The notes beneath the pieces were generated by a model that saw only the letters and a program-made list of their open reading frames with translations, did not search any database and was not told where the DNA came from. Of a DNA stretch of 21,347 nt, positions 1 to 21,347 are shown piece after piece; the first letter of the stretch is position 1, and each line of letters starts with the position of its first letter. Source of the stretch: a virus; the IMG/VR virus record IMGVR_UViG_3300004369_000181, positions 1 to 21,347 of that record. One strand, written 5' to 3'. The position numbers and the translations under genes are program-made.

Positions 1-218
1 TTTACGCTTGCCCAGGCATGCCCGACGAGAAGGCCGTGGCAACGTACCGTCGCAACCTGAACTTCGGTTCCAACATCTTGGCCAACACGGCAGAGGTCAA
101 CATCATCGACCGTTCACCTATTGACGGGTCAGACAACGTACGTTTCGTGATGCGTTACTCGGCCGGTGTTCAACATGGCATTTCCGGTGACATTTGGTTT
201 GCCGCAACAACTTCGTAA
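1..218 (+). CDS. 3' end of a structural protein, possibly the major capsid protein (partial)
   Basis: The frame is open from base 3 to the TAA at 216-218, so the gene begins before the window and only about 71 residues are visible. The ATG at 18 is internal and not a believable start. The remnant contains a stretch like 'DGSDNVRFVMRYSAGVQHGISGDIWF', split here as DGSDNVRFVMRYSAG and VQHGISGDIWF, with a hydrophobic beta-strand pattern. This reminds me of the C-terminal end of capsid proteins in Bacteroidota phages, where a GSDNVRF-type strand and a 'GI.GDI' ending recur. A probable tail tube gene follows 3 bases later, which fits a late structural operon. The capsid assignment is an inference from a short remnant; another virion protein is possible. 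Confidence 0.45.
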   Translation, partial: YACPGMPDEKAVATYRRNLNFGSNILANTAEVNIIDRSPIDGSDNVRFVMRYSAGVQHGISGDIWFAATTS

Positions 219-221
219 GAC

Positions 222-782
222 ATGGCCTGTTCAATGACATCCGCTCGTGGTCTTAATTGCCGCGACCAGGTGGGGGGTGTGAAGGCCCTTTACCTTTCGA
301 CATTTGACCCCGCGTTCTACGACGGGTTGACAGTAACTGCAAACACCATTTCGGCCATCAGTGCGGCTCAAACGGTGTACCGTTACGACGTACGTCCACA
401 AACGTCGTCATTCACGGTCACCATGAATGCGGCTGATGCCGGTTCGGCCTCGTACGACATTGCTTGTGAGGTGACCCTCCATTCCATGACGGCAGCCGAC
501 AACGAGGAACTGGCAAAAGTGGTTGGGTCCTTGATGGTGGTGTACGTATTGGATGCCAATGACAACGTGTGGTGCCTTGGTGCGCAGAACGGTGTTCAGG
601 TGACCGCAGGGACGGCCTCAACGGGAACGGCCCGTGCCGACCTGAATGGGTACACCTTGACAATTAGCGGTTCTGAAGCTACCTTGCCCTTGCTTATCAC
701 CGCAAGTGCCGACGCTACCGCTGCCAACTGGCCGTTTGATTCCATCACCACGACAGTGTACACGGTAACGAACCCGGCTTAA
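222..782 (+). CDS. Probable tail tube protein
   Basis: A 186-residue protein with almost no Lys/Arg clusters and many Ser, Thr, Ala and Val residues, as in beta-rich virion proteins. The order of motifs matches a family I recognise from Bacteroidota phages: an N-terminal 'C..RDQVGGVKALYL' segment (residues 13-26), a central strand ending 'YDVRPQTSSFT', a 'LMVVYVLDANDNVWCLG' strand pair near 103-120, then 'GTASTGTARADLNGYTLTISG'. The GTA-TGTA-DLNGYTLT tail is the most characteristic part. That family is usually annotated as a tail tube or major tail protein. It starts 3 bases after the upstream gene and is followed by a terminator hairpin, as expected for a highly expressed virion gene. The family match is from memory. 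Confidence 0.6.
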   Translation: MACSMTSARGLNCRDQVGGVKALYLSTFDPAFYDGLTVTANTISAISAAQTVYRYDVRPQTSSFTVTMNAADAGSASYDIACEVTLHSMTAADNEELAKVVGSLMVVYVLDANDNVWCLGAQNGVQVTAGTASTGTARADLNGYTLTISGSEATLPLLITASADATAANWPFDSITTTVYTVTNPA

Positions 783-809
783 GGGGTAACAGTTTTCCAA
801 TCAACAGGG

Positions 810-834
810 AAGGGGGGCCACGTGTCCCCCTTTC
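810..834 (+). terminator. Rho-independent terminator after the tail tube gene
   Basis: A hairpin of AAGGGGG (from 810) paired with CCCCCTT (826-832), around a short loop containing CACGTG and followed by a few T residues. It lies 28 bases after the TAA of the tail tube gene in one of the few intergenic gaps. The T tract is weak, so partial read-through into the portal operon is likely. Confidence 0.6.
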
Positions 835-836
835 TA

Positions 837-866
837 TTTGGAACAGTTTACGGTGAACCATATTTG
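837..866 (+). promoter_or_regulatory. Possible promoter with Bacteroidota-like -33/-7 elements
   Basis: TTTG at 837-840 and CATATTTG at 859-866 are separated by 18 bases. The second is one mismatch from the TAnnTTTG -7 consensus of Bacteroidota. It follows the terminator and ends 5 bases before the ATG at 872. It lacks the inverted repeat found at the three promoters near 6.5-8.0 kb. This is a weak motif match supported mainly by its position. Confidence 0.35.
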
Positions 867-871
867 TGGGC

Positions 872-1279
872 ATGGTACGACTGAACAACGGCACAAACAC
901 CCTGACCTTCTCCCCCAACAGGGACCTCCCGTACGGGTCGACGGGTCGGTTGTATTTGACCATCAAGAACAGGTCAACAGGCAAGACCAAATCCACGTAC
1001 ACGGACACCGAGTCGTACGCTGACGCACCACGGGCCGTGACCATGACCATACGTATCAACGACGGTGGTGAGGCCACCGAGACGGGGTACCTTGAGTTGA
1101 CGGCCCCTGAATTTCCGGCCGGTTACTACTCTTACCTTCTTTACCAAGCAAACGCTGACCAAGAGTTACACCTACTCATTGACGTTGGGGTGCTTTACTA
1201 CGACATCACCAGTGGTGAGGGTGCCGTAATTTGGACCAACCCACCGTTGACCATTGATTACAAGATTTACCAAAAATGA
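872..1279 (+). CDS. Beta-rich structural protein of unknown function
   Basis: I do not recognise a named family. The protein has 135 residues when started at the ATG at 872; a GTG at 866 would add two residues. It reads like a single beta-sandwich domain: alternating strands such as 'GRLYLTIKNRSTGK', 'GYLELTAPEFPAGYYSYLLYQ' and a C-terminal 'LTIDYKIYQ'. The 'FPAGYYSYLLYQ' stretch is typical of small virion decoration or adaptor proteins in Bacteroidota phages. It overlaps the portal gene by an ATGA at 1276-1279 and follows a terminator and candidate promoter, so it may begin the portal transcript. Its role in the particle is an inference from its neighbours. Confidence 0.6.
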   Translation: MVRLNNGTNTLTFSPNRDLPYGSTGRLYLTIKNRSTGKTKSTYTDTESYADAPRAVTMTIRINDGGEATETGYLELTAPEFPAGYYSYLLYQANADQELHLLIDVGVLYYDITSGEGAVIWTNPPLTIDYKIYQK

Positions 1280-3072
1280 AACACCAATTCAGTGTGCTTG
1301 ACGTGCCCACGCACGACATCCCAGTCTTTGAGGAACGCCACGGCAAGACGTGGGTGACCTACGGGTTGGACGACAATTACGGGGCATACCTTGAAAGGTT
1401 GTTTCTGCAAAGTAGCATTCACTCGGCCATTGTACAGGGTGTTGGTGCCATGATTTACGGTGAGGGGTTGGAGGCCACTGACCGGGAGGCCAACGACGGC
1501 AAGAAAGAACAGTGGTTACGCCTCCAAACCCTGCTGAACAACAGTTCCCAAGACCTGTTGCAGAAGTTGGCCCTGGACCTCAAGTTGTATGGTCAATGCT
1601 ACATCAACACCATTTGGTCCCGTGACCGTAGCAAGGTGGTGGAAATGCGACACCTTCCCGTCCACACCATGCGGTCAGGGTTGGCCGACAGTAACGGCAA
1701 GGTCGACGTGTACTACTACGCCCAGGAGTGGACATCACAAACCCAACCACAAGCCATCAGGTCCTTCTGCTTGGAGGACCGTACCGAGGCCTCCCGTGTG
1801 TTGCACATCAAACGTTATGCCCCCTCTTTCCACTACTACGGCATCCCTGACTACGTGGGGTCTTGTGGTTACGTAGAGTTGGACAAGGAGATACAAACCA
1901 TGCACCTTCAAAACATCAAGAACGGCCTGTTCCCGTCCATGATGTTGTCCTTCAATAACGGGGTGCCCACCGATGAAGAAAGGTGGGACATCGAACGCAA
2001 GGTCATGGAGAAATTTGCCGGGGCCGACAACGCGGGCAAACTGTTAATCACCTTCAACGACGGGTCTGACACGGCACCCACCTTTACACCCATCAACACC
2101 AACGGCAACGACGGCCTGTATCAATACCTCTCAACCGAAGTTGCCACCAAGGTGTTGTCCGGTCACCGTGTTACCTCTCCCCTGTTGTTTGGGGTACGTG
2201 GGGACGGCACAGGGTTTGGCAACAACGCGGACGAGTTACGTGATTCGTACTCCCTATTCAACAACACGGTGGTCATCCCCTTCCAAAACATCTTGCTTGA
2301 GGGGTTGTCACCTGTATTTGAGACGGTGGGGTGCAACCTTGACCTCTACTTCAAACCTCTTAAGCCGGCCGACTTCTTGGACCTGGAGGAGGAACAGGAA
2401 ATGGAGGCCAACTGGAAAGTGAGTGAGGAGGCCTTCAGTATGGACTCCCATGCCGACCAACTCATCAACCTTGGGGAGGACGAGGACCTGACCGACTACG
2501 AACTCGTTGACTCCCGTGAGGTGGACTACGACCTTGAGAAGGTGTTAGACAGTGCCTTCTCGTTTGCGTCGGTAATCCCATCCAACCCCAACGCCACGTC
2601 ACAGGAACAGGACAGTCCCCTCATCAAGGTCCGTTACAAGTACACCGAAGGCCCGGGCCGTGACGCACGTGGTACGGACAAGAGGGGACGTAAGAACCCC
2701 ACCCGTGACTTCTGCCAAAAGATGATGCGGGCCGGGAAGGTGTACCGCAAGGAGGACATAGATGCCGGCAACGGTGCCAACCCCGGGTTCGGTGAGTTTG
2801 GTGCTTCGACGTACGACATCTTCAAGTACAAAGGAGGCCCTCGGTGTCGTCACTACTGGACCCGGTTGACGTACCTACGACGTAACAACGAGCGCATCAG
2901 TGTCAACCAGGCCCGACGTATCATCAACGATGTCATCAGGACCCTCCCCTTTGACGAACGTGCCCAATACCGCCTCCCTGACAACCCCAAAGAGGTGGCC
3001 ATGGTACCCAACGACATGACACACAAGGGGTACTCCCCAAACAACCCTAACAAACCCTCTGACGCACGTTAA
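1276..3072 (+). CDS. Portal protein with C-terminal Cys-containing extension
   Basis: 598 residues, long for a portal of this type. Residues 1-370 carry the portal pattern: N-terminal 'YGLDDNYGAYLERLF', 'SAIVQGVGAMIYGEGL' (50-65), 'KLYGQCYINTIW', and 'RVTSPLLFGVRGDGTGFGN' (298-316) before the crown helices. This resembles portals of Bacteroidota phages, which form the dodecameric DNA-entry ring at one capsid vertex. An acidic linker (369-420) leads to a second domain (450-540) with 'NPTRDFC' (C480), 'GKVYRKEDI' and 'KYKGGPRCRHYW' (C524, H526). This resembles the C-terminal Cys/His segment of MuF-type head morphogenesis proteins, where 'R.FC..M.GKVY' recurs. No separate MuF gene is seen nearby. 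The portal call is firm; the MuF-like reading of the tail is an inference. Confidence 0.85.
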   Translation: MKHQFSVLDVPTHDIPVFEERHGKTWVTYGLDDNYGAYLERLFLQSSIHSAIVQGVGAMIYGEGLEATDREANDGKKEQWLRLQTLLNNSSQDLLQKLALDLKLYGQCYINTIWSRDRSKVVEMRHLPVHTMRSGLADSNGKVDVYYYAQEWTSQTQPQAIRSFCLEDRTEASRVLHIKRYAPSFHYYGIPDYVGSCGYVELDKEIQTMHLQNIKNGLFPSMMLSFNNGVPTDEERWDIERKVMEKFAGADNAGKLLITFNDGSDTAPTFTPINTNGNDGLYQYLSTEVATKVLSGHRVTSPLLFGVRGDGTGFGNNADELRDSYSLFNNTVVIPFQNILLEGLSPVFETVGCNLDLYFKPLKPADFLDLEEEQEMEANWKVSEEAFSMDSHADQLINLGEDEDLTDYELVDSREVDYDLEKVLDSAFSFASVIPSNPNATSQEQDSPLIKVRYKYTEGPGRDARGTDKRGRKNPTRDFCQKMMRAGKVYRKEDIDAGNGANPGFGEFGASTYDIFKYKGGPRCRHYWTRLTYLRRNNERISVNQARRIINDVIRTLPFDERAQYRLPDNPKEVAMVPNDMTHKGYSPNNPNKPSDAR

Positions 3073-3074
3073 AC

Positions 3075-3641
3075 ATGGCAACGAAGTTTGTACTCTTTTG
3101 TTCCCCCGACTACGTTAAACAGGCCACCGTGCTTGAACGTACCGTTGATGACGACCTGTTGTCACCTTGTATCTACAACGCACAGGAACGGCACATTCTG
3201 CCGACCCTTGGGGAGAACCTTTACGACACCATGGCAAGCAAGGTGGCATCATCGGCCGTGAGTGGGGACTACAAGACCCTTCTGGACGCTTATATTGCCC
3301 CGGCCTTGGTACATTTCAGCATGGCAGAGGTGATACCACACCTCCGGGTGCGTTTGGCCCTAAACAGTGCCACAACGGCCTCAAGTGATGGGGCCGCTGC
3401 CGTACCGGAGGCCGACCTCCGGGCCATTGTGAACAGGGCCGAACAGTTGGGCAACTTCCACAAGGAACGTCTAATTGATTGGTTGATGCAGAACGGGTCG
3501 TTGGTACCGGAGTACCTAACCAACACGTCACCACAGTTGCAACCAACACGACGTAACTACACACAAGGTCTAAACGTGGACCCCACGTACGGCAACCAGT
3601 CGTACGACATTGTGAAGCAACTTCTTGGCCTAAAAACATGA
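3075..3641 (+). CDS. Head-tail connector-like protein
   Basis: 188 residues, starting 2 bases after the portal stop. The N-terminal half reads 'VDDDLLSPCIYNAQERHILPTLGENLYDTM', with a gap of helices, then 'YIAPALVHFSMAEVIPHLRVRL'. This helical pattern (two-step 'I..AQ...I.P.LG..LYD' followed by 'Y..P.L....') matches a family found directly after portal genes in Bacteroidota phages, and resembles the gp6/gp15-type adaptors that dock under the portal. The C-terminal part (150-188) is polar and probably extended. Position after portal supports an adaptor role. The exact family is assigned from memory. Confidence 0.55.
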   Translation: MATKFVLFCSPDYVKQATVLERTVDDDLLSPCIYNAQERHILPTLGENLYDTMASKVASSAVSGDYKTLLDAYIAPALVHFSMAEVIPHLRVRLALNSATTASSDGAAAVPEADLRAIVNRAEQLGNFHKERLIDWLMQNGSLVPEYLTNTSPQLQPTRRNYTQGLNVDPTYGNQSYDIVKQLLGLKT

Positions 3642-3787
3642 AACGACAAGACAAACGCACCGTCCGCAACATCAACCTGCTGAAACACTACATCAAACGA
3701 CATGGCATCTCGGAAGATTTCATCCCTGACAGAACTGGCAACAACACCCGACTCGGGGGACCTGTTACAGGTCATCGACGTAAGTGA
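3638..3787 (+). CDS. Possible small basic protein (49 aa)
   Basis: This ORF starts with an ATGA overlap on the connector stop and ends inside the next gene, overlapping it by 86 bases. Its first 28 residues are basic and helical (begins MKRQDKRTVRNINLLKHYI) and fill the 60-base gap between the two larger genes; the rest runs out of frame with the next gene and looks non-coding. It may be a real short peptide or only a translational bridge between the two genes. Nothing about its function can be read. Confidence 0.35.
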   Translation: MKRQDKRTVRNINLLKHYIKRHGISEDFIPDRTGNNTRLGGPVTGHRRK

Positions 3788-4256
3788 CACCACCTACGCA
3801 GCCACGGGCACAAACAAGAAGATTCAGTTCAGCAACCTGATTCCGGCCCCAACGTACCGGACCATGTTCCACGGGTCGTTCTTTGACGTAGCCATCAGGG
3901 ACGTGTACTTGCCCATCACCGGTGAATCTGAAAACACACTTCCCCAACGTTGGAGCAAGATACCCATGGGGTACGACGGGTTCCTCAAGAAGGTGGTGGT
4001 GCGTCGTGAATATACCCCACCCACGTCGGGGGACCTTACGGTGACGCTACAAGAGACACCGGGTGATGGCACGTCCGTAACAAATGTTGAGGCCATCACA
4101 GTCACCCCAACGTATGGCAGCGTGTCAACAACCGTGTTTGACTTTACAAGCGCGGCCGTGTTGCAAGCCGGTTACACTTACAACCTACTGTTGACCAACG
4201 GCCTCAACTACGCCATGGGCAACACGTCCTTCACCATCGTTATTGAAATGACATGA
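3702..4256 (+). CDS. Structural protein, probable tail or head appendage
   Basis: 184 residues. The N-terminus, 'ISSLTELATTPDSGDLLQVIDVSD' (split: ISSLTELATTPDSGD, LLQVIDVSD) followed by 'GTNKKIQFSNL', is a motif I associate with the starts of phage tail fibre and appendage proteins ('kis.L....t..d.Ell.v...gtnkki..sdl'). In those proteins it acts as an attachment segment. The rest is beta-rich: 'YRTMFHGSFFDVAIRDVYLPI' region, 'SGDLTVTLQETPGDG', 'AGYTYNLLLTNG'. It resembles a jelly-roll-like domain that could cover the virion surface. There is no enzymatic motif. It overlaps the next small gene by an ATGA at 4253-4256. Confidence 0.55.
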   Translation: MASRKISSLTELATTPDSGDLLQVIDVSDTTYAATGTNKKIQFSNLIPAPTYRTMFHGSFFDVAIRDVYLPITGESENTLPQRWSKIPMGYDGFLKKVVVRREYTPPTSGDLTVTLQETPGDGTSVTNVEAITVTPTYGSVSTTVFDFTSAAVLQAGYTYNLLLTNGLNYAMGNTSFTIVIEMT

Positions 4257-4408
4257 CCTACAAATCCCAGTTCCTTCAAACCTTGACGGAGGCCGCTGAA
4301 AACGACCTAACCGATGCCGTCAACCACCTGTTGCCCATCCTCCAAGAGGTGGACACCGCCCTGGCCGACCTGGAGGCCCGTGTTACCGCTTTAGAACCGA
4401 CAAAATGA
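4253..4408 (+). CDS. Small helical protein (51 aa)
   Basis: Starts in an ATGA overlap with the structural gene before it and ends in another with the gene after it. The sequence is almost wholly helical and acidic, with heptad-like spacing in the C-terminal half (LPILQEVDTALADLEARVT), so a short coiled coil is likely. It may oligomerise with the appendage protein or act in lysis; neither can be decided from the sequence. The precise overlaps at both ends are the main evidence that it is translated. Confidence 0.6.
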   Translation: MTYKSQFLQTLTEAAENDLTDAVNHLLPILQEVDTALADLEARVTALEPTK

Positions 4409-4497
4409 TTAGCACTGGAGAACTGATTATCCTTGTCGTGTCCGTGTTGGGCATTGTGTCGTGGATTGTGGCCACCATACAAAATGACCAACTATGA
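4405..4497 (+). CDS. Single-pass membrane micropeptide (30 aa)
   Basis: A 30-residue ORF locked between neighbours by an ATGA overlap at 4405-4408 and an ATGA overlap at 4494-4497. Residues 6-26 (ELIILVVSVLGIVSWIVAT) form one clear membrane helix with very short polar ends. It sits at the head of the lysis cluster, before a second membrane/coiled-coil protein and the amidase, so a holin-accessory or spanin-like role is possible. The size is too small for family recognition. Confidence 0.5.
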   Translation: MISTGELIILVVSVLGIVSWIVATIQNDQL

Positions 4498-4700
4498 ATG
4501 AGGTGACCTTATTTGAGGCCGTGACCCTTTGTGTGGGGTTGGTTGGGTTGTACGTTAAGATGCAACAGGAGGTGGGCAAACTGAAGGCCCGTATTCATTT
4601 GATTGAGGCCGAACGTGACGAGTTCAGGGCTACCTTGAAGGAGTTACTGAACACCACACAAGAAATCAAGATAATGTTGGCCAAGAAAGGGATAGCATGA
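4494..4700 (+). CDS. Membrane-anchored coiled-coil protein
   Basis: 68 residues: an N-terminal membrane helix (about 5-21, LFEAVTLCVGLVGLYV) followed by a long charged helix rich in Glu, Lys and Leu (KLKARIHLIEAERDEFRAT and on to residue 62). This layout resembles Rz-like or XhlA-like lysis accessory proteins, which hold a coiled coil next to the cytoplasmic membrane. It overlaps the amidase gene by ATGA (4697-4700), which favours a lysis role. I see no lipobox or other diagnostic motif. Confidence 0.6.
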   Translation: MNEVTLFEAVTLCVGLVGLYVKMQQEVGKLKARIHLIEAERDEFRATLKELLNTTQEIKIMLAKKGIA

Positions 4701-5140
4701 AGGCCTTGGAGTCAGGTATGGTGATTCTACATTGCTCGGCAACACCTCCAAGCATGGACGTGGGTGTCGAGTGGATAAGGGACCTCCATGTCCACGGACG
4801 GGGGTGGTCTGATGTTGGGTACCATTTCGTCATCAAACAAGACGGGTCCATACAGATGGGCCGGCCGTTGTCACGGTCGGGTGCCCACACCAAAGGGTAC
4901 AACAACTCCATCGGCATTTGTTATGTCGGAGGGGTGGACGAGGACCACCAACCAAAAGACACCATGACATGGGAACAAGAGTTGTCGTTCTTCCAACTGT
5001 GGCACAGTCTGCTCACGCTATTTGGGCCGTTGTCCCTACATGGTCACAACGAGTTTGCCCCCAAGGCATGCCCGTCCTTTGACGTGCAAAGCAAATACCG
5101 ATTCCTAACAAACTCAAATGATACAAAACGACATGATTGA
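4697..5140 (+). CDS. N-acetylmuramoyl-L-alanine amidase (T7 lysozyme-like endolysin)
   Basis: 147 residues, the normal size for a single-domain Amidase_2/PGRP-fold endolysin such as T7 lysozyme. It cleaves the amide bond between N-acetylmuramic acid and L-Ala in peptidoglycan. Visible family landmarks are 'MVILHCSATP' (zinc ligand His12), 'GRGWSDVGYHFVI' (the GW..vGYHf core), 'GAHTKGYNNSIGICYVGG', and 'LHGHNEFAPKACPSFDV' near the C-terminus, which provides the second zinc His, the conserved Lys and the zinc-ligand Cys. No signal peptide is seen, so export needs a holin; membrane-protein genes flank it on both sides. Confidence 0.93.
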   Translation: MKALESGMVILHCSATPPSMDVGVEWIRDLHVHGRGWSDVGYHFVIKQDGSIQMGRPLSRSGAHTKGYNNSIGICYVGGVDEDHQPKDTMTWEQELSFFQLWHSLLTLFGPLSLHGHNEFAPKACPSFDVQSKYRFLTNSNDTKRHD

Positions 5141-5303
5141 CTTCATTTTGGCCCACTGGGCAGAACTGCTGATTGCCGTCATGGCCTTGGCAAAGGTGGT
5201 GGTGAATCTTACACCCACAACGGCCGACAACCAGGTGTTCGGCTACATCGACCTTCTCATCACGGCCATCACGGGTGACCGTCGTAAGAGGGGGGGTGAG
5301 TAA
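5118..5303 (+). CDS. Small membrane protein, holin candidate
   Basis: 61 residues with one strong membrane helix (about 8-30, containing AELLIAVMALAKVVVNL), then a 'LTPTTADN' turn and an amphipathic helix ending in a basic tail (GDRRKRGGE). This size and the charged C-terminus are typical of small phage holins, and it lies directly after the endolysin with a 23-base overlap. A very similar layout, including an 'LTPT..D' turn, is common in Bacteroidota phages as unassigned small proteins. Holin function is an inference from location and topology. Confidence 0.6.
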   Translation: MIQNDMIDFILAHWAELLIAVMALAKVVVNLTPTTADNQVFGYIDLLITAITGDRRKRGGE

Positions 5304-5601
5304 CACGGGCCTGAAGGCCCTACTCCTCAAACTGGACATCACCGAGGTCTTTAAGACCAAGGGGGACCTCAAACGTTGGTCTGCCAAACGCACCGTCGGT
5401 GGTGTCGTTGTACTCACCGCTTGCAACGAGGCCCTCGACAGTGGCATCACGTGGCCTGTTGTGGCCATGTGTGCCGTCGGGGTGCTACCGTTGTGCCTAT
5501 CCTTTTTTGAAAATGAAAGTCAACCACGTGGCCGCAAACGTCCACACCCTACACACCGAGTTCGAGACAGGGGAGACACAAAGGTTACTCGTTCTCTCTG
5601 A
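5296..5601 (+). CDS. Two-helix membrane protein, second holin candidate
   Basis: The most likely start is GTG at 5296, overlapping the previous stop by 8 bases; a GTG at 5275 would add seven residues. The 101-residue protein has a polar N-terminus ending 'LKRWSAKRTVGG', then two membrane helices (about 38-52 and 57-73: VVVLTACNEA and TWPVVAMCAVGVLPLCLSF). The 'RWSAKRTVGG' segment before the first helix recurs in phage holin-like proteins. The last 30 residues are basic and overlap the phosphoesterase gene by 89 bases, so this tail may be poorly constrained. Together with the preceding gene it could form a holin/antiholin pair; that is inference. Confidence 0.55.
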   Translation: MSNTGLKALLLKLDITEVFKTKGDLKRWSAKRTVGGVVVLTACNEALDSGITWPVVAMCAVGVLPLCLSFFENESQPRGRKRPHPTHRVRDRGDTKVTRSL

Positions 5602-6382
5602 CGTACACTACGATAGCACCCACTGTGACCGGGAACTCCTAACCAAACACCTTGAGGAGGCCAAGGCCACCTCATCACCCATATTCCTGAACGGAGATTT
5701 CCTCGACCTCATGGGTGGGAAGTACGACCCACGTAACACGCTACCGGGGGGCCTACGGCCCGAGTACAGGGGTCAGGACTACTTCGACCTTGTTATTGAG
5801 GACGCGGTGCGTTATTTGGCCCCCTACGCACACCTCATCATTGCCTACGGTCAGGGCAACCACGAAACCAACGTACGGAAACGACAACACACCGACCCCT
5901 CCCGTCGCATGGTTGAGGGGTTGAAGGCCCTTGGGTCACCCCTGGCCTTGGGTGGTTATGCCGGTTGGATAAGGTGGTATTGCACCTATTCAACGGAGCG
6001 TACGTCGTACGTGATACACTATCACCACGGCATGGGGGGCAATGCCCCACGGTCCAAGGGGGTGTTGCATGCTGACATAGACACGGCCCGTTATCCTGAT
6101 GCCGACTTCATTGTCCGTGGCCACGACCACAACAAATGGCACGTCCCCATGGTGGTCGAACGGCTAACGACCAAGAACCACCGACACCGTAAGACCATAC
6201 ACCACGTCCGTTGTGGGTCATATAAGGCCATGGGGGACGGTGTGTCGGGTTGGGAGGTAGAGAAAGGGTTTGGTCAACCCCGTTTGGGTGGGTATTGGTT
6301 GAAGGTGACCCGGAGTGGACACAACAGTCGTGGCAAGAGGGACCGGTTGTGGACAACAAACGTTGAGGAGGCATATTGGTAA
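5513..6382 (+). CDS. Calcineurin-like metallophosphoesterase
   Basis: I start it at the ATG at 5513 because the upstream extension of the frame runs inside the membrane-protein gene. The 289-residue protein carries the full two-metal phosphoesterase signature: 'LVLSDVHYD' (D30, H32), 'LNGDFLDL' (G61-D62), 'GQGNHET' (N116, H117), 'IHYHHG' (His cluster 169-172) and 'VRGHDHNKWH' (H204, H206). Such enzymes hydrolyse phosphomono- or diesters; the substrate cannot be read. It is the last gene before the strong terminator at 6418 and is grouped with lysis genes. Relatives in phages are sometimes annotated as DNA-repair exonuclease-like, but the SbcD/Mre11 capping domain is absent, so a small phosphodiester or nucleotide substrate seems more likely. 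Confidence 0.85.
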   Translation: MKVNHVAANVHTLHTEFETGETQRLLVLSDVHYDSTHCDRELLTKHLEEAKATSSPIFLNGDFLDLMGGKYDPRNTLPGGLRPEYRGQDYFDLVIEDAVRYLAPYAHLIIAYGQGNHETNVRKRQHTDPSRRMVEGLKALGSPLALGGYAGWIRWYCTYSTERTSYVIHYHHGMGGNAPRSKGVLHADIDTARYPDADFIVRGHDHNKWHVPMVVERLTTKNHRHRKTIHHVRCGSYKAMGDGVSGWEVEKGFGQPRLGGYWLKVTRSGHNSRGKRDRLWTTNVEEAYW

Positions 6383-6417
6383 ACGGTCACCAGGGTGTGA
6401 CACTTGTTTTTCATGGG

Positions 6418-6457
6418 TTGGGGGTCCCTGTTTTTATGGGGGTCCCCAATTTTTTTT
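6418..6457 (+). terminator. Strong terminator closing the late/lysis unit
   Basis: TTGGGG (6418-6423) can pair with CCCCAA (6444-6449), with an inner CCC/GGG pairing around a T-rich loop, followed directly by eight T residues (6450-6457). The arm GGGGGTCCC occurs twice, which also allows alternative foldings. It lies 35 bases after the phosphoesterase stop and just before the first of three early promoters, so it separates late from early transcription. Confidence 0.8.
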
Positions 6458-6476
6458 GCAGAAATATCAAAATAGA

Positions 6477-6509
6477 TTTGGATTCACAATCCAAGTCGAC
6501 TTATATTTG
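6477..6509 (+). promoter_or_regulatory. Early promoter/operator copy 1
   Basis: A perfect inverted repeat TTGGATT-CAC-AATCCAA (6478-6494) overlaps a TTTG -33 box (6477-6480). After 7 bases comes TATATTTG (6502-6509), a full match to the Bacteroidota -7 consensus TAnnTTTG. The ATG at 6514 follows after exactly 4 bases, so transcription would begin at or beside the start codon. The same arrangement recurs at 7382 and 7922. The dyad looks like the binding site for a dimeric regulator. Confidence 0.8.
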
Positions 6510-6513
6510 GCCC

Positions 6514-6717
6514 ATGGAATACACAGAAACACCCATCCACGGACAAGTCGTTAACAGTAACACACGTTGCGACACCTACGAGACCAACGGCATCTACAAA
6601 CTGGTCTACACCGACCGCCACACCGACGAGACGATTGCTACGTATTGGAGCATGCCGAGTGAGAGTTTGGTGAAGTTCTACTACCGAGTGTACAAAACAC
6701 AACAGGACTGCAAATAA
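6514..6717 (+). CDS. Early small protein of unknown function (67 aa)
   Basis: Not recognised. The frame is open upstream to 6376 but that part holds the terminator and promoter; the ATG at 6514, placed 4 bases after the -7 box, is the real start. The protein is polar with a 'NGIYKLVYTDRHTDETIATYW' core (split: NGIYKLVYTDRHTDE, TIATYW) that looks like a beta-hairpin or small beta sheet, and three scattered cysteines including one near the C-terminus (QQDCK). It is the first gene of the early operon, a position often used for host-takeover or anti-defence proteins, but nothing in the sequence proves that role. Confidence 0.65.
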   Translation: MEYTETPIHGQVVNSNTRCDTYETNGIYKLVYTDRHTDETIATYWSMPSESLVKFYYRVYKTQQDCK

Positions 6718-6723
6718 CCCCCC

Positions 6724-7032
6724 ATGGAAAACACAAACACACAAACCATGACCTACACATTCACCCCCCAACAGTTGGCCGACCTTATTGACGACGCATT
6801 TGACCTTGGCAAGGTTTACGCCACCGACGAGTTGAACACATTGCCGGCAGGGTTCTTTGCCAACACCACCACGGCCGTCTACAAGCGCAACGATAGCACG
6901 GCCGACTGTTGGACAAGGTTCCTTGACGACAACGGTGGACACGGCCTCCACAGTGGTGATGCCAAGTTGGACCTGTTGACCAAACACCTGGTGAACCACC
7001 TCCGTGACAATTTGGACGTTGACTTCGACTGA
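6724..7032 (+). CDS. Early protein of unknown function (102 aa)
   Basis: Not recognised. It begins 6 bases after the previous stop with MENTNTQ, nearly the same first codons as the genes at 7419 and 7959. A 'FTPQQLADLIDDAFDLGKVYATDEL' helix (split: FTPQQLADLID, DAFDLGKVYATDEL) leads into a polar middle and a C-terminal helix 'DLLTKHLVNHLRDNLDVDFD'. The protein is acidic (many Asp), a trait common in phage inhibitors and DNA mimics, but the acidity is modest. A good terminator follows 9 bases after the stop, so this gene ends a two-gene transcript. Confidence 0.7.
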   Translation: MENTNTQTMTYTFTPQQLADLIDDAFDLGKVYATDELNTLPAGFFANTTTAVYKRNDSTADCWTRFLDDNGGHGLHSGDAKLDLLTKHLVNHLRDNLDVDFD

Positions 7033-7041
7033 TACAAACCC

Positions 7042-7062
7042 GGGGGGCCTTGTGCCCCCCTT
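7042..7062 (+). terminator. Terminator after the first early operon
   Basis: A perfect 7-bp stem, GGGGGGC (7042-7048) with GCCCCCC (7054-7060), around the 5-base loop CTTGT. Only two T residues follow, so termination may be partial. It is similar in style to the G-rich hairpin at 810-834 and lies between two closely spaced early genes. Confidence 0.6.
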
Positions 7063-7075
7063 AACACACCCCAAC

Positions 7076-7360
7076 ATGAAAGACGAACGTAAAGTGTACC
7101 TCCAACTCCAAACGGAACTCCAAGACGAGTTACAAGCAAACGGGTTTAACCTGGTCGACTGTGGTGACTGTGGTTTCACCTTCCTGTACCGTACCCACAT
7201 CATCAACCTTGAGGCCGCTACCATGACCTACAAGGACAAGCGTCGACGTGAGTACGTGACATGCCCCTGTTGTTTGCAAACACAGGCCACGTATGACTGT
7301 CCTGACCACTTCTATCCCGGGTTTGAGGAGTCGGCCGAGTTTAGGGCATTGGACGATTGA
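7076..7360 (+). CDS. Putative zinc-ribbon early protein (94 aa)
   Basis: Started at the ATG at 7076, since the upstream part of the frame covers the terminator. An N-terminal helix (ERKVYLQLQTELQDELQ) precedes 'LVDCGDCGFTFLY' and, 30 residues on, 'YVTCPCCLQT' with another 'TYDC'. The pair of Cys-x-x-Cys-like motifs (C29/C32 and C63/C65-66) suggests a small zinc ribbon, a fold often used for nucleic acid or protein binding. No family is recognised. It has no promoter of its own and probably depends on read-through of the 7042 hairpin. Confidence 0.6.
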   Translation: MKDERKVYLQLQTELQDELQANGFNLVDCGDCGFTFLYRTHIINLEAATMTYKDKRRREYVTCPCCLQTQATYDCPDHFYPGFEESAEFRALDD

Positions 7361-7381
7361 CGCTTCTTTTTTCCAAGTTTG

Positions 7382-7414
7382 TTTGGATTCTTAATCCAAG
7401 TGACCTTACATTTA
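7382..7414 (+). promoter_or_regulatory. Early promoter/operator copy 2
   Basis: TTTG (7382-7385) overlaps the inverted repeat TTGGATT-CTT-AATCCAA (7383-7399). After 7 bases comes TACATTTA (7407-7414), one base from TAnnTTTG. The ATG at 7419 follows after exactly 4 bases. The spacing between dyad, -7 box and start codon is identical to copies 1 and 3. Confidence 0.8.
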
Positions 7415-7418
7415 TGAC

Positions 7419-7658
7419 ATGGAAAACAACACACCACTGACCCAAGCCCAACAGGACGAACTGAATGCCCTGTGCCGTTACTACGATTTCAACGGCCCCG
7501 GCTACAACCAACCCGAAGGCAAACGTGCCCGGGCCTATATGAGAGCCGCATGGAACGAGACCTTGCGTATTCAAGGTGGCATCAACACCAAGGAGCAACG
7601 CATGGCCCGTCGTGAGGCCCGTGACCGTGACCTGTACAACGCCATGACAAACCTCTGA
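7419..7658 (+). CDS. Early small helical protein (79 aa)
   Basis: Not recognised. The start is fixed by the promoter 4 bases upstream. The protein begins MENNTPLTQAQQDELNALC, followed by a long basic helix (KRARAYMRAAWNETL) and a strongly charged 'KEQRMARREARDRDLYNAM' segment near the C-terminus. The Arg-rich helix could contact nucleic acid, though there is no named motif. It is followed 3 bases later by the next gene, so the two form one short operon under promoter copy 2. Confidence 0.65.
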   Translation: MENNTPLTQAQQDELNALCRYYDFNGPGYNQPEGKRARAYMRAAWNETLRIQGGINTKEQRMARREARDRDLYNAMTNL

Positions 7659-7661
7659 GCC

Positions 7662-7934
7662 ATGGACAAGCACAACACGCCAAGGGTGGTCCGTTACACA
7701 AGGTTCTACGACCAGGGTGTATTCACGTACCGTATGATGGTTGATTACCACACAACAGGTTGGACAAGCAAGAACATGACGGCCGACGAGTTCCGGGGCC
7801 ATGTCAACGAACTGTACGACAAGGAGCGTGTGTGGGTTGACGGTGTACCGTACCACGCATGGCACACGGACAAACGAGAGACGGTCCATGCCCTAATTTT
7901 TACAACAAAAATCACAGGGGGTTTGGATTCATAA
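7662..7934 (+). CDS. Early small protein (90 aa)
   Basis: Not recognised. It has an aromatic, beta-rich composition (VVRYTRFYDQGVFTYRMMVDYHT) followed by an 'MTADEFRGHVNELYDKERVW' helix. The stop codon at 7932-7934 lies within the operator dyad of promoter copy 3, so the gene's last five codons (ending GLDS) double as regulatory DNA. This overlap may have fixed the C-terminus. The gene ends the operon that begins at 7419. Confidence 0.6.
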   Translation: MDKHNTPRVVRYTRFYDQGVFTYRMMVDYHTTGWTSKNMTADEFRGHVNELYDKERVWVDGVPYHAWHTDKRETVHALIFTTKITGGLDS

Positions 7935-7954
7935 TCCAAGTTCCCTTACATTTA
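7922..7954 (+). promoter_or_regulatory. Early promoter/operator copy 3
   Basis: TTTG (7922-7925) overlaps TTGGATT-CAT-AATCCAA (7923-7939). After 7 bases comes TACATTTA (7947-7954), and 4 bases later the ATG at 7959. Geometry is identical to copies 1 and 2. The left half overlaps the end of the coding sequence before it. Confidence 0.8.
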
Positions 7955-7958
7955 CCCC

Positions 7959-8204
7959 ATGGAAAACACAACCCCCCCCCAACACGGCATCAAGATATTA
8001 AAGGGTGCCAATCCCATTGAGCAAGCGGCCCGGTGGATAACTGACCAAACCGGTGACCCCACGTATGCAATTCAACACCGACTGTTGACCAACGGCATGT
8101 ACACCTACAAGGTACACGGTGAGATACTTGTCCGGGCCGAGGTGTACGACGTTACCGGCTTGAGTGTACAGGTGTGGTTCAACAAAGAATACCTGAAGGC
8201 ATGA
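7959..8204 (+). CDS. Early small protein (81 aa)
   Basis: Not recognised. The start is set by promoter copy 3; the first codons again read MENT. The body has an 'NPIEQAARWITDQTGDPTYAIQHRLL' helix pair (split: NPIEQAARWITDQ, TGDPTYAIQHRLL) and a C-terminal beta section 'ILVRAEVYDVTGLSVQVWFNKEYLK' (split: ILVRAEVYDVTG, LSVQVWFNKEYLK). It overlaps the next gene by ATGA at 8201-8204 and so starts the long chain of coupled small genes that runs to about 8940. Confidence 0.65.
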   Translation: MENTTPPQHGIKILKGANPIEQAARWITDQTGDPTYAIQHRLLTNGMYTYKVHGEILVRAEVYDVTGLSVQVWFNKEYLKA

Positions 8205-8512
8205 ACGGTTGGAGCAACTTTGCCACGTGGTACGTGTGGGCACACTACGTGTCCGACAACACAGAGTTCTACGTAGACATGGCCGACCTTGACAGGGATG
8301 CCGAGGAGGGCACCCAAGCGTACGACTTGGGCCGGGCCATCAAGGAAGAAATGGAGGAGGCCATACGTAGGGATGAGGCCCTAACCGAGAACGGTATAGC
8401 GGCCGACCTTGCCGAATGTTTCCTCGACCTGTGTAATTGGTACGAAATGGGCAAGGTGATTGTCCGTGACCTGGTTGAAGAACAAAACAACGACGATGAT
8501 GAAAACGACTGA
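8201..8512 (+). CDS. DUF7249-like phage protein
   Basis: 103 residues from the ATG at 8201, in an ATGA overlap with the gene before. The opening 'MNGWSNFATWYVWAHYVSDN' matches a widespread phage and plasmid family that starts 'NGW.N..TW.V..w..nd', which I recall as DUF7249; the function is unknown. The middle is acidic and helical (KEEMEEAIRRDEALTENG), and the last ten residues are nearly all acidic or Asn (QNNDDDEND). The strongly acidic tail may be a binding surface. It overlaps the next gene's start by about 14 bases. Confidence 0.65.
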   Translation: MNGWSNFATWYVWAHYVSDNTEFYVDMADLDRDAEEGTQAYDLGRAIKEEMEEAIRRDEALTENGIAADLAECFLDLCNWYEMGKVIVRDLVEEQNNDDDEND

Positions 8513-8780
8513 CGGCCACTTACGTGCGTTCCACATTAAGTACATCGGCCCCACCTGGACAAAGGGTGCCCGGGTGTGTGTACACGACCAACGTAACAAC
8601 GTACGACGCTACCTTCCCTACGACTACTCCATCGGTGACGTATTGGACCAGGGGTGGGCATTCCTTAAGGCCAAGGGCATTGACCCGGAGTTCTACTGTG
8701 AACTCCACCAAGGTGGGCACCACATTCTAACAAGAAATTTCACCGCCCAAATTTTGGGCACCAAACATGAAACTCAATGA
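8499..8780 (+). CDS. Small protein of unknown function (93 aa)
   Basis: Started at the second ATG of an ATGATG pair (8496/8499). The protein has a conserved-looking beta core, 'FHIKYIGPTWTKGARVCVHD', followed by 'RRYLPYDYSIGDVLDQGWAFLKAKG'-like content (split: RRYLPYDYSIGD, VLDQGWAFLKAKG) and a C-terminal 'ILTRNFTAQILG'. The 'IKYIGPT..KGARV' opening recurs in small phage proteins of unknown role with an SH3-like or OB-like beta barrel appearance. No enzymatic residues can be named. It overlaps the next gene by 4 bases (ATGA, 8777-8780). Confidence 0.6.
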   Translation: MKTTDGHLRAFHIKYIGPTWTKGARVCVHDQRNNVRRYLPYDYSIGDVLDQGWAFLKAKGIDPEFYCELHQGGHHILTRNFTAQILGTKHETQ

Positions 8781-8941
8781 CGTACTATTCTCACATCCGT
8801 TTGGCCAAGGCCGACCTCCGGGAGGAGTTGGCATGGTTAGCCGACCAACCCAACAAACAAGAGCGTGAACTGGCCGTGGCCAAGTGGTTGGGGGTGCTTG
8901 AACGGCTTCAACAAGAAATGGAGGGTGATGACCTTGTATGA
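8777..8941 (+). CDS. Small helical protein (54 aa)
   Basis: Begins in an ATGA overlap and ends 14 bases inside the next gene. The peptide is a helical hairpin: 'RLAKADLREELAWLADQPN' then 'ELAVAKWLGVLERLQQEME'. The codon choices match the surrounding genes and the reading frame fills the gap exactly, so I consider it real. A different frame starting at 8767 is rejected. Function is unknown. Confidence 0.6.
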   Translation: MTYYSHIRLAKADLREELAWLADQPNKQERELAVAKWLGVLERLQQEMEGDDLV

Positions 8942-9167
8942 CCGTTTCTACATTGGGTCCCACTTTGTGGGTGCCCTTATTAACGGTGACCACACCGGCC
9001 TGACAGACACCGAGGAGGACCAGTTGACCAACTTTTGGGAAGAAGTGTTTGCCTCTACCGGGGCCGTGTACCACACGTGGGACATGCCCGATGACCAAAC
9101 CGAGTTCGCAAGGTGTGACGTATCACGACAGTGGTCGAACTGCGTGGCCCTTGACCTTTACTGCTAA
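8928..9167 (+). CDS. Small conserved-looking phage protein (79 aa)
   Basis: Start at the ATG at 8928; earlier codons of the frame lie within the previous gene. The sequence reads 'FVGALINGDHTGLTDTEEDQL' in part (GALINGDHTGLTD, TEEDQL), an acidic helix, and then 'TEFARCDVSRQWSNCVALDLY'-type ending (TEFARCDVSRQW, SNCVALDLY). The ending 'F.rCdv.....nCv.ld' is shared by many small phage proteins whose function is unknown. The two cysteines near the C-terminus may pair or bind metal. It is followed by a 30-base gap, one of the few in this region. Confidence 0.6.
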   Translation: MTLYDRFYIGSHFVGALINGDHTGLTDTEEDQLTNFWEEVFASTGAVYHTWDMPDDQTEFARCDVSRQWSNCVALDLYC

Positions 9168-9197
9168 CCCGCCCACATGGGCACAAACCTTTAATCC

Positions 9198-9497
9198 ATG
9201 TCATTACAGACAAACCCCCGTGAACGCAAGACAGTCGTTCGCATTGGCCAGAACTTGGCCGTAGCACCTAACAAGGTGGAACAACCACTGCTCCACGTAC
9301 AACAGGAACTCAACAACCTGTTGGACCTTCAGACCCGACGGTTGGACAAATTGGGTGACGACTCACCCAAACGTGCGGCCCTGGAGGAAAGCGTACAAAC
9401 CTTGTTGAACCTTTGTAAGGCAACGGAGGCCACACGTGAGGTTATCAAGGACGCGGTGGGGCATTTGGCCGTAACGTTTAAGAACGAGGCCGTATGA
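9198..9497 (+). CDS. Coiled-coil protein of unknown function (99 aa)
   Basis: Not recognised by name. After a basic N-terminus (NPRERKTVVRIGQNLAVAP) nearly the entire protein is helical with heptad leucines (VQQELNNLLDLQTRRLDKLG and KRAALEESVQTLLNLCKATE), suggesting a dimeric coiled coil. Preceded by a 30-base gap that contains the short repeat CCCACATGGG but no copy of the early promoter. It overlaps the next gene by ATGA (9494-9497). Confidence 0.6.
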   Translation: MSLQTNPRERKTVVRIGQNLAVAPNKVEQPLLHVQQELNNLLDLQTRRLDKLGDDSPKRAALEESVQTLLNLCKATEATREVIKDAVGHLAVTFKNEAV

Positions 9498-9643
9498 ACC
9501 CCCAAATCGCCTCCAACAGGTTGTGGGAAGTCATCAACACCCTTGAGGACCGTTCCGAAACCGGTTACGACGTGATGAGGGTACGTGAGGCCCGGCAAGC
9601 GTTGAGGTACTTGGAAAACTGGATTCTCCCACAAGATGAATGA
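9494..9643 (+). CDS. Small helical protein (49 aa)
   Basis: Linked by ATGA to the gene before and overlapping the gene after by 8 bases. The peptide is a helical hairpin (SNRLWEVINTLEDRSETG and VREARQALRYLENWIL). Its frame, codon use and precise overlaps argue that it is translated. Function unknown. Confidence 0.6.
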   Translation: MNPQIASNRLWEVINTLEDRSETGYDVMRVREARQALRYLENWILPQDE

Positions 9644-9764
9644 AGACAAAGACCCCCGAGACATGGACCCACTTGAGGCCATACGTTGGCACCTGTTCTT
9701 GGCACAGTGTGAACTGAACGCCATTGGTGAAGTGTTGAAGGCCCTTAAAAACGAAAGAACATGA
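9636..9764 (+). CDS. Small helical protein (42 aa)
   Basis: Starts 8 bases before the previous stop and ends in an ATGA overlap with the next gene (9761-9764). Acidic N-terminus (MNEDKDPRDMDPLEAI) followed by one amphipathic helix (LFLAQCELNAIGEVLKALK). Probably a real micro-gene of the early cluster; no function can be given. Confidence 0.5.
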   Translation: MNEDKDPRDMDPLEAIRWHLFLAQCELNAIGEVLKALKNERT

Positions 9765-10129
9765 GTTACCACATGGACGAAATGAGGAACCAGGTTGCCG
9801 GTATTGGCCACTCTGAACGGTTCCCAGTCAACACCATGGTCCAAGGACTTTGGCAACACGAAGAAAGGGACCTTGAGGGGTGTGTACAGTGTAAGATTGA
9901 AGGTGTTGACCGCATCTTTAGTTGGGTTCCGGGATTTGCCAACTTTGTGGCCCGGCAACCTGAACACGGCATGACCATCACCGATGTCAAGTACATTGGT
10001 GACCCCCTGTCCATCTACTCCCGGATGGTACGGTACATGACCGGGGAAAGCACCCCGGAGGAAGACAAATCCATTGACTACAAGATAAACAGTAAGAGGG
10101 CACCCCTCTACAAAATTCAGAACCCATGA
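9761..10129 (+). CDS. Protein of unknown function (122 aa)
   Basis: Not recognised. It contains a compact beta section ('VQCKIEGVDRIFSWVPGFANFV', split: VQCKIEGVDRIF, SWVPGFANFV), a 'HGMTITDVKYIGDPLSIYSR' strand-helix and a polar C-terminus ending 'KRAPLYKIQNP'. Coupled by ATGA to the next gene (10126-10129), which looks DNA-binding, so it may belong to the replication module rather than the early cluster. No signal peptide or membrane segment. Confidence 0.6.
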   Translation: MSYHMDEMRNQVAGIGHSERFPVNTMVQGLWQHEERDLEGCVQCKIEGVDRIFSWVPGFANFVARQPEHGMTITDVKYIGDPLSIYSRMVRYMTGESTPEEDKSIDYKINSKRAPLYKIQNP

Positions 10130-10551
10130 TAGAAACAAGCGTGACCAACCTTCAGTTCAACCACGAATGGACCTCCTCCCGTGGGACGGCCATGTACACC
10201 TTCGACATCGAATTTGCCGACGGTACGGGTGGACAGGTGAACTCAACCAGTAACAACCCACCGTACACCATCGGTGACACGGTGTGGAAGGAACAACAGG
10301 GCACCACCCCCAAAGGTGACCCCAAGTTCCGAGTCCAAAAAACAAACCCCAACCAATCCTTCCCGAAAACAGGTGGGGGGTCCTTTGTGTACACCAAACC
10401 CAAGGGAGACACCGTTGGGGCACAATGGGCAATCAACTGTGCCCGTGAGGTGTTGTTGGCCCAAGGGGAAGAAGTAACACCCGACACGTTGGAGGCCATG
10501 GCCCTGGCATTGGTGTCGGTACGTGATAACATTGTAAACCAAACGTCATGA
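10126..10551 (+). CDS. Putative single-stranded DNA-binding-like protein
   Basis: 141 residues. The N-terminal 60 residues alternate strands in a way that suggests an OB-fold: 'MYTFDIEFADGTGGQVNS', then 'PPYTIGDTVWKEQQG' and 'DPKFRVQKTN'. A Gly/Pro/Lys-rich linker follows, then a helix 'GAQWAINCAREVLLAQGEE' and a second one 'TLEAMALALVSVRDNI'. In Bacteroidota phages, proteins with this layout ('y.w...fdDG..g...... y..Gd.v......' plus a helical C-terminus) lie before replication genes. The assignment as an ssDNA-binding protein is inference; there is no acidic C-terminal tip as in bacterial SSB. Confidence 0.4.
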   Translation: MIETSVTNLQFNHEWTSSRGTAMYTFDIEFADGTGGQVNSTSNNPPYTIGDTVWKEQQGTTPKGDPKFRVQKTNPNQSFPKTGGGSFVYTKPKGDTVGAQWAINCAREVLLAQGEEVTPDTLEAMALALVSVRDNIVNQTS

Positions 10552-10778
10552 GTACATCTGACTTCAAGGACTACGTACGACGGTTGTACGGGTCCCAAAA
10601 AAACATGGCACAGGCCTTGGACGTGTCCCAAAACACGGTCACGAACTGGGTTAAGAAGAACCCTTACCCCATGTTGAACCATGCCGGTGCCATCATCCGG
10701 GATTGTAACACCACACACGTTGAACTCAACAGTGAGGTGATAGCACATGGGTTGTACTTGGAGAAGTTGGCCACGTGA
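10548..10778 (+). CDS. Cro/CI-type HTH transcriptional regulator
   Basis: 76 residues with a single helix-turn-helix of the Cro/CI class: 'SQKNMAQALDVSQNTVTNWVK' region (residues 16-36, split: SQKNMAQALDVS, QNTVTNWVK), where A-AL-VS--TV--W is the usual turn and recognition helix. A C-terminal helix pair probably mediates dimerisation. Proteins of this size usually bind a short dyad as a dimer; the 7-3-7 inverted repeat at the early promoters is an obvious candidate target, but no sequence evidence ties them together. Coupled at both ends (ATGA before, GTGA after) to replication genes. Confidence 0.75.
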   Translation: MSTSDFKDYVRRLYGSQKNMAQALDVSQNTVTNWVKKNPYPMLNHAGAIIRDCNTTHVELNSEVIAHGLYLEKLAT

Positions 10779-11515
10779 AACGTGACTTCTTTTTTAACTG
10801 TGAGTGTGCCGAAAAGTACGGGGTGAGTGGGGCCGTTGTGCTTCACTCCCTCGTCTTTTGGGTGTACCGGAATGCTCTGAACGGTGACAACACGGTAGAC
10901 GGCAAGACATGGACGTACAATTCCCTGACGGCCTTTACCACCCTGTTCCCGTTCTTCAGTCGTGACCAAATACGTCGCATTCTCAAAAATTTGGAGAAGG
11001 ACGGGGCCATTGAAACGGGGTGCCACAACCGTGTGGGATTTGACCGCACCAAGTGGTACACCATCACCAAGACCGTGGCCGACATCTACCAAATGGAACT
11101 TCCACAACATGGATTTGGCAAAATCACCAAACCCAAGGGGCGAAAACGCCAAATGGAAGTGGCGGAACCACCCAACCAATACCAGTTACCTACAACAGGT
11201 GATAAACCAGTTACTGACCAAATAGTGTTACCATGGGGTGATGATGCCTTCAAAGAGGCCTGGGCAGACTGGAAGGCCGAGCGGAAGGCCCACAAACGTC
11301 CGTACAAAACACCCAAGGCCGAACAAACGGCTCTGAACCAACTTTTCAAGCAAACAAATGGAGAACTCCAACACGCCCTTGAGGCCATCAACGACGCAAT
11401 CGCAGGACAGTGGCAGGGCATCCACGTTAAACACAAACCAAAACAACGGGGGTTTGACAACAGGGCCATCGACCTTGACACCGTCCACCGTCGCGCTAAT
11501 TCTTGGGGGAAGTGA
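10775..11515 (+). CDS. Winged-helix replication initiation protein (RepO/DnaD-like)
   Basis: Starts at GTG in a GTGA overlap with the HTH gene. The 246-residue protein has an N-terminal winged helix: 'YGVSGAVVLHSLVFWVYRN' (residues 15-33), 'WTYNSLTAFTTLFPFFSRDQIRRILKNLEKDG' (split: WTYNSLTAFTTLFPFF, SRDQIRRILKNLEKDG) and a wing 'FDRTKWYTIT'. This pattern is shared by phage replication proteins that bind the origin and recruit the helicase. A basic, Pro/Gln-rich linker (130-155) leads to a C-terminal helical domain (W.DWKAERKAHKRPYKTPKA) like that of RepO-type proteins. The origin may lie inside this gene, as is common for such proteins, but I cannot point to iterons. Confidence 0.7.
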   Translation: MKRDFFFNCECAEKYGVSGAVVLHSLVFWVYRNALNGDNTVDGKTWTYNSLTAFTTLFPFFSRDQIRRILKNLEKDGAIETGCHNRVGFDRTKWYTITKTVADIYQMELPQHGFGKITKPKGRKRQMEVAEPPNQYQLPTTGDKPVTDQIVLPWGDDAFKEAWADWKAERKAHKRPYKTPKAEQTALNQLFKQTNGELQHALEAINDAIAGQWQGIHVKHKPKQRGFDNRAIDLDTVHRRANSWGK

Positions 11516-11531
11516 CACCAAGAGGGACATC

Positions 11532-12098
11532 ATGAGGGGCCTAACGGTTGCCCAGGCCTGGCAACATGGTTCCAACCTACGAAGCGCACTTCGTAAACGT
11601 GGTGACGACGACAACACCCCTCAAGCCGTGTGGGCATGGGTTAACCTTGAAATCAGCAAACTGGCCAAGGAACTGAACGCCAACAACACGTGGACCACGG
11701 CCGACGAAATAGCTGATGCCACGGACCTATTGATAGAGGAGTTCCCGGCCCTAAAAATTGAGGAGGTGGCCCTTGTGTGCAAGTGGTTGAAGTCGGGCAA
11801 ATTGATGCCCAAGTTGTACGGCACCTTCAAGACCAGGGAACTCATTGAGGCCTTCAGACAGTACGAAGGGGAACACCGTGCCCCTGTATTGGAACAGGCC
11901 CACCGTGTGGTTGACCCACCACAATGGAGGAAGCGTAGTTCGGCCAACGCGGGAGACAAACCGTTCAGGCCTATATTGGGCAGCAAGGAGGACCTACAAG
12001 CCCTCGGAATATGGCCCAAGGACTCATCACCGCAGCAACCATCATCGTCTTCACCAACATCGGAGTCGAATACTACGTCAACGAACACGTCCGGGTGA
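11532..12098 (+). CDS. Replication-associated protein, possible helicase loader (188 aa)
   Basis: I use the ATG at 11532, 16 bases after the upstream stop; the frame extends back to 11358 but only inside the replication gene. The core is helical: 'WAWVNLEISKLAKELNANN', 'TADEIADATDLLIEEFPALK', 'EEVALVCKWLKSGK' and 'YGTFKTRELIEAFRQYE'. The sequence 'w....i....d.liee.p.lk.eEv.l....k.g......y......l...l..Y' is characteristic of a family adjacent to replication initiators in Bacteroidota phages. The last 25 residues are a Ser/Thr/Pro low-complexity tail that overlaps a possible membrane micro-gene. A helicase-loader role is inferred from position only. Confidence 0.65.
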   Translation: MRGLTVAQAWQHGSNLRSALRKRGDDDNTPQAVWAWVNLEISKLAKELNANNTWTTADEIADATDLLIEEFPALKIEEVALVCKWLKSGKLMPKLYGTFKTRELIEAFRQYEGEHRAPVLEQAHRVVDPPQWRKRSSANAGDKPFRPILGSKEDLQALGIWPKDSSPQQPSSSSPTSESNTTSTNTSG

Positions 12099-12148
12099 AC
12101 GACTTGGTGGTGGTTGTCCTGTTAACATTAGCCCTGACTCTTGGTTAA
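12011..12148 (+). CDS. Possible two-helix membrane micropeptide (45 aa)
   Basis: An ATG at 12011 opens a frame with two clear hydrophobic helices (LITAATIIVFTNIG and DLVVVVLLTLALTLG) separated by a polar turn. The first 88 bases overlap the Ser/Thr-rich tail of the gene before, and the stop overlaps the TTG start of ninG. The hydrophobic pattern continues past 12098, where the other frame has ended, which supports real coding. It would also explain how ninG is reached by translational coupling. Confidence 0.45.
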   Translation: MAQGLITAATIIVFTNIGVEYYVNEHVRVNDLVVVVLLTLALTLG

Positions 12149-12533
12149 ACGTAAACGGAGCAACATTATTCGGCAACTTGACCGGGTGTTCTCACAGTAC
12201 ATCCGGTTGAGTGGTGCCGACCATACTGGGCACGTCCGTTGCTTCACGTGTGGCGTGGTCAAAAATTGGCGGGAGGTCGATGCCGGCCACTTCCAAACAC
12301 GGTCCAAGTACAGTGTGAGGTGGGACGAGATGAATGTACGCCCGCAGTGCAAGAAGTGTAACATGCTGAACGGTGGCCATCAGTACCAATTTGGCCTCAA
12401 CCTTGATTTCCACTTTGGAGAGGGCACGGCCCGGTCGGTGATTAAACGTGGCCACGTTACCCGACGGTTCTCGGACGTTGAACTGGAAAAGATGATACGG
12501 GAGTACAGGGCAAAAGTCCAAGAACTTTTGTAG
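12141..12533 (+). CDS. ninG: NinG/Rap-like recombination protein
   Basis: An in-frame TGA at 12135-12137 leaves TTG at 12141 as the only believable start, giving 130 residues. The family pattern is clear: 'LDRVFSQYIRLSGA' (13-26), 'HVRCFTCGVVKNWREVDAGHF' (split: HVRCFTCGVV, KNWREVDAGHF; C34, C37, H50), 'SVRWDEMNVRPQCKKCN' (C70, C73) and 'HQYQFGLNLD'. NinG (Rap in lambda) is a zinc-binding, structure-specific nuclease of the HNH type that acts on branched recombination intermediates. Length is shorter than lambda NinG (204 aa) but normal for Bacteroidota phages. It stands between replication genes and the sigma-like gene. Confidence 0.85.
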   Translation: MVKRKRSNIIRQLDRVFSQYIRLSGADHTGHVRCFTCGVVKNWREVDAGHFQTRSKYSVRWDEMNVRPQCKKCNMLNGGHQYQFGLNLDFHFGEGTARSVIKRGHVTRRFSDVELEKMIREYRAKVQELL

Positions 12534-12541
12534 TTTGCGGG

Positions 12542-13063
12542 GTGCTTGAACAGTACATCCAAACAAACTACAACACCCTTGCCAACATTGCCCGCACAAT
12601 CACCCACAACAGGACCCCCGATTGGGAGGACCTGTTAAGTGAGGTCGTGTTGGTAATTTTGGAAAGTGACCGTGCCCGTATGGAGGCCCTAATTGGCCGA
12701 AATCAGATGAGGTATTGGGTCACCCGTATCATGTTGAACCAGTACAACAGTAGCACAAGCCCTTATCATTACAAGTACCGGATGCACACGGTCCGCCACC
12801 GTAAAGCAGACCCGGAGATACGTCGTTGGTTGGCCGAGGGGGACCGTGACGAAATACAGGCCCGTGAGGTCATGTTGGAGTACGTTGAGGAGGCCCTTAA
12901 AGACATGGACTACTTCGACCGCATGGTCACGACCATATACTACAAGCACGGCCACTCATTGAACACCTTGGCCGCTGAAACCGGTATATCAAGAACCACA
13001 CTGTACAAAGCAATCAAACGCACACGCCATGCCATTGCAGAAAAACTCAAAGACGCAAAGTAA
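12542..13063 (+). CDS. Sigma-70-like transcription factor
   Basis: Starts at GTG 12542, 8 bases after the ninG stop. The 173-residue protein has a region-2-like N-terminus, 'TLANIARTITHNRTPDWEDLLSEVVLVILES' (split: TLANIARTITHNRTPD, WEDLLSEVVLVILES), with the 'DLlsEv.l.il' core, and a basic middle with 'YWVTRIMLNQYNSSTSPYHYK'-like content (YWVTRIMLNQYN, SSTSPYHYK). The C-terminus carries a region-4 HTH: 'HGHSLNTLAAETGISRTTLYKAIKRTR' (split: SLNTLAAETGIS, RTTLYKAIKRTR; residues 139-162). It probably redirects host RNA polymerase to phage promoters, most likely late ones. This family is typical of Bacteroidota phages. Sigma activity is inferred. Confidence 0.75.
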   Translation: MLEQYIQTNYNTLANIARTITHNRTPDWEDLLSEVVLVILESDRARMEALIGRNQMRYWVTRIMLNQYNSSTSPYHYKYRMHTVRHRKADPEIRRWLAEGDRDEIQAREVMLEYVEEALKDMDYFDRMVTTIYYKHGHSLNTLAAETGISRTTLYKAIKRTRHAIAEKLKDAK

Positions 13064-13406
13064 AGGGGTCGGGGACACCATTGCCAAAATCACCAAGGCC
13101 ACGGGGGTTGACAAACTTGTCCACGCTATTGTGGGGGACGATTGTGGGTGTGAACAACGTAGGCAAACCCTCAACAGGTTGTTCCCCTACGCCACACCCA
13201 TGGACGCTGAAGCACGGGCCACGTACGAGGCCACGTTCAACGGGTGGGAGCAGTGGCCGGAGTTTAACCTGGAGAAGCAGAGGGTCCTTGTCACTATGCT
13301 TACAACCCACACGGGCCGACGTTACAAGTTGACCAGGTGTGGGTCGTGTGTACGGCAAAACATGAAACAACTGGAAACCATTTACAACAACTCTTGTGAG
13401 CAGTAA
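13029..13406 (+). CDS. Conserved Bacteroidota-phage protein with paired cysteines
   Basis: 125 residues; the ATG at 13029 is 35 bases inside the sigma-like gene. The motif 'GVGDTIAKITKATGVDKLV' (13-31) followed by 'GDDCGCEQR' (C39, C41), 'LNRLFPY', and C-terminal 'LTRCGSCVRQNMKQL' (C104, C107) matches a family I have seen beside sigma-like and ParB-like genes in Bacteroidota phages. The four cysteines are placed to hold one zinc ion. The middle section is a helix rich in Glu/Trp (ATYEATFNGWEQWPEF). Function is unknown; a role with RNA polymerase or the replisome is only a guess from context. Confidence 0.65.
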   Translation: MPLQKNSKTQSKGVGDTIAKITKATGVDKLVHAIVGDDCGCEQRRQTLNRLFPYATPMDAEARATYEATFNGWEQWPEFNLEKQRVLVTMLTTHTGRRYKLTRCGSCVRQNMKQLETIYNNSCEQ

Positions 13407-13416
13407 ACCAACCACC

Positions 13417-13938
13417 ATGAAGTTGAGCCAAGTACGGCCCAACCCCGACAACCCACGGTCCATCACCGAGGAGAAATTCCGTTTGCTTGTAAAGTCCGTA
13501 AAAGAGGCCCCGTGGATGTTACCTATCAGACCCCTCGTGGTGGACGAAACCAACACCGTACTGGGTGGCAACATGCGCCTCCGTGCCCTACAAGAGGCCG
13601 GTGTCAAAGAGGTGCCGGTCTACAAGGTGACGGGCCTCACCGATGAGCAGAAACGTGAGTTTGTAATCAAGGACAACGTAGGTTTCGGTCAGTGGGACTA
13701 CGACGTGCTTGCTAACGAGTGGCCCACCGACCTCCTAAACGAGTGGGGCATGGACCTTTGGGACCCGTCCGAGGAACCAGACCTTGATGAATTTTTTGAG
13801 ACGGTGGACGACGAGAAGGAGGGCAAGTTCAGGGTGGTGTTAGATTACACGGAGGCCGACTACAACACGGTCGTGGAACTGTTTAAGAACCACGACGGGT
13901 CACGTGAGGACGTGGTGCTACGGTTGCTTCAGGGATGA
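13417..13938 (+). CDS. ParB/sulfiredoxin-like nuclease-fold protein
   Basis: I prefer ATG 13417 (MKLSQVRPNPDNPR), although GTG 13396 in the same frame overlaps the previous stop. The protein (173 aa) shows the ParB N-terminal fold: 'RPNPDNPR' (7-14), 'FRLLVKSVKE', 'RPLVVDETNTVLGGNMRLRALQEAG' (split: RPLVVDETNTVLGGN, MRLRALQEAG; the GGNMR loop binds CTP/ATP in ParB) and 'FVIKDNVGFGQWDYDVLA'. An acidic C-terminal half follows. Stand-alone phage copies often sit beside DNA-modification enzymes and may act as nucleases or ATP-dependent regulators. Here it couples directly by ATGA (13935-13938) to the DpdA-like gene, which suggests a shared job in DNA modification. Confidence 0.8.
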   Translation: MKLSQVRPNPDNPRSITEEKFRLLVKSVKEAPWMLPIRPLVVDETNTVLGGNMRLRALQEAGVKEVPVYKVTGLTDEQKREFVIKDNVGFGQWDYDVLANEWPTDLLNEWGMDLWDPSEEPDLDEFFETVDDEKEGKFRVVLDYTEADYNTVVELFKNHDGSREDVVLRLLQG

Positions 13939-14675
13939 AGATTTTTTTGGCCGGGTCCGGGTGGGACAAAATTGTGTGGAGACGCAGGGGGTTCTACGAC
14001 TTCAACCGTCTTGAGTCGTTCTACATCATTGGTGACGAAAGGGAGGACATACACAAGTACAAGGCATTCCTGTTGGACAGTGGGGCCTTCTCGTACATGA
14101 GTGGCAAACGTAAGGACGCAACACCATGTGACTGGGATGCCTACATCGAGGAGTACGCCAAGTTCATCAACAGGTGGGACGTACAACACTTCTTTGAACT
14201 GGACATCGACGTGCTTGTAGGCCTTGAGGAGGTGGACCGTTTACGGGCCAAATTGGAGAACCTAACCGGCAAGCAAGCAATCCCCGTTTGGCACAAGTCA
14301 AGGGGGTTGGACTACTGGAAACGCATGGTTGAGAAGTATGACTACGTGGCCATCGGTGGTATCGTCACCAAGGAAATCAAACGGAGTGAGTACGGCATAT
14401 TTCACACCCTGTTACGTATAGCGCGTGAGAACAGGTGTAAGGTCCACGGGTTAGGGTTCACCAACCTCAAAACTCTTTTGGATTTCGACTTCTACTCCGT
14501 AGATTCGACGTCGTGGTTAGGTGGCAACCGTTTCGGTTTCATATACCACTTCAACGGCCGGTCCCTGGACATGATTAAGCGTAAACCTAACCAAAGGGTG
14601 AAGGCCCACCCGGTGGCACACCACAACTTTGAACAGTGGATGAAATTCAACAACTACATAGAATCAATCACATGA
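13935..14675 (+). CDS. dpdA: DpdA-like DNA-guanine transglycosylase
   Basis: 246 residues related to tRNA-guanine transglycosylase but much shorter and without its C-terminal zinc site. Visible landmarks: 'LLDSGAFSYM' (46-55, D48, equivalent to the DSGGFQ aspartate), 'FFELDIDVLVG' (86-96), 'IPVWHKSRG' (116-124), 'YVAIGGIV' (137-144), 'VHGLGFT' (170-176) and 'FYSVDSTSWLGG' (186-197, with D190 as the probable nucleophile). Enzymes of this type exchange guanine in DNA for a free 7-deazaguanine base. The neighbours are the complete precursor pathway, which strongly supports this role over a tRNA one. It shares ATGA overlaps with the ParB-like gene before and the queC homologue after. Which DpdA subfamily it belongs to needs a phylogeny. 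Confidence 0.85.
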   Translation: MKIFLAGSGWDKIVWRRRGFYDFNRLESFYIIGDEREDIHKYKAFLLDSGAFSYMSGKRKDATPCDWDAYIEEYAKFINRWDVQHFFELDIDVLVGLEEVDRLRAKLENLTGKQAIPVWHKSRGLDYWKRMVEKYDYVAIGGIVTKEIKRSEYGIFHTLLRIARENRCKVHGLGFTNLKTLLDFDFYSVDSTSWLGGNRFGFIYHFNGRSLDMIKRKPNQRVKAHPVAHHNFEQWMKFNNYIESIT

Positions 14676-15337
14676 AACAGTGTACCGTGCTACTCTCCGG
14701 TGGCCAAGACTCTGCCACGTGCCTGTATTGGGCCGTCAACAACTACGACAAGGTCCACACCATGTCCTTCAACTACGGACAATCCCACGCCAAGGAATTG
14801 GAGTTTGCCAAGGCCAACGCACAACGGGTTGGGGCCACCTGGGAACTCATCGACGTAAGGGGTACCCTCAAGGGGTCGTCCCTGTTGTCCGACCAGGACC
14901 ACAACGAGGGCCACACCATGAACAGTGACTTGCCGTCAAGTTTCGTGCCCGGTCGCAACCTGTTGTTTCTAACCATAGCGGCCGGCCATGCCGCCCTCGA
15001 AGGTTGTACCACCTTGGTCACCGGTGTGTGCCAAACCGACTTCAGTGGGTACCCCGATTGCAGACGTGACACCATGGATGCCTTGGAGAAGGCCCTGTCA
15101 TTGGGTATTGGGTTGGACTTTACCATTGAAACCCCCTTGATGTTTTTAACCAAGGCCGAGACGTTTAAACTGGCCAACGACTTGGGGTGCCTTGATGTCA
15201 TTGTGGAACACACGCTGACCGATTACAACGGTGACATGACCCTCAACGAGTGGGGCCGTGGCCGGTTGGACAACCCTGCAAGTGTACTCCGGGCCAAGGG
15301 TTGGGACGAAGCAAAAGAGAAGGGATGGGTCGGGTAG
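14672..15337 (+). CDS. queC: QueC homologue lacking the zinc-binding cysteines
   Basis: 221 residues from the ATG at 14672 (ATGA overlap). The N-terminal PP-loop 'LLSGGQDSATC' (SGGQDS 9-14), 'FNYGQSHAKEL', 'SSFVPGRNLLFLTIAAGHA', 'VTGVCQTDFSGYPDCR' (117-131) and 'IETPLMFLTKAET' are all as in QueC, which converts 7-carboxy-7-deazaguanine to preQ0 through an amide intermediate. The C-terminal zinc site is lost: the usual TLTCYNG reads TLTDYNG (D184), and the region equivalent to the C-x-x-C-x-x-C cluster reads WGRGRLDNPASVLRAKG (194-210) with no cysteine. The enzyme may have a changed product or fold without metal. It begins the Que part of the cassette, between dpdA and a DUF6884-like gene. Confidence 0.85.
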   Translation: MKQCTVLLSGGQDSATCLYWAVNNYDKVHTMSFNYGQSHAKELEFAKANAQRVGATWELIDVRGTLKGSSLLSDQDHNEGHTMNSDLPSSFVPGRNLLFLTIAAGHAALEGCTTLVTGVCQTDFSGYPDCRRDTMDALEKALSLGIGLDFTIETPLMFLTKAETFKLANDLGCLDVIVEHTLTDYNGDMTLNEWGRGRLDNPASVLRAKGWDEAKEKGWVG

Positions 15338-15747
15338 CACTTGTCAGTTGTGGGTCCAAAAAACAGGACCACCCATGCCCGGCCCGGAACCTGTACAACG
15401 GGGTCCTGTTTAACAAGCACCGCAAGTGGGCCGACGCTTTCACGGACGACCTTTACATCTTGTCGGCCAAATACGGCCTCATACATGGCACCAAAGTGAT
15501 TGAACCATACAACCTCACCCTCAACCGCATGAAACGAGCAGACAGGGAGCGGTGGGGCCGTTACGTGGCAAACCAAATCCAAACCACCATCCCTCCGGGG
15601 GAGACGTTGTTGTTCTTGGCCGGCAAACCGTACTACGAGAACGTCATTGGACACATCAAACACACCTACGAAATACCCTTTGAGGGGTTGACACTTGGGT
15701 ATCGTTACCAAACCATCGACAAACACGTGGCCAATGGTCATACGTAA
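15325..15747 (+). CDS. DUF6884-like protein in the deazaguanine cassette
   Basis: 140 residues from ATG 15325, overlapping queC by 13 bases. The signature 'VALVSCGSKKQDHPCPARNLYNGVLF' (split: VALVSCGSKK, QDHPCPARNLYNGVLF), 'DDLYILSAKYGLIHGTKVIEPYNLTL' (split: DDLYILSAKYGLIHG, TKVIEPYNLTL) and 'LLFLAGKPYYENVI' matches the family I recall as DUF6884: an SCgkKK start, an aRdLY..pLF helix, an lSAkyGLl..d....PYd..L core. Its biochemical role is not established to my knowledge. The conserved Cys9, Lys12-13, Lys49-Tyr50 and Pro61-Tyr62 look like an active-site cluster. Because it is embedded between queC and queD, I infer a step in making, inserting or tailoring the modified base. Confidence 0.7.
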   Translation: MGRVALVSCGSKKQDHPCPARNLYNGVLFNKHRKWADAFTDDLYILSAKYGLIHGTKVIEPYNLTLNRMKRADRERWGRYVANQIQTTIPPGETLLFLAGKPYYENVIGHIKHTYEIPFEGLTLGYRYQTIDKHVANGHT

Positions 15748-16135
15748 GATTTACCACTTCTACGCAGCACACCGGAACAAAGAGGCCGGGGTGAAGTGTG
15801 GCCGCCTACATGGGCACACCTACGACGTGGCCGTCCACGTGGCGTTCCCTAACTTTGACGGTGACGTGGCCATGCTATTCAGTGACATTGACAAGGTGGC
15901 CGAACCAGTCATCAAGTCCTTTGACCACTACCTTATCCTCGACAGTCGTGACCCCTTGGTGCCCTTGCTACGGTCGTGTCACGAACCATTTGTGGAAGTA
16001 CCCTTTGCCACAAGTGCCGAGAACATGGCCCGCCACATTGCCCACCTGTTGGAGGACCAGGGGTTGACGGTGGCCCGTATTGAGTTAGCAGAAACCAAAT
16101 CCTCAACCGTTATCTATGAACCTTCCCATCAGTGA
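15734..16135 (+). CDS. queD: 6-carboxy-5,6,7,8-tetrahydropterin synthase
   Basis: 133 residues from ATG 15734, overlapping the DUF6884-like gene by 14 bases. It has the PTPS/QueD pattern: 'FYAAHRN' (zinc ligand H13), 'KCGRLHGHTYDV' (catalytic C22, zinc ligands H26 and H28), 'FSDIDKV' near 49-55, 'FDHYLILD' (63-70), 'ATSAENMARHIA' (92-103) and the terminal 'ELAETKSS' (E120). QueD turns dihydroneopterin triphosphate, the FolE product, into 6-carboxytetrahydropterin, the QueE substrate. The family's usual 'PTSEN' reads 'ATSAEN' here, a small change. It overlaps queE by 20 bases, consistent with coupled translation. Confidence 0.92.
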   Translation: MVIRKIYHFYAAHRNKEAGVKCGRLHGHTYDVAVHVAFPNFDGDVAMLFSDIDKVAEPVIKSFDHYLILDSRDPLVPLLRSCHEPFVEVPFATSAENMARHIAHLLEDQGLTVARIELAETKSSTVIYEPSHQ

Positions 16136-16715
16136 AATTTTCTACTCCCTACAAGGGGAGGGTGCCCGTACCGGCACGGCCAACGTGTTCGTCCGTATTC
16201 AGGGGTGTAAAGCAAAGAACGCTTGTTACGCCATGGGCATCAAGTGTGACACCGAGTTTGAGAGTGGTGTGGACATGACCCTGGACGAACTGTTGGGTGT
16301 TATCCAACGTATTGGGGGCAAGTGTCGCAACATTATTTGGACAGGTGGTGAACCGGCCGACCGTGTGAACGAGGACGTGGTGGCGTACTTTAAGCGTGAG
16401 GGGTACTATCAAACCATAGAAACCTCCGGCCTGTTCCCAGTGGCCGACGGGTTTGACTTTGTGTCGGTATCACCCAAGGTGGCCGAGCATGTTGTGGCCA
16501 AGAACTTCACCCACGTCGATGAGTTACGGTACGTCAGGCACTACGGGCAAGCAATTCCCGAGCCGTCCATCACGGCCGACTACCTATACCTTTCACCCCA
16601 CTTTGATGGGTACGACATCAACCCCGACAACCTCAAACACTGCATGGACCTGTGCCTTGCTAACCCCTTGTGGCGGTTGTCCGTACAAGACCACAAACTA
16701 TGGAACATCCTTTGA
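16116..16715 (+). CDS. queE: 7-carboxy-7-deazaguanine synthase (radical SAM)
   Basis: 199 residues. The N-terminal 'ISEIFYSLQGEGARTGTANVFVR' (split: ISEIFYSLQGEG, ARTGTANVFVR) and 'WTGGEPAD' (75-82) are classic QueE. The radical-SAM cysteines are in 'IQGCKAKNACYAMGIKCDTEF': C31, C37, C44, that is C-x5-C-x6-C instead of the usual C-x3-C-x2-C or C-x14-C-x2-C. The CDTEF ending keeps the family's substrate loop. QueE contracts 6-carboxytetrahydropterin to 7-carboxy-7-deazaguanine using a [4Fe-4S] cluster, SAM and Mg2+. The C-terminal half is short, as in small QueE variants. Strong context: queD before and folE after, both overlapping. Confidence 0.9.
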   Translation: MNLPISEIFYSLQGEGARTGTANVFVRIQGCKAKNACYAMGIKCDTEFESGVDMTLDELLGVIQRIGGKCRNIIWTGGEPADRVNEDVVAYFKREGYYQTIETSGLFPVADGFDFVSVSPKVAEHVVAKNFTHVDELRYVRHYGQAIPEPSITADYLYLSPHFDGYDINPDNLKHCMDLCLANPLWRLSVQDHKLWNIL

Positions 16716-17536
16716 ACGTAACGTGGGCCGACATACGGTCCAAACTGGCCGAGGTAACGGACCCCGAGAAACGGTATTGGGGAGTCCCCCGGGGTGGGGA
16801 GATTTGTGTCAACCTGTTACCCACCACCATGATAGCAGAAACACCACAAGAGGCCGACGTAATCATCGACGACCTTGTGGACAGTGGGCACACCCGTGAC
16901 ATGATGGTGGGTTTGTACGGCAAACCCTTTGTCGGCTTGTGGGACAAACAAACGGACCCCGACTGTAAAGGACGTTGGATTCAGTTCCCTTGGGAACATG
17001 AGGCCGAAAGGGACGTAGAGCAGCACATGGCCCGGGTGATACAGTCGTTTGACGACATCAACCGTGAGGGCCTACAAGACACCCCACGACGGTACATCAA
17101 GTTCCTGTCCGAGTTTCTACAACCACCGGAATGGACGTGTACCACGTTTGATGCCGAGGGGTACGACAACATGATTGTGCAAACCAACATTCCGTTCTAC
17201 TCGTTGTGTGAACACCACCTTGCCCCATTCTTTGGGCATGGCCACATTGCGTACATACCAAACAAACGCATCGTCGGACTGTCCAAGTTGGCCCGTACTT
17301 TGGAAACCTTCTCACGACGGTTCCAAAATCAGGAACGTATCACCAACCAGGTGGCCGATTTCCTCATGAACGAGTTGGACCCCCTTGGGGTGGCGGTGGT
17401 ATTGGAGGCCGAGCATCTTTGTATGGCCATGCGTGGGGTGAAGAAGCCCAACACCAAGACCCGCACGTCCAAGTTGACGGGGGTGTTTGAGAAACAGGCC
17501 GAAACACGTCACGAGTTCCTTATATTGACACAGTGA
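16700..17536 (+). CDS. folE: Fusion of a phosphoribosyltransferase-like domain with GTP cyclohydrolase I
   Basis: 278 residues from ATG 16700, overlapping queE by 16 bases. Residues 1-105 form a type I phosphoribosyltransferase-like domain: 'YWGVPRGGEI' (27-35, the PPi loop), 'ADVIIDDLVDSGHTRDMM' (52-69, the PRPP motif) and 'GRWIQFPWE' (91-99), which resembles the purine-contacting 'TWIEQPWD' of E. coli xanthine-guanine phosphoribosyltransferase. The middle is shorter than in Gpt. Residues 106-278 are GTP cyclohydrolase I: 'DTPRRYIKFL', 'FYSLCEHHLAPFFGHGHIAYIP' (split: FYSLCEHHLAPFFGHG, HIAYIP; C170, H173), 'IVGLSKLAR', 'QERITNQVADFL' and 'EAEHLCMAMRGV' (C241). FolE makes dihydroneopterin triphosphate from GTP, the first step toward 7-deazaguanine. 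The fusion could feed recycled guanine into that step. Confidence 0.9.
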   Translation: MEHPLNVTWADIRSKLAEVTDPEKRYWGVPRGGEICVNLLPTTMIAETPQEADVIIDDLVDSGHTRDMMVGLYGKPFVGLWDKQTDPDCKGRWIQFPWEHEAERDVEQHMARVIQSFDDINREGLQDTPRRYIKFLSEFLQPPEWTCTTFDAEGYDNMIVQTNIPFYSLCEHHLAPFFGHGHIAYIPNKRIVGLSKLARTLETFSRRFQNQERITNQVADFLMNELDPLGVAVVLEAEHLCMAMRGVKKPNTKTRTSKLTGVFEKQAETRHEFLILTQ

Positions 17537-17868
17537 TGGCCAACAAAGCAAAACAGGAAGCGGTACTCCAAGCCCTCGTCAAGACGTTGGGTGTGGTGGC
17601 CCCGGCCTGTAAAAAAGCCGACGTGAGCCGGACACAGTTCTACGAGTGGTGTAAAGACCCCACCTTCAAGGCCAAGGTGGACGAGATAGCGGAGGAAGCA
17701 CTGGACTTCGTGGAATCACGGGCCTTCAACCTGATACAGGACGGGTCAGTCCCCATGACCATCTTCTACCTAAAAACAAAGGGCAAGAAACGGGGCTACG
17801 TAGAGTCCCAGGAGGTCACCATCACCGACCCGTCGAAACGGCCGTCGTGGTATGGGTCAGACGATTAA
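17536..17868 (+). CDS. terS: Terminase small subunit
   Basis: 110 residues from ATG 17536, which overlaps the folE stop by one base (TGATG); GTG 17533 is an alternative. The N-terminus holds a helix-turn-helix, 'GVVAPACKKADVSRTQFYEW' (20-39), followed by 'KDPTFKAKVDEIAEEALDFVESRAF' (split: KDPTFKAKVDEIAEE, ALDFVESRAF) and 'FYLKTKGKKRGYVE', the layout of small terminases of the phBC6A51/Nu1-like type. These bind the packaging site and regulate the large subunit. The large subunit starts 17 bases before its stop. That phage DNA with modified guanine must be recognised by this protein is worth remembering. Confidence 0.8.
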   Translation: MANKAKQEAVLQALVKTLGVVAPACKKADVSRTQFYEWCKDPTFKAKVDEIAEEALDFVESRAFNLIQDGSVPMTIFYLKTKGKKRGYVESQEVTITDPSKRPSWYGSDD

Positions 17869-19024
17869 ACAACCCAAGACGTACTACGATGCCACAACGG
17901 CCCCCAAGGGAACCCGTATTCAGGTTCACCAAGGGGGAACACGTAGTGGCAAGACGTTCAGTCTGTGCCAAGTCATCATCCAATGGTGTTGGGAACACCA
18001 GAACAGTGGTTGGGTGTTCACCATTGTACGTAAGACCATGCCGTCCCTACGTGCTTCGGTGATGCGGGATTTCATGCAAATCTTGGAGGGCGAAGGGTGG
18101 TACAACGTGGACAACCACAACAGGTCCCAAAACACGTACCACCTGTTCGGCAACCTTGTCGAGTTTATCAGTGTTGACGAGCCGTCCAAGGTAAGAGGCC
18201 GGAAACGCCATGTCTGCTACCTAAACGAGGCCAACGAAATGACGTTGGAGGACTTCCGGCAACTGAATTTAAGAACCAGTGAAGTCATGTTGTTGGACTA
18301 CAACCCGTCCGACTTCTTCAGTTGGATATACGACGAGGTGATTCCACGTAACGACTGTGCCTTCTTCCAAACCACCTACAAGGACAACCCATTCTTGGAC
18401 CCGGCCATTGTTGAGGAGATTGAACGGCTCAAGGACACCGATGAGAACTACTGGAGGGTGTACGGCCTTGGGGAGCGTGGTGTGAACACGAGTGCCGTCT
18501 TCCCTGTTTTCCACGAGGTGGATGTCGTTCCCGAGGGTGCCCAGTTTATAGCGTACGGGTTGGACTTTGGTTTCACCAACGACCCGGCCGCCCTTGTGGC
18601 CGTCCACAAGATGGGTCACCACCTTTACGTTGACGAGTTGTTGTACCAAACGGGCCTCACCAACACGGACCTGGCAGACCGGTTCAAGACCCTTGTCGAA
18701 GGCCGTCAGGAGGTGGTGGCCGACAGTGCCGAACCCAAGTCCATTGAGGAACTGTACCGGCATGGGTACAACGTCAAACCGGCCCGCAAAGGGAGGGACA
18801 GTATCAACGTGGGCATCGACATACTTAAAAGACACAAAATACACATCACCACACGGTCCAAGAACATTGTAAAAGAGTTCAGGAACTATCGTTGGGTCAC
18901 GGACAAGAACGGCCGGCAAATCAATACACCCGAGGCCGGGAACGACCACGCCATTGATGCCCTCCGTTACGTTTGCCTCAACAGGTTAGCGACAAACCGT
19001 CGTGGAACATACTACATAGCATGA
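17852..19024 (+). CDS. terL: Terminase large subunit
   Basis: 390 residues. ATPase domain: 'HQGGTRSGKTFS' (Walker A, 28-35), 'RGRKRHVCYLNEANEM' with hydrophobic strand plus acidic pair (Walker B, 121-127), and a coupling motif around 'LLDYNPSDFFSW' (147-158). Nuclease domain: 'YGLDFGFTNDPAA' (D238), 'VVADSAEPKSI' (D291) and 'GNDHAIDALRY' (D365, D369), the three acidic positions of the RNase H-like fold. This is the PBSX-type terminase family common in Bacteroidota phages. It packages DNA into the prohead through the portal and cuts it to length. The start overlaps terS by 17 bases and the stop overlaps the next gene by ATGA (19021-19024). Confidence 0.95.
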   Translation: MGQTIKQPKTYYDATTAPKGTRIQVHQGGTRSGKTFSLCQVIIQWCWEHQNSGWVFTIVRKTMPSLRASVMRDFMQILEGEGWYNVDNHNRSQNTYHLFGNLVEFISVDEPSKVRGRKRHVCYLNEANEMTLEDFRQLNLRTSEVMLLDYNPSDFFSWIYDEVIPRNDCAFFQTTYKDNPFLDPAIVEEIERLKDTDENYWRVYGLGERGVNTSAVFPVFHEVDVVPEGAQFIAYGLDFGFTNDPAALVAVHKMGHHLYVDELLYQTGLTNTDLADRFKTLVEGRQEVVADSAEPKSIEELYRHGYNVKPARKGRDSINVGIDILKRHKIHITTRSKNIVKEFRNYRWVTDKNGRQINTPEAGNDHAIDALRYVCLNRLATNRRGTYYIA

Positions 19025-19566
19025 CAATCACCGTTCCCACATCACTGGCCGACATCACCCTGCGGCAATACATGGCCCTCCAAGAGGTTGGTGATGACCA
19101 CGTCAAACAGGTGTCCATCTTGTGTAACATCCCGGAGGCCGACGTGAAACGTCTAACCAAAACAACCCTCAACGAGATAGAGGCCGTTGTAGGCCATATC
19201 AAAGCCGTTGACGAGGAGACATACCCCTTTGTTCGTTTTGTGACGTTAAACGGCCGCAAATACGGTTTCCACCCCAACCTTGATGAAATCAGCGTGGGTG
19301 AGTTTGTGGACCTTGAAGCCCTTTGTGCTAACGCTTGGGGCAACTTGCCCGCTATTTTGGCCATACTCTACCGGCCCGTCACCTCCGAGGCCTTTGACCT
19401 TTACACGGTGGCCAAGTACACGGGCAACGAGAACCCCGACCCCATGTACACAATGACCATGGACGTGGTGTTGGGTGCCCTCAATTTTTTTTTGAGTTTA
19501 GGGGTGGGATTCGTGACGAGTTCGCGGTCCTCTTTGATGGAGGAGGTGGCGAAGGGGGACGGTTAG
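19021..19566 (+). CDS. Tail assembly chaperone-like protein, zero-frame product
   Basis: 181 residues when read without a shift. The core, 'ITLRQYMALQEVGDD', 'EADVKRLTKTTLNEIEAVV', 'FVTLNGRKYGFHPNLDEISVGEFVDLEAL' (split: FVTLNGRKYGFHPNLD, EISVGEFVDLEAL) and 'LPAILAILYRPV', matches a family common in Bacteroidota phages ('G..fgf.pnle.it.ge.vDLe......n....iavLyRP'). The reading frame meets nine consecutive T residues at 19485-19493 and ends 24 codons later in a polar tail unlike the rest. Reading the tract with a -1 shift joins it to a second conserved frame, as in the G/GT chaperones that guide tape-measure folding. Confidence 0.75.
   Translation: MTITVPTSLADITLRQYMALQEVGDDHVKQVSILCNIPEADVKRLTKTTLNEIEAVVGHIKAVDEETYPFVRFVTLNGRKYGFHPNLDEISVGEFVDLEALCANAWGNLPAILAILYRPVTSEAFDLYTVAKYTGNENPDPMYTMTMDVVLGALNFFLSLGVGFVTSSRSSLMEEVAKGDG
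19485..19493 (+). other. T9 slippery sequence for -1 frameshifting
   Basis: Nine T residues read as AAT TTT TTT TTG in the zero frame. The run meets the X-XXY-YYZ rule for a -1 slip (T TTT TTT). It is placed where the conserved domain of the chaperone-like protein ends and where the -1 frame becomes coding. No clear downstream pseudoknot was identified by eye. Confidence 0.75.
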
Positions 19567-19736
19567 CGGAGAAGTGGGGTTGGTACCCTGCCATCTACCA
19601 CCTGGCCGGTGGTGACTTAACCCGTATTGAGGCCGTGACCGACTGTCAAGCTAAACAGGCCCTCACCCTGTTGTGCTACGAACTTGACCTCCATATATCG
19701 AAAAGAAACAACGTCGAACAACATGGAGGCAAATAA
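19485..19736 (+). CDS. -1 frameshift extension of the tail assembly chaperone-like protein
   Basis: Read in the -1 frame, the sequence after the T tract continues 'EFRGGIRDEFAVLFDGGGG', then 'LAEKWGWYPAIYHLAGGD', 'LTRIEAVTDCQAKQALTLL' and 'CYELDLHISKRNNVEQ', ending at TAA 19734-19736. The segment 'KWGWY..iY.LA.GD......v......aL..l.y' is the usual last part of such chaperones. The frame has no ATG, GTG or TTG before its conserved part, so it cannot start on its own; a frameshifted fusion of about 238 residues from 19021 is the best explanation. The end overlaps the next gene's start by 14 bases. Confidence 0.7.
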   Translation, partial: FFFEFRGGIRDEFAVLFDGGGGEGGRLAEKWGWYPAIYHLAGGDLTRIEAVTDCQAKQALTLLCYELDLHISKRNNVEQHGGK

Positions 19737-20223
19737 GTACACCACACCCGTCAGCATTATCACGGCCCTACGTAGTTTCTGCACATCCCACGACCAGGTC
19801 AACAAGGTTTACACGGGAACGGAAACCGAAGTAGACCTCAACCTCATTACACCCCTTGAGTGTCCCTTTGTTTTTTTTGGGTTGGGTCAGGCAACCTTTG
19901 ACAGTGGTGTAACGTCCGTTGACATCGAAATTGTGGTGGCCGACGTGTACCTTCCCATGGAGCGTGACAACCCGGGGGATGACAACAACTTGGAAGTCGT
20001 GACCATACAATCCAACACCCTAACCCTACTCAAGGACGTGTTGGCATACCTTAAGCATAACCAGGCCACCGATTTCACGCTTGACCCCATTCAGGCCAAC
20101 ATGACCCTGCCTGTTGTGTGTACACCATTTGCCACCAAGTACAAAGAACACCTCACCGGGTGGTCCGCTACCGTCACCATGGAGGTCGACAGTACAAACG
20201 ACCTTTGCATTGTGCCCACATGA
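19723..20223 (+). CDS. Virion protein of unknown role, possible tail completion protein
   Basis: 166 residues from ATG 19723, overlapping the frameshift product. The pattern 'VSIITALRSFCTSHDQVNKVYTGTETEVD' (split: VSIITALRSFCTSHDQ, VNKVYTGTETEVD), 'PFVFFGLGQATFDSG', 'VDIEIVVADVYLP', 'VVTIQSNTLTLLKDVLAYLKH' (split: VVTIQSNTLTLL, KDVLAYLKH) and 'HLTGWSATVTMEVDSTNDLCIVP' (split: HLTGWSATVTMEV, DSTNDLCIVP) recalls a Bacteroidota phage family in which a strand-rich protein with an 'e.qsdtl.il.d....l' helix ends in '..gW...itl......d.C..P'. I infer a role in head-tail joining or tail completion, since it stands between chaperone and gp10-like genes. It is coupled by ATGA-like overlap to the next gene (20220-20223). 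Confidence 0.5.
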   Translation: MEANKYTTPVSIITALRSFCTSHDQVNKVYTGTETEVDLNLITPLECPFVFFGLGQATFDSGVTSVDIEIVVADVYLPMERDNPGDDNNLEVVTIQSNTLTLLKDVLAYLKHNQATDFTLDPIQANMTLPVVCTPFATKYKEHLTGWSATVTMEVDSTNDLCIVPT

Positions 20224-20762
20224 TAGCAATTAAGGTCAACGGCAAAAGTGTACCCCTACCGAGAACCGAGGACGAACTCAACAAGGTTGCAAGGTTGTGG
20301 ATAAGGAGGGCACGGTACAAACTGGACAACGGCAAACCATTTGCCGCAGTGGCCACCGGCACACTACGCAAGTCCATGAAGGCACACGTGTACATGGACC
20401 GGAACAGGCCGACGGCCGACATCACCCCGGACGTACCGTATTGGGAGTTCGTAGACCTTGGGGTAAAGGGTGCGGTGAAATCACCATACCCCCACCAAAA
20501 GAAGTCACCTTTCAAGTTCACGTCCAAGATGCCACCACGGTCAGTCATAACGGATTGGATAAGGACCAGGGGCCTACAAGGTAGGGATGCCCGTGGCCGG
20601 TTTATCACCCGTGACTCACTGGCCTACCTGATACAACGGTCCATCTACTTCAACGGCCTCCGCCCACGACGTTTCATATCAGACACAGGGGACGCTATTT
20701 GGGCCAAGTATGGTGACTCAATAGCCGAGGCCCTGGGCATGGACCTAACGGCACAAATCTAA
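20220..20762 (+). CDS. HK97 gp10-like head-tail joining protein
   Basis: 180 residues from ATG 20220. The protein is basic. The tell-tale pattern is a helical N-terminus ending 'LWIRRARYKLDNGKPFAAVATGTLRKSMKA' (split: LWIRRARYKLDNGKPF, AAVATGTLRKSMKA), then 'PYWEFVDLGVKGAV' and a C-terminal 'GLRPRRFISDTGDAIW', comparable to the 'TG.L..si......g....Y....e.G......p.PFl..a' scheme of HK97 gp10-like neck proteins. These proteins shape the head-tail interface. The insertion 'SPYPHQKKSPFKF' is longer than usual. Moderate confidence, since the match rests on pattern rather than alignment. Confidence 0.55.
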   Translation: MIAIKVNGKSVPLPRTEDELNKVARLWIRRARYKLDNGKPFAAVATGTLRKSMKAHVYMDRNRPTADITPDVPYWEFVDLGVKGAVKSPYPHQKKSPFKFTSKMPPRSVITDWIRTRGLQGRDARGRFITRDSLAYLIQRSIYFNGLRPRRFISDTGDAIWAKYGDSIAEALGMDLTAQI

Positions 20763-20783
20763 CGAAAACGAACACACAAAAAG

Positions 20784-21347
20784 ATGGCACTCACCGCAGT
20801 AGCAACACCCGACTCAAGCACCGTGTACTGTGCTTCAGAACCCATCATCTACCAAGTACACTCAACCAACGCAGGGGAGTCCGGGTTCCGTTTCAAGTGT
20901 CGTATCTCCCGTGCGGGGGACCCGACGTACCTCATTGACTTGTCGGTACCACGCAATGGCAACAACGTGGGGGTGTTTGACGTGGCACAGGTGGCCAAAG
21001 ACACGCTCTACTGGACTGGTGAGGAACTGTTGACCACACTGGGCACGGAGGCCACACAAGGTGACGTGTTCTCGGTCATCCTGTCCTCAAGGTGGTTGGA
21101 CTCAAGTGGTAACGAACAAACCGAGTCAATAGCGTCGGCCTACTACTTCCACGCCATCCTGTGCAACCCGGCATACCGAGCCAAGAGTTCAACAACCTTT
21201 ACGGCCGGCCTTCAAGACCCCACATGGACACGCTTCCTCCCACCACGAGACACGTATTGGTACAACCTTACAAACGTCCCACAAACGTGGAACCCAGCGA
21301 CGAGGGCTTTGACACAGTGGCCATCGGTATCAACCCAACAGAAAGCA
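20784..21347 (+). CDS. Structural protein, probably tail (3' truncated)
   Basis: An open frame from ATG 20784 to the window end (188 codons visible, no stop). It is preceded by an A-rich 21-base leader without a Shine-Dalgarno, the usual style for Bacteroidota. The sequence begins 'MALTAVATPDSSTVYCASEP', followed by 'IIYQVHSTNAGESGFRFKCRI', split: IIYQVHSTNAGES, GFRFKCRI, and a repeated beta pattern with 'GVFDVAQVAKDTLYW' and 'NPAYRAKSSTTFTAGL'. The 'f.y.v.v......g.fdv..i......' scheme is seen in long beta-rich tail proteins of Bacteroidota phages. The full length and therefore the exact role are unknown. Confidence 0.6.
   Translation, partial: MALTAVATPDSSTVYCASEPIIYQVHSTNAGESGFRFKCRISRAGDPTYLIDLSVPRNGNNVGVFDVAQVAKDTLYWTGEELLTTLGTEATQGDVFSVILSSRWLDSSGNEQTESIASAYYFHAILCNPAYRAKSSTTFTAGLQDPTWTRFLPPRDTYWYNLTNVPQTWNPATRALTQWPSVSTQQKA

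Follow-up and report, generated by a model that had tools for sequence, protein, structure and literature searches.

In a viral DNA stretch of 21,347 nucleotides (hereafter the window), we identified a phage operon that probably serves to insert a 7-deazaguanine base into the phage's own DNA, with 7-amido-7-deazaguanine (dADG) as the predicted main product. More tentatively, phages encoding DpdA may close a guanine loop through a FolE-fused phosphoribosyltransferase (PRT) domain, in a lineage whose QueC would work without zinc and whose QueE would carry its Fe-S cluster on a C-x5-C-x6-C motif. The first-pass annotation had described a seven-gene overlapping cassette, and all seven open reading frames (ORFs) were found at 13396-17536 with family matches far beyond chance, as listed below.

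13396..13938, + strand: ParB_N-domain protein (PF02195, 1.3e-7; phrog_498, 5e-29; phrog_620, 2e-26)
13935..14675, + strand: DpdA-type DNA guanine transglycosylase, 246 aa (phrog_887, 8.6e-53; TGT fold, Z 15.8)
14672..15337, + strand: QueC (PF06508, 2.3e-57; 3bl5, 1.1e-66; motif survey)
15325..15747, + strand: DUF6884 protein, putative minimal DpdC-like core (PF21818, 5.8e-38; PADLOC DpdC, 5e-9; hhalign DpdC, E 1.4e-6; YaaA fold, 8.5e-5)
15734..16135, + strand: QueD, 6-carboxytetrahydropterin synthase (PTPS/QueD PF01242, 6.1e-21; TIGR03367, 3.6e-17, under cut-off)
16116..16715, + strand: QueE (TIGR04508, 1.1e-29, under cut-off; 4njg, 6.8e-27)
16700..17008, + strand: compact xanthine/guanine PRT-like domain, N-terminal in the FolE ORF (solved-PRT profiles, 4e-8 to 2e-7; PRPP motif)
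17009..17536, + strand: FolE (GTP cyclohydrolase I) domain, C-terminal in the PRT-FolE ORF (PF01227, 2.2e-60; NF006826, 198.7 bits)

The ParB gene starts at GTG 13396 or ATG 13417; likely starts elsewhere are ATG 14672 (QueC), 15325 (DUF6884), 15734 (QueD) and 16700 (PRT-FolE, with GTG 16670 as an alternative). The window's cassette order was found again in dozens of viral contigs, while the full window, compared with phages at the nucleotide level, gave zero matches and single-protein scans with DpdA and with QueC returned one locus each. Locus counts out of 80 below refer to the best 80 loci of each longer scan, or the best 80 of 238 relatives, and keep overlapping contigs. Because the order ParB-DpdA-QueC-QueD-QueE-FolE is already known in phages Sonali and CRB2, the cassette as such is not new. 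Arthrobacter phage Sonali (MK411746) shares the order ParB-TGT-QueC-QueD-QueE-FolE with ParB directly 5' of DpdA, but it lacks DUF6884, retains the zinc cysteines of QueC and has no detected PRT domain. Mycobacteriophage cassettes of the CRB2/Rosebush type likewise combine DpdA with preQ0 genes; unlike for the window, the accessible text of PMC6392294 and PMC6884629 reports no DpdC-like gene for them, and dPreQ0 has been measured in Rosebush. The unusual parts of this otherwise known cassette are the PRT domain fused to FolE and the zinc-free QueC. The first-pass annotation had noted neither of these, nor the QueE cysteine spacing or the relation of DUF6884 to DpdC. The source is a linear virus record of 21,347 bases and possibly a fragment, so the absence of QueF, ArcS and Tgt holds for that stretch only.

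The earlier placement of 13935-14675 in the TGT/DpdA superfamily was upheld by both profile and predicted fold. Its best PHROG was phrog_887, labelled 'queuine tRNA-ribosyltransferase', and its AF2 model (pLDDT 91.4) aligned structurally with TGTs over 238 of 246 residues at an rmsd of 3.4. The top Foldseek rows were all TGTs (best 1.7e-6). A profile search against sequences of solved structures gave nothing at E 1, and the fold search was decisive. TGTs use two catalytic aspartates, D102 and D280; the putative equivalents are D48 in DSGAFS (14076-14078) and D190 in VDSTSW (14502-14504), both invariant (34/34). Against the bacterial DpdA equivalog NF041059, the window protein scored 20.9 bits (1.3e-4), under the curated cut-off of 200 bits, and in a tree of 160 DpdAs it fell within a group linked to ParB, separate from CAjan and NP1. 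The PHROG label, along with that of 'auxiliary metabolic gene', would suit a pathway serving tRNA (queuosine) or host metabolism instead of DNA, a reading that we consider very improbable. tRNA TGTs carry a CxCxxC zinc site, and this motif occurred in none of 189 DpdA ORFs, the window's included, which argues against a tRNA TGT; the superfamily placement rests on fold. The DpdA is also paired with a ParB_N protein, of a type that phage DNA methyltransferases carry, and no queuosine-finishing enzyme was present among the window ORFs scanned.

Tight coupling of the ParB-like and dpdA genes had been claimed from the window itself, and the relatives agree: ParB lay within 600 bases of DpdA in 71 of the best 80 DpdA loci. 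Together with the TGT/DpdA profile and fold, this linkage supports the original reading, in which a ParB-like protein partners a DpdA-type cassette for 7-deazaguanine modification of DNA. The phrog_498 family matched by the ParB protein is annotated as a DNA methyltransferase N-terminus, and ParB_N (PF02195) was its sole Pfam match. It showed no DndB domain (PF14072), which a control bacterial DpdB-like protein matched at 1.2e-13. The window ParB is thus not a DpdB of the DndB type, but it may work like DpdB, and we propose it as the DNA/nucleotide-handling partner of DpdA. For CRB2, ORF1 has been suggested to be a DpdB homologue of the ParB superfamily (accessible text of PMC6392294 and PMC6884629).

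In the window QueC, all four zinc cysteines are gone: the places of C(x)8CxxCxxC hold D183, R197, N200 and S203. About 64 of 150 QueC ORFs (repeats counted) are of this type, and QueC is said to require zinc in the available part of PMC13329287. The remaining motifs are preserved. SGGxDS, YxQxHxxE, YPDC and the Tyr at the Y189 position were intact in the window QueC and in 60/60 ORFs of the zinc-free class (a set that counts the window twice, as itself and as locus L001), and R94-N95 of (V)PxRN were invariant in 28/28. The window protein therefore carries the canonical signature (SGGxDS, YxQxHxxE, (V)PxRN, YPDC and the catalytic Tyr) as given in the portion of PMC13329287 consulted, where residues in these motifs of E. 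coli QueC are shown to be essential for preQ0 formation. From these motifs we infer that the zinc-free QueC makes preQ0. Alternatively, the altered enzyme could halt at the amide (ADG) or be inactive, with DpdA inserting ADG or CDG directly. Such a change would fit the loss of four ligands, seen both in the window and across a large clade; ADG is an intermediate on the QueC route (same portion of PMC13329287), and QueC was absent from 31 of the 151 loci holding both DpdA and QueD, hence some DpdAs may accept other bases. Set against these points, the conservation of motifs essential in E. coli makes an altered product improbable, and preQ0 remains the favoured output.

The cysteines of QueE have also shifted. 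Neither known spacing (CxxxCxxC or Cx14CxxC) is present in the window protein, whose cluster motif reads C-x5-C-x6-C, with the three Cys (C31, C37 and C44) invariant in 28/28 and the motif conserved in 57 of 196 QueE ORFs (repeats counted); the match to 4njg shows the overall QueE relation despite the altered cysteines. Gene degeneration was rejected as the cause of the QueC cysteine loss or the QueE cysteine shift, as the altered motifs are conserved across many contigs.

The DUF6884 protein matched PF21818 at 130.5 bits (cut-off 30), and several comparisons tie it to bacterial DpdC. hhalign gave a probability of 90 over 49 aligned columns of 310 residues, the PADLOC DpdC match was confined to positions 48-105 of 312, and PF21818 was detected within a bacterial DpdC at 4.8e-5. 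With 140 aa it is without the full-length DpdC architecture (about 310 aa), and it has a conserved Cys in SCGSKK. In Salmonella Montevideo, dADG depends on DpdC (accessible text of PMC11888242), and hydrolysis of dPreQ0 to dADG is ascribed to DpdC in the accessible text of PMC12839542. On profile evidence, DUF6884 would be the core of bacterial DpdC and is predicted to be a dPreQ0-to-dADG hydratase. A 'CDG-like' product had been suggested at first as one of two outcomes, which the intact preQ0 motifs of QueC and the DpdC link speak against: dADG is predicted, and not CDG, because DpdC makes dADG from dPreQ0.

The claim that the embedded DUF6884-like gene is a working part gained support from relatives, in which a DpdA, Que or FolE gene lay within 300 bases of DUF6884 in 28 of the best 80 DUF6884 loci, in varied orders. 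DpdA was present in 25 of the best 80 in an independent viral-contig scan (70 distinct DUF6884 sequences, 23 with DpdA), compared with 267 of 50,697 phage records that gave any DpdA match. A competing view is that dPreQ0 is the end product, as in Rosebush and CAjan, and that DUF6884 does something else, such as DNA binding or YaaA-like stress protection. Rosebush and CAjan, which have DpdA and FolE-QueD-QueE-QueC without an amidotransferase, carry dPreQ0 at 28% and 32% of Gs (accessible text of PMC6884629), the protein does match the YaaA fold, and 50 of the best 80 DUF6884 loci had no pathway enzyme in the fetched stretch, so the family has other roles too, or distant partners. Given the adjacency in varied orders and the profile link to DpdC, we regard a dPreQ0 end product as unlikely, though it is the strongest competitor of dADG. 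DUF6884 was found in 0/5 virus records of relatives in which it was sought. Related cassettes have other preQ0-tailoring enzymes near its place (ArcS-type DUF5591; GATase fused to QueC). Homology of DUF6884 to ArcS, considered since both have a Cys and a Lys near the start and a similar locus position, was rejected at an hhalign probability of 1.8 against the DUF5591 protein of locus L079.

The closest parallels to this arrangement differ in their partners. The bacterial Dpd operon (dpdA-dpdB-dpdC) likewise joins a TGT-like DpdA to a partner that handles nucleotides and to a DpdC with a DUF6884 domain (accessible text of PMC11888242), but its DpdB is of the DndB type (PF14072) and its DpdC about 310 aa, whereas the window has ParB_N and a 140-aa protein, and the window phage, unlike that operon, would make its own preQ0. 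Fusobacterium phage phiFN37 has consecutive ParB-DpdA-DUF6884 genes, but no Que genes in a 12.5-kb stretch; a queuosine-precursor transporter comes next instead.

In the pathway that we propose, FolE, QueD and QueE would convert GTP to 7-carboxy-7-deazaguanine, from which the zinc-free QueC would form preQ0. After replication, DpdA and its ParB-fold helper would swap DNA guanine for preQ0 and release free guanine, a reaction suggested by the predicted fold. The DpdC-like protein would then hydrate the nitrile in DNA, leaving mainly dADG and some dPreQ0; the modification presumably protects from restriction. 7-Deazaguanine DNA is already known in phages, and dADG occurs in phages 7-11 and MED16, but the closing steps of the pathway are described as still to be worked out (accessible text of PMC6884629 and PMC8306585). 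The small DUF6884 protein is a direct candidate for the enzyme that makes dADG in phages, and a zinc-free QueC with the preQ0 signature bears on the zinc need of the preQ0 reaction.

FolE occupies residues 118-286 of a 288-aa ORF and exceeds curated cut-offs (NF006826, 198.7 bits vs 162; TIGR00063, 190.1 vs 181.6), and the N-terminal third is PRT-like. This third alone had zero Pfam matches, falling below the Pribosyltran cut-off, which a stand-alone relative (L097) exceeded (35.6 bits vs 26.3). It matched solved purine/xanthine-guanine PRTs (1vdm, 4.1e-8; Gpt, 1.8e-7; profile 2-95 of 95), and the PRPP motif is conserved (D55, D56, G61 and T63 in 30/30 rows; D59 in 29/30). With Escherichia coli Gpt and other xanthine-guanine PRTs it shares the end-to-end profile match, the PRPP motif and a final W-x-x-(F/Q)PW(E/D); unlike Gpt, it has about 100 aa, a much shorter stretch from PRGG to the PRPP motif, and a fusion to FolE. 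Among the best 80 loci of the PRT scan (75 distinct PRT sequences), FolE was present in 80, fused in 79, and DpdA in 65. The PRT was missing from 48 of 99 FolE+DpdA loci and is therefore not obligatory.

The most likely task of this domain would be to convert the guanine expelled by DpdA into GMP, which host kinases would raise to GTP, the FolE substrate, one guanine being released per base made. We put this recycling role forward as plausible on sequence grounds, yet somewhat short of an even chance. The domain might instead turn a 7-deazaguanine base into a nucleotide for polymerase incorporation or regulation, and its 6-oxopurine PRTase profile and the FolE beside it at every one of the best 80 loci would fit that as well. 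We rate such a use slightly below even the altered QueC. The Asp through which 6-oxopurine PRTases contact purine N7 is retained in all rows but one (29/30; the exception is Glu), whereas 7-deazaguanines are without N7; and DpdA, present in 65 of the best 80 PRT loci, would make triphosphate incorporation needless. Our search, with partial literature coverage, found no publication joining DpdA or FolE with a PRT. Guanine recycling, which we favour, is testable in cultured phages. Pseudomonas phages NP1 and Quinobequin-P09 and Vibrio phage VpKK5 have a PRT-FolE fusion within a DpdA cassette annotated as GTP cyclohydrolase only, although their DpdAs belong to the CAjan-type branch without ParB and NP1 has a GATase-QueC. 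The same plain 'GTP cyclohydrolase' label covers the fusion in Pseudomonas, Stenotrophomonas and Vibrio phage records.

The record is a linear viral sequence of 21,347 bases that also encodes a portal protein, an amidase, a NinG-like nuclease and a terminase. The overlapping seven-gene 7-deazaguanine cassette claimed in the first-pass annotation was borne out, with ORFs matching all of the expected families.

13396-17536, + strand: cassette of seven overlapping ORFs, with family matches to ParB_N, a TGT-like protein, QueC, DUF6884, QueD, QueE and FolE

Phage DpdA cassettes with ParB are an already known kind of system, and the gene order around the window ParB-DpdA pair is likewise known from Arthrobacter phage Sonali and mycobacteriophage CRB2. 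New in the window variant are a predicted DpdC-like finishing step, a putative guanine-salvage domain on FolE, a zinc-free QueC and an unusual QueE. Gene presence, predicted folds, conservation and linkage were all established for this cassette.

The window DUF6884 protein matched PF21818 (5.8e-38) and the PADLOC models of DpdC, the enzyme converting dPreQ0 to dADG (7-amido-7-deazaguanine in DNA), at up to 5e-9. A profile built from ten DUF6884 proteins of phages aligned with a full bacterial DpdC over 49 columns (probability 90, E 1.4e-6, 31% identity); this DpdC came from a scan of 398 proteobacterial genomes that gave matches in 2, and the next gene after it is of the DndB type (PF14072, bacterial DpdB). 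The AlphaFold2 model (pLDDT 89.9, six sequences) matched YaaA at 8.5e-5. In an excerpt of the GATOR-GC analysis (PMC11888242), DUF6884 is listed as the DpdC domain and dADG in S. Montevideo is stated to require dpdC. Judged from these alignments, the DUF6884 domain is the core of DpdC.

When viral contigs were scanned with DUF6884 alone, the best 80 of 238 relatives included 25 loci with DpdA and 30 with at least one of DpdA, QueC, QueD, QueE and FolE, with 28 having one of them no more than 300 b away and on the same strand; the base rate was a DpdA match in 267 of 50,697 phage records. None of these five genes was seen nearby in 50 of the 80 loci, and the family is therefore broader than the 7-deazaguanine pathway. 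A cysteine near the N-terminus, followed 2-3 residues on by Lys or Arg, was found in 83 of 92 DUF6884 ORFs (37 of 38 where the locus also has DpdA, QueC or QueE, and 46 of 54 where it has none of these), making it a candidate nucleophile that is not pathway-specific.

Among the related loci fetched from viral contigs (L-numbers), other proteins lie near the cassette place of DUF6884, including an ArcS-type DUF5591 protein (L079, 8.8e-11), a GATase domain ahead of QueC (L101), Vut_1 transporters (L040, L049, L098) and, in QueC-less cassettes, methyltransferases (L080, L102). This exchange of enzymes around one place supports DUF6884 as the step setting the final base, which in the window would be dADG. 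The cassette would protect the phage DNA from restriction. In three loci a Vut_1/queuosine-precursor transporter gene follows ParB-DpdA-DUF6884 (L004:7067-7669, L030:2619-3230, L040:2423-3028); no Que genes were seen in the stretches fetched, and phages of this type may import preQ0, the QueC product.

The claimed placement of 13935-14675 in the TGT/DpdA superfamily was upheld. The 246-aa protein scored 20.9 bits against the bacterial DpdA equivalog, far under the cut-off of 200, and matched the phage family phrog_887 at 8.6e-53. Its AlphaFold2 model (pLDDT 91.4, 34 aligned relatives) returned tRNA-guanine transglycosylases as the top Foldseek rows (1.7e-6), and VIA-align gave Z 15.8 and rmsd 3.4 with 238 of 246 residues aligned. 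D48 (DSGAFS) and D190 (VDSTSW), which would correspond to the TGT acid/base and nucleophile positions, are invariant in 34/34 aligned sequences; the CxCxxC zinc motif occurred in 0 of 189 DpdA ORFs. L002 has an in-frame ORF ahead of DpdA (539-1876) with several short M[KR]IHLAG-like peptides that resemble the DpdA N-terminus and look like its repeated first strand.

Among the best 80 DpdA loci from the viral-contig scan, ParB was no more than 600 b from DpdA in 71 and QueC in 66, while QueD, QueE and FolE were present within the locus in 61, 60 and 59, respectively. Window ParB is similar to the N-terminal region of DNA methyltransferases from phages (phrog_498, 5e-29). The first cassette gene of CRB2 has been proposed as a DpdB homologue in the excerpted report (PMC6392294). 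Bacterial DpdB has a DndB domain whereas window ParB lacks one, so ParB may act in a DpdB-like manner, as a possible counterpart and not an established DpdB.

The first ~100 residues of the window FolE ORF, searched alone, gave no Pfam match. A 30-sequence profile of this phosphoribosyltransferase-like (PRT) domain matched solved purine/xanthine-guanine phosphoribosyltransferases end to end (1vdm, 4.1e-8; Escherichia coli Gpt, 1.8e-7). Asp-Asp, Gly and Thr of the PRPP motif are kept in 30/30 and the next Asp in 29/30 (Glu in one), and a Lys aligned with the base-binding Lys of Gpt in 25/30. By tblastn the domain occurred in 31 of 50,697 phage records; among 30 listed, 27 were annotated, all with the domain under a GTP cyclohydrolase feature, and 3 lacked annotation. 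The best 80 viral loci from a scan with PRT alone held FolE in 80, in the same ORF in 79, and DpdA in 65. PRT was found in 51 of 99 FolE loci with DpdA versus 1 of 30 without DpdA in the fetched stretch, a contrast between related loci, not independent events, that leaves out those newly fetched by the PRT scan. A few loci have a separate PRT ORF (L060, L068, L097, L113, L137), and cellular genomes yielded 7 loci: 2 carry the whole cassette, 1 has QueE where its contig ends, and the other 4 are weak matches lacking the cassette. DpdA would release one guanine with each insertion and FolE would consume one GTP per base produced, and a guanine phosphoribosyltransferase attached to FolE would thus balance the two; we infer that PRT recycles guanine. 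Action on the 7-deazaguanine base instead is less likely, since PRT keeps the Asp that contacts purine N7 in 6-oxopurine enzymes.

Window QueC has D183, R197, N200 and S203 where the four zinc cysteines would be, and is otherwise highly similar to QueC (3bl5, 1.1e-66). By pattern, 150 QueC ORFs in fetched loci comprised 79 with four cysteines, 60 of the window's zinc-free type and 11 of neither kind, the last being by eye four of that zinc-free type, five of another cysteine-less type and two truncated. All 60 retain SGGxDS, YxQxHxxE and YPDC, together with the Tyr in what was the zinc region. In the excerpted text of Libby et al. 2026 (PMC13329287), mutation shows Tyr35, Arg99, Tyr131 and Tyr189 of the same motifs to be essential in E. 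coli QueC, zinc is treated as required, and no zinc-free canonical QueC is described. Because the essential motifs are retained, the zinc-free type is probably still a preQ0 synthase. NTSYxP and THTSYDG forms are further types without zinc cysteines (L162, L170, L233, L262, L283; L008, L009), which suggests from sequence that the zinc site was lost more than once.

Window QueE carries C-x5-C-x6-C, with CDT at its end, and the three cysteines are invariant in 28/28 aligned relatives. This form accounted for 57 of 196 QueE ORFs, beside Cx3Cx2C (57), CNLxC whose third Cys is distant (46), Cx3Cx4C (18), Cx14Cx2C (8) and another form (10). It was combined with zinc-free QueC in 39 loci; the pairing is not strict, as 3 loci have it with four-Cys QueC.

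DpdA and QueD occurred together in 151 loci, 120 with QueC and 31 lacking it. In four QueC-less ParB-DpdA loci (L145:3123-4844, L164:2075-3872, L176:5477-6771, L193:5667-6967), a ~330-aa glycosyltransferase-like ORF (PF00534, 1.5e-9 in L145) lies between DpdA and QueD, accompanied by a ~110-aa ORF that was phrog_17812 in the two tested and QueD-like by eye (PTPS just 0.088). The larger ORF also occurs in QueC-less L141, L147, L148, L172, L187 and L194, and such cassettes are candidates for glycosylated 7-deazaguanine DNA. A SAM methyltransferase-like gene (PF13489, 6e-6 in L102) directly follows DpdA, with no QueC, in L080:2400-2963 and L102:2154-2717 (also L094, L191), possibly giving methylated 7-carboxy-7-deazaguanine (CDG). 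QueD follows DpdA within ~120 b, without QueC or any other intervening gene, in L149, L151, L156, L161, L166, L178, L192, L205 and L207, and these cassettes may insert CDG itself.

Elsewhere in the window, a metallophosphatase/exonuclease-like protein is encoded directly past the lysis region (5399-6382; phrog_7339, 1.1e-17), and a sigma-factor-like protein two genes upstream of the cassette (12542-13063; phrog_1740, 7e-12). An ORF comparable to the latter by size alone lies directly ahead of the ParB-DpdA pair in L003.

Follow-up and report, generated by a model that had tools for sequence, protein, structure and literature searches.

Can QueC still make preQ0 once its zinc site has gone, or does the loss of zinc mean that the enzyme has taken on another product? 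Zinc has been called a hallmark of QueC, and the enzyme is said to need it to function (PMC13329287), which counts against a zinc-free preQ0 synthase, and in a 21,347-base virus record (the window, meaning the whole stretch of DNA analysed) we find an open reading frame for a QueC in which all four zinc cysteines are replaced. The frame opens with ATG at 14672, overlapping the stop of an upstream DpdA-like gene by four bases, and its stop codon ends at 15337. The gene and the codons under discussion are as follows.

14672..15337, + strand: zinc-free QueC (predicted 7-cyano-7-deazaguanine synthase), 221 aa (PF06508, TIGR00364, AF2 model)
15221..15223, + strand: codon of D184, which replaces zinc Cys 1 (alignment)
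15224..15226, + strand: codon of Y185, kept, equivalent to E. coli Tyr189 (alignment; PMC13329287)
15263..15265, + strand: codon of R198, which replaces zinc Cys 2; a variable position within the clade
15272..15274, + strand: codon of N201, which replaces zinc Cys 3; invariant, immediately before the predicted helix 202-216
15281..15283, + strand: codon of S204, which replaces zinc Cys 4; almost every zinc-free row has Ser or Thr here
15326..15328, + strand: codon of W219, a new Trp near the C terminus that is fixed across the clade and not found in zinc types

The protein matches the QueC family model over residues 4-214 of 221 (PF06508, E = 2.3e-57) and scores 192.8 bits against the TIGR00364 equivalog, which has a cut-off of 150.3. 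When it is aligned to B. subtilis QueC (3bl5), the positions of zinc Cys 1 to 4 are occupied by D184, R198, N201 and S204, which bears out the claim of the first-pass annotation that all four cysteines are gone; the motifs quoted there are present letter for letter (SGGQDS at residues 9-14, CQTDFSGYPDCR, TLTDYNG, and GRGRLDNPAS before LRAKG). A DNA pattern of the replacement motif matches the window once and matches none of 100 shuffles. Among the 118 QueCs of our tree (66 rows with the zinc-free motif, the QueC of Pseudanabaena phage Pan1 and 51 four-cysteine rows), D184 is invariant in the 66 zinc-free rows and occurs in none of the 51 zinc-type rows, and the only columns that are fixed in the former and rare in the latter are D184, N201, A214 and W219. 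Since C173, the nearest other cysteine to the site, varies among relatives, the window protein has no obvious substitute ligand set. Across the alignment no Cys or His column combines fixation throughout the clade with rarity among zinc types: fixation is limited to viral rows for H77 and to bacterial rows for H81, and H153 is common to both types. These patterns do not fit substitute zinc ligands, and we rejected them as candidates.

For E. coli QueC, the motifs described are the PP-loop, YxQxHxxE, VPxRN, YPDC and the Tyr beside the first zinc ligand, and the residues reported as essential are Y35, R99, Y131 and Y189 (PMC13329287). Like canonical QueC, the window protein has the phosphate loop SGGxDS, YxQxHxxE (as Y35GQSH39AKE42), the RN of VPxRN (as VPGRN), YPDC at 127-130 and the essential Tyr, Y185, and the canonical queD/queE neighbourhood lies beside its gene; unlike canonical QueC, it lacks C(x)8CxxCxxC, having Asp, a variable residue, Asn and Ser/Thr there, and carries the new fixed Trp near its C terminus. 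The PP-loop and all four residues that the E. coli enzyme reportedly cannot do without are kept across the zinc-free clade. In the viral zinc-free proteins VPxRN often becomes T-[ASP]-x-RN (T in 32 of 67 rows), a shift that does not affect the window and that, because VPxRN is a reported catalytic motif, also counts against reading these proteins as preQ0 synthases.

The other QueC-like families differ from the window protein more plainly. The archaeosine-type Gat-QueC has a fused glutamine amidotransferase domain, for which a 221-residue protein with QueC spanning 4-214 leaves no counterpart, and QatC, at about 400 aa, carries a C(x)19CGxCxxRR motif that the window protein lacks. Cap9 of type IV CBASS (9nto) has a fold like that of the window QueC (Z 22.1) at 18% identity, but it has retained a zinc motif, and what it modifies is a CD-NTase (PMC13329287); the Cap9 motif CE(x)6CxxCxxCxD is absent from the window protein, and no CD-NTase gene was found among the window proteins scanned, which were part of the ORFs. 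Zinc-type phage QueCs (CAjan, Synechococcus phage Ssp-JY38, Sulfitobacter phage M39) keep all four cysteines, share with the window protein a WGxG insert before the zinc cluster and, in CAjan and Ssp-JY38, have the same pathway genes nearby; they fall outside the zinc-free clade in the tree, and that clade also includes bacterial forms. Pan1 (L090, 5983-6813), which also carries a DpdA-like gene, has a second kind of zinc-free QueC, near a QueF gene: it too lacks the four cysteines, but its site (TAYDG...) has the letters A, T, D and T, and it sits on a long branch whose position in the tree is unsure. Our searches of the open-licence literature listed nothing whose title or abstract concerned a zinc-free QueC.

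The gene order in the window is ParB, DpdA-like, QueC, DUF6884, QueD, QueE, FolE and terminase, and the neighbours of queC are listed below.

13396..13938, + strand: ParB-like protein, first in the conserved order (PF02195; in 73 of 82 loci)
13935..14675, + strand: DpdA-like transglycosylase, 246 aa (phrog_887, 8.6e-53; weak NF041059 match)
15325..15747, + strand: DUF6884 protein (YaaA-like), between queC and queD (PF21818, 6.2e-38)
15734..16135, + strand: QueD, with His residues that resemble its usual zinc ligands (PF01242, 2.3e-21)
16116..16715, + strand: QueE radical-SAM protein with Cys spacing C-x5-C-x6-C (TIGR04508, 103.8 bits, below the cut-off of 240)
16670..17536, + strand: FolE, GTP cyclohydrolase I (PF01227, 2.2e-60, residues 118-286)

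Several of these genes have features of their own. The DUF6884 gene lies between queC and queD in only two of the 82 viral loci, the window and L049, and its product might act on the inserted base. The match of the operon QueE to QueE models is real, yet below their cut-offs; among the QueE matches of all viral and bacterial loci, Cys spacings of 5-6 (48 matches) and 3-18 (30) prevail, and the usual spacings are rarer (3-2 in 13, 14-2 in 5). FolE would have about 110 additional N-terminal residues if its GTG start is used, and FolE is of similar length in many viral relatives. A VIIDDLVDSGHT stretch in this extension (16670-17000) resembles what we take to be a PRPP-binding motif; a phosphoribosyltransferase domain before FolE was rejected, as there is only that motif and one weak Pfam match in a relative (L015, E = 0.011). 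The window terminase has its nearest matches in Flavobacterium phages and in one record of a faecal phage (38-39% identity), and the similarity to Flavobacterium phages hints at a Bacteroidota host. No QueF is present in the window's own 21 kb fragment, so the product of its QueC has to be read from relatives.

A scan with the window protein returned one relative (L001), and a scan with the two aligned returned 80 more viral loci, the best 80 of 175 confirmed relatives. The zinc cysteines are absent from all 82 viral proteins (the window, L001 and these best 80 of 175), 65 of which are distinct, and the motif TDY[ND]G...WGxG...NPA[STA]xLR is common to them, with 80 matching the strict expression and the other two differing by one letter. 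DpdA is present at all 82 loci, and DpdA, QueC, QueD, QueE and FolE occur together at 77, counts that rest on contig fragments. At 12 of the 82 loci, dpdA and queC have a QueF gene between them, which overlaps the queC start or ends within 18 bases of it; for the other 70 operons, QueF is not in the stretch sequenced, these contigs being fragments. The phage QueF keeps its Cys and Asp, presumably the catalytic residues, and the one copy tested, from L015, passes the NCBIfam preQ1-synthase equivalog (104.6 against 86.9 bits). L003, which of all rows in the tree set has the highest identity to the window protein (61%), carries QueF.

The genome scan gave 80 bacterial loci, the best 80 of 546 confirmed relatives, with the zinc-free motif in 34 (L091-L124) and four cysteines in 45; the fraction 34/80, like the uniform absence of the cysteines from the 80 viral loci, thus describes nearest relatives and not all QueC. 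The remaining locus (L135, in a Poribacteria bin) is a disrupted second zinc-free queC with an in-frame stop, whose genome also holds an intact copy. Most of the 34 zinc-free loci come from Bacteroidota and Rhodothermota; a few are from Planctomycetota and Poribacteria, and one is from an Ignavibacteriota bin. Rhodocytophaga aerolata (L100) and Longimonas halophila (L110) are among the bacteria represented, and several of the genomes are metagenome bins that are not complete. For 30 of the 34, the zinc-free protein stands alone as a strong QueC match, nothing else in the genome scoring above 35 bits with PF06508. The other four have a second match, which is of the zinc type in G005 and G007, a disrupted copy in G009 and a divergent protein (85 bits) in G030; not all 34 are sole copies, because L095 (G005) and L097 (G007) accompany a zinc-type QueC. 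At L095, a phage-like operon (QueD-QueE-FolE-QueC-DpdA-ParB, 3377-7330) lies inside a bacterial contig of an Ignavibacteria bin, and it is probably a prophage, the zinc-type QueC of that genome being separate from it.

The company that the bacterial proteins keep is that of the synthesis of queuosine, a modified tRNA base. Above family cut-offs, TGT is found in 30 of the 34 genomes, QueF in 31 and QueA, the step after TGT in the queuosine route, in 32, and all three are present in 24 of the 30 genomes in which zinc-free QueC is the sole strong match. QueF converts preQ0 to preQ1, TGT inserts preQ1 in tRNA, and two more steps give queuosine (PMC6884629). The queuosine route with QueF in bacteria therefore requires the nitrile preQ0. 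As a check that does not start from similarity to the window, we scanned 296 genomes from the phylum of one zinc-free bacterium, using a DNA pattern that would encode W-G-x-G-x-x-[DN]-N-P-A. The pattern matched 13 genomes and its reversed control none; one match (G248) lies outside QueC, four genomes were already in the set and eight are further ones. In each of the eight, a single full QueC, which its sequence shows to be zinc-free, is accompanied by one TGT and by QueF no more than about 1 kb away. Were preQ0 not the product of the zinc-free protein, QueF in these bacteria would have no supply made by the cell itself. It counts against the preQ0-synthase reading that QueF could use preQ0 that is imported or host-made. 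Because the zinc-free form is the only copy in many queuosine-making bacteria, the usual product is most likely still made without zinc.

Whether the zinc was lost once was read from the tree, for which alignment columns 182-208 of the window were taken out before building; with the zinc-site columns removed, the zinc trait cannot shape the tree. All 67 zinc-free rows lie on one side of a single branch (SH-aLRT 99, in a quick tree with SH-aLRT support and no bootstrap), and the trait needs one change on the tree against a mean of 38.5 for shuffled labels. Over related pairs, which overlap and are not independent, the median dN/dS is about 0.12 for the whole gene and 0.09 in the 28-codon zinc-loop stretch, a low value that indicates that the new loop is under selection. 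With a single clade and low dN/dS, decay of queC was rejected, and the first-pass view of a specialised branch rather than simple decay held up. Zinc-free QueC is a real lineage, neither decay nor one-off.

What might hold the enzyme together is suggested by an AF2 model of the window QueC (32 sequences, pLDDT 92.9), which shows the QueC fold all the way to the C terminus. It matches canonical QueCs (PF06508 cluster 1), namely 3bl5 of B. subtilis (Z 25.2, rmsd 2.4 over 190 residues) and 2pg3 of E. carotovora (Z 23.9), at 42-44% identity to the window protein. The last helix is predicted at 202-216, starting right after N201, and N-P-A-[ST] at such a point is a capping pattern common ahead of helices, in which Asn before the helix and Ser/Thr three residues in are a familiar pair. 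The zinc knuckle, by which the C-terminal hairpin and the last helix are fastened to the active site, would have become a metal-free cap, with Asp in place of Cys 1, and with Asn and Ser/Thr replacing Cys 3 and 4 where the last helix begins; the new W219 probably packs near it. We infer N201 as N-cap, the geometry of the cap and the absence of metal, and, from the capping pair, that the helix cap together with D184 and W219 holds what zinc held. The role of the cap would be to keep the essential Tyr185 positioned, as zinc does in other QueCs.

The same residues could be viewed as a metal site of another kind, since Asp, Asn and Ser/Thr are oxygen donors and D184 and N201 are invariant, so that D184, N201 and S/T204 would bind a hard ion such as Mg or Ca with preQ0 still the product. 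This reading, which concerns a detail within the preferred explanation, we regard as unlikely: residue 198 varies freely, N-P-A-[ST] ahead of a helix is the capping pattern already described, and a metal is not visible in the AF2 model. Nor is the lineage readily explained as a stand-in under zinc scarcity, like the zinc-free copies of other enzymes. Zinc is the metal lost and the change is clean, but the protein is the sole strong match in 30 of 34 genomes and not a second copy, and the QueD and FolE of the window operon keep residues that look like what we take to be their usual zinc ligands, which makes zinc sparing highly unlikely. On the same presumed ligands, general zinc avoidance across the operon was rejected.

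There remains the product. The first-pass annotation had suggested that the reaction may have changed, stopping at the amide or releasing the carboxyl group, and this finds no support in the bacteria, where zinc-free QueC is the sole copy beside the queuosine route and QueF, nor in the phages, where an intact QueF adjoins zinc-free queC in the 12 operons described. An enzyme that stops after the first ammonia addition would release ADG, and the phage would carry dADG. ADG is a known intermediate of the QueC reaction (PMC13329287), and in the 70 operons where QueF is not in the stretch sequenced it would block no visible later step. However, the bacterial members are the only QueC of queuosine makers with QueF, QueF-bearing phages, including L003, have the same protein, and phage CP220, reported along with CPt10 to replace all dG with dADG (PMC8306585), points the other way: the CP220 QueC keeps all four zinc cysteines, SCYKGGNKPCNVCPTC. 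Since CP220 joins amide DNA to a zinc motif and the present operons join zinc loss to QueF, zinc loss does not track amide DNA. We rejected a link between the two, and an amide synthase is very unlikely. We give a comparably low likelihood to a divided family in which the QueF-less phage members, the window's included, release ADG or another CDG derivative and the bacterial members keep preQ0 synthesis; if it were true, zinc loss would have prepared a new DNA base in phages. A remodelled site that frees the carboxyl group to give 7-deazaguanine, or other new chemistry, is extremely unlikely. A decarboxylase, DpdL, has reportedly been proposed for phages in their 7-deazaguanine pathway, but all ATP-pyrophosphatase and substrate motifs are kept here, ATP activation is not expected of a decarboxylase, and the QueF and queuosine context weighs against it as it does against an amide product.

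We therefore consider that the window protein is very probably a genuine preQ0 synthase (QueC) of a lineage without zinc, its knuckle turned into a metal-free cap. The lost residues form a site that looks structural, the reported catalytic residues remain and the gene context demands the nitrile, so a changed product does not follow. Zinc-free QueC would activate CDG (7-carboxy-7-deazaguanine) with ATP and add ammonia, giving first the amide ADG and then the nitrile preQ0; DpdA, encoded next to it, would place preQ0 into phage DNA. The substitutions, the single clade, the kept catalytic motifs, the operon and the co-occurrence are properties of the sequences compared; from that context we infer the activity and the product.

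Hence, a lineage of bacteria and phages appears to run the QueC pathway without zinc, which suggests that zinc in QueC is a structural clamp and not a catalyst. These natural zinc-free enzymes offer a means of testing the role of zinc and how QueC makes a nitrile. They also bring a caution to the annotation of phage DNA modification, where the loss of cysteines need not mean a lost or changed function.

Follow-up and report, generated by a model that had tools for sequence, protein, structure and literature searches.

The window, by which we mean the whole 21,347-nucleotide stretch analysed (IMG/VR virus record IMGVR_UViG_3300004369_000181), is a 21-kb phage genome fragment. It carries a conserved block of genes, all on the plus strand. 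The block opens with a gene for a ParB-like protein (13396-13938), directly before a gene for a DpdA-like DNA guanine transglycosylase (13935-14675; phrog_887, 8.6e-53). These are followed by QueC (14672-15337; PF06508, 2.3e-57), a YaaA-related DUF6884 protein (15325-15747; PF21818, 6.3e-38), the 6-carboxytetrahydropterin synthase QueD (15734-16135; PF01242, 6.1e-21) and a QueE-like radical SAM protein (16116-16715; phrog_2076, 6.9e-19), which was matched at the PHROG level only and scored below the Pfam radical SAM cutoff. The end of the last gene overlaps the start of an open reading frame (16700-17536) that encodes a phosphoribosyltransferase (PRTase) domain fused to GTP cyclohydrolase I (FolE). 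A terminase small subunit (17533-17868; phrog_2538, 2.3e-6) and an ORF that by eye is a probable large terminase (17852-19024) come next.

FolE, QueD, QueE and QueC make preQ0 from GTP, and phage DpdA introduces preQ0 into DNA, most likely by a TGT-like base exchange (Hutinet et al. 2019, PMC6884629). All five of these components are encoded in the single block of the window, a predicted 7-deazaguanine DNA-modification cluster. The window adds to the clusters described in that paper a PRTase, a term for which a search of its text returned nothing. Several neighbors of the pathway genes recur in related loci. A similar gene order surrounds the fusion in L060 and L062, with ORFs after it that by eye resemble TerS and TerL, and ORFs similar by eye to the ParB-like gene lie upstream of DpdA in L055, L062, L070, L074 and L081. 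DUF6884, which lies between QueC and QueD in the window, was also seen in or near the clusters of L010, L064, L213, L224, L258, L377 and L388. DNA binding and nucleotide flipping have been proposed for this family (2024 Pfam paper, PMC11701544), and the protein may work with DpdA.

The fusion is a single ORF of 278 codons, running from an ATG at 16700 to a stop that ends at 17536; an alternative GTG start at 16670 would lengthen the protein by 10 residues. Its FolE part (residues 108-276; 17021-17527) is complete and matches both PF01227 (2e-60, 203.7 bits against a cutoff of 27) and TIGR00063 (190.2 bits, above the 181.6 cutoff). The zinc-ligand motif (CEHH ... HLC) is present, and C170, H172, H173 and C241, which we take to be the zinc ligands from what is known of FolE, are invariant in the compared relatives. 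An AlphaFold2 model of the full fusion had a pLDDT of 95.8, and its listed PDB fold matches were GTP cyclohydrolases. The protein is a FolE of the family found in phages and bacteria, with zinc ligands as expected, and is set apart by the PRTase domain at its N terminus, which some closely related viral FolEs have and others lack.

The N-terminal domain (residues 1-111, core 1-102; 16700-17032) had been read in the first-pass annotation as related to xanthine-guanine phosphoribosyltransferase (XGPRT), because of the motifs VPRGGE, IIDDLVDSGHT and RWIQFPWE followed in frame by a full FolE. These motifs and the in-frame FolE are indeed found in ORF 16700-17536, and the XGPRT assignment is upheld by a sequence profile, by the predicted fold and by conservation of the PRPP, pyrophosphate and purine-contact residues. 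Taken by itself, the domain of approximately 105 residues has no Pfam match. Single-sequence matches were weak (a phosphoribosyl transferase family, phrog_8995, at 6e-4; Yersinia XGPRT at 0.41), and the score against the XGPRT family NF006613 of NCBIfam was 15.4 bits, below the 138-bit cutoff. A profile of 12 relatives matched the archaeal purine PRTase 1vdm at 1e-13 and enterobacterial Gpt-type XGPRTs at 1e-13 to 4e-12, in both cases over nearly the full domain length, which rules out a chance match. The domain alone was modeled by AlphaFold2 with a pLDDT of 92.2. When this model was compared with known structures, the best 24 PDB fold matches were all XGPRTs or the related Helicobacter pylori enzyme, with a probability of 1.00 and TM scores by query of 0.56-0.67 in this type I PRTase fold.

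Residues R31, G32, G33, D57, D58, D61, G63, W93, P97, W98 and E99 are invariant among 36 fused and stand-alone relatives. From knowledge of XGPRT, R31-G32-G33 (16790-16798) presumably form the pyrophosphate-binding loop (loop I). The stretch D57-T65 (DDLVDSGHT; 16868-16894) corresponds to the PRPP-binding loop (loop III), and W93-E99 (WIQFPWE; 16976-16996) to the purine-stacking segment. Between them, K83 (16946-16948), invariant in 10 fusions, aligns with a lysine of Gpt that we take to contact the purine O6. In a larger set of 214 copies, the RGG pattern was present in 201, DDxxDSGxT in 209 and W..(F)PWE in 201. Some of the misses are truncated copies or FPFE and PKGG variants, and a few look decayed. 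Motif loss was seen in the fused copies L301, L289 and L279; in L301 (6877-7863) the PRTase domain has lost both RGG and DDxxD beside an intact FolE, as in a decaying copy. The median dN/dS over 44 pairs was 0.19 for the PRTase domain versus 0.06 for FolE, which indicates purifying selection on both parts and faster evolution of the PRTase.

Like the XGPRTs of E. coli and Yersinia (Gpt), 1vdm and NF006613, the window domain has the common fold, the RGG loop, the DDxxDSGxT loop, the lysine and the W..PWE segment. It differs from them in length (approximately 105 residues versus approximately 150), in falling below the NF006613 cutoff, in its usual fusion to FolE and in the absence of approximately 25-30 residues between RGG and DDxxD, a gap that the first-pass annotation had not noticed. 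The RGG-to-DD spacing is 20-31 residues in 162 fused copies and 20-37 in 70 stand-alone copies, compared with 53 in the cellular XGPRT L434. The missing stretch corresponds to the flexible loop II and is absent throughout the compact family. Loop II is common to all HPRTs and covers the active site during catalysis (eLife 2019, HPRT and (p)ppGpp; PMC6783271). We conclude from profile and model that the fusion begins with an XGPRT-family domain in compact form, without loop II, which is predicted to bind PRPP and to be catalytic.

A search for further PRTase-FolE fusions, as the first-pass annotation had suggested, showed that the window protein is not unique. The fusion was found in 208 collected loci (some of which overlap on one contig), and in 202 of them the fragment also encodes DpdA or a Que protein. 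The co-occurrence with dpdA that had been raised along with it was also seen: DpdA is encoded in all 68 fused loci that are flanked on each side by more than 4 kb. Among cultured phages, the fusion occurs in Nipunavirus NP1 and PaMx25, Vibrio phage VpKK5, Sphingomonas phage MMDA13, Stenotrophomonas phage ply2008005c and Vibrio phage 1.207.B; these proteins, gp36 of NP1 and gp32 of VpKK5 among them, are annotated as GTP cyclohydrolase only, with the PRTase omitted. When metagenomic viruses were searched with the PRTase domain, almost exclusively fusions within Que/DpdA clusters were returned. Searches from other starting points gave different proportions. A search with the window FolE only found the domain on 72 of its 80 nearest FolE matches; a search with DpdA only recovered 39 fused and 3 separate copies versus 25 FolEs without the domain (25/67); and a search centered on a different FolE clade recovered 30 fused copies, 1 separate copy and 49 FolEs without the domain (n=80). 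When 36 whole records were searched for a compact copy elsewhere, 34 had none, and one of the other two, L341, is a fused locus that did not belong in this set.

On a tree of FolE (FastTree, no bootstrap), presence or absence of the domain changes at least 5 times on well-supported branches and approximately 25-30 times on the best tree, and gain and loss are indistinguishable. The identities of the PRTase and FolE parts correlate (Spearman 0.36; the best of 500 permutations gave 0.14), and the two parts therefore partly share their history. In the nearest-FolE set, 29 of the 72 fused loci had DpdA and no QueC detected on the fragment; for example, L055, L060, L062, L067, L070, L074 and others have DpdA, QueD, QueE and PRTase-FolE and no QueC on the fragment. 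These clusters look as if their product were 7-carboxy-7-deazaguanine or a derivative. In the literature searched we found no account of a PRTase-FolE fusion or of any PRTase belonging to the deazaguanine clusters of phages. What appears to be undescribed is the regular presence of a compact PRTase in the DNA-modification cluster, and its fusion to FolE; XGPRT, FolE and the cluster itself are each known.

The domain also occurs as a separate gene. Compact stand-alone copies are located right after FolE, just before FolE, between QueC and QueD, or between QueD and QueE, and at least two of FolE, QueC, QueD, QueE and DpdA lie within 10 kb in 65 of 80 stand-alone loci. In Flavobacterium phage immuto and Brevundimonas phage StAshley, a separate XGPRT-family gene lies beside FolE with a DpdA homolog in the region, in contrast to the fusion of the window. 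The two differ in the loop: the stand-alone PRTase of immuto is compact, whereas that of StAshley, directly after FolE in a region with a divergent DpdA, is a long-loop XGPRT. The latter arrangement looks as if PRTase activity had been recruited separately. Together with the stand-alone copies it shows that the association of a purine PRTase with the pathway does not depend on one fusion event. Two neighboring genes deserve mention. In StAshley, a dNMP kinase gene (L443:7631-8296) directly precedes FolE and the long-loop XGPRT, and on one virus contig a gene of the IMP dehydrogenase/GMP reductase family (L368:563-1579; PF00478, 5.8e-102) lies near a FolE/PRTase pair and is possibly a further guanine-nucleotide supply gene.

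DpdA proved to be diverse in these clusters. Used by itself as a query, the window DpdA retrieved one relative, and phrog_887 detected DpdA in 2 of 39 records with stand-alone copies, as this model misses divergent DpdA. With an immuto-seeded profile, most of the 30 FolE clusters that had been counted as lacking DpdA were found to hold a divergent one. We therefore withdraw a Fisher test that had restricted the domain to FolE loci with DpdA (p = 8.7e-8), which was an artefact of the first DpdA profile. Nearly every sampled viral FolE is accompanied by DpdA, whether or not the domain is present. Fusions have DpdA alongside, but DpdA does not explain which FolEs carry the domain. The divergent DpdA-like family is common in these virus clusters (L377:5794-6579, L387:12126-12920, L271-L274 and others); its proteins start, for example, with MIKIAHESP or MKISHELP, and a tested member had no Pfam match. 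A third, TGT-like form is encoded at L368:6346-7530 (PF01702, 1.1e-4, below cutoff).

Outside recognized phages few fusions were found. Among the matches listed from a scan of GTDB genomes (596 stretches), two metagenome-assembled genomes accounted for at least three fused loci, each within a Que/DpdA cluster and probably of phage origin; ordinary XGPRTs were also among the matches. In 398 Pseudomonadota genomes searched at 1e-14, no fused or compact copy was found, and three had ordinary XGPRT-sized proteins. Fusions common in organisms without a deazaguanine pathway, which the first-pass annotation had named as evidence against its reading, were not seen in these 398 genomes or among the GTDB matches listed. 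One cluster, on a plasmid of Sinorhizobium chiapasense (L442:7414-10881), consists of QueD, a PRTase-FolE fusion, QueE and QueC; no gene for DpdA was seen within 8 kb of it. The PRPP motif of this fusion is changed to DDVVNSGAT, so that DDxxD reads DDVVN. Another transglycosylase could be encoded elsewhere in the S. chiapasense genome.

The best explanation for the domain, to which we give about an even chance, is that it recycles guanine to GMP within the phage 7-deazaguanine pathway. In swapping a guanine in DNA for a 7-deazaguanine base, DpdA would free one guanine for each deazaguanine, itself made from one GTP. The PRTase domain would then combine a 6-oxopurine, most likely this guanine, with PRPP to give GMP, and host or phage kinases would convert GMP to GTP, the substrate of the attached FolE. 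One guanine per exchange would return to the pathway, and free guanine, the by-product of DpdA, would be kept low. The first-pass annotation had proposed such a loop, closed on the same polypeptide. The XGPRT-like domain, its conserved ligand residues and the DpdA/Que context speak for the loop; its closure on one polypeptide does not hold, as two kinase steps lie between. FolE uses GTP, and the product of a guanine PRTase is GMP. Since FolE does not act on GMP, we rejected direct channelling between the two domains of one chain, which the two phosphorylations that separate GMP from GTP make unlikely. The fusion probably secures co-production and proximity instead.

Recycling is supported by the constant company of FolE, QueD, QueE and DpdA, by the retention of the ligand motifs while the rest of the domain diverges, and by purifying selection together with the stand-alone copies in deazaguanine clusters. 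The missing loop II calls for caution about both catalysis and recycling. We also count against recycling that no gene for the conversion of GMP to GTP was identified among the window genes, and that bacterial hosts usually have a Gpt or Hpt of their own. A strict cycle of removal and synthesis is weakened by the many DpdA clusters without the domain, by the few decayed fused copies, and by the S. chiapasense plasmid cluster, with its fusion and no nearby DpdA.

Loss of loop II from the whole compact family would also fit a domain that binds PRPP or GMP without phosphoribosyl transfer and tunes FolE to purine supply, much as separate proteins such as GFRP tune the GTP cyclohydrolase of animals. 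The domain is mostly fused to FolE and evolves faster than FolE, as might be expected of such a regulatory module. A sensor, however, could do without one or another of the RGG loop, the complete PRPP loop and the purine-stacking segment, yet all three are invariant across 36 relatives, and this joint conservation of the ligand sites favors catalysis over sensing. Stand-alone copies away from FolE, between QueC and QueD, and the many close FolEs without the domain also argue against regulation, which we regard as rather unlikely, if the strongest of the competing accounts. If the domain is an active PRTase, it might instead serve general salvage of 6-oxopurines (hypoxanthine, xanthine and guanine set free as host nucleic acid is broken down) and so raise GTP, with no special link to the guanine released by DpdA. 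The XGPRT family evidence fits this proposal as it fits recycling, and the possible guanine-nucleotide genes near some copies (the PF00478 gene of L368 and the dNMP kinase of L443) and the S. chiapasense fusion without nearby DpdA are in its favor. A general salvage enzyme would be expected to be spread among phages that lack this pathway, but the compact form is almost confined to deazaguanine clusters, in a sampling that began from this family; we consider general salvage unlikely.

Given that the domain lies among the pathway genes and that its purine pocket might take 7-deazapurines, it could convert a 7-deazaguanine base (CDG or preQ0) to a nucleotide derivative. Nucleotide formation would, however, divert preQ0 from the base exchange by DpdA (PMC6884629), and a role specific to preQ0 does not fit the many fused clusters without detected QueC (29 of 72 fused loci had DpdA and no QueC), so that this substrate seems highly improbable. 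Slimmer still is the chance that the domain is a decaying passenger with no present function. The domain comes and goes across the FolE tree, some copies (L301, for example) are degenerate, and loop II is missing, all of which decay might leave behind, but the dN/dS of 0.19, motifs invariant over a wide diversity and a high-confidence predicted fold point the other way.

Guanine recycling remains the reading that we prefer. A wider form of it would make the loop-less XGPRTs a distinct family and a regular part of the phage systems that place 7-deazaguanine in DNA, where they would complete a cycle taking guanine from DpdA through GMP and GTP to FolE; this seems to us plausible, at somewhat below even chance. 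The domain is a probable added component of phage DNA-modification clusters that are mostly annotated as having FolE only, and cultured carriers of its compact form are available in NP1, PaMx25, VpKK5 and immuto. The fate of the guanines displaced by DpdA is not addressed in the literature searched, and a salvage domain on the first enzyme of the pathway would offer a direct handle on it. An active loop-less domain would be a natural minimal type I PRTase, and if the guanine cycle is real, it would include a type I purine PRTase able to work without the flexible active-site loop.
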